A stretch of DNA of 64,000 nt. Origin: Verrucomicrobiia bacterium. Lineage in GTDB: Bacteria; Zixibacteria; MSB-5A5; DSPP01. A model generated the notes under the pieces. That model was not told where the DNA came from. It ran no database searches and saw only the letters and a list, made by a program, of their open reading frames with translations. Every line of letters begins with the position of its first letter. Positions within the stretch are counted from its first letter, which is position 1. Shown here piece after piece: positions 1 to 64,000 of this stretch. Location: positions 1-64,000 of the forward strand of contig DATLYY010000077.1 of the NCBI GenBank assembly GCA_035574275.1. Direction: 5' to 3'. Both the position numbers and the translations under genes were made by a program.

Positions 1-47
1 TGCATTACAAAATCAAGCGCTACAAAATAACCCTCTAACTCCCAACT

Positions 48-83
48 GCCAAAAATTTGGCGCTAAACGCCAAAATTTTGGCG
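48..83. promoter_or_regulatory. Paired AT-core inverted repeats upstream of the first gene
   Basis: Two near-identical inverted repeats stand side by side: GCCAAAAATTTGGC (48-61) and CGCCAAAATTTTGGCG (68-83, perfect). Their centres lie about 21 bp apart, two helical turns, which suits tandem binding of a dimeric repressor or activator. A TTGACT hexamer starts at 84, but no good -10 follows at 16-18 bp. The operator role is inferred only from symmetry and position ahead of the gene at 122. Confidence 0.35.
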
Positions 84-121
84 TTGACTTCCGTTTTCAC
101 CCCTCTCTTTTTATTCCCCGT

Positions 122-652
122 ATGCTTTGGCAGGAGCACACGTGGGACAGGTTCTGGAAAAGGGCCAAGAGGGTTCTTTTGACCGCCTCTGTAGTCTTTA
201 ACATTCTCGTGATAAGCTTTGTGGCCAGTTCCGCCGCCCGGCGGTTCGGGCTGCTTGAGGGCAAAAAACCGGCGATGGCTAAGGAAAGGGGCTTGGGTGT
301 TCAAAAAACGGTGGACTGGCCCAAACATAATGGAAGATTCCCCGTTTTGTCCTTTGAGGAGGTTAAACGCCAAGCCGAGGCACACCCCAAAGCCCGACGG
401 CTCATTTCCGAGGCAAAAGCGAGGGATTATTCTTATGGCTGGGATTTTTCCCTGCACTACCGCCCCGCCGATTCCGCCTTCTATCATTTGGTTCGGCTTG
501 AAGTCGAACGGTGTGATTGCGAAGGCAACCCTTTTGCAAAAACCGGCTTGCAGTTATTTTTGAACCCGTACGATGGCCGGGTGTTTTTCGTGGATACCAT
601 TAAGAATATTCCCCAAGCTTTGGCGGACAAGGAAGTGAAGGAGGCGCTATGA
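122..652 (+). CDS. Hypothetical membrane-anchored protein, 176 aa
   Basis: I do not recognise this protein. Residues about 17-40 form one hydrophobic segment after a basic stretch (WKRAKR), which fits an N-terminal signal anchor with the rest outside the cytoplasm. A Cys pair (ERCDCEG) lies near residue 137. The ATG has no clear Shine-Dalgarno sequence, so the start is uncertain. The stop overlaps the next ATG (ATGA at 649-652), which implies translational coupling with the following secreted protein. Confidence 0.6.
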   Translation: MLWQEHTWDRFWKRAKRVLLTASVVFNILVISFVASSAARRFGLLEGKKPAMAKERGLGVQKTVDWPKHNGRFPVLSFEEVKRQAEAHPKARRLISEAKARDYSYGWDFSLHYRPADSAFYHLVRLEVERCDCEGNPFAKTGLQLFLNPYDGRVFFVDTIKNIPQALADKEVKEAL

Positions 653-1395
653 ATTGGAAATGGTGGGTTTTGACGGTTCTGCTGGAGGTTTTCTGGCTCA
701 CCTCGGCCTTCGCCGACAAAAAGGAATGGCCCCCGATGCCCCCCTTGGACACGCTTATCGGTGATACCACCGGGGCCATAACCATACGCGACTCGGCTTT
801 GATTCCGACTTTTGGCATTTACCCGGTGGGCGAGTGGGGAAAGGTAATATATATCGATACTACTACCTTTAAGAAATATGGCATGGTCATCTTTTTCGAC
901 CCCTGGGAAGAGGATTCTCGCAGGTATGTGGAAATTTTAAGTGAACTTAGAAGCAAAGTGGAGAATGAATGGGGGTTTGAGGTATTTTTGGTTGCTTCCC
1001 GGATGTCAATTGTTTCTTGCCAGGAGCACCTGTCTGAAAGCAAATTCCCGGAGGATTGGAACTGCGACATTTTTATTATGCCGGATTTCAAGGAACCCCG
1101 CCGTTCAGCCGATTCCTTGAAAAAAGCACTTACAAAACTTAAGACTGCTTTTCCCGTCTATCGTCTCAAGCATCCTCTGCGATTGAAAAAACTGGGTTCG
1201 AAGCCATACCATCCTACTATCCTGACCATCAAGGAAAATTACTTGATGTACGTTGAACCGGGCGAAAGGGGTTTTTTAACAAAAGGGAATAAAACTGTGA
1301 TGAAAATGATTTTTAAGTTGGCCTTTCCGGCAATGATTAAAGGATTGGAAGAGGATTGGAAGTATGTTTCCTCGAAAGGAGGTGAGAGAAAATGA
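649..1395 (+). CDS. Secreted thioredoxin-fold-like protein lacking active-site cysteines, 248 aa
   Basis: Residues 1-23 (MNWKWWVLTVLL...SAFA) look like a Sec signal peptide. The body resembles a redoxin: a strand VIFFDP, then helix, then strand FEVFLVAS, and later PTILTIKENYLMYVEPG, like the cis-Pro strand pair of peroxiredoxins. Where a redox CxxC would follow VIFFDP the sequence is WEEDSRR, so it probably has no thiol chemistry. The fold call is by eye and weak. It sits between an anchored protein and a Cys-rich mini-protein; both junctions overlap by ATGA. Confidence 0.55.
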   Translation: MNWKWWVLTVLLEVFWLTSAFADKKEWPPMPPLDTLIGDTTGAITIRDSALIPTFGIYPVGEWGKVIYIDTTTFKKYGMVIFFDPWEEDSRRYVEILSELRSKVENEWGFEVFLVASRMSIVSCQEHLSESKFPEDWNCDIFIMPDFKEPRRSADSLKKALTKLKTAFPVYRLKHPLRLKKLGSKPYHPTILTIKENYLMYVEPGERGFLTKGNKTVMKMIFKLAFPAMIKGLEEDWKYVSSKGGERK

Positions 1396-1550
1396 AGCGA
1401 TTGTTTTCATTAAAGGCCGCCACCCTGGTTTTAGCATTGGGGATGTTCGTGGTCGGAGCCAAAAGGCCGATCATTTTCCCGGACTGGCCTTGTTGGAACT
1501 GTCACGGATTTCTCAATTGCCTTAAATGCGGCGTGAACACAATTTTTTGA
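1392..1550 (+). CDS. Small secreted Cys-rich peptide A (CxxC-X5-CxxC), 52 aa
   Basis: A start ATG at 1392 overlaps the previous stop, and AAAGGAGGTGA lies just upstream as a strong ribosome site. The peptide has a basic start (MKRLFSLK), a hydrophobic core (TLVLALGMFVVGA) and a short mature tail, PCWNCHGFLNCLKC, holding four cysteines as CxxC-X5-CxxC. The tail could bind a metal or form disulfides. It is clearly paralogous to the peptide at 1672-1818, including the leader, the Cys spacing and the ribosome site. No known family is recognised. Confidence 0.7.
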   Translation: MKRLFSLKAATLVLALGMFVVGAKRPIIFPDWPCWNCHGFLNCLKCGVNTIF

Positions 1551-1569
1551 GCGCCGCCAGTTTTCCTGT

Positions 1570-1611
1570 CTGGCCTCCCCAATTCCAATACTTAGGAAGA
1601 GGGGAGGCCAG
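1570..1611. other. Perfect 11-bp stem-loop between the two Cys-peptide genes
   Basis: CTGGCCTCCCC at 1570-1580 pairs perfectly with GGGGAGGCCAG at 1601-1611 around a 20-nt loop. No T-run follows, so it is not a standard terminator. It may protect or process the mRNA between the two peptide genes. A five-codon ORF (ATG CAG AAA AGG AGG TGA) immediately precedes the second peptide and contains its ribosome site. Confidence 0.55.
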
Positions 1612-1671
1612 CGTTTGGTCAAAATTCGGTGGAGGAATTGAAAACATAATGCAGAAAAGGAGGTGATAAAA

Positions 1672-1818
1672 ATGAGACGCTTATTTTCTATGCGGGTGGC
1701 TATCCTTGTTTTGGCCTTCGGGATGTTTGTGCTGGGGGCGAAAAGACCCACTGCTGACTGCGTTAAATGTAGAGGGCTGTTTTCTTGTATTATATGTAAT
1801 GTTGTCTCGTTGCTATGA
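1672..1818 (+). CDS. Small secreted Cys-rich peptide B (CxxC-X5-CxxC), 48 aa
   Basis: Paralogue of the peptide at 1392-1550. The leader MRRLFSMRVAILVLAFGMF matches MKRLFSLKAATLVLALGMF nearly position by position, both continue with GAKRP, and the tail DCVKCRGLFSCIIC keeps the CxxC-X5-CxxC spacing although other tail residues differ. AAAAGGAGGTGATAAAA gives a strong ribosome site. The stop overlaps the ATG of the DUF2784 gene (ATGA at 1815-1818), so peptide and membrane protein are probably translated together. Confidence 0.7.
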   Translation: MRRLFSMRVAILVLAFGMFVLGAKRPTADCVKCRGLFSCIICNVVSLL

Positions 1819-2270
1819 ATGCAATCAGTGTGAACGAATTTTTAGCAAATCAAATTGCGACCGTTCACATATCTTGGGTCTTGTACACGGTTCTTGTCTT
1901 CATCTGGACGGTAGCCGCTTTTTTCGTCCATCGACAATTTCTCGATTGGTTCCAGTTTCGGACTGTTCATCTTGTTTCAGTTATTTTGATTGCTCTTTTG
2001 CCTCGATTCGGGATGAATTGTCCGTTGAGTATTGCAGAATTCTATTTGCGAATGGGCACGGATTCGGCATTTGTCGAGGGTTTTGCTCTCCACTACCTCC
2101 GCAAATTTATCCACGAAGGTATTGGCCCGGCTTTCGTGGATGGATTCACCTTGGCAATGTATTTGGGCACGCTCGCCGCCTATCTATACCGTCCGCCCAA
2201 GCGGACGGCAGCGTGGTTCAACCGGTTTGCCGGGGAAAAAGCCAAAATTTTAGTTGAGCGGAAGGGCTGA
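1815..2270 (+). CDS. DUF2784-family membrane protein, 151 aa
   Basis: Matches by eye the DUF2784 family of small integral membrane proteins with three to four helices. Landmarks are the segment around VLYTVLVFIWTVAAFFVHRQ, then FRTVHLVSVILIALL, GMNCPLSIAEF, and a C-terminal helix followed by YRPPKR. The window has a second member at 39744-40172 with the same landmarks (FFVHRRFFDFFWFRTLH, KYCPLTIWE, LLRPPER). Function is unknown. It is translationally coupled to Cys-peptide B. Confidence 0.7.
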   Translation: MNAISVNEFLANQIATVHISWVLYTVLVFIWTVAAFFVHRQFLDWFQFRTVHLVSVILIALLPRFGMNCPLSIAEFYLRMGTDSAFVEGFALHYLRKFIHEGIGPAFVDGFTLAMYLGTLAAYLYRPPKRTAAWFNRFAGEKAKILVERKG

Positions 2271-2310
2271 CCGTTGTAAATTCCACCCGGATGAAAAAGC
2301 GCTGGAACGA

Positions 2311-3981
2311 ATGGTGAAAGGTCAAGTTCGCCTCATTTTCGTTTTGGGGCTTTCTTTACTTTTTCCATCTTTACTAATCGCACAGGGGACGAAGCTTCGG
2401 CTATTGGTCGAGCCGGAAAAAGTGGCTTTTTACACGCTCGACGGCCGCGACAGTTTGGTTTTGACCCCGTACAATACCGTTGCCGACAGCGAGGGGGTCT
2501 GGCTGGACACCACGTTGGTCATTTCTCCCTCCGGCGTTTTGGTCGGCGGCGAGTGGCAGCCCGCTGCAGCCGTCGAGAGTCTTTCGGTCAACGTCCGCTT
2601 CAACGAAACGGCCCCCATCCAAAAATCTCAAGCCCTCGGCCCCCACGACCGTCTGGCTTTGGTGCAGCCGGCCGCCGTGGCCGCCGGGGAATATCTAAAA
2701 GGGAATCTCGTGTCCATCGGCGGCGAGGCGCAAATCGAAGGGGAGGTCGGCGGCGACGTTATCCTCTTTCTGGGGGCCTGCCGCCTCGGAGAAGAAGCGG
2801 TCGTCCACGGCGACGTCATCGTCATCGGCGGGGAGGTTTTTCAAAAAGAGGGGGCCGTCATATACGGGCAACTGGCGCGGGAAAGCCAGGAGGAACACCC
2901 CAAGCGGCGCTACTTCGAAGAGCCGGAGTTCGGGGCGCTCTCCTTTTCCGGCGCCTACAACCGCGTCGACGGCTTCAACTTGAACATCAAAGTCGGCTAC
3001 AAGTCGGGGGACTTGAATTCCCGGTTGTGGGCCGGCGGCGGGCATGCCTTTTCCCGCGACCGCTGGCTCTACGACGTCGGCTTCTCGCAAAAACTTTTTG
3101 ATACGCACCCGCTCTCCTTCGGCGCCTCCGCTTTTCGCCGGACCTGGTCGCAGGATGAATGGGTTCTGGGAAAAGTGGAAAACAGCTTTGCTACGCTTTT
3201 TATGCGCGCGGACTTTATGGATTACACGGAAAAAGAAGGGGTTTCGGTTTTTGCCGGGCAGGAGTACAAAAAGATTCACCAGGTCAAAGTGAACTACAGC
3301 GTCAACGAATACAAGGCGCTCAAGAAGGAGACCAACTGGTCGATTCTGCGCGGGCCTAAGCGTTTCCGCGAAAACTTTTCCACGCTCCCGGCGGAAACGC
3401 TTGCCGCCTATGCCGCGGATTTCAACGCTGAAATTGCCACGTTGACGTTGGAATACAGCTTCGACACACGGGACGACCCGGAAGACCCAAAAACCGGCTG
3501 GTGGGCCAAGGCGGAATGGGAGTTGGCGGGAGGTGTTTTGAAAAAGGAGCGGGATTACTCACGCATTGTGCTTCGCTTCGAGCGGATTCAGCAAATCGTT
3601 CCCCGGCACACGGCGCTTTTGCACGCCGTCTATGGCACCTCCATCCACCGCCTGCCTTTGCAAAAGCTTTTCTTTTTAGGGGGCATCGGAACTTTGCGCG
3701 GCTACCGCTTCAAAGAGTTTTACGGCGACCGGATGGTTTTGATGAATTTCGAATACCATGCCCGGCTCATCGACCAAACTTTCGTTCCCACCCCCGTTTT
3801 GTTTTTCGACTGGGGGAAAACCTCCCCCCGTTCCGGCGACCCGGAGTTCTGGAGCGGCCAGCCCTTTAAATACAACATCGGGCTGGGGTTCAAATTCGGC
3901 GGCTTTTTGCGGTTTGATTTGGCCAAAGCGCTCAACAACAACCCGCTGCGGTTGACCTTCCGCTTTTCGCGGACTTTTTAG
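2311..3981 (+). CDS. Omp85-superfamily outer-membrane protein with bactofilin-like segment, 556 aa
   Basis: The start ATG at 2311 is preferred over an upstream in-frame TTG at 2254 because it places a signal peptide at the N-terminus (MVKGQVRLIFVLGLSLLF...LIAQ). Residues about 130-190 form short turns such as VSIGGEAQIEGEVGGDV and VHGDVIVIGGEVF, typical of bactofilin or polymer-forming beta-helix repeats. The C-terminal half has features of the Omp85/bacterial surface antigen barrel: SFDTRDDPEDPKTGWW, FLGGIGTLRGYR, and alternating strands ending in FRFSRTF, a typical terminal aromatic. It likely sits in the outer membrane. POTRA domains are not evident; the substrate is unknown. Confidence 0.75.
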   Translation: MVKGQVRLIFVLGLSLLFPSLLIAQGTKLRLLVEPEKVAFYTLDGRDSLVLTPYNTVADSEGVWLDTTLVISPSGVLVGGEWQPAAAVESLSVNVRFNETAPIQKSQALGPHDRLALVQPAAVAAGEYLKGNLVSIGGEAQIEGEVGGDVILFLGACRLGEEAVVHGDVIVIGGEVFQKEGAVIYGQLARESQEEHPKRRYFEEPEFGALSFSGAYNRVDGFNLNIKVGYKSGDLNSRLWAGGGHAFSRDRWLYDVGFSQKLFDTHPLSFGASAFRRTWSQDEWVLGKVENSFATLFMRADFMDYTEKEGVSVFAGQEYKKIHQVKVNYSVNEYKALKKETNWSILRGPKRFRENFSTLPAETLAAYAADFNAEIATLTLEYSFDTRDDPEDPKTGWWAKAEWELAGGVLKKERDYSRIVLRFERIQQIVPRHTALLHAVYGTSIHRLPLQKLFFLGGIGTLRGYRFKEFYGDRMVLMNFEYHARLIDQTFVPTPVLFFDWGKTSPRSGDPEFWSGQPFKYNIGLGFKFGGFLRFDLAKALNNNPLRLTFRFSRTF

Positions 3982-4082
3982 CAGAGTCGGCTTCCATTCA
4001 GAATCGTCATAATTGCTTTTTACCCGTGATTTTCTTTTCTTTTATTGATGGGCGAAGTGCGCCTTAATCAATTGTTGAATCT

Positions 4083-5081
4083 ATGTTTATCGACTATGCC
4101 GAAATCAGAGCGGTGGCCGGGGCGGGCGGTTCGGGAATGATCGCCTTCCGGCGGGAAAAATTCGTCCCCAAGGGGGGGCCTTCCGGCGGAGACGGGGGAG
4201 CGGGGGGCTCGGTATTTGCCCGGGCCAACAGTCAGCTCGCTACGCTCATCGATTGTCAATTCAAAAAGTTCTACCGGGCCGGGCGGGGGATGCACGGCAG
4301 CGGCAAAAACGCCTCCGGTTTGGGGGGGGGAAATGTCTTTATCGAAATGCCGGTGGGGACGGTCATCCGGGACAAAAAAACAGGCGAAATCCTGGCGGAT
4401 TTGACCGAGCCGGGACAGGTCGTGCTGCTTGCCAAAGGAGGACGCGGCGGGCGGGGAAACGCCCGATTTGCCACGCCGAGGCGGAGGGCGCCGCAGTTTT
4501 CGGAAGAAGGGGAACCGGGAGAGGAAAAAGAACTTGTTCTGGAGCTGAAACTTCTGGCGGATGTCGGCCTGGTCGGCTTTCCGAACGTCGGCAAGTCCAC
4601 CCTGCTTTCGGCCGTTTCCGCGGCCCGGCCGAAGGTGGCGGATTATCCCTTCACCACGCTGATACCGCACCTGGGCATCGTTCAGACCGATCATCACCGG
4701 AGCTTCGTTCTGGCGGATTTGCCGGGGCTTATCGAAGGGGCGCACCTGGGAAAGGGGTTGGGACACCGATTCTTGAAGCATATCGAGCGGACTCGGCTCT
4801 TGATCTACCTATTGGACGCCTCTTCCCCTTCACCGGCCGAGGATTTGAAGAAATTGAAAAATGAACTCGCGCAGTTCGAGCCGAAGCTGGTCAAAAAACC
4901 GTTCCTGGTGGCGCTGAACAAAATTGATTTGCTCTCCAAAGCGGAGGCGGCGGCTTTGAAAAAGAGCTGGGAAGGGAAGGCCTTTTTACTTTCCGCCTTT
5001 CAGCATAAAGGTACCGAGGATTTGATGCAAGCGGTTGGCAAGAAAATTTACAAACTCGGAGAAAATGGAAAAGAATCGTAG
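4083..5081 (+). CDS. obg: Obg family GTPase (ObgE/CgtA)
   Basis: A ribosome-associated GTPase of late 50S assembly and stress control. Residues 1-157 form the Gly-rich Obg fold (GAGGSGMIAFRREKF, GGPSGGDGGAGGSV, GGRGGRGNARFATP). The G domain follows, with P-loop GFPNVGKST, switch region DYPFTT, G3 DLPGLIEGA and G4 NKID. At 332 aa it lacks a long C-terminal extension. It begins a seven-gene overlapping run; its 3' end overlaps dprA by 17 bp. Confidence 0.95.
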   Translation: MFIDYAEIRAVAGAGGSGMIAFRREKFVPKGGPSGGDGGAGGSVFARANSQLATLIDCQFKKFYRAGRGMHGSGKNASGLGGGNVFIEMPVGTVIRDKKTGEILADLTEPGQVVLLAKGGRGGRGNARFATPRRRAPQFSEEGEPGEEKELVLELKLLADVGLVGFPNVGKSTLLSAVSAARPKVADYPFTTLIPHLGIVQTDHHRSFVLADLPGLIEGAHLGKGLGHRFLKHIERTRLLIYLLDASSPSPAEDLKKLKNELAQFEPKLVKKPFLVALNKIDLLSKAEAAALKKSWEGKAFLLSAFQHKGTEDLMQAVGKKIYKLGENGKES

Positions 5082-6168
5082 GGACGAGCTTTTCGGCTGG
5101 GCGGCCCTGCTTTCCGCTTCCAATGTGGGGGAGGTGCGGGCGCGGGATTTATACCGGCACTTTGGCAGTGTGCAGGCGGTTTTGAACGCCTCGCGCAGCG
5201 AGCTTTTGCAGGTGGATGGCGTCGGGCCGGAGACGGCGGAGGGGATTTTGCGCATTGATTACAAGAAAGCGGATGAAACAACGGAGAAGATTTTAAAATC
5301 GGGAGAAAAGTTTTTGCTTTTGAGCGAGCCGGATTATCCGGAGCAGTTGGCCGAGATTTTTGACCCGCCGCCGGTTCTTTTTTGCCGCGGGGAACTCGTT
5401 CCCGAAGATAAAAAAGCGGTCGGCATCGTCGGGACGCGCACCTTTTCGCCGTACGGCAAGCAAGTGGCCGACCGGATGGCGTTCGAGCTTTCGGGAATGG
5501 GTATTACCGTCGTTTCCGGGATGGCACAAGGGATCGATTCCTTCGCCCATGAGGCGGCTTTGCGTGCCGGCGGCCGGACGATTGCGGTTTTGGGGGGCGG
5601 TTTCGATTCGGTGATTTCCGCGCGGGCACGCAAACTGCTGGAAAAAATTCCGACGCAGGGCGCGGTTTTGACCGAATTTGCCAACGGCACCCCCCCCACG
5701 CCGGAAAATTTTCCCAAGCGGAACCGGGTCATCAGCGGGCTTTCGCTCGGCGTGGTGGTCGTGGAAGCGCCGGAGGGGTCGGGGGCGTTAATCACCGCGC
5801 AACAGGCGCTGGACCAAGGGCGGGAAGTGATGGCGGTGCCGGGGCGGGTGGATTCCCCCAATTCGGTTGGGACGCACCGGTTGATTCGTAAATCGTCAGC
5901 CGCTCTGGTCACTTGTGCGCAAGATGTGGTGAAGGAGCTAAATCTCACCGTTGCGCCGATGGCGGAGCGACCGACTGTCGCCATCGATTTGAAAAGAGAG
6001 GAACGGGTGCTTTTTGACCTGCTTGCCGCGGGGCAGCCGGTTTTAATCGACGAACTTTCGACCAAAGCGGCACTACCGGTTTCAGAATGTTTTTCAATTT
6101 TAACCGGGCTTGAGCTGAAAGGACACGTGAAACGCCTGGCGGGGCAGCAGTTCGTGCGGGCGATTTGA
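5065..6168 (+). CDS. dprA: DNA processing protein DprA
   Basis: Loads RecA on incoming single-stranded DNA during natural transformation. The start ATG at 5065 follows CGGAGAAA. The N-terminus holds a helix-hairpin-helix/SAM-like region (DGVGPETAEGIL). The Rossmann core shows VGIVGTRTFSPYGK, VSGMAQGIDSFAHEAAL, FPKRNRVISGLS, EGSGALITAQQALDQGREV and NSVGTHRLI. A C-terminal winged-helix segment (about 300-367) is present. It lies between obg and ptsH with almost no spacing, so it is probably expressed constitutively with them. Confidence 0.95.
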   Translation: MEKNRRDELFGWAALLSASNVGEVRARDLYRHFGSVQAVLNASRSELLQVDGVGPETAEGILRIDYKKADETTEKILKSGEKFLLLSEPDYPEQLAEIFDPPPVLFCRGELVPEDKKAVGIVGTRTFSPYGKQVADRMAFELSGMGITVVSGMAQGIDSFAHEAALRAGGRTIAVLGGGFDSVISARARKLLEKIPTQGAVLTEFANGTPPTPENFPKRNRVISGLSLGVVVVEAPEGSGALITAQQALDQGREVMAVPGRVDSPNSVGTHRLIRKSSAALVTCAQDVVKELNLTVAPMAERPTVAIDLKREERVLFDLLAAGQPVLIDELSTKAALPVSECFSILTGLELKGHVKRLAGQQFVRAI

Positions 6169-6170
6169 CG

Positions 6171-6437
6171 GTGGTAAAAAAGGAAATAACGGTGGTAAAC
6201 CGACTGGGGCTGCACGCCAGGCCGGCGGCGCAAATCGTGCAGAAAGCGAGCCAGTTCAAATCGGAAATCAAGCTTTCCAAAGACGGATTGGAAGTGAACG
6301 CCAAATCGATCATGGGGGTGATGATGCTGGCGGCGGAGATGGGGAGCACCATCGTCATCATCGCCGAGGGGCCGGACGAAGAGGCGGCGGCGGCGGCGGT
6401 CGCGGCGGTGTTTGCGAGCAAATTTGGTGAGGAATGA
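6171..6437 (+). CDS. ptsH: Phosphocarrier protein HPr
   Basis: Carries phosphate from Enzyme I to PTS or regulatory partners. I chose GTG at 6171, two bases after the dprA stop, because it places the active histidine at residue 15 (LGLHARPAA) and the regulatory serine at residue 46 (NAKSIMGVM), the canonical HPr numbering; a TTG at 6165 would shift both. Length is 88 aa, normal for HPr. The stop overlaps the ptsI ATG. No EII permease gene is nearby, so a regulatory role is possible. Confidence 0.93.
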   Translation: MVKKEITVVNRLGLHARPAAQIVQKASQFKSEIKLSKDGLEVNAKSIMGVMMLAAEMGSTIVIIAEGPDEEAAAAAVAAVFASKFGEE

Positions 6438-8113
6438 GAAAAGAGCTTAAGGGAATCGGCGCAGCTCCCGGTGTGGGACTAGGGACGGCATATCTGGTGG
6501 ACGCCCGGCTGGTGTTCCCCCGCCGCCACATCCCCGCCCAACAGACGGAGCGAGAGGTGGAGCGGTTCGAGCGGGCCATCAGTTTGGCGCAGAAAGAATT
6601 CGGAACGCTGACCAAAGACCGGCGCAGAATCGGCGCCGAGGCGGGTGAACTGGTGGACTTCGAGAAATGGATTTTGGAAGACCGGACCCTGAACAACACG
6701 GTCGCCGAGCGCATCAAGAAAGAACGGCTTTCCGCCTTCTGGGCCTACTGGGAGGAGACGGAGAAAACCTCCAAAGCGCTCGAGGCGTCGCAAAACAACT
6801 ACATCCATGACCGGAGCTCCGATTTGCGCGGAGTGGTGCGGCACGTTTTGAACCTCCTTTCGCCGGAGGCGAACCATTCCCCGGCCCTGCCGGAGGAGGC
6901 GGTTTTGGTGGCTCGGAATCTTTCCCCTCTTGATTTGTTCCGTTATCCGACAGAACGGCTTTGCGGTCTCGTTTTGGCTGAGGGGGGGGGCACCTCCCAT
7001 CTGGTTTTGTGCGCGGCTTCCCTCGGGCTGCCGGTGGCGGTCGTCGGCGAACAGATCGAGCAAATCGAAGGAGGAGATACGGTGTTCGTGGACGGGAAGG
7101 CGGGGGAAGTGGTGGTCTCCCCCGGGGAGAAGGAGCGGCGGTCTTATCAGAAATTTTTGGCCGAGCGGACGCGAAAACAAAAAGAGCGGGCCGTCTGGGC
7201 CGGGCGGGAGGGGCGAACGAAGGACGGGAAACGGGTTTGGGTTCTGGCCAATCTGCAGACCATCGAGGAATGGGAGGAGGCAAAAAAATCAGGAGCGGAA
7301 GGGGTTGGGCTTTTCCGCAGCGAATTTTTGGCGTCGGGAACTTCCGGCTTTCCCCTGCCGGAGACCCAGAAGGAGGCGTACGCCGACCTATTGAGCAAAA
7401 TTTTTCCCCTCGAGGTCACCGTGCGGGCGTTCGATTTCGGCGCGGAAAAGGTTTTGGGGCAGGAACGGGAGGAAAACCCGGCCTTGGGGCTGCGGGGAGT
7501 GCGGCTTTTGCTCCATTACCCCGCCATTCTGAAAAGCCAGATCTCGGCGCTTTCGGAAGCAGCCCCGGAAGGGCGCCTGAAGGTGATGCTGCCGATGGTG
7601 GGGTCTTTGGAGGAATTCCAGGCCGCCCGAAGAATTTTTTCCGGAGTGAATAAGAAAATTCCGCTGGGGATTATGATGGAACTGCCGTCGTCGGCCATTT
7701 TGGCGACGGAGTTTGCCCGGGCGGCGGATTTTCTGTCCATCGGCACCAACGACTTGATCCAGTACACGCTGGGGGTGGACCGGAGCAACCCGAAGGTGGC
7801 GGACTACTATGAGCCGTTTCATCCCTCCGTCCTCCGTTTGTTGGCTAGGATTGCCGCCGCCGGAAAAAAGTTCAAGAGGCCGGTTTCGGTCTGCGGGCAG
7901 ATGGCGGCCCTTCCGTGGGGGGTTTTTGTTTTCGCAGGAATGGGGATAACCGAGCTTTCCGTGCCGGTGTCCGCGCTGGTTGAGACGAAAAAGACATTGG
8001 CACAGGTGGATTCGAAAAAGGCGGCGCGGACGGTTAAAAAACTTCTTTCGCTTTCCACGGCGGAGGAGGTGAAGCGGGAATTGAGGAGAGCCTTTCCGGT
8101 GGGGAGCCGGTGA
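6434..8113 (+). CDS. ptsI: PTS Enzyme I (PEP-protein phosphotransferase)
   Basis: Transfers phosphate from PEP to HPr. The phospho-histidine falls at residue 189 in EGGGTSHLVL, the same number as in E. coli EI. The PEP-binding barrel shows RSEFL, VKVMLPMVGS, GIMMELPSSA, SIGTNDLIQYTLGVDR and the catalytic-Cys region VSVCGQMA. Length (559 aa) is slightly short for the family. It overlaps ptsH (ATGA) and the isomerase gene (GTGA). Confidence 0.94.
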   Translation: MRKELKGIGAAPGVGLGTAYLVDARLVFPRRHIPAQQTEREVERFERAISLAQKEFGTLTKDRRRIGAEAGELVDFEKWILEDRTLNNTVAERIKKERLSAFWAYWEETEKTSKALEASQNNYIHDRSSDLRGVVRHVLNLLSPEANHSPALPEEAVLVARNLSPLDLFRYPTERLCGLVLAEGGGTSHLVLCAASLGLPVAVVGEQIEQIEGGDTVFVDGKAGEVVVSPGEKERRSYQKFLAERTRKQKERAVWAGREGRTKDGKRVWVLANLQTIEEWEEAKKSGAEGVGLFRSEFLASGTSGFPLPETQKEAYADLLSKIFPLEVTVRAFDFGAEKVLGQEREENPALGLRGVRLLLHYPAILKSQISALSEAAPEGRLKVMLPMVGSLEEFQAARRIFSGVNKKIPLGIMMELPSSAILATEFARAADFLSIGTNDLIQYTLGVDRSNPKVADYYEPFHPSVLRLLARIAAAGKKFKRPVSVCGQMAALPWGVFVFAGMGITELSVPVSALVETKKTLAQVDSKKAARTVKKLLSLSTAEEVKRELRRAFPVGSR

Positions 8114-9183
8114 GCCGGATGGACTTGAAGAGGTTGGGGAGCCCGGCGTGGTACCAAAAAGCCGACCCTGACAATTTTTACAAACTGCTGGTCGATTTCC
8201 CGGCGCAGCTCCGGCAGGCGGTGGAAATCGCCCAGCGCTTTGAATGGCAGCGAGGCGGCTTTCGCCCGAGCCATATCGTTTTGGCGGGGATGGGGGGGTC
8301 GGCCATCGGAGGGGATTTGGCGCGGACGTTTTTGTCGCAAAAATTAAACATCCCCTTCCACGTCCTCCGGCATTATACCCTGCCCGTTTTTGTCGGACCG
8401 GAAACTTTGGTGTTCGCTTCGAGCTATTCCGGTAACACGGAGGAAACCCTTGCCGCTTTTGAAGCTGCCAGACAGAAGCAGGCGGAAATTGTCTCCATCA
8501 CCACCGGCGGAAAGCTGGCTTTCCGTGCCAGTGGGCGGCCGATCATCACCATTCCATCCGGCTATCCGCCGCGCGCCGCGCTCGGCTTTTCGTTTGTGCC
8601 GGTTTTGCTCGTGCTTGGAAAAGCCGGTTTGATCCGGGATTTCTCCGAGGAGATTTTGAGTTTGGCTGATTTTCTTTCGGAAGAGATTAGGAAATGGGAG
8701 CGGGAAACGGCTTTAGCGAAAAACGAAGCGAAAAGGCTGGCGGCGGCACTTTTTGGCAAGGTTCCGCTGGTGTATGCCGGGGCCGACCTTATGGAGCCGG
8801 TGGCCGTGCGATGGAAGGGGCAGATTTGCGAAAACGCCAAGCAGCTGGCGTTTGCCAACGTCTTTCCGGAGTTCAACCACAACGAACTGGTGGGATTCGG
8901 CGTTTTGAAACACTTGGCGGGGAGGTTGGCGGCGGTTTTTTTGCAGGACGAGGATGACCATCCGCGCATCGCCGCGCGTATGAAAATCGTGGAGGATGTT
9001 CTCAAAAAGAAAAAAATTCCGGTGATTAAGGCGACCTCCAAAGGGGAAAGTGTTCTGGAGCGGATGTTCTACACCGTTCTGCTTGGAGATTTTGCGAGCT
9101 ATTATCTCGCCGTCCTGAACGGGGTCAACCCCAAGCCGGTAGCAGTCATTGACTACTTGAAAGGACGACTGGAAAGAGTATGA
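8110..9183 (+). CDS. Bifunctional phosphoglucose/phosphomannose isomerase
   Basis: Resembles the Pgi/Pmi family, two SIS folds in about 350 aa that interconvert glucose-6-P or mannose-6-P with fructose-6-P. The first SIS motif is GMGGSAIGGDLAR, followed by FASSYSGNTEET. The second half has an ENAKQLAFANVFPEFNHNELVGF block carrying the characteristic NHNE. GTG at 8110 overlaps the ptsI stop; an ATG at 8119 is an alternative. Next to a sugar-1-P nucleotidyltransferase it may feed nucleotide-sugar synthesis for the exopolysaccharide. Confidence 0.85.
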   Translation: MSRMDLKRLGSPAWYQKADPDNFYKLLVDFPAQLRQAVEIAQRFEWQRGGFRPSHIVLAGMGGSAIGGDLARTFLSQKLNIPFHVLRHYTLPVFVGPETLVFASSYSGNTEETLAAFEAARQKQAEIVSITTGGKLAFRASGRPIITIPSGYPPRAALGFSFVPVLLVLGKAGLIRDFSEEILSLADFLSEEIRKWERETALAKNEAKRLAAALFGKVPLVYAGADLMEPVAVRWKGQICENAKQLAFANVFPEFNHNELVGFGVLKHLAGRLAAVFLQDEDDHPRIAARMKIVEDVLKKKKIPVIKATSKGESVLERMFYTVLLGDFASYYLAVLNGVNPKPVAVIDYLKGRLERV

Positions 9184-10154
9184 AAGTCGTAATCCCGGTG
9201 GCCGGGAAGGGGGTGCGGATGCGGCCGCTCACCGATTCCGTTCCCAAGCCACTCTTGGAAGTGGCCGGGGATACCATTCTGGGACATCTTTTGCGCAGTT
9301 TGGAAGGGCTGCCGGTTGAAGAACTCATCTTTGTGGTCGGGTTCAAGAAGGAGAGGATTGAGGAATACCTCCGTTCCCGCACAAAAACAAAAACCCGCTT
9401 TGTTGTGCAGGATAAACCGGCCGGGCTGGGATATGCCGTGAATTTGACTTTACCCTATGTGGAGCGTGGGCCTCTTTTGATTCTTTTGGGAGACACCGTC
9501 TTGGAGCTGGACTGGAAGCCGGTTTTGCAGGCCAAAGAGAATCTGCTCGGGTTGAAGGAGGTTGACGACCCGAGGCGGTTTGGAATCGCTACCTTGCAGG
9601 ATGGAAGAATTTCCGGATTGGAGGAAAAGCCGCACCAACCGAAAAGCAACTTCGCAATTGTCGGCCCTTATTTCATTCGGGACTTGGAACAGTTCAAAAA
9701 ATGCCTGTCCGATTTGGTGGCGGGGCAGCCGGGGGTGAACGGGGAATGGCAGCTTACCGACGGACTTTCGAAGATGATTAAAACGGGGGCGGCCTTCCGT
9801 CCCCTCTGGGTTGAGGGGTGGTTTGACTGCGGCAAGCCGGAGACGCTTTTGGAAACGAACCGGCATCTGCTTTCCCGTATAGAATCGCCGTCCACCCGGC
9901 AAGGTGCAACAATTACGCCCCCCTGCTTTATCGCCTCCTCGGCGGTTGTAGAATCCTCCAGCATCGGCCCTTTTGTTTCCATCGGCGAACGGGCGGCGGT
10001 GCGGTCTTCGACCTTGCGCAACTCGATTGTCAGCGAGAGAGCCACCGTCAGCCAATCGGTTTTGGAGGATTCCATTATCGGGGCGGGGGCAATGGTCAAA
10101 GGTCAAAAGGGCCGGGTCACAATAGGTGCTGTTCCAGAAAAGAGTTTTCCATGA
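9180..10154 (+). CDS. Sugar-1-phosphate nucleotidyltransferase with left-handed beta-helix
   Basis: The N-terminal domain (1-235) has the nucleotidyltransferase signature IPVAGKGVRMRPLTDSVPKP, followed by GLGYAV and LGDTVLE. It makes an NDP-sugar from NTP and sugar-1-P. The C-terminus (about 250-324) is hexapeptide-like (SSIGPFVSIGERAAV), as in GlmU-like or archaeal-type dTDP-glucose pyrophosphorylases. Base and sugar specificity cannot be read by eye. It overlaps both neighbours by 4 bp. Confidence 0.85.
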   Translation: MKVVIPVAGKGVRMRPLTDSVPKPLLEVAGDTILGHLLRSLEGLPVEELIFVVGFKKERIEEYLRSRTKTKTRFVVQDKPAGLGYAVNLTLPYVERGPLLILLGDTVLELDWKPVLQAKENLLGLKEVDDPRRFGIATLQDGRISGLEEKPHQPKSNFAIVGPYFIRDLEQFKKCLSDLVAGQPGVNGEWQLTDGLSKMIKTGAAFRPLWVEGWFDCGKPETLLETNRHLLSRIESPSTRQGATITPPCFIASSAVVESSSIGPFVSIGERAAVRSSTLRNSIVSERATVSQSVLEDSIIGAGAMVKGQKGRVTIGAVPEKSFP

Positions 10155-12346
10155 GTTTTTTGGCGGATGCAAAACCGATGGTTGATTTGCTTGATTCGTT
10201 GAACCCACCGCAAAAAGAGGCGGTGATGACGACGGAGGGGCCGGTTTTGGTTTTGGCCGGCGCGGGAAGCGGCAAGACGCGGGTTTTGACCTTCCGCATC
10301 GCCCATTTGATTTCCTCCGGTCTGGTACCGCCGCACGGCGTTTTGGCGATGACTTTCACCAACAAGGCGGCCGGGGAGATGAAAGAGCGGGTGAAGAAGT
10401 TGTTGGGGGTTTCCGTTCCCTGGGTCACCACGTTCCACTCCTTCTGCGCGCGGATGCTGCGGGATGAGGCGCCCGCCATCGGCTATCCCTCCGGTTTTTC
10501 CATCTACGACGAGGAGGATTCGCAGGCGGTCATCAAGAAGGTTTTGAATTCCTTCGGGCGGGAAAGTAAGGAGGCGGGGCGGGTTCTGGCAAAAATTTCC
10601 GATGCCAAATCGGAATTAGTCGAGCCGGAGGATTTTGCCCGCTGGACCAAAAGCCCGATGGACCGCTGGGTGGGGGAGGTTTACCGCAGCTACCAAAAGG
10701 AGCTTTTGGCCGCCGGAGCGATGGATTTCGACGATTTATTGATGAAAGCGCATCAGGTTCTGGCAAACAACCCGGACATTTTGGCCCGCTGGCAGGGGCG
10801 GTTTGGCTACATCCTTGTGGATGAATACCAGGACACCAATTTCGCCCAGTACCGGCTTTTAAAGCTTCTGGCCGGACGGCACCGCAATCTTTTCGTCGTG
10901 GGGGACGACGACCAGTCGATTTACGGCTGGCGGGGGGCGCGGCTTTCCAACATCCTTGATTTTGAAAAGGATTTTCCGGAGACCAAAATCATCCTGCTGG
11001 AGCAGAACTACCGCTCCACGCAGACCATCCTCTCCGCCGCCTCCGCCGTGGTGGCCAAAAACCGGCTGCGGAAAGGGAAAAGTTTGTGGACTTCCGGCGA
11101 GACCGGGGAGCAGTTGTTCTGTTACCAAGCGGCGGACGAGGCGGAGGAGGGTTTTTTTATCTCCCAAGAAGTGGAGCAGCTTACCAAAAAGGGGGTATCG
11201 CTTTCGCAAGTAGCGGTCTTATACCGCACCAACGCCCAAAGCCGGGCCTTGGAGGATGCCTTTCGCTACCGGGCGTTGCCCTACATTTTAGTCGGCGGCG
11301 TCCGCTTCTACCAGCGGAAGGAAGTGAAGGATTTGCTGGCCTATTTGAAATTCATCGAAAACCAGGCGGACCTGGTGGCGTTCGAGCGGCTGCTTTCCGT
11401 CCCTGCCCGCGGCATCGGCAAGGAGAGTTTGAAGAAAATCACCGAGTGGGCGAATGCCCGCAATATGTCCGTTTGGGATGCTTTCAAGAAAGTTTCGGAA
11501 ATTGAAGGGGTGTCTACAAAGACAAAAAACGCCATTGCCGGACTGGTCAAATTTTTTGAACAGATGAACGGATTGAAAACCCGATTGCCCGTTAACGAAT
11601 TCATTCTGCGGGTGCTTGAAGGTTCCGGTCTGGCGGAAATGCTGGCGGAAGAGGACAAGGCCGACCAGAAGGGGCGCTTGGAAAACGCGCAGGAACTGGC
11701 AGCGGCGGCGTACGAATTTTTGGAGCGGAATTCGGAGGGAACGTTGAGCGATTTTTTGGGCGAAGTCGCCCTGCTCACCGATTTGGACCGGTGGGATCCG
11801 GCCACTTCGGCCGTCACCTTGATGACTTTGCACCAGGCCAAGGGGCTGGAGTTCGAGATGGTCTTTTTGGCCGGGCTGGAGGAGGGGCTTTTTCCCCTTT
11901 CGCGCACGCTTTCCGACCCGGCCGAGCTGGAGGAGGAACGGCGGCTTTTTTACGTCGGGTTGACCCGGGCCAAAAAGAAGGTCTCCCTTTCCTTCTGCTC
12001 CCGGCGGCACCGATTTGGGGAAACGTTCAATCTACCTTCCCGCTTTTTGGACGAAATCCCGGCCGATTTAGTCAAGCGGGAGGGGCTGGCCTATCCGGAA
12101 AAATACCGAGGACAATCGCTTTTCGACAAACCGTATCCCCGCGCCGCTAACCGGGCGCGCTCGGAGGATTCGGTTTCCACCCGGTTGCGGACGGGGAGCC
12201 AAATTCTGCATCCGACCTTTGGCCAGGGGCAGGTTTTGGGGACGGAAGGAGAGGGGGAGGCCTTGCGCGTGTGGGTTCGCTTTTCCTCCGGCGAGACCAA
12301 AAAGCTTTTCGCCAAGTACGCCTCGCTTAAAGTGTTGCGGGATTAA
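10151..12346 (+). CDS. pcrA: ATP-dependent DNA helicase PcrA/UvrD
   Basis: A 3'-5' superfamily 1A helicase for repair and conflict resolution. All motifs are visible: Q motif LNPPQKEAV, Walker A GAGSGKT, motif II VDEYQDTN, motif III GDDDQSIYGWRGA, motif IV QNYRST, motif V LMTLHQAKGLEFE and motif VI RRLFYVGLTRAKK. The C-terminal 50 residues (HPTFGQGQVLG...KLFAKYASLKVL) form the Tudor-like PcrA tail that touches RNA polymerase. Length 731 aa is typical. It ends the operon that starts at obg. Confidence 0.95.
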   Translation: MSFLADAKPMVDLLDSLNPPQKEAVMTTEGPVLVLAGAGSGKTRVLTFRIAHLISSGLVPPHGVLAMTFTNKAAGEMKERVKKLLGVSVPWVTTFHSFCARMLRDEAPAIGYPSGFSIYDEEDSQAVIKKVLNSFGRESKEAGRVLAKISDAKSELVEPEDFARWTKSPMDRWVGEVYRSYQKELLAAGAMDFDDLLMKAHQVLANNPDILARWQGRFGYILVDEYQDTNFAQYRLLKLLAGRHRNLFVVGDDDQSIYGWRGARLSNILDFEKDFPETKIILLEQNYRSTQTILSAASAVVAKNRLRKGKSLWTSGETGEQLFCYQAADEAEEGFFISQEVEQLTKKGVSLSQVAVLYRTNAQSRALEDAFRYRALPYILVGGVRFYQRKEVKDLLAYLKFIENQADLVAFERLLSVPARGIGKESLKKITEWANARNMSVWDAFKKVSEIEGVSTKTKNAIAGLVKFFEQMNGLKTRLPVNEFILRVLEGSGLAEMLAEEDKADQKGRLENAQELAAAAYEFLERNSEGTLSDFLGEVALLTDLDRWDPATSAVTLMTLHQAKGLEFEMVFLAGLEEGLFPLSRTLSDPAELEEERRLFYVGLTRAKKKVSLSFCSRRHRFGETFNLPSRFLDEIPADLVKREGLAYPEKYRGQSLFDKPYPRAANRARSEDSVSTRLRTGSQILHPTFGQGQVLGTEGEGEALRVWVRFSSGETKKLFAKYASLKVLRD

Positions 12347-12671
12347 TTGGCCGCCCTGGAGCAGGGGCTCCGGGCTACCCGGTGGGAGCTGCATCGTTGG
12401 AAGTTTTACAGTATTAAGCCCAATTAAGCAAGGAAGCCAACATTTTCCTTGACAAAAACCAGCCGGAACGTGAAATTTATTGGCGCAGTGGGCTGTTGAA
12501 AAGCATTAGCGGTGGTTTGGAAGTAGGAAGTAGACATTAATTTTTTAACCGGAGTTGGAGGCGGGTTGGACGTAAAAGCTTCGTTTTATCAAATATCTCA
12601 CAGAAAGAAGGCGTATGGGTATTTTTGACAAGGTTTTTGGGATTTTTTCCAAGCCGCGAGGAGGTGAACGC
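12347..12671 (+). other. Gene-poor leader ahead of the cold-shock gene
   Basis: This 325-nt gap has no convincing gene. It contains a small hairpin GGAGC-AGGG-GCTCC (12358-12371) after pcrA, and a perfect -35-like TTGACA at 12449-12454, but the -10 region at 17-18 bp (GAAATT/AAATTT) is poor. A second small hairpin (TAAAA-GCTTCG-TTTTA) lies near 12572. Long structured leaders are usual for cold-shock mRNAs, so part of it is probably csp 5' UTR. Confidence 0.4.
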
Positions 12672-12902
12672 GTGTCACGGGGGAAGGTGAAATGGTTCAA
12701 CGAGAAAAAGGGCTTCGGCTTCATCATCGAGGAAGGGGGGGGGCCGGATATTTTCGTGCACTATACCGCGATCGCTTCGGACGGCTTTAAGACCCTGATG
12801 GAAGGGGAAGAGGTGGAGTTCACGCTGTCCCAAGGGCCCAAAGGGCCGCAGGCGACCAATGTGATTCGCCTGAAACGGCAGGAGGCCAGGCAGGGAGCGT
12901 AA
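12672..12902 (+). CDS. Cold-shock domain protein (CspA family), 76 aa
   Basis: An OB-fold RNA/DNA chaperone. RNP1 (KGFGFI) and RNP2 (DIFVHY) are intact after VKWFNEKK. I chose GTG at 12672 because GAGGAGGTG ends 5 nt upstream and it gives the usual 65-76 aa length starting just before GKVKWF. An in-frame ATG at 12615 would add 19 residues of no known role but has a weaker AGAAGG site. The C-terminus has a short basic tail. A strong terminator follows. Confidence 0.9.
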
Positions 12903-12924
12903 ATTCGCCATCGGATAAAAACGA

Positions 12925-12958
12925 ATCCCCGCTTTCTGACGAAAGCGGGGATTTTTTG
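12925..12958 (+). terminator. Rho-independent terminator after the cold-shock gene
   Basis: CCCCGCTTTC and GAAAGCGGGG pair around a TGAC loop (12928-12951). The stem extends by three A-T pairs and is followed by TTTTTT. It is a textbook intrinsic terminator on the plus strand. Confidence 0.9.
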
Positions 12959-12997
12959 TTGTCCGCCCGGTTGTCGAGCTTGGGCGCAGGAGGAAAC

Positions 12998-13249
12998 TTA
13001 AAACTTCAGCCGGTTTTTGAGCGGCTCGAATATCTTTTGATCAAGAATCTTCTTTATAACGTAGGCAAGCCCGGCCCCGCCGCCGGCCAGAAGCACCAAG
13101 CCCAGAAAGACGGCGGCGTAGGCGGCGAACAACGCGCCCTTGCCATCGAAGTTTTTAATCTCCGAATTGGCGGCGGCCGAGTGGCCTAACACCAAAAGCA
13201 CCACCCCGACAATTGCGAGCCCCAAGAAAAATTTAACGTGGTCTTTCAT
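12998..13249 (-). CDS. Small two-helix membrane protein, 83 aa
   Basis: Starting at the ATG at 13249, preceded by GGAG six bases upstream, the protein has two hydrophobic helices (about 6-22 and 43-68) and basic ends. It resembles small holin-like or DUF1469-type membrane proteins only in general topology; I do not recognise the family. A longer in-frame start at 13378 exists but has a poor ribosome site. It is divergent from the nicotinate phosphoribosyltransferase gene. Confidence 0.55.
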   Translation of the reverse strand: MKDHVKFFLGLAIVGVVLLVLGHSAAANSEIKNFDGKGALFAAYAAVFLGLVLLAGGGAGLAYVIKKILDQKIFEPLKNRLKF

Positions 13250-13415
13250 AGCTTGCTCCAACTCCTTTTCCACCCTCCTTTTTAGCAACCCCCGTACCAA
13301 ATCGGGCAAATTGCCCAAGACCTTTGTTTTCAACGGCTTGTGCTGGCCTGGTATGGGAATGTGGTACGTTGCTTTCATTTCCTACTACGCAAGGGTAACA
13401 CTTGCAGGATGCAAA

Positions 13416-14753
13416 ATGTTTCCATTTTGGAGCCGGGACTATGGGAAGTTTCCCATAGTTGATTTGGTGATTTTACAGCGTGCGCTTTCCGAAGTTGGAG
13501 AGGGATATTATTTTGACGGTACGATGCGCCTCGACCCTTCCGTATTCGATCTCCCCGTTGTGGAACTGCGCCGGGGATACCGCTCCGGGGTTTACTTTTG
13601 GCGTACCAAGCGGATTTTGGAACAAGACAACCGCCACGTCCGATGCCTGATGCAGGTTTTTCAAAAGCGGGAGAAAGCGGTTGTCTGCGGAACGGATGAG
13701 GCGATTGCGATTTTGAAAACCGCCTCCGGTTACTACAAAAACGCCGAAGCCGTCTATCCCCTTTTTGACCGCTATGTGGAGATGAAAAAACTCATCCGCC
13801 AGCAATTGGCCGTTCACGACTACGACGGCTACTTAAAATCGGCGGCAGAGAGAACCGAGTTAATTAGGAGGTTGGATGATTTGTGGGTCTCCAAATTCTC
13901 CGAATTGGATGTTCGTTCGCTGGCCGATGGCGAACCAGTTGGGAGCTGGGAGACGGCAATGACCATCGAGGGAGATTTGTCCTACTTCGCACACCTCGAA
14001 TCGGTTTATTTGGGCGTTCTGGCGCGACGCACCAAAGTCGCCTCCAACACCCGCGCCGTGGTGGAAGCCGCGAAGGGGAAACCGGTTTTATTTTTTGCCG
14101 ACCGCTTCGACCATTTTGCCGCGCAGGGCGGGGATGGCTACGCCTCGATGATAGGCGGTGCCAAAGGAGTTGCTACGGATGCCATGGCGGCCTGGTACGG
14201 CGACCGGGGGTTGGGGACGATGCCCCACGCCTTGATTGCCGCCTACGACGGGAACACGGTCTTGGCCACAGAGAAATTTTCCCAATACATTCCGGACGTT
14301 CCGGTGATTTCCTTGGTCGATTTCGACAACAACTGCCCGGCCACATCGGTTGCCGTGGCCCGCAAGCTGGGTCAAAAGCTCTGGGGGGTGCGGCTGGATA
14401 CTTCCGAAATGTTAATCGACTACTCGCTGGCGGCGGAAGTCGGCGGGCATTCAGCCGAAGCGGAAGCCAAGCTGCGGGGCGTCAATCCCTCGCTCGTTCT
14501 CAAAGTGCGCGAGGCGCTGGACAAAGAAGGATTTTCGTACGTCAAAATCGTGGTCTCCGGCGGGTTCAATCCGAATAAAATCAAATGGTTCGAAGAATCA
14601 AAAGTCCCGGTCGATTCCTACGCGGTGGGGAGCTGGATTTTGTCTGGCAATTTCGATTTCACCGCCGATGTGGTCTTGGTCGAAGGGAAACCGGTGGCCA
14701 AAGTGGGGCGGGAGTACCGACCGAATGCGCGGTTGAAAAAAGTCGAGAGGTAG
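13416..14753 (+). CDS. Nicotinate phosphoribosyltransferase-like enzyme
   Basis: Converts nicotinate and PRPP to nicotinate mononucleotide for NAD salvage. The ATG at 13416 has AGGA six bases upstream; frames further upstream run over the divergent gene and are unlikely. The type II PRTase barrel is recognisable from AHLESVYLGVLARRTKVASNTR, the block around DHFAAQGGDGYASMIGG, GTMPHALIAAY, VISLVDFDNN, GVRLDTSE, VVSGGFNP and DSYAVGSWI. Length 445 aa is typical. It is a single gene, convergent with leuD. Confidence 0.87.
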   Translation: MFPFWSRDYGKFPIVDLVILQRALSEVGEGYYFDGTMRLDPSVFDLPVVELRRGYRSGVYFWRTKRILEQDNRHVRCLMQVFQKREKAVVCGTDEAIAILKTASGYYKNAEAVYPLFDRYVEMKKLIRQQLAVHDYDGYLKSAAERTELIRRLDDLWVSKFSELDVRSLADGEPVGSWETAMTIEGDLSYFAHLESVYLGVLARRTKVASNTRAVVEAAKGKPVLFFADRFDHFAAQGGDGYASMIGGAKGVATDAMAAWYGDRGLGTMPHALIAAYDGNTVLATEKFSQYIPDVPVISLVDFDNNCPATSVAVARKLGQKLWGVRLDTSEMLIDYSLAAEVGGHSAEAEAKLRGVNPSLVLKVREALDKEGFSYVKIVVSGGFNPNKIKWFEESKVPVDSYAVGSWILSGNFDFTADVVLVEGKPVAKVGREYRPNARLKKVER

Positions 14754-14788
14754 GGAGGTTTTTTTAGGAACGGGCTTAAAACCCGCTC

Positions 14789-14816
14789 GTAGGGGCAATT
14801 CATGAATTGCTCCTAC
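14789..14816. repeat. 28-bp palindromic GTAGGGGC repeat, copy 1
   Basis: GTAGGGGC, a 12-bp palindromic core (AATTCATGAATT) and GCTCCTAC form a 28-bp near-perfect palindrome. A smaller CGGG/CCCG hairpin lies directly upstream (14771-14785). The same ends and total length recur at 56566-56593 with a different core. It sits between two convergent genes, where it could also stop transcription in both directions. Confidence 0.75.
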
Positions 14817-14819
14817 AAT

Positions 14820-15317
14820 TTACAAATGAAAATCGCCGTGCTTTTTGATGTGGGCGACGAGGCCGCCGTCGTTTAGAATCTCGGTCATAATCGGCGGGAG
14901 GGGGGCGAAGCGGCGCTCAAAACCCTTGGTCAAATTCTTCAAAACGCCGGCTTTCAAGTCCAGTTCCAATTCATCCTGCTCCTCGATTCCGGAAGTATCC
15001 ACTTCCACCACCGGCAGGCCGTTGTTGATGGAGTTGCGGAAAAAAATCCGGGCGAAGGACTTGGCCAAAACGGCGGAGGCGCCGGACTGCTTGATAATAG
15101 TCGCCGCCTGCTCGCGGGAAGAACCCATTCCAAAGTTTTTGCCCGCCACGACAAAATCGCCGGGCTTTACTCCGGCTGCGTAGTCGGCGCGAGCGTCTTC
15201 CAGCGTATGTTTGACCAGTTCGGGGATGTTGGATAAAAGATGCACATAACGGCCGGGGAAAATCAAATCGGTGGAGATGTCGTCGCCAAAAAGCCAGGAT
15301 TTGCCTTTGAATTTCAT
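14820..15317 (-). CDS. leuD: 3-isopropylmalate dehydratase small subunit
   Basis: The swivel domain of the LeuCD aconitase-type enzyme. The ATG at 15317, after GAGGAATTCT, overlaps the leuC stop, and gives 165 aa, the size of the short LeuD form. Motifs seen are GDDISTDLIFPGRY, GKNFGMGSSREQA and FARIFFRNSINNGLPVV. The subfamily also includes homoaconitase small subunits, so the exact substrate depends on the synthase at 16678. Confidence 0.9.
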   Translation of the reverse strand: MKFKGKSWLFGDDISTDLIFPGRYVHLLSNIPELVKHTLEDARADYAAGVKPGDFVVAGKNFGMGSSREQAATIIKQSGASAVLAKSFARIFFRNSINNGLPVVEVDTSGIEEQDELELDLKAGVLKNLTKGFERRFAPLPPIMTEILNDGGLVAHIKKHGDFHL

Positions 15318-16573
15318 ACAGAATTCCTCGGGTCGGTAATCTTCCCCGTCAGTGCCGAAGCGGCGCAGACCGCCGGACTTGCCAGATAAATAAACGCCTT
15401 GGGATTTCCCATCCGGCCTTTGAAGTTGCGATTCATCGTTGAAAGACAATTTTCCCCATCCCCCAAAATGCCGGTATGCACGCCGGGACAGGCACCGCAG
15501 CCGGGGGAGTTCACCAAGCCGCCGGCTTCCACAAAAATCTGCCAGAGCCCCTCCTTGGCTCCTTTCAAATAAACATCGCGCGAAGCGGGGGTGGCAACCA
15601 GACGGGTATTGGGGTTCACCCGCTTTCCTTTCAAAATTTTGGCGGCGACGCGGAAGTCCTCGATTCTTCCGTTCGTGCAGGTGCCCATATAAACCTGATG
15701 CACTTTCACGTCCTTCAATTCTGGAGCGGAAATCGGCCTAACGTTGTCCACGTTGTGGGGCATTGCTATTTGCGGCTCGAGTTTGGAGCAATCGACTTCG
15801 AGCGTATAGCAGTAATTGGCCCCCTCGTCCGGTTTCAGGGGACGGTAATCTTTCTCCCGGCCGAATTCCTTGAAATAGGCGCGTGTTTTTTCATCGGCGG
15901 GCAAAAGGCCAACTTTGGCCCCCGCTTCAATAGCCATATTGGCGAAAATCGTGCGCTCGTAGAGGGGCATTTCGTCAATCGCCGGGCCCAAAAACTCCAT
16001 TGCCCGATAGGTGGCGCCGTCCACGCCAATCTGGCCGATGATGTAAAGCATCGCATCCTTGGCGTAAACGCCCGGGGGAAATTTCCCTTTCAAGACAAAG
16101 CACATCGTTTCCGGCACTTTCAGCCAGGTGCGCCCCAAAAGCATCGCCATCGCCACGTCGGTGGAGCCCATTCCGGTGGCAAAAGCGGCCACGGCACCTC
16201 CCTGACAGGTGTGGGAATCGCCGCCGATGACCAAATCGCCGGGGCGCAGGGTTTCCTCCATTATCACCTGATGGGCGATGCCGCTGCCGACGTCGTAGAA
16301 TTTCAAGTTCAGCTTACGGGTAAATTCGCGGATGACCTTTTGCTCGGTGGCGGCGATGGCCGTGGAACTCGGAGACGAATGGTCGAGATAAAAAATCACC
16401 CGTTCAGGATACTTGAGTGGCCCCAAACCCAGTTTTTCCAATTGCGAGATGGCCAGAGGGCCGGAAAGGTCGTGGGCGTAAATCCAGTCAATCGGGGAAA
16501 GGACCAACTCCCCGGCTTTGACCGGATTACCGACTTTTTCGGATATAATCTTTTCGCTTAGGGTCTGCGGCAT
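15314..16573 (-). CDS. leuC: 3-isopropylmalate/homoaconitate dehydratase large subunit
   Basis: Contains the [4Fe-4S] catalytic domains. The cluster ligands are visible as GTCTNGR and PGCGACPG, the latter with CGAC. Other family signatures are IDWIYAHD, DHSSPS, GDSHTCQGGA and FATGMGSTD. At 419 aa it belongs to the short LeuC/homoaconitase type. A 104-bp gap holding a double hairpin separates it from the upstream synthase gene. Confidence 0.9.
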   Translation of the reverse strand: MPQTLSEKIISEKVGNPVKAGELVLSPIDWIYAHDLSGPLAISQLEKLGLGPLKYPERVIFYLDHSSPSSTAIAATEQKVIREFTRKLNLKFYDVGSGIAHQVIMEETLRPGDLVIGGDSHTCQGGAVAAFATGMGSTDVAMAMLLGRTWLKVPETMCFVLKGKFPPGVYAKDAMLYIIGQIGVDGATYRAMEFLGPAIDEMPLYERTIFANMAIEAGAKVGLLPADEKTRAYFKEFGREKDYRPLKPDEGANYCYTLEVDCSKLEPQIAMPHNVDNVRPISAPELKDVKVHQVYMGTCTNGRIEDFRVAAKILKGKRVNPNTRLVATPASRDVYLKGAKEGLWQIFVEAGGLVNSPGCGACPGVHTGILGDGENCLSTMNRNFKGRMGNPKAFIYLASPAVCAASALTGKITDPRNSV

Positions 16574-16625
16574 CCTATAAGATTATAAAAACAATGGGGG
16601 AAAAAGGCAATTTAGGGGAATGTGG

Positions 16626-16663
16626 GGGCGGGGTTGCCCCGCCCGGGCGAGGAAACCTCGCCC
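16626..16663. repeat. Double-hairpin repeat related to the GTAGGGGC family
   Basis: Two adjacent 8-bp hairpins occur: GGGCGGGG-TTG-CCCCGCCC (16626-16644) and GGGCGAGG-AAA-CCTCGCCC (16645-16663), ended by CTAC. The GCCCCTAC edge matches the other GTAGGGGC palindromes here. It fills most of the gap between leuC and the LeuA-like gene and may stabilise or partly terminate the transcript. Confidence 0.7.
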
Positions 16664-16677
16664 CTACAAAAACAACG

Positions 16678-17928
16678 TTAATGATTCTGGTTCTGTTTCA
16701 CCACAGACCAGATTTCTTCATCGGTCAGGATGTGGTCGGAATGCTTGGCTTGATCCAAAATAGAAGCAACGAGTTTGGGGGTTGGTTTAACGCCGCGGGA
16801 CTCGAGCCAAAAGTTGACGTTCGATGCGCCGGACATAAAGCCGACTTCGATTTGCTGGGCGCGGCCGAAAAGCCCGGCGGGAACGCCGGAATAGACCCGG
16901 TCGGCGAGCCAGTTATCCCCCTTCTTTTTGGCTTTAATCACGGCGGCGGCGTGGACGCCGGTGGCGGTGCGGAAGGCGTCCTTGCCAAAGACCGGATAGT
17001 TGTCCGGAATCGGCTTGCCGACGGCCTCGGAGATTTTCTGCAAATACTCCGGCAGGGCGGTCAAATCCTGCTTGATGTACCCCTCCAGTTTCAAGTTCAC
17101 CAGGAGCAAATCCATCGGGGTGTTGCCCACCCGCTCGCCGATGCCGATACCGGTGGCGTGCACTTGGTCAACCCCAGCCTCAACGGCGGCAATTGAGTTA
17201 ATCACCGACAAATCCCGGTCGCGGTGGCCGTGCCAGTCGATTTTCACTTTTTCACCGGTTTTTTTGACCACCCGCTGGACAAACCTGATGACCGCTTTGA
17301 CGCCGGGCGGGATAACATAACCCACCGTATCGCAAACGGTGATTCGCTTGGCGCCGCATTCGATGGCCGTGGTATAGAGCTTGCGGATCACCTCCGGCGC
17401 GGCGCGGGTGGTGTCTTCGGTCACATACATCACCGGCAATTTGTGTTTGACGCAAAAGGTGACGGCCTCCTCGGTCAGTTTCAACATCTGATTTAAGGTC
17501 CATTCCTCGGCGTATATCCGTATCGGTGACGAGCCGATGAAAGTGGCGGCTTCTATCGGAATTCCGGCCTTCGCGGAAATTTCCACCAGCGGCTCGAGGT
17601 CGGAAAGAACAGTACGGACGGCGCAGTAAGGGCGGATTTTCATTTTGCCCGCCACGATTTCCTTGGCCAGCGCCAGAATGTGTTCCTTGGCATGAACGCC
17701 GGCGCCGGGAAGGCCCAAATCGACGGATTGGATGCCGAGCCGCTCCATCAGGTGTAAGATTTCAATTTTCTTGGCTAAGGGCGGGTCGACAATGGACGGG
17801 GATTGCAACCCGTCGCGCAAGGTTTCATCCGCCAAGCTTACGGCCTTCTTACGCTTGGGAACGGAGGTTACGTGATTCCAGTCGTAAATCAGTTTCTTGA
17901 TAGGGGGGATTTTCATCGCTTTCCGCAT
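16678..17928 (-). CDS. 2-isopropylmalate synthase-like (HMGL/DRE-TIM) acyltransferase
   Basis: A DRE-TIM barrel Claisen-type enzyme joining acetyl-CoA to a 2-oxoacid. Catalytic blocks are DETLRDGLQSPS, GLPGAG, STFIGSSPIR-like TFIGSSPIRIYAEEW, DTVGYVIPPG, DWHGHRDRDLSV (metal His pair) and GIGERVGNTPMD. At 416 aa it lacks the C-terminal allosteric domain of classical LeuA. It resembles Myxococcus-type proteins annotated as isopropylmalate synthase. Isopropylmalate, homocitrate or citramalate synthesis are all possible. leuCD lie just downstream; no leuB is present in the window. No clear ribosome site marks the start. Confidence 0.8.
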   Translation of the reverse strand: MRKAMKIPPIKKLIYDWNHVTSVPKRKKAVSLADETLRDGLQSPSIVDPPLAKKIEILHLMERLGIQSVDLGLPGAGVHAKEHILALAKEIVAGKMKIRPYCAVRTVLSDLEPLVEISAKAGIPIEAATFIGSSPIRIYAEEWTLNQMLKLTEEAVTFCVKHKLPVMYVTEDTTRAAPEVIRKLYTTAIECGAKRITVCDTVGYVIPPGVKAVIRFVQRVVKKTGEKVKIDWHGHRDRDLSVINSIAAVEAGVDQVHATGIGIGERVGNTPMDLLLVNLKLEGYIKQDLTALPEYLQKISEAVGKPIPDNYPVFGKDAFRTATGVHAAAVIKAKKKGDNWLADRVYSGVPAGLFGRAQQIEVGFMSGASNVNFWLESRGVKPTPKLVASILDQAKHSDHILTDEEIWSVVKQNQNH

Positions 17929-17931
17929 GGC

Positions 17932-19083
17932 TCAATTACGAAAATTTTTCAACAGTTCACGGGCAATCACGAGCCGCTGGATTTCGGAAGTACCCTCGAA
18001 AAGTTCGGTCACGCGGGCATCGCGGTAGTAACGTTCTACGTGATAGTCGCGGATGTAGCCGTAGCCGCCCAGAATTTGAATCGCCTTGTGGGTTACTCTT
18101 GTAGCCATTTCGGAGGCATATAACTTGGCCTGCGAGGCGGCGAGAATGAACGGTTTGCCGCGGGATTTCAAGTATGCGGCGTGATAAACGAGGTTACGGG
18201 CGGCGGAAATATCGGTGGCCATATCAGCCAGCATAAACTGGATGCCCTGGAATTCGGACAGGAATTTGCCGAACTGCTTGCGCTCTTTTGAGTATTTCAC
18301 CGCCAGATTAAAAGCGGCCTGGGCAATCCCCATAGCCTGGCAGCCGATGGAGATGCGGCCGCCGTCCAAGGCCTCCAAGGCGATGCTGAAGCCTTTGCCG
18401 ACCTGCCCGATAATGTTTTCTTTTGGGACGCGCACGTCCTGATAATGCAGTTCTGTGGTTGGCGAGGCCTTGAATCCCATTTTCTTTTCGATGGTTCCGA
18501 CCGTCAAACCGGGCGTTCCCTTTTCCACCATAAAGCAGGTTATACCTTTGTAGCCCCTGCTTTTGTCCACCGTGGCGAAGGTCAGAACAAAGTGGGCCAA
18601 GTTGGCGTCAGTGGCGTAGATTTTGGTGCCGTTCAGAATGTAGAAATCACCGTCCGCTTTTGCGGTGGTCTCCAATCCAGCGGCATCCGAGCCGGCGTTC
18701 GGTTCGGTCAGAGCAAAAGCCCCCAGCTTCTGGCCGATGGCCACAGCGGGAAGATATTTTTGTTTTTGCTCTTCAGTGCCGTGGGAGAGAATAGGGCCGG
18801 CATAAAGGGAATTGTGCAACTCGACGACGGCGGTGTGGGAAGAGCAGCCCTGGGCCAATTGCTCGACGACCAAAGCATAGGCAATGTAATCCATTCCGGC
18901 GCCGCCGTAGCGCTCCGGGATGGTGATGCCCAGAAAGCCCAGTTCCCCCATTTCGCGGATGACGTTCAAGTCCAGCTTTTCCTCGGCGTCAAATTCGAGG
19001 GCGCGGGGGAAAAGCTTTTTCTGGGCAAACTCGCGGGCGGTTTCCTGAATCAGCCGCTCGTCTTCCGAGAGCGCAAAATCCAT
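17932..19083 (-). CDS. Acyl-CoA dehydrogenase
   Basis: FAD enzyme that introduces the trans-2 double bond in acyl-CoA, passing electrons to ETF. The N-terminal helical domain, FAD-binding FALTEPNAGSDA and the C-terminal QILGGYGYIRDYHVERYYRD block are normal. The catalytic base is the Glu in ELFEGTSEIQRL. Length 383 aa matches short-chain/butyryl-CoA dehydrogenases. It overlaps the enoyl-CoA hydratase gene by one base. Confidence 0.93.
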   Translation of the reverse strand: MDFALSEDERLIQETAREFAQKKLFPRALEFDAEEKLDLNVIREMGELGFLGITIPERYGGAGMDYIAYALVVEQLAQGCSSHTAVVELHNSLYAGPILSHGTEEQKQKYLPAVAIGQKLGAFALTEPNAGSDAAGLETTAKADGDFYILNGTKIYATDANLAHFVLTFATVDKSRGYKGITCFMVEKGTPGLTVGTIEKKMGFKASPTTELHYQDVRVPKENIIGQVGKGFSIALEALDGGRISIGCQAMGIAQAAFNLAVKYSKERKQFGKFLSEFQGIQFMLADMATDISAARNLVYHAAYLKSRGKPFILAASQAKLYASEMATRVTHKAIQILGGYGYIRDYHVERYYRDARVTELFEGTSEIQRLVIARELLKNFRN

Positions 19084-19913
19084 TACTTCCCTTGGAAGTT
19101 CGCTTTTCGCTTTTCCAGAAAAGCGGAGGTGCCTTCCATCTTATCCTCGGAAGAGGCTAGGGCAGCAAATTCGGAGGCTTCAACGGCGCAGCCGGTTTTC
19201 AAATCAGCCGCCAACCCGTTGCGGATGGCCCGCTTGGCGGCGGCGATGGCCAGCGGCCCTTTAGAGGCAATTTTTTCCGCCATCTTCTTTGCTTCCGTCA
19301 TCAATTCTGCTTTCGGCACGATCTTGTCCACCAATCCGATGCGAAACGCCTCGGCGGCGTCGATGATGTCACCGGTGAAAATCAGCTCCTTGGCTTTTCC
19401 TTCGCCGACCAATCTCGGAAGCCGCTGTGTGCCGCCGTAGCCGGGGATGATGCCCAAATTCACTTCCGGTTGACCCAACTTTGCTGTGTCGGCGGCGATA
19501 CGGATGTCGGTGGCCATTGCAATTTCACAACCGCCTCCCAAAGCGAAGCCGTTGATTACACCAATTATGGCCTTGTCCATTTCCTCCATTTTGAAAAGCA
19601 AACCCTGCCCCTGGTCGCATTTCCAGCGGGAGCGCAAGACGTCGGCGGCGCGCAGTTCGTTGATATCCGCGCCGGCAACAAAGGCCTTTTCCCCCGCGCC
19701 GGTCAACAGAATCACCCGGATAGAATCGTTCTTTTCCAACAATAGGAAGGCGAGCCAAAGCTCGGCAATGGTTTCGTCATTCAAAGCGTTCAAAACGCTT
19801 GGGCGGTTGATGGTTACGGTGGCAACGGGCGGTTCGACGGCGACCAACAGGTTCTTATAGGTCATCCCGCTGTCTTCGGGAGTTGTTTTGGGGATTTTAA
19901 TCTGCAGGTCCAT
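19083..19913 (-). CDS. Enoyl-CoA hydratase/isomerase family protein (crotonase)
   Basis: Adds water to 2-enoyl-CoA. Oxyanion-hole and active-site segments are AFVAGADINEL and GFALGGGCEIAMATDIRIA, with catalytic Glu candidates in GQPEVNLGIIPGYGGTQRL. The ATG at 19913 overlaps the upstream stop (TAATG); Met17 would be a more usual crotonase start, but no ribosome site favours it. It lies between dehydrogenase genes of the same cycle. Confidence 0.92.
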   Translation of the reverse strand: MDLQIKIPKTTPEDSGMTYKNLLVAVEPPVATVTINRPSVLNALNDETIAELWLAFLLLEKNDSIRVILLTGAGEKAFVAGADINELRAADVLRSRWKCDQGQGLLFKMEEMDKAIIGVINGFALGGGCEIAMATDIRIAADTAKLGQPEVNLGIIPGYGGTQRLPRLVGEGKAKELIFTGDIIDAAEAFRIGLVDKIVPKAELMTEAKKMAEKIASKGPLAIAAAKRAIRNGLAADLKTGCAVEASEFAALASSEDKMEGTSAFLEKRKANFQGK

Positions 19914-20782
19914 TATTTTTTGTTTCCTTTCTCGTCGTATTCGTAAATCCCGCGGCCGCTTTTGCGCCCCATAAAACCGGCGGCGACGAGCCGGCGCATC
20001 AAGGGCGGAGCGGCGTAGTGGTCATCCTTGAATTCGTCAAACATGATCTCGGCGATATAGTAGGTGGTGTCGATGCCGACGAAGTCCAAGAGCTCCAGTG
20101 GTCCCATCGGGTGTCCGCACCCGAGCTTCATCCCGTTGTCAATATCCTCCCGGCTGGCCACCCCTTTTTCATAGGCTCGGACGGCGTCGAGCAGGTAAGG
20201 TACAAACAGTAAATTGACCACAAAGCCGGGAGTGTCTTTGGCCACCACCACGGTTTTGCCCAGTTTTTCACCGAACGTCTTGGCCGCACGAAAGGCTTCC
20301 TCGGAAGTGACCACCGTTTTCACCACCTCCACCAACTTCATCACAGGCACGGGGTTGAAAAAGTGGAGACCAACGAAGTTGGCGGCGCGCTTGGTGACGG
20401 CGGACATATCGGTAATCGGCAACGAGGAGGTGTTAGAGGCGAAAATAGCCGTGGGTTTGACGATACCGTCGAGCTCCTTAAAAAGCTTTCTCTTCTCCTC
20501 CATATTTTCAATAATCGCCTCGATGACGATATCACAATCGGACAACTCGGCAAGCTTGGTTGTGCCGGTGATGCGCCCCAGAGCCGCTTCCTTCTCCTGT
20601 TGTGTGGCCTTTCCCTTTTCGACCGCGCGGGAAAGGGAACCCTCGATTCGGGAGCGCCCTTTTTTCAACAGCTCATCGCTAACTTCGCGCACGATCACGG
20701 CGTATCCAGCCTTGGCGGCTGTTTCGGCGATACCAGAACCCATCAACCCGCAGCCGATAACGCCCACTTTTTTGATTTCCAT
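19913..20782 (-). CDS. 3-hydroxyacyl-CoA (3-hydroxybutyryl-CoA) dehydrogenase
   Basis: NAD-dependent oxidation of 3-hydroxyacyl-CoA. Rossmann motif GVIGCGLMGSGIAE, then ASNTSSLPIT and the catalytic HFFNPVPVMKLVE, then GFVVNLLFVPYLLDA. Size 289 aa fits the monofunctional BHBD family. AGGAGG lies four bases before the ATG. It is the first gene of the six-gene minus-strand run that continues to leuD. Confidence 0.93.
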   Translation of the reverse strand: MEIKKVGVIGCGLMGSGIAETAAKAGYAVIVREVSDELLKKGRSRIEGSLSRAVEKGKATQQEKEAALGRITGTTKLAELSDCDIVIEAIIENMEEKRKLFKELDGIVKPTAIFASNTSSLPITDMSAVTKRAANFVGLHFFNPVPVMKLVEVVKTVVTSEEAFRAAKTFGEKLGKTVVVAKDTPGFVVNLLFVPYLLDAVRAYEKGVASREDIDNGMKLGCGHPMGPLELLDFVGIDTTYYIAEIMFDEFKDDHYAAPPLMRRLVAAGFMGRKSGRGIYEYDEKGNKK

Positions 20783-20944
20783 TTATCCTCCTGAATTTGT
20801 AGTCTTCTTTTTATGCTTCCTTAACGCTTCCTTCGGTAAGATATAGAAAATAAAAATTTTTGCGCCAGAGGTTTTTTTCAAGATAAACCTCACGTGAAGC
20901 AGAAACGGGCTTGCAGTTTTCCTTGAATTTTGTTTTTTATTTAC

Positions 20945-21379
20945 ATGGCCAAACGCCGGATTTTGTTTCTTTGCACCGGCAATTCCTGCCGCAGCCAGAT
21001 GGCGGAAGGATACGCCCGACAATACGCCCCTTCTGGGTATACGGCCACATCCGCCGGGTTGGACCCGAAAGGTTACATTCATCCCCGGGCAATAATTGTA
21101 ATGCAAGAGGTGGGGATCGACATCCGCAACCAGACATCCAAGACCTTTGACGCCTCCCAAGCCAAGAACTATGATTTGGTCATCACCCTCTGCGGGGATG
21201 CCGAGGAGCGCTGCCCCGCCCTGCCGGCCGGGGTGGCCCGCACCCACTGGCCCTTGCCGGACCCGGCCAAGGCCAACGGTTCCCCGGAAGAGGTGATGGA
21301 GACCTTCCGACGGGTGCGGGACGAAATTGGGGAACTTGTAAAGCGGCTTTTTGCCGAGCTGGAACGGCAGGAAAAGTAA
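20945..21379 (+). CDS. arsC: Arsenate reductase, thioredoxin-coupled LMW-PTP type
   Basis: Reduces arsenate to arsenite. The P-loop is LCTGNSCRSQMAEGYARQY and the two further redox cysteines are in ITLCGDAEERCP, matching the Cys10-Cys82-Cys89 relay of the S. aureus pI258 enzyme, with HWPLPDPAKA after it. I chose the ATG at 20945 over an upstream TTG. No Shine-Dalgarno is visible. No arsenite pump or ArsR gene is adjacent. A 7-bp hairpin (20868-20891) lies in the divergent gap. Confidence 0.9.
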   Translation: MAKRRILFLCTGNSCRSQMAEGYARQYAPSGYTATSAGLDPKGYIHPRAIIVMQEVGIDIRNQTSKTFDASQAKNYDLVITLCGDAEERCPALPAGVARTHWPLPDPAKANGSPEEVMETFRRVRDEIGELVKRLFAELERQEK

Positions 21380-21438
21380 GTTTTCGAATTGGTTTTCCCA
21401 CTTCCGTTCTGGGGTCAAGGAGGAAATGCCTCTTTGCA

Positions 21439-21467
21439 TTGACAAGCCGGTATAAAGAGTATATCGT
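21439..21467 (+). promoter_or_regulatory. Sigma-70-type promoter for the zinc-ribbon gene
   Basis: TTGACA (21439-21444), a 17-bp spacer and TATCGT (21462-21467) lie in the gap after arsC. The -35 is perfect and the -10 matches four of six. Transcription would start near 21474, giving a leader of about 40 nt before the ATG at 21513. Confidence 0.6.
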
Positions 21468-21512
21468 CCGTTTGGACGCGCAATGGGGCGCGCCGGTGAA
21501 GGAGGAAGGGAT

Positions 21513-21701
21513 ATGGAAAATTTTCCAACCTGCAAAAAATGCGGCAACGGGGTGCTTTTGCCGCTGTCCGACTACGGCCGGGAAGGGGCCACCATCCAGT
21601 TCAAGGCGTGGGTGTGTAGCAACCCGGAATGCGGGTTCAACATTCGCATCGACAACGGCGAGGTCAGCTTTGGACGCCCGCTGACCCAGTCCACTAAATA
21701 G
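21513..21701 (+). CDS. Small zinc-ribbon protein, 62 aa
   Basis: The ATG at 21513 follows GGAGGAAGGG. Two Cys pairs, CKKC near residue 7-10 and CSNPEC near 35-40, form a probable structural zinc ribbon. It is otherwise uncharacterised. It appears monocistronic, with its own promoter upstream and a terminator directly after the stop, which is unusual in this densely packed region and suggests independent control. Confidence 0.7.
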   Translation: MENFPTCKKCGNGVLLPLSDYGREGATIQFKAWVCSNPECGFNIRIDNGEVSFGRPLTQSTK

Positions 21702-21722
21702 AAAAGACCGCTTGGTTATTTG

Positions 21723-21750
21723 AAGGGGGCGCAACCCCCCTTCTTTTTTT
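21723..21750 (+). terminator. Intrinsic terminator after the zinc-ribbon gene
   Basis: AAGGGGG (21723-21729) pairs with CCCCCTT (21736-21742) around CGCAAC and is followed by a C and a seven-T run. It lies between the zinc-ribbon gene and tsaD. Confidence 0.75.
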
Positions 21751-21761
21751 ATCTTTGGGGG

Positions 21762-22772
21762 ATGAAGGTATTGGGAATTGAGAGTTCCTGCGACGAGACG
21801 GCGGCGGCCGTGGTCGAGGAAGGTCGGGTCCTGTCATCGGTCGTTTCCTCACAGGCTCTGCACTGGAAATACGGCGGCATCGTGCCGGAGCTGGCCGCGC
21901 GGGAGCAATTGAAAGCAATCCGGCCGGTGGTGAAAGAGGCGCTGGCGGAAGCGGGTTTACCACTTTCGGCCATCGATGGAATCGCCGTAACCTTCGGACC
22001 CGGGTTGGTCGGCTCCTTGGTCGTGGGAGTGGCATTTGCCAAAAGTCTGGCCGTTTCCACAGGCAAGCCGCTGATTGGTGTCAACCACCTTGAAGGGCAT
22101 ATGTTTTCGGTTTTCATCGAGCAGCCGGATCTGCCGCTCCCGGCTGTGGTTTTAATCGCCTCCGGGGGGCACACCGTCCTTTTATCGGTTGCGGAAAAAG
22201 GGAAAGCGCGGCTTTTGGGGCAAACGGTGGACGACGCCGCCGGAGAAGCGTTTGACAAAGGGGCGCGGCTTTTGGGGTTGCCGTATCCGGGGGGGCCTTC
22301 CATCCAAAAAGCGGCGGAAGGGGGGGACCCGGAGGCCGTGGATTTTCCGCGCCCGATGCTAACGGCGGATAATTTTGAGTTTTCGTTTGCAGGATTGAAG
22401 ACGGCCTTGGCCGTGTATCTGCAGAAATATCCGGAAGGGGCCGGGGAAAAACCAAACGATTTGGCGGCGGCATATCAAGAGGCGATTGCAGAGACGCTGG
22501 CGGAAAAAACCTTGTCGGCTGCCGAACGAACCGGAGCCAAATCGGCGGCGGTTGCGGGCGGCGTTGCCGCGAACCGGCGGTTACGGGAGCTTATCGAACT
22601 GCGGGCGAAAAAATCGGGACTGGGGGTTCACTTTCCGGGCTTCCAATTCTGCACGGATAACGCGGCGATGATCGCCTGTGCCGGGGAGTTTTACTTAAAG
22701 CGGGGGAAGGCAGCCGATTTATCGCTGGAGGCGTTGCCGAACCTGCCCCTTACTTCATTTGCCGCGGCGTAG
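21762..22772 (+). CDS. tsaD: tRNA N6-threonylcarbamoyladenosine transferase TsaD
   Basis: Transfers the threonylcarbamoyl group to A37 of ANN-decoding tRNAs, with TsaB and TsaE. The start ATG at 21762 gives the invariant MKVLGIESSCDETAAAVV. Metal and nucleotide sites are NHLEGH, ASGGHTVL, DDAAGEAFDK and VAGGVAANRRLRE, ending with CTDNAAMIA. Length 336 aa is standard. It converges on the exopolysaccharide operon with a 4-bp gap. Confidence 0.95.
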   Translation: MKVLGIESSCDETAAAVVEEGRVLSSVVSSQALHWKYGGIVPELAAREQLKAIRPVVKEALAEAGLPLSAIDGIAVTFGPGLVGSLVVGVAFAKSLAVSTGKPLIGVNHLEGHMFSVFIEQPDLPLPAVVLIASGGHTVLLSVAEKGKARLLGQTVDDAAGEAFDKGARLLGLPYPGGPSIQKAAEGGDPEAVDFPRPMLTADNFEFSFAGLKTALAVYLQKYPEGAGEKPNDLAAAYQEAIAETLAEKTLSAAERTGAKSAAVAGGVAANRRLRELIELRAKKSGLGVHFPGFQFCTDNAAMIACAGEFYLKRGKAADLSLEALPNLPLTSFAAA

Positions 22773-22776
22773 GCTG

Positions 22777-24204
22777 CTACTTGGCCCCGTTGGCAGTCAG
22801 GACCGCCGGGAGGGTGCGGAAAAGAATTTTCACATCCTGCCAGAAACTCCAGCCGTCGATATAGGCCAAATCCATTTTCATCCAGTCCTCGAAGTCTACG
22901 TTGCTGCGACCGGAAACCTGCCACAAGCAGGTGATGCCGGGGCGGACGGAAAGGCGCCTGCGGTGCTCCAGCCGATAGTGAAAAACCTCCTCCGGTAGCG
23001 GGGGGCGGGGGCCGACCAAAGACATTTCCCCCATCACCACGTTGAAGAGTTGGGGTAGTTCGTCCAGCGAAGTTTTGCGCAAGAAACGGCCGACCTTGGT
23101 CACCCGCGGGTCGTCGGTCATTTTGAAAACCGGTCCGGACATTTCATTTTTGTGCAGGAGCTCTTTTTTCTTTTGTTCGGCATCGGCCACCATCGTGCGG
23201 AACTTGTACATCCAGAAGCGGCGGCCGTTTTGCCCCACGCGCAGCTGTTTGTAAAAAATAGGGCCGGGGGAGGTGGTTTTTATCCAGGCGGCAATGATGA
23301 AAATGAACGGCGAGAGAAGGGCCAGCCCCAAGGCGGCCAAGAGCCGGTCCAGCGTGTATTTGACGGTGATGGCGCGCGGCAAGGAAAGAGGGCCGGTCAG
23401 TTGTATGACCGGCCAACCCAAAAAGCTCAACCCATCGGAAAGCGGTTGTCCTTCGACCCCGCCGGCTACTGCATCCGTGAACAGATAGCTGGTCACCCCG
23501 GCTTTGCGGCAGACCTCCACGGAGAGGCGGATCTTTTCCAGTTCGGAGGGAAGGTTGGAGAAGAGCAGGGCGTCAATGTGACCGTTGGTCAAAATAACGG
23601 GCAGATGCTCGTAGAGTCCCACCAAGGGAAGGGGTCGGTAACCCCAGAGCCATTTCGGTTTGTCCCAGTCCACGAAGCCGATCGGCTTGATTCCCCACTG
23701 CGGATGCGAAAGCGCCCGTTCAAAAACCGGTTCGGCATGCTCGGTGGACCCGACCACCAAAATGCGCAGATAGTTGTACCCCTTGCGGCGGAAATGCTCC
23801 AGCGTTTTGAGCAAAACCAAACGGGAGCCGAACAGAAGAACGAAATCGCACACGGCGAAGAGGGCGGCCGTCGAGCGGCTCTGGGCGGGGTGGCCGAAAA
23901 TAAAAAACAGAAGGACAAGCACGGCGGTGCCGATGGCGACAATCTGCAGGACCTGCCGCGCCAGAAAGCCGGCCGTTTTCACCCGGTACTGATAGGCCCG
24001 GGGAGAAAGCAAAAGCAGGATCGTCCAGGTCAGAAGTATCAAAACCAGCGTGCGAAAAAAGAGGGCATCCGGAATGACTTTGAAATGCGGGTCAAAGGGA
24101 ACGACGGCCGGAATCAAAGAGGTCAAATGGAAAGCCAAAGCGGTCAGGACCAAATCGATGACCAATTGTGTGCGCCGAAGAATGGTGAGGTTCTGGCTAA
24201 TCAT
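22777..24204 (-). CDS. Exopolysaccharide priming polyprenyl-glycosylphosphotransferase (WbaP-like)
   Basis: Starts repeat-unit synthesis by moving a sugar-1-P from UDP-sugar to undecaprenyl-P. Four to five N-terminal membrane segments (10-115), a CoA-binding-like cytoplasmic domain (LRILVVGSTEHAE), one more membrane segment (about 290-312) and the catalytic domain are in order. Family blocks are SPGPIFYKQLRVGQNG, KFRTM, KVGRFLRKTSLDELPQL, LVGPRPPLPEE and the C-terminal RPGITCLWQVSGRS. It is the last gene of the operon. Confidence 0.93.
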   Translation of the reverse strand: MISQNLTILRRTQLVIDLVLTALAFHLTSLIPAVVPFDPHFKVIPDALFFRTLVLILLTWTILLLLSPRAYQYRVKTAGFLARQVLQIVAIGTAVLVLLFFIFGHPAQSRSTAALFAVCDFVLLFGSRLVLLKTLEHFRRKGYNYLRILVVGSTEHAEPVFERALSHPQWGIKPIGFVDWDKPKWLWGYRPLPLVGLYEHLPVILTNGHIDALLFSNLPSELEKIRLSVEVCRKAGVTSYLFTDAVAGGVEGQPLSDGLSFLGWPVIQLTGPLSLPRAITVKYTLDRLLAALGLALLSPFIFIIAAWIKTTSPGPIFYKQLRVGQNGRRFWMYKFRTMVADAEQKKKELLHKNEMSGPVFKMTDDPRVTKVGRFLRKTSLDELPQLFNVVMGEMSLVGPRPPLPEEVFHYRLEHRRRLSVRPGITCLWQVSGRSNVDFEDWMKMDLAYIDGWSFWQDVKILFRTLPAVLTANGAK

Positions 24205-24970
24205 TTGCTTTTCCCAAAAATTTCTCCTTGGCGACCCACCAGAAAAAACGGGGGTCGTCCACCAGGTAGCGCTTCCAGAGCCGCCCCGGTTCGTTCAGGA
24301 GCCGGAAGGCCCATTCGAGCCCCGCTTTTTGCAACCAGGCCGGAGCCCTCTTTTTCTCCCCGGAGTAAAAATCAAAGGCGGCGCCGACGCCGAGGAAGAG
24401 CCGGACCGGCACGCGGTTGCGCAGGTGGTAAATCAATTTTTCCTGTTTGGGAGTTCCGAGGGCAGCAAAGACGACGTCCGGCTTTGATTGTTTGAGGACC
24501 TGCACAATTTTTTTCAGTTCATCCTGACATTTTTCAAACCCCAGGGGAGGGGAATAATGGCCGGCGATTTTCAAATTCGGGTTTTCCTGCCGCAATTTGT
24601 CAATGACTCGGTTGCATACGGAAGGCGTGGCGCCCAGCAGAAAAATGGAGCGGCCCGTTGCGGCCGCGCGGGTCGAGAGGCGGGGGAACAAATCGGCGCC
24701 CGTTATCCGCTCCGGCAGGGATTTCCCCAGCCAGCGGGAGGCCCAGAGAAGCGGCATGCCGTCCGGCACCACGAAGCTGGCCCGCCGATAGACTTCCCGA
24801 AACTCTCCGTCGGTTTTCAGCCGGACGATATGGTCGACATTGGGAGTTACGACGTAGGCCCCCTTTCCGCGACGCATTTGTTCCTCCAACTTTTGCATAA
24901 AAACGTCGAGAGGGTAGGAATCGATTTCCACTCCCAAAAGTGAAACCCTTTTGTGGCCGTTTTTATCCAC
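24197..24970 (-). CDS. WecG/TagA/CpsF family glycosyltransferase (GT26)
   Basis: Probably adds the second sugar to the lipid-linked primer. Family motifs include VVTPNVDHIV, VPDGMPLLW, RITGADLFPRL, FLLGATPSV, PDVVFAALGTPKQEK, GVGAAFDFYSG and RAPAWLQKAGLEWAFRLLNEP. The start is GTG at 24970, overlapping the upstream stop by 8 bp. Sugar identity cannot be inferred (ManNAcA-type donors are usual in the family). Confidence 0.92.
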   Translation of the reverse strand: MDKNGHKRVSLLGVEIDSYPLDVFMQKLEEQMRRGKGAYVVTPNVDHIVRLKTDGEFREVYRRASFVVPDGMPLLWASRWLGKSLPERITGADLFPRLSTRAAATGRSIFLLGATPSVCNRVIDKLRQENPNLKIAGHYSPPLGFEKCQDELKKIVQVLKQSKPDVVFAALGTPKQEKLIYHLRNRVPVRLFLGVGAAFDFYSGEKKRAPAWLQKAGLEWAFRLLNEPGRLWKRYLVDDPRFFWWVAKEKFLGKAND

Positions 24971-26075
24971 TCAGCACTTCCTCATACACCGCCCGGGTGG
25001 CCGATGCCGTTTGGCGCCAGGAAAAGCGGGCAATGTTTTCTTTCCCCTTCTGCATTAAATCTTTTTTCAATGAGGCCTCGTTCCAAAGCTTTTCGAGCCC
25101 CGCTGTCACACTTTCTCCTTGGTGCGGATCGACAAAGAGAACGGAATTTCCGGCCACTTCCGGAAGGGATGAGGTGTTGGAGCACAAAACCGGCGTGCCG
25201 ACGGACTGGGCTTCCAACACCGGCAGGCCAAAACCCTCGTAAAAGGAAGGAAAGGCCAGAAAATCGGCCAGGGCATAAAGTGCGGGAAGGTCTTCTTTGG
25301 GCACATATCCCAGCACTTGAGTTTGCCTTTCCAATTTCAATTTGGAGATTCGTTTAAAAACTTCATCCCTGCCCCAAGCCAACCGTCCGGCCAAAATCAG
25401 ATGTGCGTCCGGCGCATCTTCAACCAGACGGGCGAAGGCGGAAAGCAGGCCGCTCAAATTTTTGCGCGGTTCCAAGGTTGCCACGGAGAGGATGAAGCGT
25501 TCCGGAAGCGTGTATTTCGCGCGTACCGTTTGCTTGCTTTCCCCCGTCACCGGTTTCTCGAATATAGGATCGGGGGCAAGATGGGAGACGGCGATTTTGT
25601 CCTCGGGAATTTTTGTAGCCGCGGCTATTTCGGCTTTGGCGCTTGCCGAAATGGTAAGAATTTTTCGGGATTTTTTCAGCGCCCGGCCGGCGAGGGGGGC
25701 GAAATAGGTTTTGGCCTTCCAGGAAAGCCGCCCGGTTTTATGCCAGAGGGTGGAATCGAACACCGTGGCAACCTTTGGCGTTTTGGACAATAACCCGGGT
25801 GGAAAAGCTGGAAAGTGAATTAAATCCGCTTTTATTTTCCGTTCCATTCCGGGAACCCAGACCTGTTCGGTCGCAACTTGATTGCCAAAGGGGGAAAGGT
25901 GAAAGACGGCCCGGTCGGCGAAGGGGCGCAGCTCTGGGTGGATTTCTCGCCGAAAGAAAAGGTGAAACTCGTCCCGCCCGTCCGTTTCCAAAAGCGCGCG
26001 GGAAAGATTCAACGCGTAATACTCCATCCCGGTGTGCCGGCGGCAGAGGGAGGTCAAGTCGAGGGCGAGCTTCAT
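24963..26075 (-). CDS. Glycosyltransferase family 4, 370 aa
   Basis: A retaining GT-B enzyme. The C-terminal nucleotide-sugar site shows SVATLEPRKNLSGLL, the HLILAG strand, [17 protein letters not shown] and SSLPEVAG. It closely resembles the other operon GT4 at 30389 in this block, which suggests paralogy, but the acceptor-binding N-termini differ. It lies between a methyltransferase and the GT26 gene with short overlaps. Confidence 0.9.
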   Translation of the reverse strand: MKLALDLTSLCRRHTGMEYYALNLSRALLETDGRDEFHLFFRREIHPELRPFADRAVFHLSPFGNQVATEQVWVPGMERKIKADLIHFPAFPPGLLSKTPKVATVFDSTLWHKTGRLSWKAKTYFAPLAGRALKKSRKILTISASAKAEIAAATKIPEDKIAVSHLAPDPIFEKPVTGESKQTVRAKYTLPERFILSVATLEPRKNLSGLLSAFARLVEDAPDAHLILAGRLAWGRDEVFKRISKLKLERQTQVLGYVPKEDLPALYALADFLAFPSFYEGFGLPVLEAQSVGTPVLCSNTSSLPEVAGNSVLFVDPHQGESVTAGLEKLWNEASLKKDLMQKGKENIARFSWRQTASATRAVYEEVLSG

Positions 26076-26797
26076 TTTTTCTTAAGCCAGAATACCAGGT
26101 TTTCGCCGAAATTCCAAGGGAAGTAAGGTTCAATCAAAAAGAAGAAGTTGGAAAGGCCGGAGAAGAAAATCTTCTGCAGGAAAGCCGGGATGGCCGGCAG
26201 ATAGGGGGAGTCCCAGAGGGCGTCCGTGCCGGAGGAAATCACCGAAAAGCCGGCCGCGTCGAAGATTTTTTGCCATTCGGCGGCTTTTTTTATGGAACAA
26301 TGGGTTGGGTCTTGATGGCCGAACCATTTTTCCTTCTTTACGCGGCTGCCCAAACTATCCGGATTCGGGGTGGTTAAAACCAATTCCCCCTCCTGCTTCA
26401 AAACGCGAGCGGCTTCGGCGAAAAGTTTTTCCGGTTCCGGGAGATGTTCCACCACGTCAAAGGCGACCAAAAAATCGAAACTGCCGGTTTTGAATGGAAG
26501 GTTCTGGGCGTCGGCGCGGGTTAAAATTAGTTTATGGGCGGAGGCGACCTTCAGGCCTTCTTTGGAGAGGTCCGCTCCGCAGGCAAAGCTGAAATCGGCC
26601 TGCGCCCGCCGCAAAAAATTTCCCTCCCCGCAGCCGACCTCCAAAAGCCGGCCGTGCGACTTTTTGGCCAGTTTGCGCCGCCAGGTGGAATAGAGAACCG
26701 GCTTGTCGGAGCCGGAGGCCAAAAGCCGGTTTTTGTACTGGCGCTTGAAATAGCCGTCCTCGAAGCGGTTCTTTTTGGGGTCAGCGGGAATATCCAT
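26072..26797 (-). CDS. Class I SAM-dependent methyltransferase, 241 aa
   Basis: Motif I is LLEVGCGEGNFL and the post-I/II region includes ADAQNLPFKTGSFDFLVAFDVVEHLPEPE, typical of the Methyltransf_11/23 group. A likely substrate is a sugar or lipid-linked sugar of the exopolysaccharide, judged from context only. I chose the ATG at 26797, which overlaps the preceding glycosyltransferase by 17 bp; longer upstream reading is composition-biased and unlikely. A hydrophobic stretch near the C-terminus could touch the membrane. Confidence 0.85.
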   Translation of the reverse strand: MDIPADPKKNRFEDGYFKRQYKNRLLASGSDKPVLYSTWRRKLAKKSHGRLLEVGCGEGNFLRRAQADFSFACGADLSKEGLKVASAHKLILTRADAQNLPFKTGSFDFLVAFDVVEHLPEPEKLFAEAARVLKQEGELVLTTPNPDSLGSRVKKEKWFGHQDPTHCSIKKAAEWQKIFDAAGFSVISSGTDALWDSPYLPAIPAFLQKIFFSGLSNFFFLIEPYFPWNFGENLVFWLKKK

Positions 26798-28007
26798 AAA
26801 AGGTTTGTGCCACGGCTTGATTGGCGCGGTCGATTTTTTCCAGCACCGCTTTGGCCTCGTATCCATCCAAGGCCTGGCGGCAGACCTCGAAGGAGGGGCG
26901 GAATTTGAGAATCTCCAGCGTTTTTTCGGCCAGGGTCCGGGGGCTGCGGTTGGAAACGACAAATCCGGAAAACCCGTTTATCACCACCTTCGAAACATCC
27001 CCCACGTTGGTGGAAACCACCGGCAAACCCGCGGCGAGCGATTCCAAAACAGCACGGGGCATTCCCTCGAAATGAGAAGTCAAAAGCAAACAATCGGCGG
27101 CGGAGAAAAGCTCCGGCAGGCGGGCATGGGGGAGGGCGCCCAAGAAAATCAGGTCGTTTTGCAGGTCGGAATGGCGCGCCATGAGTTTTTCTTTTGCCCG
27201 GCCGTCGCCGGCCAAAACCAAAACGACATCGGGCCTGGCCGAGCGAACCTCTCGAAAAGTTTGCAAAAGCAAATCGGGGTCTTTTACTTTTTCCAGTCGG
27301 CCGACGAAAAGCAGGATTTTTTTATCCAAAGGCAAATTGAAAAGATTCCGGCAGCGGACCGGGTTTTGGGGGGCGAACAAATCGAAATCCACGCCGTTTT
27401 CAATCAACGAAACCTTGTCTCCTCCGGTTCCCAAAAGCCGTCGGTAATATTCCACTCCCTCTTCCGAAACGCAGAAGATTTTGTTGGCCCGCAAAATGGA
27501 GATACGCTCCAAGAGTAGAAAAAGGGGACGGATTTTGGCCACCCAGCTTTCGTTGGGCAGGTGGATGTTTTTGGAAGTGCCGTGTATGGTCAGGATAATC
27601 GGAAAACGGAAATCGTTCCAGAACGGAAGCATGTGGTCCACCCGGTGGATGTCCAAAGCCGCCGGCTGTGTCAGGATTTTGGTTTTGTGCTTCCACAGCG
27701 CATAAGTGAAGCGCAGATTGAGCGGCGGCAGGGTGCGCCGGTTCAAATCCCTCACCCGGAAAAGAGGGAAGAAGTCCAATTTTTTGCCGTCGTATGTAAT
27801 CTCGTTCCAGCGTCCGGCCGGCAGGTCGCCGAAGGCATCCACTCCGACGAAGCGGACTGTGGAAAAAGGGGATTTTTTGGAAAGGAGCGTGGTTATGGCG
27901 GTCTCAATCCCCCCCAGCTTATGAACCCGCGGGTCGGTGGGGTAAAGAACCACGACCGGGTATTCCGGCGATGTTTGCACCTGTTTGCCGATAAGTTTCA
28001 TCTGCAT
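26781..28007 (-). CDS. Glycosyltransferase family 4, 408 aa
   Basis: GT-B fold with N-terminal HKLGGIETAITTLL (donor/acceptor loop with GG) and C-terminal FVGRLEKVKDPDLLL, VLAGDG, LLTSHFEGMPRAVLESLAAGLPVVST. The ATG at 28007 lies five bases after the upstream stop; another at 28001 is equally possible. A longer upstream reading would overlap the polymerase gene by over 200 bp and is not credible. Donor sugar unknown. Confidence 0.9.
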   Translation of the reverse strand: MQMKLIGKQVQTSPEYPVVVLYPTDPRVHKLGGIETAITTLLSKKSPFSTVRFVGVDAFGDLPAGRWNEITYDGKKLDFFPLFRVRDLNRRTLPPLNLRFTYALWKHKTKILTQPAALDIHRVDHMLPFWNDFRFPIILTIHGTSKNIHLPNESWVAKIRPLFLLLERISILRANKIFCVSEEGVEYYRRLLGTGGDKVSLIENGVDFDLFAPQNPVRCRNLFNLPLDKKILLFVGRLEKVKDPDLLLQTFREVRSARPDVVLVLAGDGRAKEKLMARHSDLQNDLIFLGALPHARLPELFSAADCLLLTSHFEGMPRAVLESLAAGLPVVSTNVGDVSKVVINGFSGFVVSNRSPRTLAEKTLEILKFRPSFEVCRQALDGYEAKAVLEKIDRANQAVAQTFYGYSR

Positions 28008-28012
28008 CCGAT

Positions 28013-29419
28013 TCAACGTCTTTCCTCCGGCTGCAAATATCGGAAGGAAAAACCGTTTTTTGCAAGCACCAAGAAAGTGAAAAAGTAGTACAGAAACGCG
28101 GTATGGATGAGCGGCTCTTCGGCGGCGAAGGAGAGCAGAAGCATCGCGGCAAAAACCGCCTTGAGTGCACTGGGAAGACCGGCCTCGCCGCTTCCGTCCG
28201 GTGTTTTGCGTCTCTGGAAAATCCAACGGCCCGTGCAGAAAAGAAAGATGAAATAACCAGCCAAGCCGACGATGCCGGTCTCAAGGAATAAACGAACCGC
28301 GTCGTTATGGGCCGCGAAGCCCTGTCCCTCTTCCGTTCTCCAAGGCGTAATTTTCTCGGTGGTCAAAAGCCCCCAGCCGGTGATGGGATGCTCCTTGGCA
28401 TACTGCAAAAGCACATACCAGTGCAACACGCGCCAAGACATCGAGTTGGAAATTTCGCGGGCATTCAATTCCTCCGCCAGTTCCATTTGGGCCAATTGGC
28501 TGAATCGGTGGCGCCAGTTTTCGGAAAAAAGTCCGAGGGCGGGCAAAAGCACAAGGAGCAAAATCAACCCGGCGCGATTTTTTTGGGACTGCCAGAAATG
28601 AACGGCGAAAACCAACCCGGTGGCCGCCAAAGCCCCCATGCTGAAAGTCAAAAATTGGGCGTATAGAAGCAGAGCAAGCAGAAATTTCTTCCCCAACAAG
28701 GGGGAGCTTCGGTTCCACGACAAAACAACGGCGATGAAAACGGTCAAGTACAGCGAAAAAGTGTTGGGATGAAAGAGAGTGCCGAAAATCCGGTTTTGGC
28801 CATCTGTGGAGACGGTGTTGCCCGTACCGGTTGCCGCTTGATAGAATCCAACCACCAATGGAACAGCCAGGGAGGCAAGAGCGGCATAAAACAACTTTTT
28901 CATTTCGGCCGGGGTTTTGAAGAAGATCAGAAGGGAAATTATAAGGCTGAAAAGAGAGGAAAGGCGGATTGCTTCCTTCAGCGCGATGGCTCCGTCCGAT
29001 CCAAAATGACGGAAGGCCGCGAATATGGCCGGGGTGGAAAGCAGAAGAAAGAGGGCAAAGCCTTTGGCCACCGGGAAGCCGAAGATTTTTTCTTTGTTGA
29101 CGCAATGAAAAGGGGTGAAAAAAACGAGCAGGAGCCCCAAGAGCCCGGCGGGATTTAAGCTCAATGGGCCCAAGGAGACAGTCGAGCCGGTGAAGGTGTC
29201 CAGCGAGGAGCGAACCAAGACCGCCAGCAGCAGAAATTTGGGATAATCCAGAAAGCCGAGCGTCAAAACGGCAAAGAGAAACGGCACGACGAGAACCGTT
29301 TTAGGGCCGAACTGAAACGAGAGCCAAGCCGTCAGCGAAAAGCCGGCGGTCAGTCCAAAAAAGCGGAAAAGTTCAATTCCGGCCGGAAATTTACGGCTTG
29401 CGAGCAGGGAGACGTTCAT
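28013..29419 (-). CDS. O-antigen ligase/polymerase-like membrane protein (Wzy-type)
   Basis: About 468 aa with ten or more hydrophobic segments. The large periplasmic loop before the last helices carries the Wzy_C-like block: SWRVLHWYVLLQYAKEHP, GWGLLTTE and AAHNDAVRLFLETGIVGL, with the conserved H-N-D/E arrangement. It likely polymerises repeat units in the periplasm. The ATG at 29419 gives a short cytoplasmic start and overlaps the epimerase gene by 29 bp. Confidence 0.87.
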   Translation of the reverse strand: MNVSLLASRKFPAGIELFRFFGLTAGFSLTAWLSFQFGPKTVLVVPFLFAVLTLGFLDYPKFLLLAVLVRSSLDTFTGSTVSLGPLSLNPAGLLGLLLVFFTPFHCVNKEKIFGFPVAKGFALFLLLSTPAIFAAFRHFGSDGAIALKEAIRLSSLFSLIISLLIFFKTPAEMKKLFYAALASLAVPLVVGFYQAATGTGNTVSTDGQNRIFGTLFHPNTFSLYLTVFIAVVLSWNRSSPLLGKKFLLALLLYAQFLTFSMGALAATGLVFAVHFWQSQKNRAGLILLLVLLPALGLFSENWRHRFSQLAQMELAEELNAREISNSMSWRVLHWYVLLQYAKEHPITGWGLLTTEKITPWRTEEGQGFAAHNDAVRLFLETGIVGLAGYFIFLFCTGRWIFQRRKTPDGSGEAGLPSALKAVFAAMLLLSFAAEEPLIHTAFLYYFFTFLVLAKNGFSFRYLQPEERR

Positions 29420-30392
29420 ACGATACTTGTTGGGAGGGCCATCCATCCCCGGCCCCTGCGGAGAGGTAATAGTTGAATGTTTTTTTCAGCCCCTCTTCCA
29501 GCGTCGTACCGTAACTCCAGCCGAGGCGGCGACAGATTCTAGATACATCAGCCTGGCTTTTTTTCGGCTCCAAAACGGGGGGAGCATACATCACGGCGGG
29601 ATTTTTACCGGCCAGCTTGAAGATTTTTTTCGTCACTTCGTTGACTGACATGCTATTAGAAGCCCCCACGTTAAAAACCTGGCCATAGCAGCCGGCCTTA
29701 TCGGTTTCTGCGGCCAGCAAATTGGCCTCAACGGCCGCAGAAACGTAGGTAAAGTCACGGCTCTGTTCTCCATCCCCGAAGATTATGGGGGGCTGGTTTT
29801 GGGAAATCAGGCGGATGAACTTGGGGATGAGTCCCGCGTACTCCCCATCTGGGTTTTGGCGTGGGCCGAAGATGTTGAAATAGCGAAGACAAATCGTCTC
29901 CAGTCCGTAGACCGTGTGGTAGAGCCGGCAATATTGTTCCCCGGCCAGTTTTTGCAGGGCATATGGGGAGATGGGGTTGGGCTCCATTTTTTCCACCAGC
30001 GGCAGCCGGGTCTGCTCCCCGTACACGGAGGAGCTGGAGGAGAAAACAAAACGCCGAACATTGTAACGCCGGCAGTGCTCCAGCAAATTGACCGTGCCGT
30101 TGACGTTAACCTGGTGGGACAAAAGCGGGTTTTTTATGGAAAACTGCACCCGCGGAAGGGCGGCCAAGTGCAGAACAACCGACGGCTTTTCCTTTTCGAA
30201 AAGTTCGGACAGGTCCTCACAGATATTTTTCTTGTAGACCGTCAAGCTACCGTTTCGGCTGTGATGGGCCAGATTTTGTTCCTGCCCAGTGGAAAAGTCG
30301 TCCAGAACGACTGCGGTGTGTCCCCGGTCCAACAACCCGTCCACCATGTGGCTGCCGATGAACCCGGCGCCGCCGGTCACCAGAATTTTCAT
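29391..30392 (-). CDS. NAD-dependent sugar epimerase/dehydratase (GalE-like)
   Basis: Extended SDR acting on an NDP-sugar. The cofactor motif is [20 protein letters not shown], followed by LDDFSTG, HLAALPRVQFSI, FSSSSSVYGEQ and the catalytic pair in SPYALQKLAGEQY (YxxxK), then RYFNIFGPRQNPDGEYAG. This pattern fits UDP-glucose or UDP-GlcNAc 4-epimerases. It supplies an activated sugar for the surrounding transferases. Confidence 0.9.
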   Translation of the reverse strand: MKILVTGGAGFIGSHMVDGLLDRGHTAVVLDDFSTGQEQNLAHHSRNGSLTVYKKNICEDLSELFEKEKPSVVLHLAALPRVQFSIKNPLLSHQVNVNGTVNLLEHCRRYNVRRFVFSSSSSVYGEQTRLPLVEKMEPNPISPYALQKLAGEQYCRLYHTVYGLETICLRYFNIFGPRQNPDGEYAGLIPKFIRLISQNQPPIIFGDGEQSRDFTYVSAAVEANLLAAETDKAGCYGQVFNVGASNSMSVNEVTKKIFKLAGKNPAVMYAPPVLEPKKSQADVSRICRRLGWSYGTTLEEGLKKTFNYYLSAGAGDGWPSQQVSYERLPARKP

Positions 30393-31540
30393 AAGTCCCC
30401 CCTTTGCGTTTTGGAAACGGTTGTCCCCGCGCCGAGCAGTTCGGCAATCAAATCGGCCGTTTTTTGGGCGGTTTGGGCAAAGTTGAATTCGACTGCCCGT
30501 TTTTTCCCTTCTTGACGAAGTCGGTCGGAAAGCTCCCGGTCGGTCGCAAGATGCAGAATGCCTTCTTTGATTGCCGTTTCTTCGTTCGGGTTCACCAACA
30601 GCGCCGCATCCCCCGCGACCTCCGGCAGGGCCGAGGTTTTGGAAGTCAAAACCGGAGTTCCGGCGGCCATCGCCTCCAGCACCGGCAGCCCGAACCCTTC
30701 GTAAAGCGAAGGGAAAAGAAAAGCGTCAGCATGTTGGTAGAGGGCGGCCAATTTTTGTCGTGTAACGTAACCCAAAAAATGAACGCGGTTTTCCTTGTCA
30801 AGGGTGCAGATTTCGGCTTTGATCTCCTCCGCTTTCCAGCCGTCCCCCCCGGCAATCAAAAGATGATGGGGCAGGTCGGCTTCCTTAACGGCCAAAAGAA
30901 AGGCCCCAGCCAGTGCTACAAAATTTTTACGGGGCTGAATCATCCCGTTGGAAAAGAAGTACGGACGGGAAAGGGGTTTTTCAGTTGTTTCCCGGCTGAA
31001 AAACTCGGCGTCCACTCCCAGCGGGATGATTTGGCAATTCTCTTCAGGATAGGAAAAAAGCTCGCACAAATCGGCGCGGGTCGATTGGGAATAAACCACC
31101 AGCCGGTCGGAGCGTTCCAATCCCTGCCGGATGGCATCGAGCCGGCGGGCACGGAAGCTGCCGGAGTAGGCGCCGTCCAGCCGGAAGCTGGATAAATCAT
31201 GCAGTACCATCACCTTCTTTTGTTTTTTGGAAAGGGCTGGCAATTCCGAATTGGTGGCAAAAAACAGGTCGATGTTGGAAAGCCCCAACAGTTTCTGTCC
31301 CCAGCCGAAATCCCATACGGTTTTGGCCGCACGCATCGGCAAAAAGGCGCGCTTCAACCGCCCCGGTTCCGGAGAAGGAGCATCCAAAGCGAACGGGCGG
31401 TGGGAAAAAACGAAATAATAAGGGAGAAAAGGCAGTTCGAGTTTTTCCAGTTCCTCCGCAAGATGGTAGGTATAATACGAGATGCCGGAGGGAGGAGCCC
31501 AGCAAAGCGGCGAGAGATCGAAACCGACGGCCGGTTTCAC
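30389..31540 (-). CDS. Glycosyltransferase family 4, 383 aa
   Basis: GT-B fold. N-terminal [26 protein letters not shown] is typical for GT4 acceptor domains; C-terminal [42 protein letters not shown] and [22 protein letters not shown] bind the donor. It overlaps its neighbours by 4 bp. The C-terminal half is similar to the protein at 24963-26075. Confidence 0.9.
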
Positions 31541-32079
31541 TTCACGACCTCCAACTCGAACTCGATCGTAGAAATCGGATACCAGAACATCAACCGCCCT
31601 TCAAACTTTGATTTGTTGCGATTGGCCCATTTAAGAATCAGCGGATCGAACCAGAAACGCTTGGGACGGCTATAGCGGCAATCGTTCAGCTTGAAGCGGG
31701 CGTCCGAATAGCGGAAGGCATACGCCCCGGTCCCTTCAATGAAGTAGTCGAAGCTTTTGGAAACGAAAGCCCGGCGGTGGGTCGGGTCGGCGTAGAAATC
31801 GGGACTGGAGGCGAAGGGGGCATGCACGTAAATACTGCCGCCCGGCTTGGTTATGCGATGGATCTCTTCCATCACCCCGACGAAATTGTCCAGATGCTCC
31901 AGGATATCTTTGCAGATGACCCGGTCGAAGGTGTCGGTTTGAAACGGATAAGGAAGCCGGTTCAAGTTAGCAATCACGTCGGCTTGGGAGCGGCGGTTTA
32001 GGTCCGCGCCAACGGCGCCGGCATGCTTGGCCCGTCCGCAACCCAAATCCAAAACCCGCGTCTCGGTGTTCGGTTTCAT
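31537..32079 (-). CDS. Class I SAM-dependent methyltransferase, 180 aa
   Basis: Short methyltransferase with motif I VLDLGCGRAKHAGAVGADLN and then FDRVICKDILEHLDNFVGVMEEIHR, of the Methyltransf_11 type. It may act on a polysaccharide sugar or end group. Overlaps with the flippase gene upstream and a GT4 gene downstream by ATGA put it firmly in the operon. Confidence 0.85.
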   Translation of the reverse strand: MKPNTETRVLDLGCGRAKHAGAVGADLNRRSQADVIANLNRLPYPFQTDTFDRVICKDILEHLDNFVGVMEEIHRITKPGGSIYVHAPFASSPDFYADPTHRRAFVSKSFDYFIEGTGAYAFRYSDARFKLNDCRYSRPKRFWFDPLILKWANRNKSKFEGRLMFWYPISTIEFELEVVK

Positions 32080-33485
32080 GGCGAACCCCCCCGGCGGTTC
32101 AAAAGAAAAACCAGATAACCGAAAGTGAAAAGCCAGATGCCGGCCGATTTAAAGCCAGCCGGATAGAAAAGGTACCAGATGACGGCGAGGGTGGGAGGGA
32201 TGAAGTAGGGCCAAACCCGGCCCAACAGTTTTGGAACCAGAATTTTTTGCAAAACGGCGGTCTGCAGGACGAAATTGACCACCTCCGTGGCCAAAACGGC
32301 CCAACAGGCGCCGACGAAACCATAGCGTGGTACCAGATAAAAATTCAAACCGAGATTGACCAGCAAATTAACGCCCGTGATTTTGGTGATGTCGGCCTCC
32401 CGGTCGGAGGCCACCAGCGCATTGGTGGAGAGCGTGTTGGCAATCATGAAAACCAATGACCAAATAATGACCGAAAGCCCGGCGGCGGAGGGGGCGTACG
32501 CCTCGCCGTACAAAAAATGAATGATAGGCGCGCTCAAACCGGTAATCAGAATGGCGAGCAAAAGCGTGAAAGGCAAAAAGCCAAAAAAACTTTTTTGAAA
32601 CAGCGTGGAGAGCTCCGCTTTATCCTCTTTCTTTAGCCGGGAAAAGACCGGGAAGAGGGAAGCGGCGACCGAGGCGGCCAGCATCAAAAACGCTTCGTTC
32701 AACCGGAAGCATGCGGCGTACAAGCCGGCTCCCCGTTCGCCGGTATAGTGATAGACAATCAAAGTCCCTACCCGGAAATAGGCGGCTCCCAAGGCCAGAT
32801 AAAGGGCAATCGGAAAAGCTTCTTTCACCATTGCCACAAGTTCGGCGGTATTGAAGGAGGCCAGCTTCCCTCCTTTTTTGAAAAAGGTCAAGCCAAAAAG
32901 CAGGAAAAGGGAGCCTTCCGCAAAAAGCAGGGAGGCGACGAAATAGGTGAGCCCCTGGGCGCTGAAGATTCCCCCCAGAACAAAGCCCAAATATAGAAGG
33001 CCGGAGACCGTGTAGGCCCAGACCAGTGAAATGGATTTAAGCTGGGCCTGAAAGTAGGCGGCGAAGGTGGCGGAGCCGGCCTGGAGGAAAAAAGACAACG
33101 CGTAAAAGTAAATCAGAAGCTCGACTGGGCGCGGATAATCAACGAACAGAAGGGTTATTCCCATAACCACCACGGCGAGCGACGAAAGGGCCGCCCGCAA
33201 AGAGAGATTGGCGGCCACGCCGTGGGCGGTCTGGCCGCGGGCCATCCGGCGGATCAGGGTCCGGTCCAGCCCGAAGTCCGGCAGAAAACGGAAAAGTTCG
33301 GCAAAGGATAAGACCAGAGCCAAACTGCCGAAATTTTCCGGCCCCAGGAAGCGGGCCAGAAGGAAGTTGGCCAAAACGCGAAAAACCTTGGCCAGCAACT
33401 GGCTGGTGAAAAGGGCGACCGAGTTTTCCAGAATTTTTCTGGTCAAGGCGGTCGCCGCCGGTTTTTGAACGCTGGCCGGTATCAT
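32076..33485 (-). CDS. Polysaccharide flippase (Wzx/PST, MATE-like fold)
   Basis: 469 aa with 12 to 14 hydrophobic segments. N-terminal signature LLAKVFRVLANFLLARFLGPENFGSLALVLSFAELF is the common RfbX/PST start. It would flip undecaprenyl-linked repeat units across the inner membrane for the Wzy-type polymerase at 28013. Confidence 0.9.
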   Translation of the reverse strand: MIPASVQKPAATALTRKILENSVALFTSQLLAKVFRVLANFLLARFLGPENFGSLALVLSFAELFRFLPDFGLDRTLIRRMARGQTAHGVAANLSLRAALSSLAVVVMGITLLFVDYPRPVELLIYFYALSFFLQAGSATFAAYFQAQLKSISLVWAYTVSGLLYLGFVLGGIFSAQGLTYFVASLLFAEGSLFLLFGLTFFKKGGKLASFNTAELVAMVKEAFPIALYLALGAAYFRVGTLIVYHYTGERGAGLYAACFRLNEAFLMLAASVAASLFPVFSRLKKEDKAELSTLFQKSFFGFLPFTLLLAILITGLSAPIIHFLYGEAYAPSAAGLSVIIWSLVFMIANTLSTNALVASDREADITKITGVNLLVNLGLNFYLVPRYGFVGACWAVLATEVVNFVLQTAVLQKILVPKLLGRVWPYFIPPTLAVIWYLFYPAGFKSAGIWLFTFGYLVFLLNRRGGSP

Positions 33486-34540
33486 TTTCCTTGTGCGGGG
33501 CTTCTCTGCTCGAGCCGGTTCTCAAGCATGTTGTTTCTGTTTTTCCAGCCGTCCGCCAGCCGTTCCAAATTCACCGGGCCGAATTTTTTAGTGAGCAAAT
33601 CGCGGACGAAAATCCACAGGAGTCCAAAAGTAAAAGCCGCTGCCGTGGTTGTCAAGACGAGGAGCGTTCGCTTTGGGGCCGATTTCTTCAAGGCCGGCAC
33701 GGCGGCGTCCAATACCTGCACGATCGGAATCTCCTTTTCCGTTTCGATTTTGGCCAGCTCGTACTGCTGGGTCAAGGTCATGTAAGTTTCCGATTTGATG
33801 CCGAGTTCCCGCTTCAGCCGGGCCAGCTCCCGGTTCAGTTCCGGGTCGTCCGAGACGGCAAAGTTGCGGTTTTTTTCCAAAAACCTTTCAAGGCGGTCTT
33901 CTGCCCCGGCCAGCTCCACTTTCACCGAGTCGAGCCGGCGTTCAAGATTCTGCTGGTGGTTCAATGCTTTTGTTTTCCGCTTGGAACGGTTGTAGTACTC
34001 CAGTTCGGCAACGAATTGATTGGCAACCAAAGCAGAGAGTTCCCTGTTGCCAGTCGTGATGGAAAGTGTAATAATGCCCGTTTTAACGTCCATGGCGACC
34101 TGCCGCAAACCGGCCAGCTTACGTAATCCCGATTCGTAATTTTTGGCCTTCAAGTATTCCAAGAGTGTTTGCTCAACCGGTTTTCTTTTGTGCGCGTAAC
34201 GGTAGCGGGCGGACAAAACCGCTTCGCCAATCAAGCGGCTTTTCAAAATTTCCGGATAAAGTAGGGAGGAACTCTCCAGCCCCGCCGCCGTGCCGCTCAT
34301 ATCAAGCCCCATGGAGGAGGCCAGCCCGGACAGAACCCCCATTTTATCCTGCTTGCCGGAAGGCAAAAGCACCACTTTAGAGGTGTACTGGGCAGGGAGC
34401 AGGAGGGCGACAATCGCGGAACCGAGGAAAGCGGCGGCGGCCAGCTCGACCAAAAAACGCCTTCTTTCCCAAAAACGAAAGGCCCAATAAAGGAGGAGGT
34501 TTCCCTCCGGCGGACGGGTGATTTCGAGGCGGCTCGTCAT
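33482..34540 (-). CDS. Chain-length determinant protein (Wzz family)
   Basis: Two membrane helices, about 31-49 and 306-325, bracket a periplasmic coiled-coil domain (about 195-290 rich in E, R, K, L). The N-terminal YTSKVVLLPSGKQD and the C-terminal VLDAAVPALKKSAPKRTLLVL are the usual Wzz boundaries. No kinase domain or separate BY-kinase gene is present, so it is a co-polymerase without the autokinase. Confidence 0.9.
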   Translation of the reverse strand: MTSRLEITRPPEGNLLLYWAFRFWERRRFLVELAAAAFLGSAIVALLLPAQYTSKVVLLPSGKQDKMGVLSGLASSMGLDMSGTAAGLESSSLLYPEILKSRLIGEAVLSARYRYAHKRKPVEQTLLEYLKAKNYESGLRKLAGLRQVAMDVKTGIITLSITTGNRELSALVANQFVAELEYYNRSKRKTKALNHQQNLERRLDSVKVELAGAEDRLERFLEKNRNFAVSDDPELNRELARLKRELGIKSETYMTLTQQYELAKIETEKEIPIVQVLDAAVPALKKSAPKRTLLVLTTTAAAFTFGLLWIFVRDLLTKKFGPVNLERLADGWKNRNNMLENRLEQRSPAQGK

Positions 34541-36867
34541 TTCGTTTTGGCGATGATGAAGAAAGTGGTGGCGAGGCCGGAGAGAATCGAAATGGTGGTT
34601 GCCAAATCCCGCGAAAAATGTTTTTTCTCTTCGATTTTCAGCGGGACGATGATGGCGTCCCCCGGTTCCACTTTCTTTCCTCCCACCCCGCCGGCGATGA
34701 CCCGGCCGCTGGCCTTGACCAAGCGGGTTTCCTTTTTGTCGGCATTCGGCGTAAAACCGCCCGCTTTTTTGATGTAGTGATTGACCGATTTTCCCCGCTC
34801 GTAGCCGATGGTGCCCACCGAAGCGACCGCCCCCAAAACCTGTACGCCGGAGGGGAAGTCCGGCACGAAGACTTCGTCGCCGTCCCGCAACCCGAGATTT
34901 CCCTTTTTCCCCTTGCTTTTGAACAACTCAACCGGCTCGAATATGATGCGGGAGATTTTGTCCGTATCCACTGGAACGGTAGGGGGCGCTTCCACATTTC
35001 CCAGCGTGTCCCGCTCCAAAAGCTGGGTGTTGGCAATCAAGGCCGGCAGGTTCTGGCGTTCGAGGATTTGGGCAATGGCCTGACGGGTCAGGCTGATCCC
35101 GGGGATGAAGGCGCGGGGGGTGAGTCCCCCGGCCCGCTGAATCAGCTCGTACAGGGTTTCGTTCTCGTGCCGCAGGGCATACTTGCCGGGGAAATAGACC
35201 TCGCCGGAAATTTGCACCACCCGGTGCTCCCGCCAGTCCGGAAATTCACGGATGAAGATCTTGTCATCCTCGGCCAGAGGCGGGTCGGCCTCCAGGCCCG
35301 GTGCGGAAAGGACCGAGTCAAGCGGAACGTAAAAAACATCCGAGGGTTTGCCGGGATTGACGCGGGCCAGTTCGGCCTTCAAGAGATAGGCGTTTTTGTT
35401 CAAATTCCCGGCCCGGAAAACCAAATCAGAAAGGCGCATATTTTCAAACAGTTCATAACGGCCCGGACGTTTGACTTCCCCTTCAATGGAGACGAACTTT
35501 TTCCGCTCCACCTCGTAAATGCCGTACAGGACGACGGAATCGCGATCTTGGAGCAAAAGGTTGGCGGCGGTATCGCCGGACAAGAGTTTTTCGACCGAGA
35601 AGGAAACCAGTTCCCGTTTACCATCCGGGTTCGTTCGGAAAATATCGGCCCGGGGCAGGTAGGCATCCGGCTCCAACTGTTCGCCATCGTTCAAAAGTTC
35701 CTTTACCCTCATTCCCTCGCGTCGTTCGAACCCGCCGGGGTGTTTCACCTTGCCTGCTATCCAGACCACGTTGGGCCGGAACTGGTATTTCGAAAGAACG
35801 TAGATTTCATCCCCGTCCCGCAGCGGGAAGCCGCCGGTCTCCCCGGAGGAATCGGACAAATCCAGATTGACCAGCTCCCGCTGATCGTTTTTCTGCAGCC
35901 GGTCCAAAACCACCTGTTTCAAATAGGCCGTAGGCAAAAGTCCGCCGGAAAGCGCAATCAAGTCCCAGATTTTTTCGGTTCCTTTCAATTCGTATATGGC
36001 CGGTCTGCGGACTTCCCCTTTGATTTTGGCCTGCGGTCCGGAGACCGGCACATACACGACATCCCCCGTCTCCAATTTCTGATCGGAAGCGATATATCCT
36101 TTCAAGAGAAAATCGTACAAGTCCAATTCCGACACTTCGCGGTTCTGTCGCAGAATTTTGATTTTCCGCATGCTTCCCCGCTCGGTCGGCCCGCCGGCGG
36201 CGTAGAGGGCGGAAAAGAAAGTCGAAAGTGAAGAGAGGGTGTAGCCACCCGGCTGTTTCACTTCCCCCAGCACAAAGATCTTGACCGAGCGCAGTTTTCC
36301 GAGCATTACGGAGACATGAAAGTTAGAATATATTTTGGCCAGCCGGGCTTTCAGCTTGGCTTCGAACTGGGGGACCGTCATTCCCCAAACCACTATCTCT
36401 CCCACTTTGGGAATGAAAATTTTCCCCTCCCGGTCGACAGCGAGGTTGAACTCCTCGTCGGCCCGTCCCCAGAGATTGACAAGCAGTTGATCTCCAGGCC
36501 CCAACAAATAGGTCTCCGGAACGGGAGTTTCAGGAATCGGGGCGAAACTGGCCTCAGAGCTTTGGAAGATTTCAAAGCCGAACGGCTTTAATTCGGCCGC
36601 ATTTTCTTGCTTTTGAAAAGAATCGGAAGTCGGAATTTTTTCGGCCGGGATCGGAGGTGTGCCGGCACTGTCGTACAAAGACGGCGTGTAATACATTTTG
36701 GAGAGGGGAGGGGTCTTGGGCGGGGAGGTAAGTTCCCCTTGTTTCTTTTTTTCCAAATACTCCCGAATCAGTTTTTTTTCTTCATCGGTTATCGGCTGGG
36801 CGGAAAGTTCAAATGGATAGCCGACCAGAAAAGCAAGCAGAATGGTGAATCCTATTCGGTTTCTCAT
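34537..36867 (-). CDS. Outer-membrane polysaccharide export protein with multiple SLBB domains (Wza-like)
   Basis: Starts at ATG 36867, which follows AGGAGG and gives a signal peptide (MRNRIGFTILLAFLVGYPFELSA). The poly_export domain begins at YLLGPGDQLLVNLWG and continues IFIPKVGEIVVWGMTVPQFE. At least five to six SLBB repeats follow (for example VFVLGEVKQPGGYTLSSLST-like, KIKGEVRRPAIYEL, IAGKVKHPGGFE, ISGEVYFPGKYAL, VLGAVASVGTIGYERG). A C-terminal helix ends the protein. At 776 aa it is twice the length of E. coli Wza. First gene of the operon. Confidence 0.92.
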   Translation of the reverse strand: MRNRIGFTILLAFLVGYPFELSAQPITDEEKKLIREYLEKKKQGELTSPPKTPPLSKMYYTPSLYDSAGTPPIPAEKIPTSDSFQKQENAAELKPFGFEIFQSSEASFAPIPETPVPETYLLGPGDQLLVNLWGRADEEFNLAVDREGKIFIPKVGEIVVWGMTVPQFEAKLKARLAKIYSNFHVSVMLGKLRSVKIFVLGEVKQPGGYTLSSLSTFFSALYAAGGPTERGSMRKIKILRQNREVSELDLYDFLLKGYIASDQKLETGDVVYVPVSGPQAKIKGEVRRPAIYELKGTEKIWDLIALSGGLLPTAYLKQVVLDRLQKNDQRELVNLDLSDSSGETGGFPLRDGDEIYVLSKYQFRPNVVWIAGKVKHPGGFERREGMRVKELLNDGEQLEPDAYLPRADIFRTNPDGKRELVSFSVEKLLSGDTAANLLLQDRDSVVLYGIYEVERKKFVSIEGEVKRPGRYELFENMRLSDLVFRAGNLNKNAYLLKAELARVNPGKPSDVFYVPLDSVLSAPGLEADPPLAEDDKIFIREFPDWREHRVVQISGEVYFPGKYALRHENETLYELIQRAGGLTPRAFIPGISLTRQAIAQILERQNLPALIANTQLLERDTLGNVEAPPTVPVDTDKISRIIFEPVELFKSKGKKGNLGLRDGDEVFVPDFPSGVQVLGAVASVGTIGYERGKSVNHYIKKAGGFTPNADKKETRLVKASGRVIAGGVGGKKVEPGDAIIVPLKIEEKKHFSRDLATTISILSGLATTFFIIAKTK

Positions 36868-36895
36868 AATCCTCCTATTTCCCGCAGGGGTATAA

Positions 36896-36911
36896 GGCAA
36901 AGCGAAGGCCA
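36896..36911 (-). promoter_or_regulatory. Sigma-54-like -24/-12 element ahead of the EPS operon
   Basis: Read on the minus strand, TGGCCTTCGCTTTGCC keeps the GG and GC dinucleotides exactly 10 bp apart, as in the TGGCAC-N5-TTGC consensus. A start near 36885 would leave a leader of about 18 nt that contains AGGAGG. No enhancer-binding protein gene is in the window, so this is a motif match only. Confidence 0.35.
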
Positions 36912-37118
36912 AACATTGAAATTGGCGAAAAATCCCCTAACTCAAAGCGAGACAGCGGATTTCGCTTGGGTTTTGACAGTGCAAACCGGCTGGTTTTGAA
37001 AAAGTTTCTAAACCGGCCGGAAAAAAATTCTTTTATTAGGTTTTCAAGTAACTATGACGGCTGTGTTTGCCAAAAGCAGTAGGGTTTTCACTTTGTTTTT
37101 TTCTTTGTAACAATTCCC

Positions 37119-37147
37119 TTGACCTTGGGATACGTTCCCGTTTTATT
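37119..37147 (+). promoter_or_regulatory. Sigma-70-like promoter for the dockerin-domain gene
   Basis: TTGACC (37119-37124), 17 bp, then TTTATT (37142-37147). The spacer contains a GGGA-N5-TCCC inverted repeat at 37127-37139 that could be an operator. Transcription from near 37154 would give a leader of about 50 nt ending in GGAAGGGAGG. Confidence 0.4.
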
Positions 37148-37205
37148 TCTCCCTGTACCGCCTTCCTTGAGGGGGAAAGGCATAACCTAAGGAAGGGAGG
37201 AAGCC

Positions 37206-38954
37206 ATGTGCTTCAAGAAGTTTGCAGTCCTGTCCACCCTGACATTCGCCACCTTACCACTATTTACCGCCACAGCCGGCGCGGTCGGCTCCATTTCCGG
37301 TCAGGTGAAACTGGAGCATGAAGTGGCTGTGGTGCCGGTGGTCGGTGCCGCCGTTTCGGCCATTTCCGCCGACAGTCATTTTGTGGGACTTGCCCGCGTC
37401 ATTGACACCCATTTTGTGGCGACGGCCCGCACCGATTCGAACGGCAATTATCAAATTGATAATCTACCCGCAGACCGGTACAAAGTTGTCGCCTGCAAAG
37501 CGGAGTTGGGGTGTTTGTTTTATCCCGGCGTCCGCCATCCGGATTCTGCCCAATGGATAGCTGTTGTCGATGATGAAGTTACCTCCGGTATCAACGTCAC
37601 TTTTCGACCCTTCATCCCTCCACCCCCTAACCCGGCGCTCATTACCGGCCGAGTCACCGATGCCGAAACGGGTGAGGGAATAGCCAACGCTTTGGTGGGT
37701 GCCAGCGGCGAATTTTTGACCATTATTTTTCAAACCCGCACCGGCCCGGATGGCCGCTACGAGCTGTCAGTGGCGGCGGGCGGATATTTTGTCCGTGCCG
37801 TTGCACACGGTTATCTGCCGGGAGAGCATCCCGGCAATCCGGTGCGGCTGGAAGCGTATGACACCGTTTCCAGTGTCGATATTGCCCTGCGGCCATTAGC
37901 TATCGAGTTCGGTTCTCTCTCCGGTCAAGTAATCAATGCGGCCACCGGCACGCCAATACCTCACGCTTTGGTGGTCGCACGCCAGGGGGATGGATTCGGC
38001 TACGGCTCGGCTTTGACGGACAGCGGCGGGCATTACCGCATCGGCCCTTTGCCAGCGGGATTCTACAAAGTCGCCGCCATGGCGCGGGGATTTTTCCCGG
38101 CGGTTTATCCCGATCCGGTAGGAGTGCGCGCGGGCGAAAATACTCCCGATATCAATTTTCGGTTGCATCCCGTGCCGCCGCCGGATCTGGGAACGATTTC
38201 AGGAATGATTACCGATGATTCCACGGGGGAACCGATTGGCTGCGCGGTTGTGGCGGCGATCGGTTTCGATTCCACCTTCCACCATCGCATCGTCCGCTAT
38301 GCCCACACCGATTCAACCGGCAACTACGTTATTGAGGGGCTGCCGAGGATACCTTATTTCGTCGTCGCCTGGGCGCGGGGGTATCTGGGGGAAATTTACG
38401 ACAACGTCCGCCGCTTTGCGGAAGCCACCAAAGTGACGCCGGATGCTTCCGGCATCAATTTCGCTCTGGAAAGAAAAAACAGGGACTCCACGGCGCTTTC
38501 GCTGGCCGGGGTCGTGCAATCCAACGCAAGCATACCGTTGACCGGGGCTTTTGTGCAGGTGACCGACGACGGTGGTTCGACGGTAAACGCCGGGCTTTCC
38601 CTGCCGGATGGCGGCTTTATGATTGAGGGGCTCGTGCCCGGGAACTACACTGTTTCCGCGTCGTTGGATGCCGCCAGCGTTTCGCAGAACGTAGATTTGT
38701 CCGGCGGCTCGGTGGCTGGAGTCAGCTTGACACTGCCGGTCGAGGCTGCCCTGCGCGGCGATATCAACCAAAACGGAACGTATGAACCCTCCGATGTGGT
38801 TTTGCTTATTAATGGTGTGTTCAGTGACTCAGGCCTTTTGCCCGATCGTGCTGCCGCCGATGTCAATTGCGACGGTAAATTGTCCCCTGCCGACGTGGTG
38901 GCAGCGCTGCAACTGGTTTTCACAGGGCAAAGCACTGCGGTTTGCGGGTTCTAA
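37206..38954 (+). CDS. Secreted protein with carboxypeptidase-regulatory repeats and dockerin-like end
   Basis: Signal peptide 1-26 (CFKKFAVLSTLTFATLPLFTATAGA). Five Ig-like CarboxypepD_reg modules follow, each with a G-x-I/V-SG-x-V start and a T-D-x-x-G-x-Y-x-I-x-x-LP turn (for example TDSNGNYQIDNLPA, GPDGRYELSVAAG, TDSTGNYVIEGLPR). The C-terminal 70 residues look like a dockerin type I pair: GDINQNGTYEPSDVVLL and ADVNCDGKLSPADVVAAL, both with calcium-loop Asp/Asn. It is likely exported and may bind a cohesin-like partner; none is visible here. Confidence 0.82.
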   Translation: MCFKKFAVLSTLTFATLPLFTATAGAVGSISGQVKLEHEVAVVPVVGAAVSAISADSHFVGLARVIDTHFVATARTDSNGNYQIDNLPADRYKVVACKAELGCLFYPGVRHPDSAQWIAVVDDEVTSGINVTFRPFIPPPPNPALITGRVTDAETGEGIANALVGASGEFLTIIFQTRTGPDGRYELSVAAGGYFVRAVAHGYLPGEHPGNPVRLEAYDTVSSVDIALRPLAIEFGSLSGQVINAATGTPIPHALVVARQGDGFGYGSALTDSGGHYRIGPLPAGFYKVAAMARGFFPAVYPDPVGVRAGENTPDINFRLHPVPPPDLGTISGMITDDSTGEPIGCAVVAAIGFDSTFHHRIVRYAHTDSTGNYVIEGLPRIPYFVVAWARGYLGEIYDNVRRFAEATKVTPDASGINFALERKNRDSTALSLAGVVQSNASIPLTGAFVQVTDDGGSTVNAGLSLPDGGFMIEGLVPGNYTVSASLDAASVSQNVDLSGGSVAGVSLTLPVEAALRGDINQNGTYEPSDVVLLINGVFSDSGLLPDRAAADVNCDGKLSPADVVAALQLVFTGQSTAVCGF

Positions 38955-38973
38955 ACCAAGCACTTCCGGTTCG

Positions 38974-39004
38974 GAAGCGCCCCTTTGGGGGCGCTTCTTT
39001 TTTT
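38974..39004 (+). terminator. Intrinsic terminator after the dockerin-domain gene
   Basis: GAAGCGCCCC (38974-38983) pairs perfectly with GGGGCGCTTC (38988-38997) over a TTTG loop and is followed by seven T. It separates the secreted protein from the SDR gene. Confidence 0.92.
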
Positions 39005-39044
39005 ATGGCTTGACGGTTTTGGGAAGATTTGACAACTTGTTTTC

Positions 39045-39773
39045 ATGCAGGGCCTTGAGGGAAAAGTAACCATCGTCACCGGCGCTTCGCGCGGAATCGG
39101 GCGCGCCATTGCGCTTTGTTTTGCCAAGAACAAATCAAAAGTGGTGGTTTCGGCCCGGAGTAAAAAAGAGCTTGACGGGCTTGTCAGCCAGATAAAAAAA
39201 GAGGGAGGCGAGGCGTTTGCCGTTCCCGCCGACATGGCCGACGAAGCCCAAATCAAAAATCTGGTTTCAAAGACGCTTGCCCACTACGGCGGCATCGGCG
39301 TCGTGGTAAATAACGCCGGGTTGGGGATATGGTCGCCGGTGGCGGAAATGAAGACGGAGGATTTCGACGCCACTTTCAATGTCAATTTGCGCGGGGTATT
39401 TCTGCTCTGCCGGGAAGTCATCCCCCATTTCGTAAAAAAAGGAGGCGGCCACTTCATCAACATAGCCTCTGTGGCGGCCAAAAGCGCCAATGCCAATCTG
39501 GCCGCCTACTGTGCCTCCAAGGCGGCTTTGGTGATGTTTTCCGAATCGCTGGCTTTGGAGGTGCGCAATCATAATATAAAAGTTAGCTGCGTCTCCCCCG
39601 GAACGGTGGCCTCCGATTTCAGCGAAAAATTTCCCAAAGACCGCCCCGCCAACCGGCCCGGGCTGGTCAAGCTGACCAACGAAGAAGTGGCCGAGGCCTG
39701 CTTGGCAGTTGCTACCCAAAACCCCAATGCCTGGACGTCGGAGTTAATTCTTAGGCCTCTGCGCACCGGATAG
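39045..39773 (+). CDS. Short-chain dehydrogenase/reductase
   Basis: Classical SDR of 242 aa. Cofactor motif TGASRGIG, then NNAG, IASVAAKSA with the catalytic Ser region, and YCASK with the catalytic Tyr and Lys. An Arg/Ser after the second strand (SARSKKE) suggests NADPH preference. The C-terminus (NPNAWTSELILRPLR) resembles 3-oxoacyl-ACP reductase-like members. Substrate unknown. It converges with the DUF2784 gene, overlapping it by 30 bp. Confidence 0.88.
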   Translation: MQGLEGKVTIVTGASRGIGRAIALCFAKNKSKVVVSARSKKELDGLVSQIKKEGGEAFAVPADMADEAQIKNLVSKTLAHYGGIGVVVNNAGLGIWSPVAEMKTEDFDATFNVNLRGVFLLCREVIPHFVKKGGGHFINIASVAAKSANANLAAYCASKAALVMFSESLALEVRNHNIKVSCVSPGTVASDFSEKFPKDRPANRPGLVKLTNEEVAEACLAVATQNPNAWTSELILRPLRTG

Positions 39774-40172
39774 CTTTTTGAACCAGCTCTTGACCCGCTC
39801 CGGCGGACGCAAGAGGTAGGCCGCAATCGAAACAAAGGCCACCAGAAAGGTGCCGACACGGATGGCCACAGGGTCGATGTCCGGATACATAAACTTTTCG
39901 ATATAATGGAGCATAAAACCCCCTTCATACCCGGCGCCGCTTTGCTGACGGAAAAAATTCTCCCATATTGTGAGCGGACAGTATTTACCCAAAAGGGGGA
40001 AAAGCGAAACCAAGAGGATTCCCAGCGCGTGCAGGGTGCGAAACCAAAAGAAATCGAAAAAGCGGCGGTGAACAAAAAAGGCCAAAACGGTCCAGAAAAA
40101 GCCGGTCAACATGAAAATCACCCAGAGAAAGTGCACGATGGTTATCAGCGTGACCAGCGTTTGATCGGACAT
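39744..40172 (-). CDS. DUF2784-family membrane protein, 142 aa
   Basis: Second DUF2784 member of the window. ATG at 40172 is preceded by GGAG (TTTGGAGAA), so I prefer it to longer frames reaching into acpS. Three to four helices include FLWVIFMLTGFFWTVLAFFVHRR and LHALGILLVSLFPLL, with KYCPLTIWENFFR between them and LLRPPERVKSWFK at the end. It shares its pattern with 1815-2270. It is divergent from acpS. Confidence 0.75.
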   Translation of the reverse strand: MSDQTLVTLITIVHFLWVIFMLTGFFWTVLAFFVHRRFFDFFWFRTLHALGILLVSLFPLLGKYCPLTIWENFFRQQSGAGYEGGFMLHYIEKFMYPDIDPVAIRVGTFLVAFVSIAAYLLRPPERVKSWFKKLSGAQRPKN

Positions 40173-40296
40173 TTCTCCAAACATACGGTTTTTTATGAAA
40201 CGGAGAAAGCGGGTCTCGAGCCGGCCGCATTCCCGGGGCAACTTCAAAAAGGGCTTTTCGGGACGGTTAAAAAAAGGTATTTTGGAAAGCTGGAAA

Positions 40297-40677
40297 ATGA
40301 GCGTGGCGGCGATAGGTGTGGATATAATCGAAACCGAGCGCATTAAAAAAGCGATCGAGCACTGGGGGGAGCATTTTCTCTTCCGCATCTTTACCCCGGC
40401 GGAAGTGGCCTACTGCCGGGCCAAGCAGCAATCCCACTACTCCTTTGCCGCCCGCTTCGCCGTCAAGGAGGCGGTCATCAAAGCAATTGGCACGGGGCTC
40501 ACCTCCAATCTGCGCTGGACTTCGATAGAAATTGTCAATGACAAAAAGGGAAAAGCGGAGGTGCGGCTGGGAGAGCGGGTGAAGGAAGTCATCGGCAACA
40601 AAAAGATTTTAATTTCGATGTCCCACACCCACCAGTACGCCATCGGGGAAGCGGTTTTAATCGACGGGGAAGGATGA
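40297..40677 (+). CDS. acpS: Holo-[acyl-carrier-protein] synthase
   Basis: Transfers 4'-phosphopantetheine from CoA to apo-ACP. Motif 1 is GVDIIETERI (metal-binding Asp) and motif 2 is FAVKEAVIKAIGTG (Glu and Lys). The C-terminus SMSHTHQYAIGEAV is standard. Start at ATG 40297 gives 126 aa; longer frames upstream are not supported. The stop overlaps pyrE. The panBCD genes of the same run supply its CoA substrate pathway. Confidence 0.92.
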   Translation: MSVAAIGVDIIETERIKKAIEHWGEHFLFRIFTPAEVAYCRAKQQSHYSFAARFAVKEAVIKAIGTGLTSNLRWTSIEIVNDKKGKAEVRLGERVKEVIGNKKILISMSHTHQYAIGEAVLIDGEG

Positions 40678-41267
40678 AAACGGCCACCTCCACGCAAAAC
40701 GAGGTTTTGGATCTCTTCGAGCGCTCGGGGGCGCTTTTATCCGGGCATTTTTTGCTATCCTCCGGCCGCCACTCGGCGGCTTATTTTGAAAAATTTTATG
40801 TGCTCCAGCATCCGGAATATCTGGTTCGGCTCGGGGCAATGTTCGTGGAGCGCTTCAAAGAGCTTGCCATCGACCGAGTCATCGGTCCGACCACCGGCGG
40901 GATGGTGATCGCCTACGAGGTGGCCCGCCAGATGGGAAAACCCTACTTTTTCGCCGAGCCGAATGAGAAAGGGGACGGCCGGGTATTCGGGCGGGGATTC
41001 GCCTTGAAACCAAAGGAAAAAATTCTGGTCCTGGACGATGTTTTGACCACCGGACGGTCGTTGCTTGAGGTGTTGGAATTGGTTGGACGGGAAAACGGCG
41101 AAATCGTCGGGGTGGGAGTGCTTTTGGACCGCTCGGGCGGAAAAGTCAATTTGGGCTGGCCGTATTATGCCCTGGCCACTTTGGATGTGGAATCATTTAC
41201 CCCGGAAAACTGCCCCCTCTGCCGGGAAGAGAAACCGGTTACCAAGCCGGGATCGAGGAAATTTTGA
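40674..41267 (+). CDS. pyrE: Orotate phosphoribosyltransferase
   Basis: Adds ribose-5-P from PRPP to orotate in UMP synthesis. The PRPP-binding motif is ILVLDDVLTTGRSL. N-terminal LLSGHFLLSSGRHSAAYFEKF matches the PyrE substrate region, with GPTTGGMVIAYEVAR and EPNEKGDGRVFGRGF after it. 197 aa is typical. Two Cys in ENCPLCREE near the C-terminus occur in several bacterial PyrE proteins. Confidence 0.92.
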   Translation: MKTATSTQNEVLDLFERSGALLSGHFLLSSGRHSAAYFEKFYVLQHPEYLVRLGAMFVERFKELAIDRVIGPTTGGMVIAYEVARQMGKPYFFAEPNEKGDGRVFGRGFALKPKEKILVLDDVLTTGRSLLEVLELVGRENGEIVGVGVLLDRSGGKVNLGWPYYALATLDVESFTPENCPLCREEKPVTKPGSRKF

Positions 41268-42496
41268 GGGTCAAGAAAGTCATTGTCGAAAAAGCGGAGC
41301 CGATTCAGCGCATCGCCGCCACCTACCCGGACGTTCTGGAACGGCTGGCGGCCCGCAAAAAAAGCGGGCCGGAGATTTTGAACGTCGGGCGGATCGTGCC
41401 GGATTTGCCCCTCCATCCGGAAGTGGAAAAGATGGCCAGTGAGCATTTCCGAGAGGGTCTGGTCTGGTCCCCTAGGCCGGATGCCAAACTGGTCGCCGAG
41501 TTCAAGAAACTGGCCGCCGAATACGTGGAAGAGCGCATCTGGCAGAAATTGGACCGTTTTACCGCCCTAGCCCCCATTCCCGGCGTCAAGCAGGGGTTCT
41601 TTCACCTTTTTCTTCTGTATCTGGAAGCCAAGGAAAAGGTTTTCTTGCCGGACCCGGCTTTTCCCTTCTTCCGGCAGGCGGTCTTTTCGGCCAAGGGGGA
41701 GGCCGTCCCCTACTCCCTTTATGCTCGTACCGATTACCTTCCCAATTTCGACGCCTTGGACGGCCTGCGCGGGGGTCCTCCGAAGGTTTTGGTTTTGAAC
41801 TATCCCCATTCCCCCACCGGGGCGGCGGCCGACCGGAATTTCTTTGAACAGGCCGTGGCGTGGGGTTCACACAAAAATGTTTTAGTGGCCAACGACTTTA
41901 CCTATGGAGAACTGTATTACGACCAAGCGCCGTCGGTGCCCTTGCTTTCCGTTCCAAAAGCTGCCAAGGCGGCCGTCGAATTTTTCTCCTTCACCCACAC
42001 CTTCAATCTCCCCGCTCCCAAGCTGGGGCTGGCCGTCGGCAAACGGGAGGTGGTGGAAAACCTTGAATCCTACATCTTGAGTTTGGGAATTTACCCCTCC
42101 AATTTCGCCCTGCGGCTCGGCATCGAACTGTTGAAACGGCGGCGGGAGATCATTTCCTACCACAACCAAATTTTGGCCGAGCGGAAGAAAATCGTGGCCG
42201 ACGGGCTTGCCCGGCTTGGCTGGAATTTCTGGCGTCCCAAAGGAGGCTGTTTTGTCTGGGTGGAGGTACCGACGCGAGCCAGTTCGCAGGCGTTTGCCCG
42301 CAAGGTGCTGCGCAAAACCGGGGTTTTGGTCTATCCCGGCAATTACTTCGGCGAGGCAGGAGAAGGGCGTTTCCGTCTTTCTCTGGCTGTGCCGACCGAA
42401 ACGCTTACTTCTGTTTTCGTACGGCTTTCGGCCGTGTTTTCTTCCGGGCTGAAAAAAATCCGGCTGTTCGAAAAAAGGGAGAAACAAAGCGCCTGA
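41264..42496 (+). CDS. Class I/II aminotransferase-fold protein lacking the PLP lysine
   Basis: Resembles LL-diaminopimelate/MalY-like fold type I aminotransferases over its full 410 aa: VPDLPL, GVKQGFFHLF, FLPDPAFPFFRQAVFSAKGEAVPYSL, NDFTYGELYYD and the C-terminal RFRLSLAVP. The Schiff-base position, normally S-x-S-K-T/S-[FY]-N, reads SFTHTFNL here: His245 (codon CAC, 41996-41998) replaces the lysine. The usual NYPNNPTG is NYPHSPTG. The frame is intact. TTG at 41264 overlaps the pyrE stop and follows GAGGAAA. It may be a non-enzymatic or altered PLP-fold protein. Confidence 0.8.
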   Translation: MRVKKVIVEKAEPIQRIAATYPDVLERLAARKKSGPEILNVGRIVPDLPLHPEVEKMASEHFREGLVWSPRPDAKLVAEFKKLAAEYVEERIWQKLDRFTALAPIPGVKQGFFHLFLLYLEAKEKVFLPDPAFPFFRQAVFSAKGEAVPYSLYARTDYLPNFDALDGLRGGPPKVLVLNYPHSPTGAAADRNFFEQAVAWGSHKNVLVANDFTYGELYYDQAPSVPLLSVPKAAKAAVEFFSFTHTFNLPAPKLGLAVGKREVVENLESYILSLGIYPSNFALRLGIELLKRRREIISYHNQILAERKKIVADGLARLGWNFWRPKGGCFVWVEVPTRASSQAFARKVLRKTGVLVYPGNYFGEAGEGRFRLSLAVPTETLTSVFVRLSAVFSSGLKKIRLFEKREKQSA

Positions 42497-42519
42497 TGGT
42501 TCGGCAAAGCTCGCCTTAA

Positions 42520-42876
42520 ATGGATGCGCTCCGGCTTTTGGGACTCAAACTCTCCGCCCACGTTGGCACCACCGCCGACGAGCGGCGGCGGGGAGCCCTT
42601 CTGGAAATCGACTGCGAGCTTTTTTTCCCCTTCGCCCCGGCGGCGGCCAAAGATGAGCTTAAAAAAACGGCCGATTACAGTCGGGTTTATTTGGTAATCT
42701 TGAAGGAGATGGAAAAAGAGTTCCATCTCCTGGAAACCGCCGCCTCACGGCTGGCCGAAAAACTGGGAAAGGAGTTTTCGGTCAAAAAAACGGTGGTGCG
42801 CGTGCGCAAACTTTCACCCCCCGGGTTGTACCGGCTTCCCGTGGTGGAGGTGGAAGCTCATTGGCCCAAAAACTGA
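42520..42876 (+). CDS. folB: Dihydroneopterin aldolase
   Basis: Cleaves dihydroneopterin to 6-hydroxymethyl-dihydropterin in folate synthesis. FolB-type T-fold of 118 aa, with LGLKLSAHVGTTADERRRGA (conserved G-x-x-x-x-E-R), DYSRVY, HLLETAASRLAEKL and the catalytic Lys block VRKLSPPG. It is followed by folK after 6 bp. Confidence 0.88.
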   Translation: MDALRLLGLKLSAHVGTTADERRRGALLEIDCELFFPFAPAAAKDELKKTADYSRVYLVILKEMEKEFHLLETAASRLAEKLGKEFSVKKTVVRVRKLSPPGLYRLPVVEVEAHWPKN

Positions 42877-42882
42877 AGTAAA

Positions 42883-43419
42883 ATGGCTGAAAAAACGAAA
42901 GTTGAAGTTTATCTGATTTTGGGGTCCAATCTGGGGAACCGGCTGGGAAATCTCATCGGCGCCGTCGGCCGTTTAAAAAAGCTGACCGCCGCCCCCCTTT
43001 CCGTCTCCTCCGTTTATGAAACCGAGCCGGTGGAGGTCACGGGCGGGCCGTTTTACAATCTTGCCGTCAGCTTCAAAACTTCCCTTGGCGCAGACGAGCT
43101 TCTGGAAAAACTTCTGGAAATCGAGAAAAGCTTCGGGCGGGTGCGCAAAACCGGCAAAGTTCTCCCCCGCACGCTGGATATCGATATTCTTTTTTACGGA
43201 AGCGAGCGAATAAAGGGGCCTCTTTTGGAAATTCCCCATCCACGGATGGCTTCCCGCGGATTCGTTTTGATTCCCCTGGCGGAAATTGCCCCTGCCTTCC
43301 GCCACCCGGTTCTGGGAAAAACCGTTTCCCAGCTTTTGGAAGAAGGGGGCTTTGGCACCGGGGTGCGCTGGGTGGGAAAACTGGAAGAACTTTTGCGGCT
43401 GGAGAAGGTGCGGGAATGA
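42883..43419 (+). CDS. folK: 2-amino-4-hydroxy-6-hydroxymethyldihydropteridine pyrophosphokinase
   Basis: Pyrophosphorylates the folB product. Signatures: LILGSNLGNRLGNL, SSVYETEPVEVTGGPFYNLAV, RTLDIDILFYG (magnesium Asp pair) and IPHPRMASRGFVLIPLAEIAP. 178 aa. The stop overlaps the kinase gene by 4 bp. Confidence 0.94.
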   Translation: MAEKTKVEVYLILGSNLGNRLGNLIGAVGRLKKLTAAPLSVSSVYETEPVEVTGGPFYNLAVSFKTSLGADELLEKLLEIEKSFGRVRKTGKVLPRTLDIDILFYGSERIKGPLLEIPHPRMASRGFVLIPLAEIAPAFRHPVLGKTVSQLLEEGGFGTGVRWVGKLEELLRLEKVRE

Positions 43420-44105
43420 AGGAAAAACCGAGCCGCACCCGCCCGACTTATTTGGCGGTGGAGGGACCGATCGGGGCGGGCAAGACCTCCTTGGTCAAAC
43501 TTTTGGCGGAACGGCTCGGCTACCGCGCCGTTTTGGAGGAGGCGGACGAAAACCCCTTCCTTTCCGAGTTCTACCGCGCTCCGCGGAAGTCCGCCTTTCA
43601 GGCCCAGCTTTTTTTTCTTCTCTCCCGTTGGCGGCAGCAGGTGGAATTGTCCGAGCCGGACTTGTTTGCGCCAGGGGTGATTTTCGACTACATCCTTCCC
43701 AAGGACCGTCTTTTTGCCGAACTGGTACTTTCGGAAAAAGAGTTGTATTTGTATCAAAAACTGGAGGAGGGTTTGGCCAAGGCAGCCCGCCGGCCGGATT
43801 TGGTGATTTACCTAGAGGCCTCCTTTCCGGTTTTGTGGAAACGGATAAAAATGCGCGACCGGGCGTACGAAAAAAACATGGCGCCGGAGTATCTGGAGAA
43901 AGTGGTGGACAAATACCGTCAGTTCTTTTTCGATTACCGGGATACCCCCCTTTTGGTGGTCAACACGGACAAGCTGGATTTTGTCGCCAATCCTTCCGAT
44001 TTTGCCCTGCTGGTCCGGGAAATCGAAAAACCCCCCTTCGGCACCCGTTACTGGCGGCCGGATTTCACCGACGGGACCCCCTTGATGGAGCAAAAAGAAA
44101 AATAA
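43416..44105 (+). CDS. Deoxynucleoside kinase
   Basis: Phosphorylates deoxynucleosides in salvage. P-loop GPIGAGKTSLVK; EEADENPFLSEFY and FQAQLFFLLSRWRQQ match the dGK/dAK family; DYILPKDRLFAELVL holds a D/E-R-S-like motif variant; PDLVIYLEA and the lid with arginines (RIKMRDRAYEKNM) follow. FolK-dNK adjacency is common in Bacteroidetes-like genomes. Base specificity is not readable. Confidence 0.88.
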   Translation: MKEKPSRTRPTYLAVEGPIGAGKTSLVKLLAERLGYRAVLEEADENPFLSEFYRAPRKSAFQAQLFFLLSRWRQQVELSEPDLFAPGVIFDYILPKDRLFAELVLSEKELYLYQKLEEGLAKAARRPDLVIYLEASFPVLWKRIKMRDRAYEKNMAPEYLEKVVDKYRQFFFDYRDTPLLVVNTDKLDFVANPSDFALLVREIEKPPFGTRYWRPDFTDGTPLMEQKEK

Positions 44106-44149
44106 TATTTTTCATCCCAAATTAGATTCGGCGCTTATCTTTGTAGCCC

Positions 44150-44986
44150 ATGATGAAACGATTATTCATTGCTTTGGTACTGCTCGTTATTCCCGGCTGT
44201 CTTTGGGCCGATAGCCGGATGGTTTTCCGCGAAGCGGTCTGGGGAGGCGCCCGCAAGGATACGATAGTGGTCTGGCAAACGAATCTTTTCCGGCTTAATT
44301 CCGCCCGCATCACCCGTAGCTATGCCCGTAAAACCGGAAGTTTTGCCGACACCTCGGAGCTCGTTCCCAACTACACGGACAGCGTATACTATCTGATGGG
44401 GAATTTCGAGACCTGTTTTGCCCGCTCGCTAGCCGCCGATTCCGTCTTCCGGGCCCGCCGGGGGGTCTTGCGTCTTGCCGGCGGCACTCTGCAGGAAAAA
44501 AAATTAACCGATAAACGGCGGATTGCCGACACGGCCTGCGTTCACCGGCAATGGGTATGGGAGGGTTGTTCACTCGACTCGGCCGGAAAAACGATCGGCA
44601 CGGTTGATTTGGAGTTCGATTTCTGGCTAGCAGAAAAAGGATTTAACGGAAAGGCCGACGTGGAGTTCTACGACCAGTTCCGGATGAAAAACTACCGGGG
44701 GCTGCGGATATTCGAAGGGATTGAGGCGGGGCGGATTTCCAATCTGCTTGGCATCTGGCTGGTGGAGTTTGAAAAAAAGGCCGCCGCGGAGAAGATTTTT
44801 CCGCTGGAGATGAAACTCACTCTCAAGCGCAAGTTGCCCAAGGGCGTAAAGGAATATGTTTATTCCCGACAGGCCATGCAGCTGTCGGCGGAGCAACGAA
44901 GCATTTCGGAGTTCAAAATTCCCAACGGGTACAAGCGGATAGCCGCCCCGGAATCCCGTTCGGCCGGAAAAAAGAGAAGGAAATGA
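44150..44986 (+). CDS. Hypothetical exported protein, 278 aa
   Basis: Signal peptide MMKRLFIALVLLVIPGCLWA, with a Cys in PGCLWAD that does not make a good lipobox. The mature part is beta-rich and ends in EFKIPNGYKRIAAPE, reminiscent of DUF4412-type proteins; this match is weak. It lies between the deoxynucleoside kinase and panB, overlapping panB by 4 bp, and has no obvious link to coenzyme A synthesis. Confidence 0.55.
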   Translation: MMKRLFIALVLLVIPGCLWADSRMVFREAVWGGARKDTIVVWQTNLFRLNSARITRSYARKTGSFADTSELVPNYTDSVYYLMGNFETCFARSLAADSVFRARRGVLRLAGGTLQEKKLTDKRRIADTACVHRQWVWEGCSLDSAGKTIGTVDLEFDFWLAEKGFNGKADVEFYDQFRMKNYRGLRIFEGIEAGRISNLLGIWLVEFEKKAAAEKIFPLEMKLTLKRKLPKGVKEYVYSRQAMQLSAEQRSISEFKIPNGYKRIAAPESRSAGKKRRK

Positions 44987-45789
44987 GCCCGGCCGACAAA
45001 ATCACCGTCAAAAGCTTCCGGGAATTCAAAAAGCGGGGAGAGCCAATTGTGGTTCTGACCGCGTATGATTACCAGACAGCCAAGATTTTGGATGCTGTAG
45101 GGGTGGATGCCCTTTTGGTCGGCGATTCCGCCAACATGGTTTTCTACGGCCAGCCGAACACCCTCTCCATCACGCTGGAGCAGATGCTCTACCATACGCA
45201 GGCGGTCAGCCGGGCGGCGGCGCGAGCCTTGGTTATCGGAGACATGCCCTTTCTGTCCTTCCAAATCTCTCCGGCCGAGGCGGTGGCGAACGCCGGGCGG
45301 TTCTTGAAGGAGGCCGGCGCGGCGGCCGTCAAACTGGAAGGGGGGGTGGAACTGGCTCCCACAGTAAAACATTTGGTGGAGGTGGGCATTCCGGTGATGG
45401 GGCATATCGGTCTGGCCCCACAGGCCGTGCATAAAATGGGGGGGTACGTGGTACAGGGGAAAAACGAAAAATCGGTGGCCTATCTTTTGGAAAGCGCCCA
45501 GGTGCTCGAGGAAGCGGGAGCGTTTTCGCTCGTAGTGGAGGGGGTGGCGGCCGAGGCCGCCCGCAAAATCACGCGCTCCGTTTCCATCCCGACCATCGGC
45601 ATCGGCGCGGGGCCCGACTGCGACGGGCAGGTTCTGGTCACTTCCGATTTATTGGGCATCTTTTCCGATTTCAAGCCGAAATTCGTCCGGCGCTACGCCA
45701 ATTTGTCGGAGGAAATCAAAAAGGCAGTCTCCACCTTCATTTCCGACGTCAAACACCACCGTTTTCCCACCGAAGAAGAAAGTTATTAA
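44983..45789 (+). CDS. panB: 3-methyl-2-oxobutanoate hydroxymethyltransferase
   Basis: First pantothenate step, from 2-oxoisovalerate to ketopantoate. TIM barrel with VLTAYDYQTAKILD, LLVGDSANMVFYG, GDMPFLSFQ, VKLEGGVE, GHIGLAPQAVHKMGGY and IGIGAGPDCDGQVLV. 268 aa. Its stop overlaps the panC ATG (TAATG). Confidence 0.95.
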   Translation: MSPADKITVKSFREFKKRGEPIVVLTAYDYQTAKILDAVGVDALLVGDSANMVFYGQPNTLSITLEQMLYHTQAVSRAAARALVIGDMPFLSFQISPAEAVANAGRFLKEAGAAAVKLEGGVELAPTVKHLVEVGIPVMGHIGLAPQAVHKMGGYVVQGKNEKSVAYLLESAQVLEEAGAFSLVVEGVAAEAARKITRSVSIPTIGIGAGPDCDGQVLVTSDLLGIFSDFKPKFVRRYANLSEEIKKAVSTFISDVKHHRFPTEEESY

Positions 45790-46640
45790 TGCGGCAAGTC
45801 CCCACCGTCCTGCGGATGCAGGCGCTTAGCCGGAGCTGGCGGAAAAAGGGGCTTACCGTCGGACTCGTGCCGACGATGGGATATTTGCACGAGGGACATC
45901 TTTCGCTCATTAAAAGAGCGAGCCAAGATTGCGACCGGGTGATTGTTTCCGTCTTTGTCAATCCCCTGCAGTTCGGCCCCACGGAGGATTTTGCGCGCTA
46001 CCCGCGGGATATGAAGCGGGATCGAGCCCTTTGCTTGAAAGCAGGCGTGGATGCCTTGTTCATCCCTTCTGCAAAAGAGATGTATCCCGCCGGTTTTCAG
46101 ACCTCCATAGAAGTCGAGAAGTTGTCCCAAGGACTGGAGGGGGCGGCGCGCCCCGGCCATTTTCGCGGCGTGGCTACTGTTGTTGCCAAGCTTTTCAACG
46201 CTTGTTTGCCGGACGTCGCATATTTCGGTCAAAAGGATTACCAGCAGTCCGCCGTCATTAAGCAAATGGTTTTTGACTTGAATTTTCCCGTAAAAATTGT
46301 AGTTTGCCCCACCGTCCGCGAGTCGTCCGGCCTGGCGGCTTCCTCCCGCAACAGGTACTTGAGCGAGATCGAGCGCCGGGAGGCGGCGGTTTTGCACCGG
46401 GCCCTCGAGCGGGGGGCGGAAAAATGGAAAGCCAAATTTCCCCCGGAGGAAGTTTTGCGAATCGTGCAAGATTACATACGAAGTCATTCGAATTTTGAAG
46501 TGGAATATGTGGAGGCCTCCGACCCGAAAACGCTATTGCCCGTGCGGGAGTCGGGCCGTCCGGCAGTGCTATCGTTAGCCGCCCGGTCGGGGAAAGTTCG
46601 CTTGATTGACAATGTCTTGGTGGGAGCAAAGCTCTACTGA
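45789..46640 (+). CDS. panC: Pantothenate synthetase
   Basis: Joins pantoate and beta-alanine using ATP. HIGH-type motif LVPTMGYLHEGHLSLIKRA, FVNPLQFGPTEDFARYPRD, GHFRGVATVVAKLFN, YFGQKDYQQ and KMSK-like region SGLAASSRNRYLS. 283 aa. Between panB and panD. Confidence 0.95.
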   Translation: MRQVPTVLRMQALSRSWRKKGLTVGLVPTMGYLHEGHLSLIKRASQDCDRVIVSVFVNPLQFGPTEDFARYPRDMKRDRALCLKAGVDALFIPSAKEMYPAGFQTSIEVEKLSQGLEGAARPGHFRGVATVVAKLFNACLPDVAYFGQKDYQQSAVIKQMVFDLNFPVKIVVCPTVRESSGLAASSRNRYLSEIERREAAVLHRALERGAEKWKAKFPPEEVLRIVQDYIRSHSNFEVEYVEASDPKTLLPVRESGRPAVLSLAARSGKVRLIDNVLVGAKLY

Positions 46641-46649
46641 AAGGATGCA

Positions 46650-46997
46650 ATGCTGATTGAGGTTTTGAAGTCGAAAATTCACCGCGCCCGGGTTACCGAG
46701 GCCAATTTGCAATACGCCGGCAGCATCACCATTGACGAAAAATTGATGGAAGCAGCTAATCTTCAGACCGGAGAAAAAGTGCAGGTGGTCAATTTGCACA
46801 ACGGAGAGCGGTTTGAAACCTATGTCATTAAAGGGAAGAAAAACTCCGGCGTCATTTGTTTGAACGGCCCCGCCGCCCGGCTGGGACAGGTGGGGGATTT
46901 GGTTATCATACTCTCCTATGCCCAAATGAGCCCCGAGGAAGCCAAAAAGTTTCATCCCAAGATTGTCCAAATCAACGAAAAAAACCGGCTTAAATAA
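46650..46997 (+). CDS. panD: Aspartate 1-decarboxylase
   Basis: Pyruvoyl enzyme making beta-alanine. The self-cleavage site YAGSITID places Gly24-Ser25 correctly, with Lys9 (LKSKIHRA) and Tyr58-like YVIKG. 115 aa, standard. AAGGA precedes the ATG. The 3' end overlaps the next gene by 35 bp. Confidence 0.95.
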
Positions 46998-47733
46998 CAC
47001 GGCCGCCGTCATTCTGGCCGCCGGAAAGGGAAAGCGGATGCGCTCCCCCCTCCCTAAAGTGCTCCATCGACTTTTGGGCCGTCCGCTTGTTTGCTGGGTG
47101 GTGGAAGCGGCGCAAAAAGCCGGAATTAAGAAAATCATCGTTGTTGTCGGCTTCAAGGGGGAGAAAGTCAAAAAAGCCCTGAAGGGTTACACGGTGGAAT
47201 TCGTCTGGCAAAAATCGCAGCTCGGCACGGGGCACGCCGTGCGGATGGCTTACCCCAAGCTCAAAAATTTTCGCGGCACCCTGTTGGTTCTGGCCGGGGA
47301 CGTGCCGGCCATTAAGCCGCAAACGATTCGCCACTTTATCGACTTTCACAAACGACAAAAGGCCTTGGCCTCCGTTCTGACCGCCCGCTGGCCGGACCCC
47401 ACCGGCTACGGCCGCATCGTTCGTTCTAAAAGAGGGGATGTTTTGCGCATCGTGGAGCACAAAGACGCCACGCCCGAGGAACGGAAAATCCGCGAAGTGA
47501 ACACCGGCACCCTGGTCTTCCGCGTCCCGCCATTTTTTAAACTTTTATCCCGAATCAAAAACCAAAATACCCAGAAGGAATACTATTTAACGGACGTGAT
47601 AACCGTCTTGAACCGGCAGAAAAAGAAAGTCGCCGCACTGCTTTTGAAAAACCTAATCGAAGCGCAGGGGGTGAATTCGCGCGAGGAGCTGCAGCGTTTA
47701 GAGAACGCTTTTAATCAGCGTCTATGGAGATAA
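46963..47733 (+). CDS. GlmU-like N-acetylglucosamine-1-P uridylyltransferase domain protein
   Basis: Nucleotidyltransferase with [58 protein letters not shown] and YYLTDVI, the GlmU pyrophosphorylase pattern. It stops at 256 aa after [15 protein letters not shown] and has no acetyltransferase beta-helix, so it covers only the UDP-GlcNAc-forming half. The start is probably TTG at 46963 inside panD because no ATG or GTG occurs before the signature; that choice is uncertain. Confidence 0.85.
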
Positions 47734-47734
47734 A

Positions 47735-48523
47735 ATGGACTGGGCAGAAACTCTGAGAAGTCAAATCTCAATACTTGCAGGACAATACGCTGAGAAGTAT
47801 GACATATCTCATCTGGTGACACCTAGTGGCGTTGTTATTTTCAAAGAAGACTTGGACAATGGTCTTAATGGCAACTTCATCGAGGCATCTTATAAAACAA
47901 TCTTGAATGACGAGAATTGGAAAAAAAGATTGCAGAAACCGCATCCGCATTTTGAAAGTGATTCAAATATCCGTGAATTAGATTCTTGCACCAGTTCTGA
48001 TGCTCTTCTTATGAATATTTTCTGCTTTCCCGATGTTATTGAGGAGAGATTACTTGGAAAACTTTTAGGAATTACCGGTTTTCAACAGCCCGAGTTTGGT
48101 TATGAACCCGGGGTTATGAAAAATGGAAGCCGCGACAAAACCGAGATTGACATGAAAATAGGTAAAGTCATTTTCGAATCTAAGCTGACCGAAAATAACT
48201 TTACCGATAAAGAGAAACATGTGGTTGAGCGCTATGATAACTTTCATAAGGTTTTTAATTCTGCGGATCTTTTTCAAGACGAGTCAAACTATAAAAACTA
48301 CCAATTGATTAGAAACGTATTAGCTGCGTTTGAGAACGGCTTTTCTTTTTACCTCTTGTGCGATGCAAGGAGACCGGACTTGGTTAGAGAATTTTACTTT
48401 ACGGTTAGATGTGTTAGAGACCAAAATCTAAGATCTAGGTGCTGCATAATTTTTTGGCAGGAAATTGCCGATTCTGTTAACCTGAACCTTCGGTTTTTTT
48501 TAAAGGAGAAGTATGGGTTGTAG
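47735..48523 (+). CDS. PD-(D/E)XK nuclease-like protein, 262 aa, AT-rich
   Basis: A probable restriction-type nuclease. EID-x8-ESK at Asp139, Glu148 and Lys150 is a good PD-(D/E)XK core, and LDSCTSSDALLMNIFCF recalls the conserved SSQAL-N segment of PGN_0703-like putative endonucleases. GGAG lies 5 nt before the ATG. Base composition and codon use (many AAT, AAA, TTA, AGA) differ strongly from both sides, which suggests recent transfer. No methyltransferase partner is visible. Confidence 0.65.
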   Translation: MDWAETLRSQISILAGQYAEKYDISHLVTPSGVVIFKEDLDNGLNGNFIEASYKTILNDENWKKRLQKPHPHFESDSNIRELDSCTSSDALLMNIFCFPDVIEERLLGKLLGITGFQQPEFGYEPGVMKNGSRDKTEIDMKIGKVIFESKLTENNFTDKEKHVVERYDNFHKVFNSADLFQDESNYKNYQLIRNVLAAFENGFSFYLLCDARRPDLVREFYFTVRCVRDQNLRSRCCIIFWQEIADSVNLNLRFFLKEKYGL

Positions 48524-48534
48524 ATCAGGTTCAG

Positions 48535-48560
48535 CCCAGGGGCTTCCTTCCTGGGGTTTT
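48535..48560 (+). terminator. Probable terminator after the nuclease-like gene
   Basis: CCCAGG (48535-48540) pairs with CCTGGG (48550-48555) around a 9-nt loop, followed by G and five T. The stem is short but well placed just after the stop at 48523 and before the DUF2087 gene. Confidence 0.5.
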
Positions 48561-48567
48561 TCTAAAA

Positions 48568-48855
48568 ATGGACATTCCAATTGAACTGAAAGGTTTCCTC
48601 GACAAAGATTCAAAGCTCAGATCCTGGCCTTCGAGAAAGCACCGGGAGAAACAGCTTTTGGCCCTGGAATTTCTAGTCGTCAAGTTTGAGCCAGGCCGGG
48701 AATATTCGGAGAAAGAAGTAAACGAAATACTAAATCAAAATCACACCTTCGGAGACCCGGCCCTGCTCCGGCGAGAGCTTTATATGAAAAAATTGCTCGA
48801 CCGCACTCCCGATGGGAGCCGCTATTGGCTGCAGGAAAAAATTGGCTCCGTTTAG
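48568..48855 (+). CDS. DUF2087-domain protein, 95 aa
   Basis: Matches DUF2087 well: FLDKDSKLRSWPSRKHREKQ, then FEPGREYSEKEVNEIL, HTFGDPALLRRELYMKK and LLDRTPDGSRYWL. The domain looks like a small winged-helix fold, often fused to ArsR-type regulators, so it may bind nucleic acid or a partner. Function is unknown. No clear ribosome site. Confidence 0.8.
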   Translation: MDIPIELKGFLDKDSKLRSWPSRKHREKQLLALEFLVVKFEPGREYSEKEVNEILNQNHTFGDPALLRRELYMKKLLDRTPDGSRYWLQEKIGSV

Positions 48856-48858
48856 GGC

Positions 48859-48887
48859 TTGACAGCAGCCTGAAGGAAGGGAATATT
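48859..48887 (+). promoter_or_regulatory. Promoter-like pair ahead of the thioredoxin-TPR gene
   Basis: Perfect TTGACA at 48859-48864; a 17-bp spacer leads to AATATT (48882-48887), and a 19-bp spacer to TATTAA. Transcription would begin only a few bases before the ATG at 48897, implying a very short leader, which agrees with the lack of a Shine-Dalgarno sequence close to that ATG. Confidence 0.4.
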
Positions 48888-48896
48888 AACCTTCGA

Positions 48897-49772
48897 ATGA
48901 AAAAGATTGGGCGGCTGACGAAACTGAACACCCTCCTCGTGGCGGGGATTCTCTATTTTTCGGCACCGCTTATCGCCGATGAAAAATCCAAAGAAATTGC
49001 CTGGCAGGACTACGCCAAGGCCACGGCCGAAGCAAAGAAAGCGAACAAACCGGTTCTAATCGATTTCTGGCGGCCGGGCTGAAAGTGGTGCGCGCGGATG
49101 GAGGAGTCGACCTACGTCGCTTCCAAAGTCATCCGCCTCCAAGACCAGTTGGTCTTTGCGAAAGTAAACGGACGGGAGGATACAGCGCTGGCGCGTCAGT
49201 ACGGAATCGCCGGCTATCCCACCATTATCCTGCTGGCCTCCACCGGTGAAGAAATCGACCGGCTGTGGGGTTACTTCCCGCCGGATAGTTTCCATCAAAC
49301 CATCACCAATTATATGGCGGGCGTGGGGACTTTGCCGTCTCTGGAAAAGCAGTTGGCCAAAGAACCGGAAAATATCGGCCTGATGATGCACGTTGCCGAA
49401 AAATACGCCAGCCGCAGTCAATTTGAAAAATCCGTCGAACTCTACAAACGGGTGGTCGCCATGGACCGCGAAAACAAAAGCGGCAAAGTTCCGGAGGCCA
49501 TCTACAATGCCGGGGATGCCCTGTCCCGCGGTAAGAAATTTATGATAGCCAAACAATACTTTCAAACGCTCGTGGAGAAGTATCCCGCTTCGGAACTATA
49601 TAACGACGCCTTGGTGGAGATCCCGTACCAGTACGAGCAAGCGGGAGATACGACGAGTGCCTTGAAGGGCTACCAACAACTGCTCAAAGACCACCCCACC
49701 CACCCGGACTCGACTTGGCTGCGGAAACGGATCGAAAAGTTCAGTACGCCCGCCAAGGAAACCGATAAGTAA
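48897..49772 (+). CDS. Thioredoxin-fold TPR protein with in-frame TGA at the redox site (candidate selenoprotein)
   Basis: Read through TGA 49080-49082, this gives one 291-aa protein in a single frame. Residues 1-27 are a signal peptide (ending LIADE). The thioredoxin domain has VLIDFWRPG, then the TGA as residue 62, then KWC65 ARMEESTY, and cis-Pro108 in GIAGYPTI. The TGA aligns exactly with the first Cys of the CxWC redox motif (U-K-W-C). Residues about 150-285 hold three to four TPR-like helix pairs (for example SQFEKSVELYKRVVAMD, GKKFMIAKQYFQTLVEKYP). Selenocysteine insertion is my preferred reading; a nonsense mutation or sequencing error of TGC/TGT remains possible. If it terminates, an ATG at 49098 would begin a redox-less remnant. 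Confidence 0.7.
49094..49136 (+). promoter_or_regulatory. SECIS-like imperfect hairpin just after the in-frame TGA
   Basis: GCGGATG (49094-49100) pairs perfectly with CATCCGC (49130-49136). Inside, GGAG pairs with TTCC (one G-U), a T-C mismatch follows, and CGAC pairs with GTCG around a CTAC loop (49112-49115). The loop lies 30-33 nt after the TGA, inside the distance used for bacterial SECIS elements. It lacks the usual G at the start of the apical loop, so the match is partial. Confidence 0.45.
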
Positions 49773-49894
49773 CGGTCTCCATCGCCTTCTCCACCTACAA
49801 TATGATTGCCCCCGGACAAGGAAAGGGCGGGTTTTTTTCTTTCGCCTCATTGCCGACCGGCTTGGTCGGTTATTAAAAAACACCTCAAAAAGGC

Positions 49895-49924
49895 TTGACA
49901 AACAGCCGATATCTATGATAGATT
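49895..49924 (+). promoter_or_regulatory. Promoter for the oxidoreductase operon
   Basis: TTGACA (49895-49900), 18 bp, TAGATT (49919-49924). It lies after a 6-bp hairpin (CCGACC/GGTCGG, 49853-49869) and a weak hairpin with T7 (near 49832) that could end the previous transcript. Transcription from about 49931 would produce a 187-nt structured leader. Confidence 0.55.
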
Positions 49925-49933
49925 AGTAACGGA

Positions 49934-49995
49934 TTCAATGGATAAAGTGAGTCCATTGAAAGAAAGCATGGCGACGGCCCGGCCAACCGGGCCGT
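49934..49995 (+). promoter_or_regulatory. Two perfect stem-loops in the leader of the oxidoreductase operon
   Basis: TTCAATGGA (49934-49942) pairs with TCCATTGAA (49952-49960) around a 9-nt loop; ACGGCCCGG (49974-49982) pairs with CCGGGCCGT (49987-49995) around CCAA. A third small hairpin (CCCC-GCAAA-GGGG, 50097-50109) covers the likely ribosome site of the next gene. No known riboswitch consensus was recognised. Confidence 0.5.
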
Positions 49996-50114
49996 GTCCA
50001 AAGGGCTTGACGATGAACACGACTCCTTCAGAAATCATCCGGCCGCAAACGCGTCCCGCCTCCCCCGCTCCCGCCCGGGCGCCCAACCATGCAGGTCCCC
50101 GCAAAGGGGTATGA
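49968..50114 (+). CDS. Possible 48-aa leader peptide (Pro/Arg/Ala-rich)
   Basis: An ATG at 49968 opens 49 codons ending at TGA 50112-50114, three bases before the next ATG. The peptide is basic and Pro-rich (for example PSEIIRPQTRPASPAPARAP). A second ATG at 50013 would give 33 aa. The ribosome site is weak (GAAAGAAAGC). It may be translated to couple or control the following gene, or may be chance. Confidence 0.3.
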   Translation: MATARPTGPCPKGLTMNTTPSEIIRPQTRPASPAPARAPNHAGPRKGV

Positions 50115-50117
50115 CGG

Positions 50118-51104
50118 ATGGACGCTGACCCGAAATCGGGGCATTTTGAAGTCCGATTCGAATCAATCGGGGGGCTTGGGGCCCACGCCGCCGCCCAGGT
50201 TCTGGCTACAGCCGCCGTTTTGCGCCTCGGGTTAAACGGCGCAGCCTTCTCCTCCTACGGCTCGGAAAAGAAGGGCTCGCCGGTCCGCTCCTTTGTCCGT
50301 CTTTGCCCGGCCGAGTTGCCCATTCGAACAAGCGCCCCAGTGGAATCGCCGGACGTCGTCGTTGTCTTTCACGCCGCCCTTTTGGCCAACCCGGCCACAT
50401 TTTCCGGGCTTAAAGCCAAGGGTACGCTGATCATCAACGCGCCACCGGCACCCCTCCCGATGTCGCTGTCCGCGCTGCCCCGCACGGCGCGCGTCGTGCG
50501 GGTGGATGCACTGGCCATTGCCGTCGAGGAAAAATCCCGCCCCAACGCCGTCCTTTTGGGAACGCTTTGCGCCGCCTTCCCCTTTTTGAATGCCCTCGCG
50601 GTGAAGGAAGCACTCTCTGAAGAGTTCGCTGGAAAGCATCCGGAGGCGGTCGCGTCGAACGAGCAGGCTTTTCAGCGCGGCGCGATGGAGTTTGAGATTG
50701 TCGAAAATATTGGCCGCGCCGAAGGAGACCTTCCGCCCGCGCGTTCAACCCCCGTGTGGGGCTATGAAACCGCCCCCATCGGGGGGTTCATCCCCACGGC
50801 GGGCAACACCATTTGGAATGACCTGTCGGCCTCCCGCACGGGGTGGATGCCAGTCCTCAACAAGGAGGCTTGCATCCACTGCGGGCTGTGCGATTTGGTC
50901 TGCCCCGATCTTTGCATGGTGTGGGGGGACGGAGAGCCCGACGGAGGATTCGAACGCAAGCTAATGGGGATTGATTACCATTATTGCAAGGGGTGTCTGC
51001 GCTGCGTGGAGTCCTGCCCAACCGGTGCCTTGAGCAAGCAGGCGGAGACGCCAGACCTGGCAGAGAAGCTCCGGGTCCCGCTCTTTCCGGAGATTATTGA
51101 GTGA
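50118..51104 (+). CDS. 2-oxoacid:ferredoxin oxidoreductase, fused gamma-delta subunit
   Basis: Residues 1-190 form the gamma domain (FESIGGLGAHAAAQVLATAA, SSYGSEKKGSPVRSFVRL, DVVVVFHAAL). The C-terminal part is a delta-type ferredoxin with two [4Fe-4S] sites, CIHCGLCDLVCP and CKGCLRCVESCP. It is the electron-transfer half of a pyruvate or branched-chain 2-oxoacid oxidoreductase, with the catalytic half encoded next. Starting codon ATG at 50118 follows GGGG within a hairpin. Confidence 0.9.
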   Translation: MDADPKSGHFEVRFESIGGLGAHAAAQVLATAAVLRLGLNGAAFSSYGSEKKGSPVRSFVRLCPAELPIRTSAPVESPDVVVVFHAALLANPATFSGLKAKGTLIINAPPAPLPMSLSALPRTARVVRVDALAIAVEEKSRPNAVLLGTLCAAFPFLNALAVKEALSEEFAGKHPEAVASNEQAFQRGAMEFEIVENIGRAEGDLPPARSTPVWGYETAPIGGFIPTAGNTIWNDLSASRTGWMPVLNKEACIHCGLCDLVCPDLCMVWGDGEPDGGFERKLMGIDYHYCKGCLRCVESCPTGALSKQAETPDLAEKLRVPLFPEIIE

Positions 51105-51105
51105 G

Positions 51106-53427
51106 ATGGTTATTATGAAAACTTCCATCAGTTCCCCTCGTTCCCGCTCAAAGGAAGCCAAAGCGGCGTCCCCCATACAGCAGAAAGCGGATTTTAGAAG
51201 CGGCAACGAAGCGGCCGCAATCGCCGCGCGCGACATCGGCTTCCACATAATGGGTTACTACCCGATTACTCCTTCCACCGAAATCGCCGAGAACCTCGCC
51301 AAGATGGGGGCGAACGGCGAGCATGAAATAACCATGATTGCCGGAGATGGCGAGCACGGCGCCGCCGGCATTTGCTACGGCGCGGCCTTGGGCGGGGGGC
51401 GCGTTTTGAACGCCACCAGCTCGCAGGGTTTGCTCTACTCCTTGGAGCAGCTGCCCGTGCAATCCGGAACGCGCGTGCCCATGGTTTTGAACCTTGCCTG
51501 CCGCACGGTCTCCGGGCCGCTCGACATCCGCGGCGACCATTCCGATCTCTATTTCGCGCTGAACACCGGTTGGATTGTGCTTTTGGCGCGCGATCCGCAG
51601 GCGGTCTACGATTTAAATTTCGCCGCCGTGAAAATCGGCGAGCATCCCCGGGTACGGCTGCCGGTTCTCGTGGCCTACGACGGTTTTTTCACCAGCCACC
51701 AGAAGCGGCGCATCCAGGTTTTTGACGACCCATCCGCCGTGAAGCAGTTCCTCGGAGAACCGCCGGTCTATCCCACGCCTCTCAATGTGGAGCACCCGGC
51801 CACATTCGGCCCCTATATGAACGACCCGGATTTGATTAACAACAAAATGCAGCTTTCGCTGGCGATGGAGGCTGCGCGGGAAGTAGTTCTCGAGGTATTC
51901 GCCGAATTGGAGAAACGGACCGGCCGACCGTACCCCGTCTTGGACAGCTATCGTATGGAAGATGCCGAAACCGCGGTTGTGCTGCTTAACTCCGCTGCCG
52001 AAACGGCCAAGGAGGCCGCCGACGGCTTGCGCGCAAAGAGGCAAAAAGTCGGTGTCCTCTCCCCCAACGTGTTGCGCCCCTTCCCAGCGGAGGATTTCCG
52101 CCGCGCGATGAAAAATGTCAGGGCGGCGACAATCGGTGACCGGGCTGATTCTTACGGCGCCGGGGGGGGCAACCTGTCGCTCGAAGTCCGCGCAGCACTC
52201 CAGAACGACCCCAAGAATAAAACGCTGGTGCTTTCGCGCATCTACGGGCTGGGCGGCAAGGATTTCTACGGCGCCGATGCCGTTACTTTTTTCGAGGAAG
52301 CGCGCACGGCCGCGGTTGCGGGTAGAGTTGAAAAGCCGTTTGCCTACCATGGTGTCACGCCGGGCACAAGAGGGAGCGGCCCGAAGCCCGGCCTGCCGCC
52401 GATACCGGTCACCGACGTATCGCGCGGGATGGCTAAGGTCACCAAAGACGAGACAACAGGCCTCTTAAAGGTGGAACTCGAACCGATGTGGAAGATGACC
52501 GAAATTCCGAGCCGAATTGCCCCCGGACACGGCGCGTGCCCGGGCTGCGGAATCTTCCCGACACTCCATCAAGTTTATCGCGTACTGGAGGGAGACCTCG
52601 TGGTGCTTTTCCAGACCGGCTGCGCAATGGTGGTGACCACGGGTTATCCGTCCACGGCCCATCGCATCAACTACGTGCACAACCTTTTTCAGAACGGCGC
52701 GGCCACTCTTTCCGGCCTTGTGGAGATGTACCACGAGCGGGTGCGGCGGGGAGAATTGCCCGCTGCAAATGAGCCCACGTTTGTGATGGTAACGGGGGAC
52801 GGCGGGATGGACATTGGCATCGGCCCGGCGCTCGGCGCGGCCCACCGCAATCATCGCATGATGATTTTGGAATACGACAACCAGGGATATATGAACACCG
52901 GCGCGCAGCTTTCCTACTCCACGCCGCTCGGCCACCGCACTTCCACCAGCGAGGTCGGTTCCAAGCAGCCGGGAAAACTCTACCACCACAAGGACACGGC
53001 CCAGATTTTCGCCGCCTGCCACCTGTCTTTCGTTTTCACGGCGAGCGAAGGATACCCCGAGGATTTGATGCGCAAGGTAGCCAAAGCGCAGTGGTACGCC
53101 AAGCGGGAAGGGTTGGTGTACGGCAAGATTCTGTCCTTCTGCCCGCTCAACTGGCGCACCGTGGACGATGGCGCCGAGGCGGTCTTGCAGGCGGCCATCG
53201 ACTGCTGCTTTTTCCCGCTTTACGAAGTGGAGCGCGGGCGTACGACGATTACCTACGACCCGGACGCCATGGGGCGCCGCCGCCCGGTGGGCGACTGGCT
53301 TGGGCTGATGGGGAAAACCAAGCATTTGCTCACGCCCAAGAACGCGGCGCTGGTCAAAGAACTCCAAGAGGAAGTGGACCGGCGCTGGCGGCGGCTTAAG
53401 GCGATGCACGAGCATCCCCTATTGTAG
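51106..53427 (+). CDS. 2-oxoacid:ferredoxin oxidoreductase, fused alpha-beta subunit
   Basis: Residues about 25-400 are the alpha domain (GFHIMGYYPITPSTEIAE, SSQGLLYSLEQLP, CRTVSGPLDIRGDHSDLYFAL). Residues about 460-770 are the TPP-binding beta domain (GHGACPGCGIFPTLHQV, VTGDGGMDIGIGPALGAAHR, DNQGYMNTGAQLSYSTPLG). It oxidises a 2-oxoacid with CoA to acyl-CoA, CO2 and reduced ferredoxin. ATG 51106 overlaps no more than the preceding stop region; ATG 51115 is an alternative. Fusing alpha and beta and, separately, gamma and delta is uncommon. Confidence 0.9.
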   Translation: MVIMKTSISSPRSRSKEAKAASPIQQKADFRSGNEAAAIAARDIGFHIMGYYPITPSTEIAENLAKMGANGEHEITMIAGDGEHGAAGICYGAALGGGRVLNATSSQGLLYSLEQLPVQSGTRVPMVLNLACRTVSGPLDIRGDHSDLYFALNTGWIVLLARDPQAVYDLNFAAVKIGEHPRVRLPVLVAYDGFFTSHQKRRIQVFDDPSAVKQFLGEPPVYPTPLNVEHPATFGPYMNDPDLINNKMQLSLAMEAAREVVLEVFAELEKRTGRPYPVLDSYRMEDAETAVVLLNSAAETAKEAADGLRAKRQKVGVLSPNVLRPFPAEDFRRAMKNVRAATIGDRADSYGAGGGNLSLEVRAALQNDPKNKTLVLSRIYGLGGKDFYGADAVTFFEEARTAAVAGRVEKPFAYHGVTPGTRGSGPKPGLPPIPVTDVSRGMAKVTKDETTGLLKVELEPMWKMTEIPSRIAPGHGACPGCGIFPTLHQVYRVLEGDLVVLFQTGCAMVVTTGYPSTAHRINYVHNLFQNGAATLSGLVEMYHERVRRGELPAANEPTFVMVTGDGGMDIGIGPALGAAHRNHRMMILEYDNQGYMNTGAQLSYSTPLGHRTSTSEVGSKQPGKLYHHKDTAQIFAACHLSFVFTASEGYPEDLMRKVAKAQWYAKREGLVYGKILSFCPLNWRTVDDGAEAVLQAAIDCCFFPLYEVERGRTTITYDPDAMGRRRPVGDWLGLMGKTKHLLTPKNAALVKELQEEVDRRWRRLKAMHEHPLL

Positions 53428-53438
53428 AAGAGCGGAAA

Positions 53439-54284
53439 GTGGCGAAGATTCTCGAAACCCGCAAGCTAACACCGGTCACGAAGTATTTTCTGCTTGATGC
53501 CCCCCTCATCGCCGCCGCGGCCCAGCCAGGCCAGTTCGTGATGGTCCGCATCCGCGAAGGCGGGGAGCGCATCCCTATTACGATTGCCGACTATGACCGC
53601 GAGGCAGGAGCGCTCGCCATCGTGGTGCAGGAGGCTGGCGCGACCACCAAGCGCCTCTGCGCCTTGGAAGCCGGCCAAGAAATTCTCGACTTGGCAGGGC
53701 CCCTGGGTTCCCCGGTTGAAATCCCGGAAAGTGGACATATTTGCGGCGTAGGGGGCGGCTTTGGAACCGCCGCGCTCCTCTGTTTGCTGCGGGAATGCAT
53801 CCGCCGCGGGCATCCGACCACGGCCTTAGTCGGCGCCCGGACAAAAGAATTGCTGATTTTCGTTGACGAACTCAAACAGGTATGCACAAATGTCGAGGTC
53901 TGCACGGACGACGGCTCGGCCGGTTTCAAGGGGTTTGTCTCGCAACGTCTGGAGCAACTCATTAAAGGTGAGACTCCGGGGCGACCCGACTTCGTCGTGG
54001 CCATCGGCCCGATGGCGATGATGCGGGCCGTTGCCGAAGTTACGCGCGGGCCAATGGTGAAAACGTTGGTCTCCATGGACCCATTGATGGTGGATGGCAC
54101 CGGCATGTGCGGCGGCTGCCGCGTCACCGTAGCAGGGGAGCCGAAATTCGCTTGCGTGGATGGCCCTTGCTTGGACGGGCACGAAGTGGACTTCGAGGAG
54201 GCGATGCGCCGCAATAAAATGTATGTGCGGGAAGAAAAACTCGCCTTGGAGCGCATCGCCTGCGCCGCTGGGAAGGAAAGTTAA
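53439..54284 (+). CDS. Ferredoxin:NADP oxidoreductase small subunit (NfnA/SudB-like)
   Basis: FAD domain (1-100) with QPGQFVMVRI and RIPITIADYDRE, then NAD-binding (about 103-225: GVGGGFGTAALL, GARTKELL, AIGPMAMMRAV), then a [2Fe-2S] motif MDPLMVDGTGMCGGCRV and FACVDGPCLDGHEVDF. GTG at 53439 follows GCGGAAA. It pairs with the GltD-like subunit downstream, as in NfnAB electron-bifurcating transhydrogenase. Confidence 0.88.
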   Translation: MAKILETRKLTPVTKYFLLDAPLIAAAAQPGQFVMVRIREGGERIPITIADYDREAGALAIVVQEAGATTKRLCALEAGQEILDLAGPLGSPVEIPESGHICGVGGGFGTAALLCLLRECIRRGHPTTALVGARTKELLIFVDELKQVCTNVEVCTDDGSAGFKGFVSQRLEQLIKGETPGRPDFVVAIGPMAMMRAVAEVTRGPMVKTLVSMDPLMVDGTGMCGGCRVTVAGEPKFACVDGPCLDGHEVDFEEAMRRNKMYVREEKLALERIACAAGKES

Positions 54285-54286
54285 TC

Positions 54287-55717
54287 ATGCCGGTCAAACG
54301 CGCTGACAAAACCTCGATGCCCCAACGCGAAGCCCAAGCGCGCGCCCGGGATTTCCTGGAGGTCAACAAAGGATACACCCCTTACCATGCCGCTTTCGAA
54401 GCGGAGCGCTGCCTGCGCTGCCAGAATCCGGTCTGCGTGGAGGGCTGCCCGGTGCGGGTCCCGATTCCCGAATTTATGCACGCCGTCGCGACGGGCAATA
54501 TGCAGGAGGCGGCCAAGATTTTGCGCACGGCTAACCCCCTCCCCGCCATCTGTGGGCGGGTCTGCCCGCAGGAATCGCAGTGCGAAGCGGAATGCCACTT
54601 GGCGAAGCGCTTCGAGCCGGTCGGCATCGGCTACTTGGAACGTTTCGTAGCGGATTGGGAACGGGCCCAGCCGCCTGCCGTTACGGCCAACATCACGCGC
54701 AAGGAGAAGGTCGCCATTGTTGGCTCCGGCCCTTCGGGGCTGGTTTGCGCCGGGGAGCTGGCGCGGCTGGGCTATCCCGTGACCATTTACGAAGCGCTGC
54801 ACGCCCCGGGCGGGGTGTTGCGCTATGGTATCCCGGAGTTCCGGCTGCCGAAGGAGATTCTGGACTGGGAAATAGGCATTTTGAAGCAGATGGGTGTGGA
54901 AATCAATTGTAATGTTGTCATTGGGAAGACCCTGACCTTGGACGACCTTTTCGGCCGCCTCGGTTTTTCCGCCGTTTTCATCGGCACCGGCGCGGGGCTG
55001 CCCCAGTTCCTCAAAATCCCCGGCGAAAATTTGAATGGCGTTTTCTCCGCCAACGAGTATCTGACCCGCATTAATCTGATGCGTGCCTTTCAATTTCCGG
55101 AGGCCGACACTCCTCTGCGGGTTGGGGAGCGGGTGGCGGTGATCGGCGCCGGGAACACAGCGATGGACGCCGTGCGCAGCGCGCTGCGCATGGGGGCAAA
55201 AAAGGGGATGATTGTCTACCGACGCAGCGAAAAGGAGATGAGCGCCCGTGTGGAAGAATATCACCACGCGCTTGAAGAAGGGGTGGAGTTTCACTGGCTT
55301 TGCAATCCGGTTGAAGTGCTGGGAGACGAAAGCGGCTGGGTCACCGGACTAAAATGTCAGAAGATGAAACTGGGCGAGCCGGATTCGTCCGGCCGCGCCC
55401 GGCCGGTTCCAATCGCGGGGAGTGAGTTCGTTCTGCCCGTGGACAATGTAGTTCTGGCGATCGGCACCACGCCGAATCCCTTGCTCGTGAAAACAACCCC
55501 CGGGCTGGGAACGACCAAGCGGGGGTGTTTGGTGGCCGAAGAATCGACCGGTCTTACCACGCGTCCCCACGTCTATGCGGGGGGGGATGCCGTGACGGGG
55601 GCTGCCACGGTGATTTTGGCTGCCGGCGCGGGCAAGCGGGCCGCGGCGGCCATCCACCGCGATCTGTCATCGAACAATGGGTCTTTGGATGTAAACAAAA
55701 CAAGGAGGCCAAAATGA
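54287..55717 (+). CDS. NADPH-dependent glutamate synthase-like/NfnB subunit
   Basis: N-terminal [4Fe-4S] domain with CLRCQNPVCVEGCP and CGRVCPQESQCEAECH, then two dinucleotide folds: KVAIVGSGPSGLVCAGELA and VAVIGAGNTAMDAVRSA, and the C-terminal VYAGGDAVTGAATVILAAGAGKRAA. This is the large subunit of NfnAB and of GltA/SudA-like proteins. No GltB partner is present, so the ferredoxin:NAD(P) function is favoured. Its end overlaps the next ATG by 4 bp. Confidence 0.88.
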   Translation: MPVKRADKTSMPQREAQARARDFLEVNKGYTPYHAAFEAERCLRCQNPVCVEGCPVRVPIPEFMHAVATGNMQEAAKILRTANPLPAICGRVCPQESQCEAECHLAKRFEPVGIGYLERFVADWERAQPPAVTANITRKEKVAIVGSGPSGLVCAGELARLGYPVTIYEALHAPGGVLRYGIPEFRLPKEILDWEIGILKQMGVEINCNVVIGKTLTLDDLFGRLGFSAVFIGTGAGLPQFLKIPGENLNGVFSANEYLTRINLMRAFQFPEADTPLRVGERVAVIGAGNTAMDAVRSALRMGAKKGMIVYRRSEKEMSARVEEYHHALEEGVEFHWLCNPVEVLGDESGWVTGLKCQKMKLGEPDSSGRARPVPIAGSEFVLPVDNVVLAIGTTPNPLLVKTTPGLGTTKRGCLVAEESTGLTTRPHVYAGGDAVTGAATVILAAGAGKRAAAAIHRDLSSNNGSLDVNKTRRPK

Positions 55718-56409
55718 AAATCGGAATCCTCGGTTCCACCTGCGTGGGGCAATCCCTTGGACATGGTTTTGTCGAGCATGGACACGAAGTAAAAATCGGC
55801 ACCCGCCATCCAGAAAAAACAGAAGTCCCCAACTGGCTGGCCGAACAGCCGCGCGCCTCCATCGGAAGTTTTGCCGAGGCGGCCGCTTTTGGCGAGCTCG
55901 TCGTTTTGGCCACGGACTGGGACGAAACAGAGGAGGCCACTAAACAATCCGGCCCCAAAAGTTTTTCCGGCAAGGTGATCCTTGACCTCTCTAATCCGCT
56001 CGATTCTGTCACCAGCAAACGTTGGAAGCGATCGGAACAACCCGATTCGGGCGGCGAGCGGCTACAGCGCCGGCTGCCGGACGCCCGGGTGGTCGGAGCC
56101 TTCAACCCGACCGGCAACGCACATATTTTCCATCCAAATTTTGAAGAGGGGCAGCCGGAGCTGTTTATCTGCGGCAACGACGCGGCGGCTAAAAAGGAAG
56201 TGGCCGGACTGTTGGCCGATTTCGGCTGGCCGGTCGTCGATTTGGGCCCTATCGAGGCCTCCCGCTATTTAGAGCCGTTGGCGATGGGCTGGGTCACCCA
56301 TGGGCTCAACGGACGCTGCAGCCGGCGTTTTTGCGCCCGAAGCCACTGCGCCTATCTGCCCTTTTGCCTGGAAGCAAACCGTTCACAAGGACAAACAGCC
56401 CAAATGTAA
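55714..56409 (+). CDS. NAD(P)-binding Rossmann protein, F420-dependent NADP reductase-like
   Basis: ATG at 55714 follows AAGGAGG. The N-terminus KIGILGSTCVGQSLGHGFVEHGHEVKIGTR and VILDLSNPLD, VVGAFNPTGNAHIF, PELFICGND, FGWPVVDLGPIEASRYLEPLAM match the YedF/F420-NADP-oxidoreductase-like family. The last ~35 residues (after THGLNG) are Arg/Cys-rich and do not look like the family's usual hydrophobic end; a frameshift near 56310 is possible but another frame is not clearly better. Substrate unknown. Confidence 0.7.
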   Translation: MKIGILGSTCVGQSLGHGFVEHGHEVKIGTRHPEKTEVPNWLAEQPRASIGSFAEAAAFGELVVLATDWDETEEATKQSGPKSFSGKVILDLSNPLDSVTSKRWKRSEQPDSGGERLQRRLPDARVVGAFNPTGNAHIFHPNFEEGQPELFICGNDAAAKKEVAGLLADFGWPVVDLGPIEASRYLEPLAMGWVTHGLNGRCSRRFCARSHCAYLPFCLEANRSQGQTAQM

Positions 56410-56426
56410 AAACGGAAAAAATAAAG

Positions 56427-56518
56427 CGGAGAGACTGGGATTCGAACCCAGGAGGGTGCTTTTGAAACACCCTACACGCTCTCCAGGCGTGCTCCTTCAA
56501 CCACTCGGACATCTCTCC
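56427..56518 (-). tRNA. tRNA-Ser (GGA anticodon)
   Basis: Acceptor GGAGAGA pairs with TCTCTCC. D-arm TCC...GGA, anticodon stem CACGC/GCGTG with loop CTGGAGA (anticodon GGA), a long variable arm (GGGTG/CACCC) and T arm CTGGGTTCGAATCCCAG follow. Discriminator G; CCA is not encoded. The long variable arm and GGA anticodon give Ser (UCC/UCU), not selenocysteine. Confidence 0.96.
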
Positions 56519-56565
56519 GGTTTCAGGGAGAAAATAAACCTTTGTCGCGGAAAAATCAAAGAACC

Positions 56566-56593
56566 GTAGGGGCGTATTGCAATACGCCCCTAC
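56566..56593. repeat. 28-bp palindromic GTAGGGGC repeat, copy 2
   Basis: A perfect 28-bp palindrome: GTAGGGGC, core GTATTGCAATAC, GCCCCTAC. The length and ends equal copy 1 at 14789-14816, with a different palindromic core. It lies between the tRNA-Ser and the terminator of the VIT-VWA gene. Confidence 0.8.
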
Positions 56594-56596
56594 CAA

Positions 56597-56628
56597 TAAA
56601 AAAAACCGGCCCGCAAGGGCCGGTTTTT
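56597..56628. terminator. Bidirectional intrinsic terminator
   Basis: ACCGGCCC (56605-56612) pairs with GGGCCGGT (56617-56624) over GCAA. An A-run precedes and a T-run follows, so it works for the VIT-VWA operon on the minus strand and for plus-strand readthrough. Confidence 0.9.
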
Positions 56629-56647
56629 GCTTTCCCCTCTCTGGCCG

Positions 56648-58834
56648 CTACCGGAAATACCGGTTCAATTCCTCCTTCGTCAGGTTTTCTTTGCCGTCTT
56701 CTGCAATCTCCACGGTCACTTTCCCAGCGTCAAAGCTTACTTCTTTTCCCAAGGCCGTATATTTACCGAATTCCGGCTTCACTTTTAACATCGCAAAATA
56801 GGCCGGGGAGAAGGGTTTGATTTTCACGACGGGCTTTTTGTCGTCCCGGTCCGCCTCTACCCATTTCTCGTCCTTCCGGTAGAAGGTTTTTCCGCCGGGG
56901 GTGGCCACATTCGCCCGGCCCCGCTGGTCAATTACGCCAAGCGCTTTTTCTTCTTCCGGCGCAAGTTTGACCCGTGAAGTGGCAATCTCCTTCCGGATGG
57001 CGGACTTTTTGGCATGGGCGACCGCCCGCTCGCCAGAACTTTGCAAACTCAACTCCCGCGCCGCCGGTGCGAAGTGGTCGCGCGCCTGCGCCAAGGGCAT
57101 TGCCGGATCCACTTTCACCAGAAATGAAGTGAACTCGTTGATGATGCCGTATTTTTTCGACAGTGTTACGATTTCATCCACCACTTCCGGCGACTGGCCG
57201 GAAAGCCGCACCTGGTCAATCAAATGCCCCACCCGGCGGGTGGCCCAGATTTTGGGTATCGATTTCTCCCAGCCGTTCTGCACCGCAAAATCGGCAGGGA
57301 ACTCGAATACCGTCCGTTCTCCATTCAGTTCACCGGCCAATGTAACGGAGGTTCTATGCGGGCCATTGAATTTTCCCACCACCACCAACTGCGACCCGGC
57401 AAAAAGGTCCGGCAGGTCGTTGGGATAAGTGGCAAAAGCCCGAACGGAACCGAAATCTAGTTTCAAATTCGCCAAAACCGGCGCGGAGATTTTCTTGTAA
57501 AAGCTGGAAACCTTGACCTCGATGTTCTCGGACGGAACCACATAGTCCGAAGCGCCGGAGTTTTGCTCCGCCAGCTTGTCCAAAAGATGGGTGTTTACGT
57601 CATAACCCACGCCGAAGTCAAAGATTTTTACTCGGGCATCGTTAACCCGTTTGGCCATCGCCAGAATCTCCTCGACGTTTGTAACGCCAACCGTGGGCAA
57701 TCCGTCGGTCAGAAAAATCGCATAGTTGAGCCGTCCGCGCGAAAGCTGGTTCAGCCCGGTTTCCAACGCCCCGGCGATGTTGGTACCACCCTCGGCGTCG
57801 ATTTGCTCCACAAACCGCTCTGCGTCTCGAAGATTGGCGTGCGTGGCCGGTTTCATCCCTTCGGCAAAGAGTCGCACCTGGTCGTCAAAATCGACAATGT
57901 TGAACCGGTCCCCCGGATTCAAACTCCGCAGGCAGAAAAGCAACGCATCCCTGGCCTGTTTCATTTTGTCACCGCGCATACTGCCGGAGCTGTCCAAAAT
58001 GAAAATGATATCCTTGGTCAAGGTTTTGGTGGTGGCCGGTTTGACCTCCGGGGAAATCAAGGCCATAAAGTAGTTTTCCCCGTCCTGCTGGTCGGTCAAA
58101 AGGGAGAAAGCAATATCCTTCGGGCTGACGGCATAGTACAGAACAAAATCGCCGCCCGCTTCCCTGGCGTTGTCCCCCCAGCTTATTTTGGCCGATTTTT
58201 CGCCGCTCCGTTCGATTTTGACTTCGTGGGAAGGGGAGTAGATGTTTTTCAAAGCAACGCCGGAGTTCAATTGCATATCCAAACTGACATTATTGACGCC
58301 GGTTTGCACCATTTCCTCCCGGCCGAAGTTGTACTTGTATTCAAAAAGTCCGGCAAACGGTTTCAAAACCTGGCTGTAGGAAAGCTTGATTTTGGCCTCC
58401 CCGTTGGCCGGAATCGGAAAGATGCGCGCCCGGAAAAGCCCGCAGCCGGCGAACTCCAAAAGCGCCGGGTCGTTCATCTGCCGGATGATTCCCTCATAAA
58501 TCCGCCGGGCCTCGTTCGCCTCCAAAACCTCTCCCGGCACTTCCTCGCCGTTCACATACAGGTAAAATTTGGAAATGGAGGCTCCTTCTGGTATGGGAAA
58601 GAGATAGGTTCCTTCCAGCATCCGCGGAAAACTGTTTTGATACACCTGCTCCACGGTGGTGGTTGCCAATTGCCCAGTGATTTTCACCTTCACGTCGTAA
58701 TCTTTGATGGAAAGGTAGTGCGGGAAGGGCAGGGGCGTTGGTATGGGCCTTGGCGGTGGAACGATTACGATTCGGGCTTGGGACTGGACGAAGGCGGCTA
58801 TTAAAAACGCGGCGGTCAGGAAGAGCTTTTTCAT
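56648..58834 (-). CDS. VIT and von Willebrand A domain protein with plug-like segment, 728 aa
   Basis: Signal peptide MKKLFLTAAFLIAAFVQSQA. The VIT domain (about 38-165) shows TTTVEQVYQNSFPRMLEGTYLFPIPEGA. The VWA domain starts at DIIFILDSSGSMRGDK (MIDAS DxSGS at 281-285) with GDRFNIVDFDD and LTDGLP. Residues 609-632 (AKKSAIRKEIATSRVKLAPEEE) copy a peptide that is repeated in the anti-sigma factor encoded upstream. It is the last gene of the sigma/anti-sigma operon. It likely acts in the periplasm as an adhesion or assembly protein. Confidence 0.85.
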   Translation of the reverse strand: MKKLFLTAAFLIAAFVQSQARIVIVPPPRPIPTPLPFPHYLSIKDYDVKVKITGQLATTTVEQVYQNSFPRMLEGTYLFPIPEGASISKFYLYVNGEEVPGEVLEANEARRIYEGIIRQMNDPALLEFAGCGLFRARIFPIPANGEAKIKLSYSQVLKPFAGLFEYKYNFGREEMVQTGVNNVSLDMQLNSGVALKNIYSPSHEVKIERSGEKSAKISWGDNAREAGGDFVLYYAVSPKDIAFSLLTDQQDGENYFMALISPEVKPATTKTLTKDIIFILDSSGSMRGDKMKQARDALLFCLRSLNPGDRFNIVDFDDQVRLFAEGMKPATHANLRDAERFVEQIDAEGGTNIAGALETGLNQLSRGRLNYAIFLTDGLPTVGVTNVEEILAMAKRVNDARVKIFDFGVGYDVNTHLLDKLAEQNSGASDYVVPSENIEVKVSSFYKKISAPVLANLKLDFGSVRAFATYPNDLPDLFAGSQLVVVGKFNGPHRTSVTLAGELNGERTVFEFPADFAVQNGWEKSIPKIWATRRVGHLIDQVRLSGQSPEVVDEIVTLSKKYGIINEFTSFLVKVDPAMPLAQARDHFAPAARELSLQSSGERAVAHAKKSAIRKEIATSRVKLAPEEEKALGVIDQRGRANVATPGGKTFYRKDEKWVEADRDDKKPVVKIKPFSPAYFAMLKVKPEFGKYTALGKEVSFDAGKVTVEIAEDGKENLTKEELNRYFR

Positions 58835-58875
58835 AGTTTCTCCTTTCTCTACTCCAAATACTCGAAGGAGAAACT
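58835..58875 (-). promoter_or_regulatory. Hairpin covering the ribosome site of the VIT-VWA gene
   Basis: AGTTTCTCCTT (58835-58845) and AAGGAGAAACT (58865-58875) are perfect 11-bp inverted repeats with a 19-nt loop. On the minus-strand mRNA the half next to the ATG is AAGGAGAAACT, which is the Shine-Dalgarno sequence. Pairing would hide it, so translation of the VWA protein may be controlled or coupled to the upstream gene. Confidence 0.6.
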
Positions 58876-58886
58876 TTTATTCCCGG

Positions 58887-60332
58887 CTATTTTTTCAGCT
58901 TTTTCAACTCGGCCTGAATAGCCACCAACCACCGACGGTTGGTCTTGGAGAGGTCGGTTTTCAGAAAGTCATCTAAACGCCCGTTTGCCTTTTCCCAATC
59001 CTTCTGGTTGAGCGAAAAGCGGTAAAGCTGCACGTAGTGTTGAGCCAGAAAAATATAGAGCGACTCTCTCTCCGTTCTGGAAAGTTCACCTTTTAGCTCT
59101 TTTTCCTTCTCGGCAATTATCTGTCGAATGTCGGAAACCAGTTGGGCCGTATCGACGGCTGGCATGGTCATAAAGGGTTTTGCCGTTGAGGGGGCTTTAG
59201 GAACTGCCTTTTCTTGTGAAGTGGCAACTTCCTTTTGGATTTTTGCTTTTCTGGCAACAGTATCTAAAAGGGAATCTTCTTGTTCGGGCTGCCCGCCGCC
59301 TCTTATACCCTCATTAGGCTTCCAGCTCCCTACCCCCACTTGCACTTTAAGCAAGTCTGTTACATTCCGAATTGGTAACTTTGAAATGTCATTTGTCAAT
59401 GTATCAGCTTCCTTTTGGGTTTCCTCTTTTTTCCCCGTCGTGTTCGCAAGCGAATCGTCCGAAATTGATTTTCTGCCTCCTCTGATGTGTGTCTGACCCT
59501 CGCTTTGTGACACACCCGCCTGAACTTTCAAGAGGCCCTCGGTGTTCCGAATCGGGAGTTTTTCGATTTCCTCCGCCGCAACTTTCACCTGCGAAGTGGC
59601 AACCTCTTTCCGAATTTCTGCTTTCTTTCCGGCCGTTACTACAACCGTATCCCCTTTAACGGCTTCATCCCTCTCTGCAAACGCAGCTAAAGTCGGCTCT
59701 TCCTTCGATTTCTGTTCTTCTGGGGCGGCTAACACTCTTCCGAGCGGAGCCGATGCCGCCGGCGCGTTCGCCATCGGTTTTAGGGTAAGCGTGTCAATGG
59801 CCATTTTAGGCGCAGACAGATACGGCCCCTTTTTATCAACAAGCCCGGTCTTCTTGCCTTGCTCTATGGCCCGGAACTCTGATTCATCTTTTGCCGGTAG
59901 TTGAACCGAATCGACTTTTCCTTCAACAACCGGCTTTTCGGACTCAAAAACCGGAGGCCGGAACGTCTGTTTCTTCCATTGGTCCAAACTGATAAAGGTC
60001 AAAAGAAGGATAACCGCCACGCTGCCGGCTATTGCCAGCTTGCGGGTGGTGGGTTGAAAAAAGCTCTTGAGTGTCTCCAGCCAGCCCGGCCAAGTTTTCT
60101 GTTTTTCACGGATGGTCAGTTTGTTCTGCACCCGATTGGCAAAATTCTCCCAATACGCCTCGGAAAGCTGGGGCACCGGAATTTTCTTGGCGGCCTGTTC
60201 CACCCGGGCAAATTCCTCCAACTTGGCCGTGCAGGCCTCGCAGGTTTTCAAATGCTCTTCCAACTTGGCCCGCTTGTCCTCGGCCAGTGCCCCGTCCAGA
60301 TAGGCGGAAAGCCATTCAAAATTACACTTCAT
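58887..60332 (-). CDS. Anti-sigma factor with repeated TonB-plug-like segments, 481 aa
   Basis: The N-terminus is a zinc-binding anti-sigma domain with H27-x3-C31-x2-C34 (EEHLKTCEAC). One membrane helix spans about 99-117. The periplasmic part has, at residues 228-298, DTVVVTAGKKAEIRKEVATSQVKV, EEIEKLPIRNTEGLLKVQAGV and HIRGGR, the pattern that opens the plug of CarboxypepD_reg TonB-dependent receptors. A second, diverged copy (299-359) has ISKLPIRNVTDLLKVQVGV and IRGG; a third fragment (360-376) ends the array. The C-terminal ~90 residues are helical. It overlaps the sigma gene by 11 bp. Confidence 0.85.
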   Translation of the reverse strand: MKCNFEWLSAYLDGALAEDKRAKLEEHLKTCEACTAKLEEFARVEQAAKKIPVPQLSEAYWENFANRVQNKLTIREKQKTWPGWLETLKSFFQPTTRKLAIAGSVAVILLLTFISLDQWKKQTFRPPVFESEKPVVEGKVDSVQLPAKDESEFRAIEQGKKTGLVDKKGPYLSAPKMAIDTLTLKPMANAPAASAPLGRVLAAPEEQKSKEEPTLAAFAERDEAVKGDTVVVTAGKKAEIRKEVATSQVKVAAEEIEKLPIRNTEGLLKVQAGVSQSEGQTHIRGGRKSISDDSLANTTGKKEETQKEADTLTNDISKLPIRNVTDLLKVQVGVGSWKPNEGIRGGGQPEQEDSLLDTVARKAKIQKEVATSQEKAVPKAPSTAKPFMTMPAVDTAQLVSDIRQIIAEKEKELKGELSRTERESLYIFLAQHYVQLYRFSLNQKDWEKANGRLDDFLKTDLSKTNRRWLVAIQAELKKLKK

Positions 60333-60897
60333 CGGCCGCCTCCTTTTTGGTCAGGGCCTGCGCCAGCTTTTGCCTTGCCCGCGAAAGACGGGAAAGAACC
60401 GTCCCCAAGGGGATTTCCAGTGTTTTGGCAATCTCCTCGCAGCTTTGGTTTTCGTAAAACTTCAAAACCACCACCGCCTTGTATTCCGGTGAAAGCCGGT
60501 CGATTTCCGCTTCCAGCTTGCTTAAGGTCTTTTCCTCCGCCGTGGAAATGGATTCCGGGAAAATCCCCTGATTTTCCAGCATCTGTTCCCAGTTTTCCGT
60601 GCGGCTTTCGTACAAAGTCAGCTTTTGCCGGCGGTGGTAATTAATCGAAAGGTTCATACAAATCCGGTAGATATAGGTGTAAAACGGATAATTCTCCTTA
60701 AATCGTCCGAGCGCCTGGTAGGTGCGGATAAAGGTTTCTTGGGCCAAGTCATCGGCGGCATCCTTGTCCTTGGTCATTCGATACGCCAGATAGAAAATTC
60801 TTTTTTGGTAGCGAACCACCAACTGCCGAAAGGCATTCTCATTTCCGGCTTTGGCCTTGACAACCAGTTCGCTGTCCGCAGCGTTCTCCATCGGCAT
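60322..60897 (-). CDS. ECF RNA polymerase sigma factor
   Basis: Sigma-70 family, group 4. Region 2: FRQLVVRYQKRIFYLAYRMTKDKDAADDLAQETFIRTYQALGRF; region 4: LSPEYKAVVVLKFYENQSCEEIAKTLEIPLGTVLSRLSRARQKL (helix-turn-helix). It is cotranscribed with its membrane anti-sigma factor. Start is uncertain: ATGs at 60909, 60897 and 60891 all lack a ribosome site. A GAAACC...CCGAT pair upstream on the minus strand (about 60908-60936) could be a self-recognised ECF promoter (weak). Confidence 0.92.
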   Translation of the reverse strand: MPMENAADSELVVKAKAGNENAFRQLVVRYQKRIFYLAYRMTKDKDAADDLAQETFIRTYQALGRFKENYPFYTYIYRICMNLSINYHRRQKLTLYESRTENWEQMLENQGIFPESISTAEEKTLSKLEAEIDRLSPEYKAVVVLKFYENQSCEEIAKTLEIPLGTVLSRLSRARQKLAQALTKKEAADEV

Positions 60898-61010
60898 ATA
60901 TAATACCATCGGAAGATAGTTTTATTCCAGGTTTCAGCAAATAGGGTGCATTCACAAGCCCCAATCCGGCAACGACTTATGTTTTAAGCGGCACAATTTG
61001 ACCACACGCA

Positions 61011-61039
61011 TTGACATCTTTTTTCAGATTATCGATAAT
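61011..61039 (+). promoter_or_regulatory. Strong sigma-70 promoter for the M28 peptidase gene
   Basis: TTGACA (61011-61016), a 17-bp spacer and GATAAT (61034-61039; five of six). The inferred start near 61046 leaves a leader of about 40 nt that carries AAGGAG before the ATG at 61086. Confidence 0.75.
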
Positions 61040-61085
61040 GTTTGGGTATGCGTTTCCCATTGAACTTCTTCAAGGAGAAAAAATA

Positions 61086-62897
61086 ATGAAAAGACCATCC
61101 ACTCGAATTTGGAAGTTGACAGCTGCCTCCCTCATACTTGCCAGTTCGCTCGTATGGGCACACGGCGACCCGGTTTCCACCATCAATGAAGACGACATCA
61201 TCCGCCATATCAGGGTCCTGGCTTCTGATTCTCTCGAAGGCCGCCGCTCCGGCGAGCCGGGCTGTGCCAAAGCCGCCAACTACATCGAGTCCGAATTCAA
61301 ACGGATCGGTCTTTTGCCCGGCGGAGTCAGCGGCACCTATCGCCAATCCTTTGATGTGGTTGCCGCCTCCGAACTCGGGGAGAAGAACTATTTGAAAATC
61401 GACGGTCAAGATTTACCCATCCGCGAGAAATGGATGCCCTTGTCCTATACCCAGACCGGCGAGGCCAAAGGAAAGCTTGTTTTTGCTGGATTCGGGATAA
61501 CGGCATCCGACTTCGGGTACGACGACTACACTGGGTTGGATGTAAAAGGGAAAATCGTTTTGGTTATGAAATACGGGCCGGAAGGGGAAGATCCACAAAA
61601 CCGCTACAACCGCTATTTCGCGCTCCGCTACAAAGCGATGAATGCCCGCGAGCACGGCGCTTTGGGCGTGCTCGTGGTCGCCACAGAGGACACCTTCAAA
61701 TACGATGCCGTCTCCCGGCTGCGCCACGACTGGGCGCCGGGGGATGCCGGCATTTTGGTAGCAGGGATTGATTTGGCGGCCGCCAATTCCATCGTCGAAA
61801 AGGGAGGGAAGGGAGCTCTGGACAAAATCGCCATCGGCATTGCCCACAGTTCCAAACCGAATTCGTTTGAGCTGCCAATCGAAGTGGAATTTGCCACGGC
61901 CGTCAAAAAACGGCTGACCAAAACGGACAACGTCATCGGCATGCTTCCCGGCAACGACCCCAAGGTGGGGAGCGAGGTGGTGGTAATCGGCGCGCACTAC
62001 GACCATTTAGGCAAAGGGGGGCCGGAGAGCTTGTCCCCCAAGGAGGAAGGGGAAGTCCATCACGGTGCCGATGACAACGCCTCCGGAACGGCCGGGCTTC
62101 TGGAACTGGCGGAGGCGTTTGCCGCTCAAAAGAACTTCTTGAAACGCACCGTTTGTTTCACCGCCTTCTCCGGCGAGGAAGAAGGGACCTTGGGCTCCAG
62201 CTATTTCACCAAAAACCCGACCTTTCCGTTTGAAAAAATCACGGCGATGGTCAATATGGATATGATTGGCAGGATGAAAGATTCTACAATCATTGTTCAA
62301 GGCGCCGGCACCTCCCCGATCTGGAAGGAATTGGTTGGCGAGGTGAACAAAGAGATTGGTTTGAAAGTCAAATTCACCGACGACGGCTACGGCCCTTCCG
62401 ATCATTCCCCCTTTTACGCCAAGGAAAAACCGGTTTTGTTTTTCTTCTCCGGCACGCACACCGATTACCACAAACCGTCGGACACCTGGGATAAAATCAA
62501 TACGGTCGGAGAGAAGCAGATTTTGCAGTTGGCCTACCGCACCGTTGACAAAATTCAGGGCTTGGACGCGGCACCAACGTACGTTCGCACCAAAGGGGAC
62601 AGCACCCGCATGGGCGGGGGAAGCGGGGAACTGCGGGCCTATTTGGGTACCATCCCGGATTATTCGGAAGAACTGGTCGGCGTCAAGCTCTCCGGTGTGC
62701 GGGAGGGTTCGCCGGCGGAAAAGGCCGGCATCAAAGGGGGTGATGTCATCGTCCGCTTCGGCGCCAAGGAAATCCGCAATATCTACGACTATACCTATGC
62801 CTTGGGAGCCCACAAACCAGGGGAAACCGTCGCCATCGGTCTTATGCGGGACGGCAAACCGCTCACCGTTTCAGTTCTTCTCGAGCGGCGAAGATAA
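61086..62897 (+). CDS. Secreted M28-family metallopeptidase with PA and PDZ domains, 603 aa
   Basis: ATG at 61086 follows AAGGAG and begins a signal peptide (ending SSLVWA). A PA-like insert is at about 120-250 (VFAGFGITASDFGYDDY). Zinc ligands of M28 are in order: GAHYDHLG (His), HHGADDNASG (Asp), GEEEGTLGS (Glu), NMDMIG (Asp) and GTHTDYHKPSD (His). A C-terminal PDZ domain (about 515-603) includes GVREGSPAEKAGIKGGDVIV. It is likely a periplasmic or surface aminopeptidase. Confidence 0.93.
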   Translation: MKRPSTRIWKLTAASLILASSLVWAHGDPVSTINEDDIIRHIRVLASDSLEGRRSGEPGCAKAANYIESEFKRIGLLPGGVSGTYRQSFDVVAASELGEKNYLKIDGQDLPIREKWMPLSYTQTGEAKGKLVFAGFGITASDFGYDDYTGLDVKGKIVLVMKYGPEGEDPQNRYNRYFALRYKAMNAREHGALGVLVVATEDTFKYDAVSRLRHDWAPGDAGILVAGIDLAAANSIVEKGGKGALDKIAIGIAHSSKPNSFELPIEVEFATAVKKRLTKTDNVIGMLPGNDPKVGSEVVVIGAHYDHLGKGGPESLSPKEEGEVHHGADDNASGTAGLLELAEAFAAQKNFLKRTVCFTAFSGEEEGTLGSSYFTKNPTFPFEKITAMVNMDMIGRMKDSTIIVQGAGTSPIWKELVGEVNKEIGLKVKFTDDGYGPSDHSPFYAKEKPVLFFFSGTHTDYHKPSDTWDKINTVGEKQILQLAYRTVDKIQGLDAAPTYVRTKGDSTRMGGGSGELRAYLGTIPDYSEELVGVKLSGVREGSPAEKAGIKGGDVIVRFGAKEIRNIYDYTYALGAHKPGETVAIGLMRDGKPLTVSVLLERRR

Positions 62898-62913
62898 CTC
62901 CCTATTGTTCAAA

Positions 62914-62943
62914 TAAAAAAACCGGAGCGCATTTCTGCGCCCC
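62914..62943 (-). terminator. Intrinsic terminator for the YceI gene
   Basis: Read on the minus strand, GGGGCGCA pairs with TGCGCTCC (one mismatch) over a four-base loop, followed by GGTTTTTTT. Located just after the end of the YceI gene at 62967. Confidence 0.75.
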
Positions 62944-62966
62944 GCTAAAATCCCAGTGAAATTCGA

Positions 62967-63617
62967 TTACTGCTTTTTCTGCTCTGGCTTCGGCTCCGGG
63001 TAGCGGGTGGTGGCGAAAACGTCCACTCGCAGTTCCACTTTGTCACTGACTTTCATTAACACGAACTGAGGGCGCTCCACCTTGAAATCGGACAAAAGAA
63101 TCGTCGTGCCGACGTCGATGTGCAGCAAATCACCCGGCAGCCGGGCTTGGGTCGCCTCGCTTTCCTTTAGGTAAGTAACAGTGCCGGAAACGGTAACCGG
63201 CTTGGTAACGCCGTGGATGGTCAGTTCCCCCTGGGCCTCGATTTCCGCCGGCTGGCCGTCCGCCAGCTGCTTCGGGCTGGCTTTGGTCACCTTTACGATT
63301 TTGAAGGTCGCCTTCGGGAAGCTGTCCGTATGCAGATACCCTTCGCGCATATGCTGGTCCCGCATGTCGATACCGGTCTTCACCGTGGTCAAATCCACTT
63401 CGAACTGCCCGGAGGCGGAGCCGGCGTCCGCCAAATCGACTTCCACTGTACCGTCAATCTGGCCGGTTTTTCCCTCGATGGTTTCGAGGGGCGCTTTGGA
63501 GATAAATTTGATGACGTTCCGCCCGTCCCGCCCGGAAAGCAAAAACTTCACCGGCGCGGCAGCGGTCAACTGAAAGAGAAATAGAACGGCGATTAGGATT
63601 GATGCAACCCGACGCAT
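62967..63617 (-). CDS. YceI family protein
   Basis: Periplasmic lipocalin-like isoprenoid-binding fold. ATG at 63617 follows AAAGGAG; residues 1-22 are a signal peptide. Landmarks are KFISKAPLETIEGKTGQIDGTVEVDL, DMRDQHMREGYLHTDSFPKATFKI, and GELTIHGVTKPVTVSGTV. 216 aa. It has its own terminator and lies downstream of a TPR gene. Confidence 0.92.
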   Translation of the reverse strand: MRRVASILIAVLFLFQLTAAAPVKFLLSGRDGRNVIKFISKAPLETIEGKTGQIDGTVEVDLADAGSASGQFEVDLTTVKTGIDMRDQHMREGYLHTDSFPKATFKIVKVTKASPKQLADGQPAEIEAQGELTIHGVTKPVTVSGTVTYLKESEATQARLPGDLLHIDVGTTILLSDFKVERPQFVLMKVSDKVELRVDVFATTRYPEPKPEQKKQ

Positions 63618-63686
63618 TACGGCTCCTTTGGTTTGAGTGTTTGGTCTTATTTCCCGCATTTGAAAATGGATAACCGGCCAGGGGAC

Positions 63687-64000
63687 CTATTGGTTCCCGT
63701 TGGTTTTGGTTTTCGACCGGACCCGCTCCGCCCGCAGGGCCCATTTTTGGGCCTTTTCAGTTTGCTTGATGGATTCGTAGAACCGGGAGATACCTTCCAA
63801 TTTGGAAACCAACGCCGGATCCTGGGGTCCGGAATTTTTCTCCATGGCGGCGATCATCCGCTCATATAGGGAATCCAATCCTTCATATTTTTTCTGGCTT
63901 TTCCGGGTTTCCGCAAGATTATCCAGGGTTTTGACAACCGCCGGATCGTCGGGGCCCATATTTTTTTCCCGAAGTGCGAGTGCGCTTTGAAAAAGGCTCT
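63687..64000 (-). CDS. Tetratricopeptide repeat protein, N-terminal part outside the window
   Basis: The reading frame is open to the window edge (first full codon at 63998), so the gene is partial. Visible residues contain TPR_12/kinesin-light-chain-type repeats: FQSALALREKNMGPDDPAVVKTLDNLAE, followed by YEGLDSLYERMIAAMEKNSGPQDPALV. An ATG at 63959 lies inside a repeat and is unlikely to be the true start. Confidence 0.8.
   Translation of the reverse strand, partial: SLFQSALALREKNMGPDDPAVVKTLDNLAETRKSQKKYEGLDSLYERMIAAMEKNSGPQDPALVSKLEGISRFYESIKQTEKAQKWALRAERVRSKTKTNGNQ

Follow-up and report, generated by a model that had tools for sequence, protein, structure and literature searches.

The gene at positions 48897 to 49772 of the window (the whole stretch of 64,000 nucleotides that was analysed) raises the question of whether a TGA codon inside its reading frame is a stop, an error or a site at which selenocysteine (Sec) is inserted. 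A single frame runs on the + strand from an ATG at 48897 to a TAA at 49770-49772 and comprises 291 codons, with one internal TGA at codon 62. Translation of this frame places the codon in the context LIDFWRPG-U-KWC-ARMEESTY, U standing for the TGA. A preliminary description had located the TGA, at 49080-49082, in one open frame at the first Cys of a thioredoxin CxWC site, and the same frame and context were found here. The features of the gene are as follows.

48897..49772, + strand: complete thioredoxin-TPR selenoprotein frame, with TGA as Sec62 and TAA as stop (full-length homology in a 40-row alignment)
48897..48977, + strand: probable signal peptide of the Sec type, MKKIGRLTKLNTLLVAGILYFSAPLIA (recognised by eye; the first 30 residues of the model are of low confidence)
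49080..49082, + strand: TGA codon, residue 62, read as selenocysteine (frame and family alignment)
49080..49091, + strand: active site UKWC, Sec62-Lys-Trp-Cys65 (sequence and alignment)
49097..49118, + strand: candidate bacterial SECIS hairpin (weak alone; its position agrees with stronger hairpins in relatives)
49218..49220, + strand: cis-Pro codon of the thioredoxin fold, P108 (invariant in the alignment)
49323..49745, + strand: TPR solenoid, residues 143-283, eight predicted helices in about four repeats (Pfam TPR_6/TPR_14/TPR_19; model helices 146-283)

The read-through protein matches PF00085 Thioredoxin (E 2.5e-11), PF13098 (E 4.3e-11) and TPR_6 (E 2.3e-10), and contains a [CU]xxC site, a cis-Pro and a predicted thioredoxin fold. 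An AlphaFold2 model built from the 40-row alignment (pLDDT 92.3) has the thioredoxin fold at residues 39-140, followed by the eight TPR helices. Sec62, Cys65 and P108 are invariant in this alignment, as are G117, R122, T145 and A255; the cis-Pro and TPR repeats beyond the TGA are intact, as first described. Many relatives have a lipobox-like N-terminus (for example, ...LSSC, by eye in the same alignment) instead of a signal peptide, and these two kinds of N-termini, judged by eye, argue against a cytoplasmic location of the family. No convincing promoter- or terminator-like match flanks the gene.

Homologues of the window protein are found in 132 of the 133 genomes of the phylum. The nearest named relatives, in a scan of named genomes queried with six close alignment rows, are records of Candidatus Zixiibacteriota or candidate division Zixibacteria, one of them 76% identical. 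Altogether 129 loci were aligned, and exclusion of three more distant paralogues left 126 members, in which the site column holds TGA in 69, Cys in 54 and Ser in 3, but never TAA or TAG. Since TAA and TAG do not occur in this column, flags for these codons among the homologues were put down to model overrun at gene ends. The window gene thus has an in-frame TGA where homologues hold Cys, the pattern by which selenoproteins are recognised. Apart from the three Ser rows every homologue has Cys or Sec at the site, and the sequence downstream is without decay, which bears out the check on homologues proposed at the outset.

In principle, a thioredoxin with an ordinary Cys could also have gained this TGA by a nonsense mutation or by an error in sequencing, as the codon is one base from TGC or TGT, and the weakness of the window's own SECIS-like hairpin would fit such an origin. 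However, the same TGA is present in an independent metagenome-assembled genome (MAG) of the same genus (G008), whose protein is 79% identical to that of the window, as well as in the other TGA members of the family; because it recurs in independent genomes, the TGA is not a read error. Between the window genome (G000) and G008, codons 63-291 differ with a dN of 0.105 and a dS of 0.873 (dN/dS about 0.12), which indicates that selection preserves the protein sequence encoded past the TGA. Recurrence in independent genomes and purifying selection together rule out a read error or a pseudogene, and with TAA and TAG absent from the site and a full Sec machinery in the genome (see below), a nonsense or error origin is extremely improbable. 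The view of the preliminary description that random nonsense was unlikely is borne out by these same observations.

The TGA could, alternatively, be decoded as another amino acid, such as Trp, by general recoding or suppression, given that the frame stays open whichever residue the codon stands for. This is hardly credible: TGA is the terminal stop in 7 of the 16 window genes checked, which rules out general recoding; relatives have Cys or Ser at the site, never Trp; and the genome has a tRNA-Sec with a TCA anticodon. The selenoprotein reading of the window gene is therefore well supported, and the comparative evidence argues strongly for insertion of Sec at codon 62.

A check for the Sec machinery, suggested with the preliminary description, found all of its parts in the window genome (2.51 Mb in 79 contigs, 99.9% complete). 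The tRNA-Sec (C22:68870, 68.4 bits; anticodon TCA by ARAGORN), selA (recognised by eye) and selB (C22:70327, E 1.8e-95) form one cluster in this order on contig C22, and selD (L189) lies at C42:52251-53180 (E 2.6e-105). The selD gene has an in-frame TGA at its own active site, SGG-U-AGK, and thus gives the cell a second selenoprotein at least, one of a well-established type. Decoding of selenocysteine is close to universal in Zixibacteria, as selB exceeds its cut-off in 114 of the 133 genomes and tRNA-Sec does so in 106; for this reason, the presence or absence of selB proved uninformative as a separator of Sec and Cys carriers. The TGA form also occurs in four MAGs (G069, G095, G098 and G128) that have no tRNA-Sec, selA or selB above cut-off; G128 is rated 100% complete. 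Assembly gaps are probably the cause, since the three genes form one cluster in the window genome and a single gap could lose all of them. Outside the phylum, Sec (TGA) homologues occur in G189, G324, G327 and G236 (L171, L181, L183 and L184), and all of these genomes have a tRNA-Sec.

Sec and Cys have been exchanged repeatedly in this family. A maximum-likelihood tree of 124 members, inferred with the U letters masked, needs about 20 changes between Sec and non-Sec, at least 11 of which are forced by well-supported branches. Over codons 62-78, one Cys row (L084) is identical to its Sec sister (L126) except for TGT in place of TGA at the site and one terminal base. Both retain the hairpin, and L084 appears to have gone from Sec to Cys recently, leaving a fossil SECIS. 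In seven other members (L035, L067, L082; L040, L068, L072, L111) one or both redox residues are lost (SPWC, SAYS, SKWS, CPWS) and the TPR part is kept, hinting at a role beyond redox chemistry. With Ser in three members and the second Cys absent in several, redox activity is not indispensable throughout the family.

The candidate hairpin of the window gene, GAUG.AGG-[AGUCGA]-CCU.CGUC, has a 6-nt loop from 22 nt past the UGA, with G second in the loop. Alone it is not better than chance, being matched by 9 of 60 synonymous shuffles; its fold z is about +1.2 over 43 nt and -1.35 over 61 nt. Clade-wise pair counts were used in place of single-sequence SECIS folding of this gene. The largest Sec clade (32 rows) has a 7-bp hairpin with all 224 of 224 cells paired and a 4-nt loop that begins with GG and starts 23 nt past the UGA, while pairing drops to 79% among this clade's Cys rows and to 27-49% in slid controls. 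Compensatory change in this clade comprises 11 double changes, 10 of them from G-C to C-G at one pair; ten rows show C-G against G-C in the rest. In other clades the register of the hairpin is slightly shifted, and hairpin energy differs between Sec and Cys rows in a comparison that ignores relatedness. The SECIS of the window gene is thus supported mainly by analogy with the hairpins of its relatives.

A UGA within a reading frame might also yield two products, a 61-residue secreted peptide at low selenium and the full enzyme when selenium is plentiful, so that the codon would work as a selenium-responsive switch. Termination at UGA is expected in selenoproteins when selenium is scarce, and an ATG at 49098, right after the TGA, opens a mechanical open reading frame (ORF) of 224 amino acids. 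The argument is generic, however, as it applies to any selenoprotein, and the downstream ORF lacks the signal peptide and part of the thioredoxin domain; such a switch is very unlikely.

The gene very probably encodes an exported (periplasmic) Sec-containing thiol:disulfide reductase, the UGA of which is decoded by the cell's own SelB and tRNA-Sec with the aid of a downstream hairpin. The UGA at 49080-49082 would be read by these two factors, assisted by the hairpin just beyond it. After export, Sec62 would attack a disulfide or other oxidised sulfur of a client, acting in the reducing direction, and Cys65 would resolve the mixed selenosulfide. The enzyme would then be re-reduced, most likely via a single membrane electron carrier of the DsbD/CcdA type; the only CcdA/DsbD_TM-type protein of the window genome is encoded at C5:10898. 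The C-terminal TPR solenoid would hold the client or a partner complex.

This domain arrangement invites comparison with CnoX/YbbN. The best match in the PDB is E. coli YbbN/CnoX (3qou, E 3.8e-8), and 3qdn is also among the top matches. Like the window protein, CnoX (E. coli K-12 b0492) has an N-terminal thioredoxin domain followed by a TPR solenoid and is of similar length. It is a cytoplasmic chaperedoxin with holdase activity that hands its clients over to GroEL/ES. Unlike the window protein, CnoX has no Sec, its active site in E. coli is SQHC, and its TPR family is TPR_20 (PF14561). CnoX matches this domain strongly (E 7.8e-30), 9 of 40 family members do so weakly and the window protein not at all. 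The profile match between the window family and CnoX is mostly confined to the thioredoxin part, with little coverage of the TPRs, so that homology does not extend over the whole length. The whole-chain TM-score of 0.29 likewise indicates that the two proteins share their domains and domain order but differ in how the domains are oriented. The type of TPR and this difference in orientation led to the rejection of an identity as CnoX; from the model, the window protein is not a CnoX, though it may work in a chaperedoxin-like manner.

One such manner of working would be that of a Sec chaperedoxin outside the cytoplasm, in which the TPR part would bind proteins that are unfolded or oxidised and the thioredoxin domain would protect or repair their cysteines, Sec serving for speed or for resistance to over-oxidation. 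This would refine the reductase reading rather than oppose it. It draws on the CnoX/YbbN structures at the top of the PDB matches, with their identical domain order, and on members that have wholly or partly lost the redox pair (SKWS, SAYS, CPWS) and kept the TPRs, just as E. coli CnoX has lost this pair in part (SxxC) (PMC8129009). The low whole-chain TM-score, the differing orientation, a profile match that leaves most of the TPRs uncovered, the lack of TPR_20 and the cytoplasmic location of CnoX all speak against it, and the proposal is a tentative one that is more probably wrong than right.

The thioredoxin-TPR gene of the window differs from most of its relatives in its surroundings. One or both of the two glycine dehydrogenase genes, gcvPA and gcvPB (names confirmed), lie alongside on the same strand in 114 of the 126 family members, in the conserved string accC-gcvH-gcvPA-[DUF2007]-thioredoxin/TPR-gcvPB-ABC ATPase-pyrB-pyrC (for example, L191-L204; some names by eye). 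This position, next to gcvPA or gcvPB or between the two and within an accBC-gcvH-gcvPA-gcvPB-pyrBC string, prevails in most Zixibacteria although the thioredoxin-TPR protein looks exported. The copies without gcv context are those of the window, of G008 and the second copies in G009 and in family f19, all of them Sec forms, together with three members on short contigs. In the window genome gcvPA runs directly into gcvPB, so the thioredoxin-TPR gene is found at another place, flanked by a DUF2087 gene and an operon for 2-oxoacid:ferredoxin oxidoreductase. Just upstream, a restriction endonuclease of the REase-ARP family is predicted at 47735-48523 (PF22558, E 8.4e-42), and the DUF2087 gene follows it. 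Two genomes with two copies, G009 (L194/L195) and G129 (L196/L197), have Ser or Cys in the gcv-linked copy and Sec in the dispersed one; the genus of the window has the dispersed Sec copy only. Matches to the window protein are lacking in phages, on which ground a phage origin was rejected, and those in plasmids are distant thioredoxins only.

Thioredoxin-like selenoproteins as such are well known. An inventory of 2026 lists 119 prokaryotic selenoprotein families and subfamilies, among them Sec-thioredoxin (PF00085, UxxC) and a Sec thiol:disulfide interchange protein (PF13098, UxxC), and mentions neither TPR nor tetratricopeptide (PMC13188914). As listed, these two share with the window protein the fold, the Pfam domains and Sec as the first residue of UxxC, but their entries give domain and motif and name no TPR, whereas the window protein carries a fused TPR solenoid of about four repeats and appears exported or lipid-anchored. 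The thioredoxin domain of DsbD gamma, DsbH and DUF255-type proteins also aligns (PF13899, PF03190); these proteins have Cys for Sec and no TPR, and DsbD has a transmembrane part in addition. The Trx7/PDZ selenoprotein (NF041199) and TsoB (NF045694) are, like the window protein, thioredoxin-like selenoproteins joined to another domain, but their partner domains are different and Trx7/PDZ is listed with CxxU. Against these two NCBIfam families the window protein scores 16.5 of 300 bits and 57 of 805 bits, respectively, far under the cut-offs, and none of the NCBIfam selenoprotein families exceeds its curated cut-off among the best 25 of 26 matches (E up to 10). A search of open-access literature joining Zixibacteria and selenoproteins returned only a study of marine Deltaproteobacteria; an earlier report may exist elsewhere. 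As far as checked, in that inventory and NCBIfam, the thioredoxin-TPR selenoprotein family is undescribed, in agreement with the preliminary description, which had regarded a Sec-thioredoxin with TPR repeats as new.

Public annotation is likely to truncate or overlook this selenoprotein. It is conceivable, if on balance doubtful, that the whole phylum has exported Sec chaperedoxins, which would form a selenium-dependent redox chaperone of the cell envelope that is usually gcv-linked and has swapped Sec, Cys and redox-dead Ser some 20 times. So many Sec/non-Sec changes in one gene, including some that separate closely related sisters with a fossil SECIS still in place, make the family well suited as a natural data set on when and why enzymes trade selenium against sulfur.
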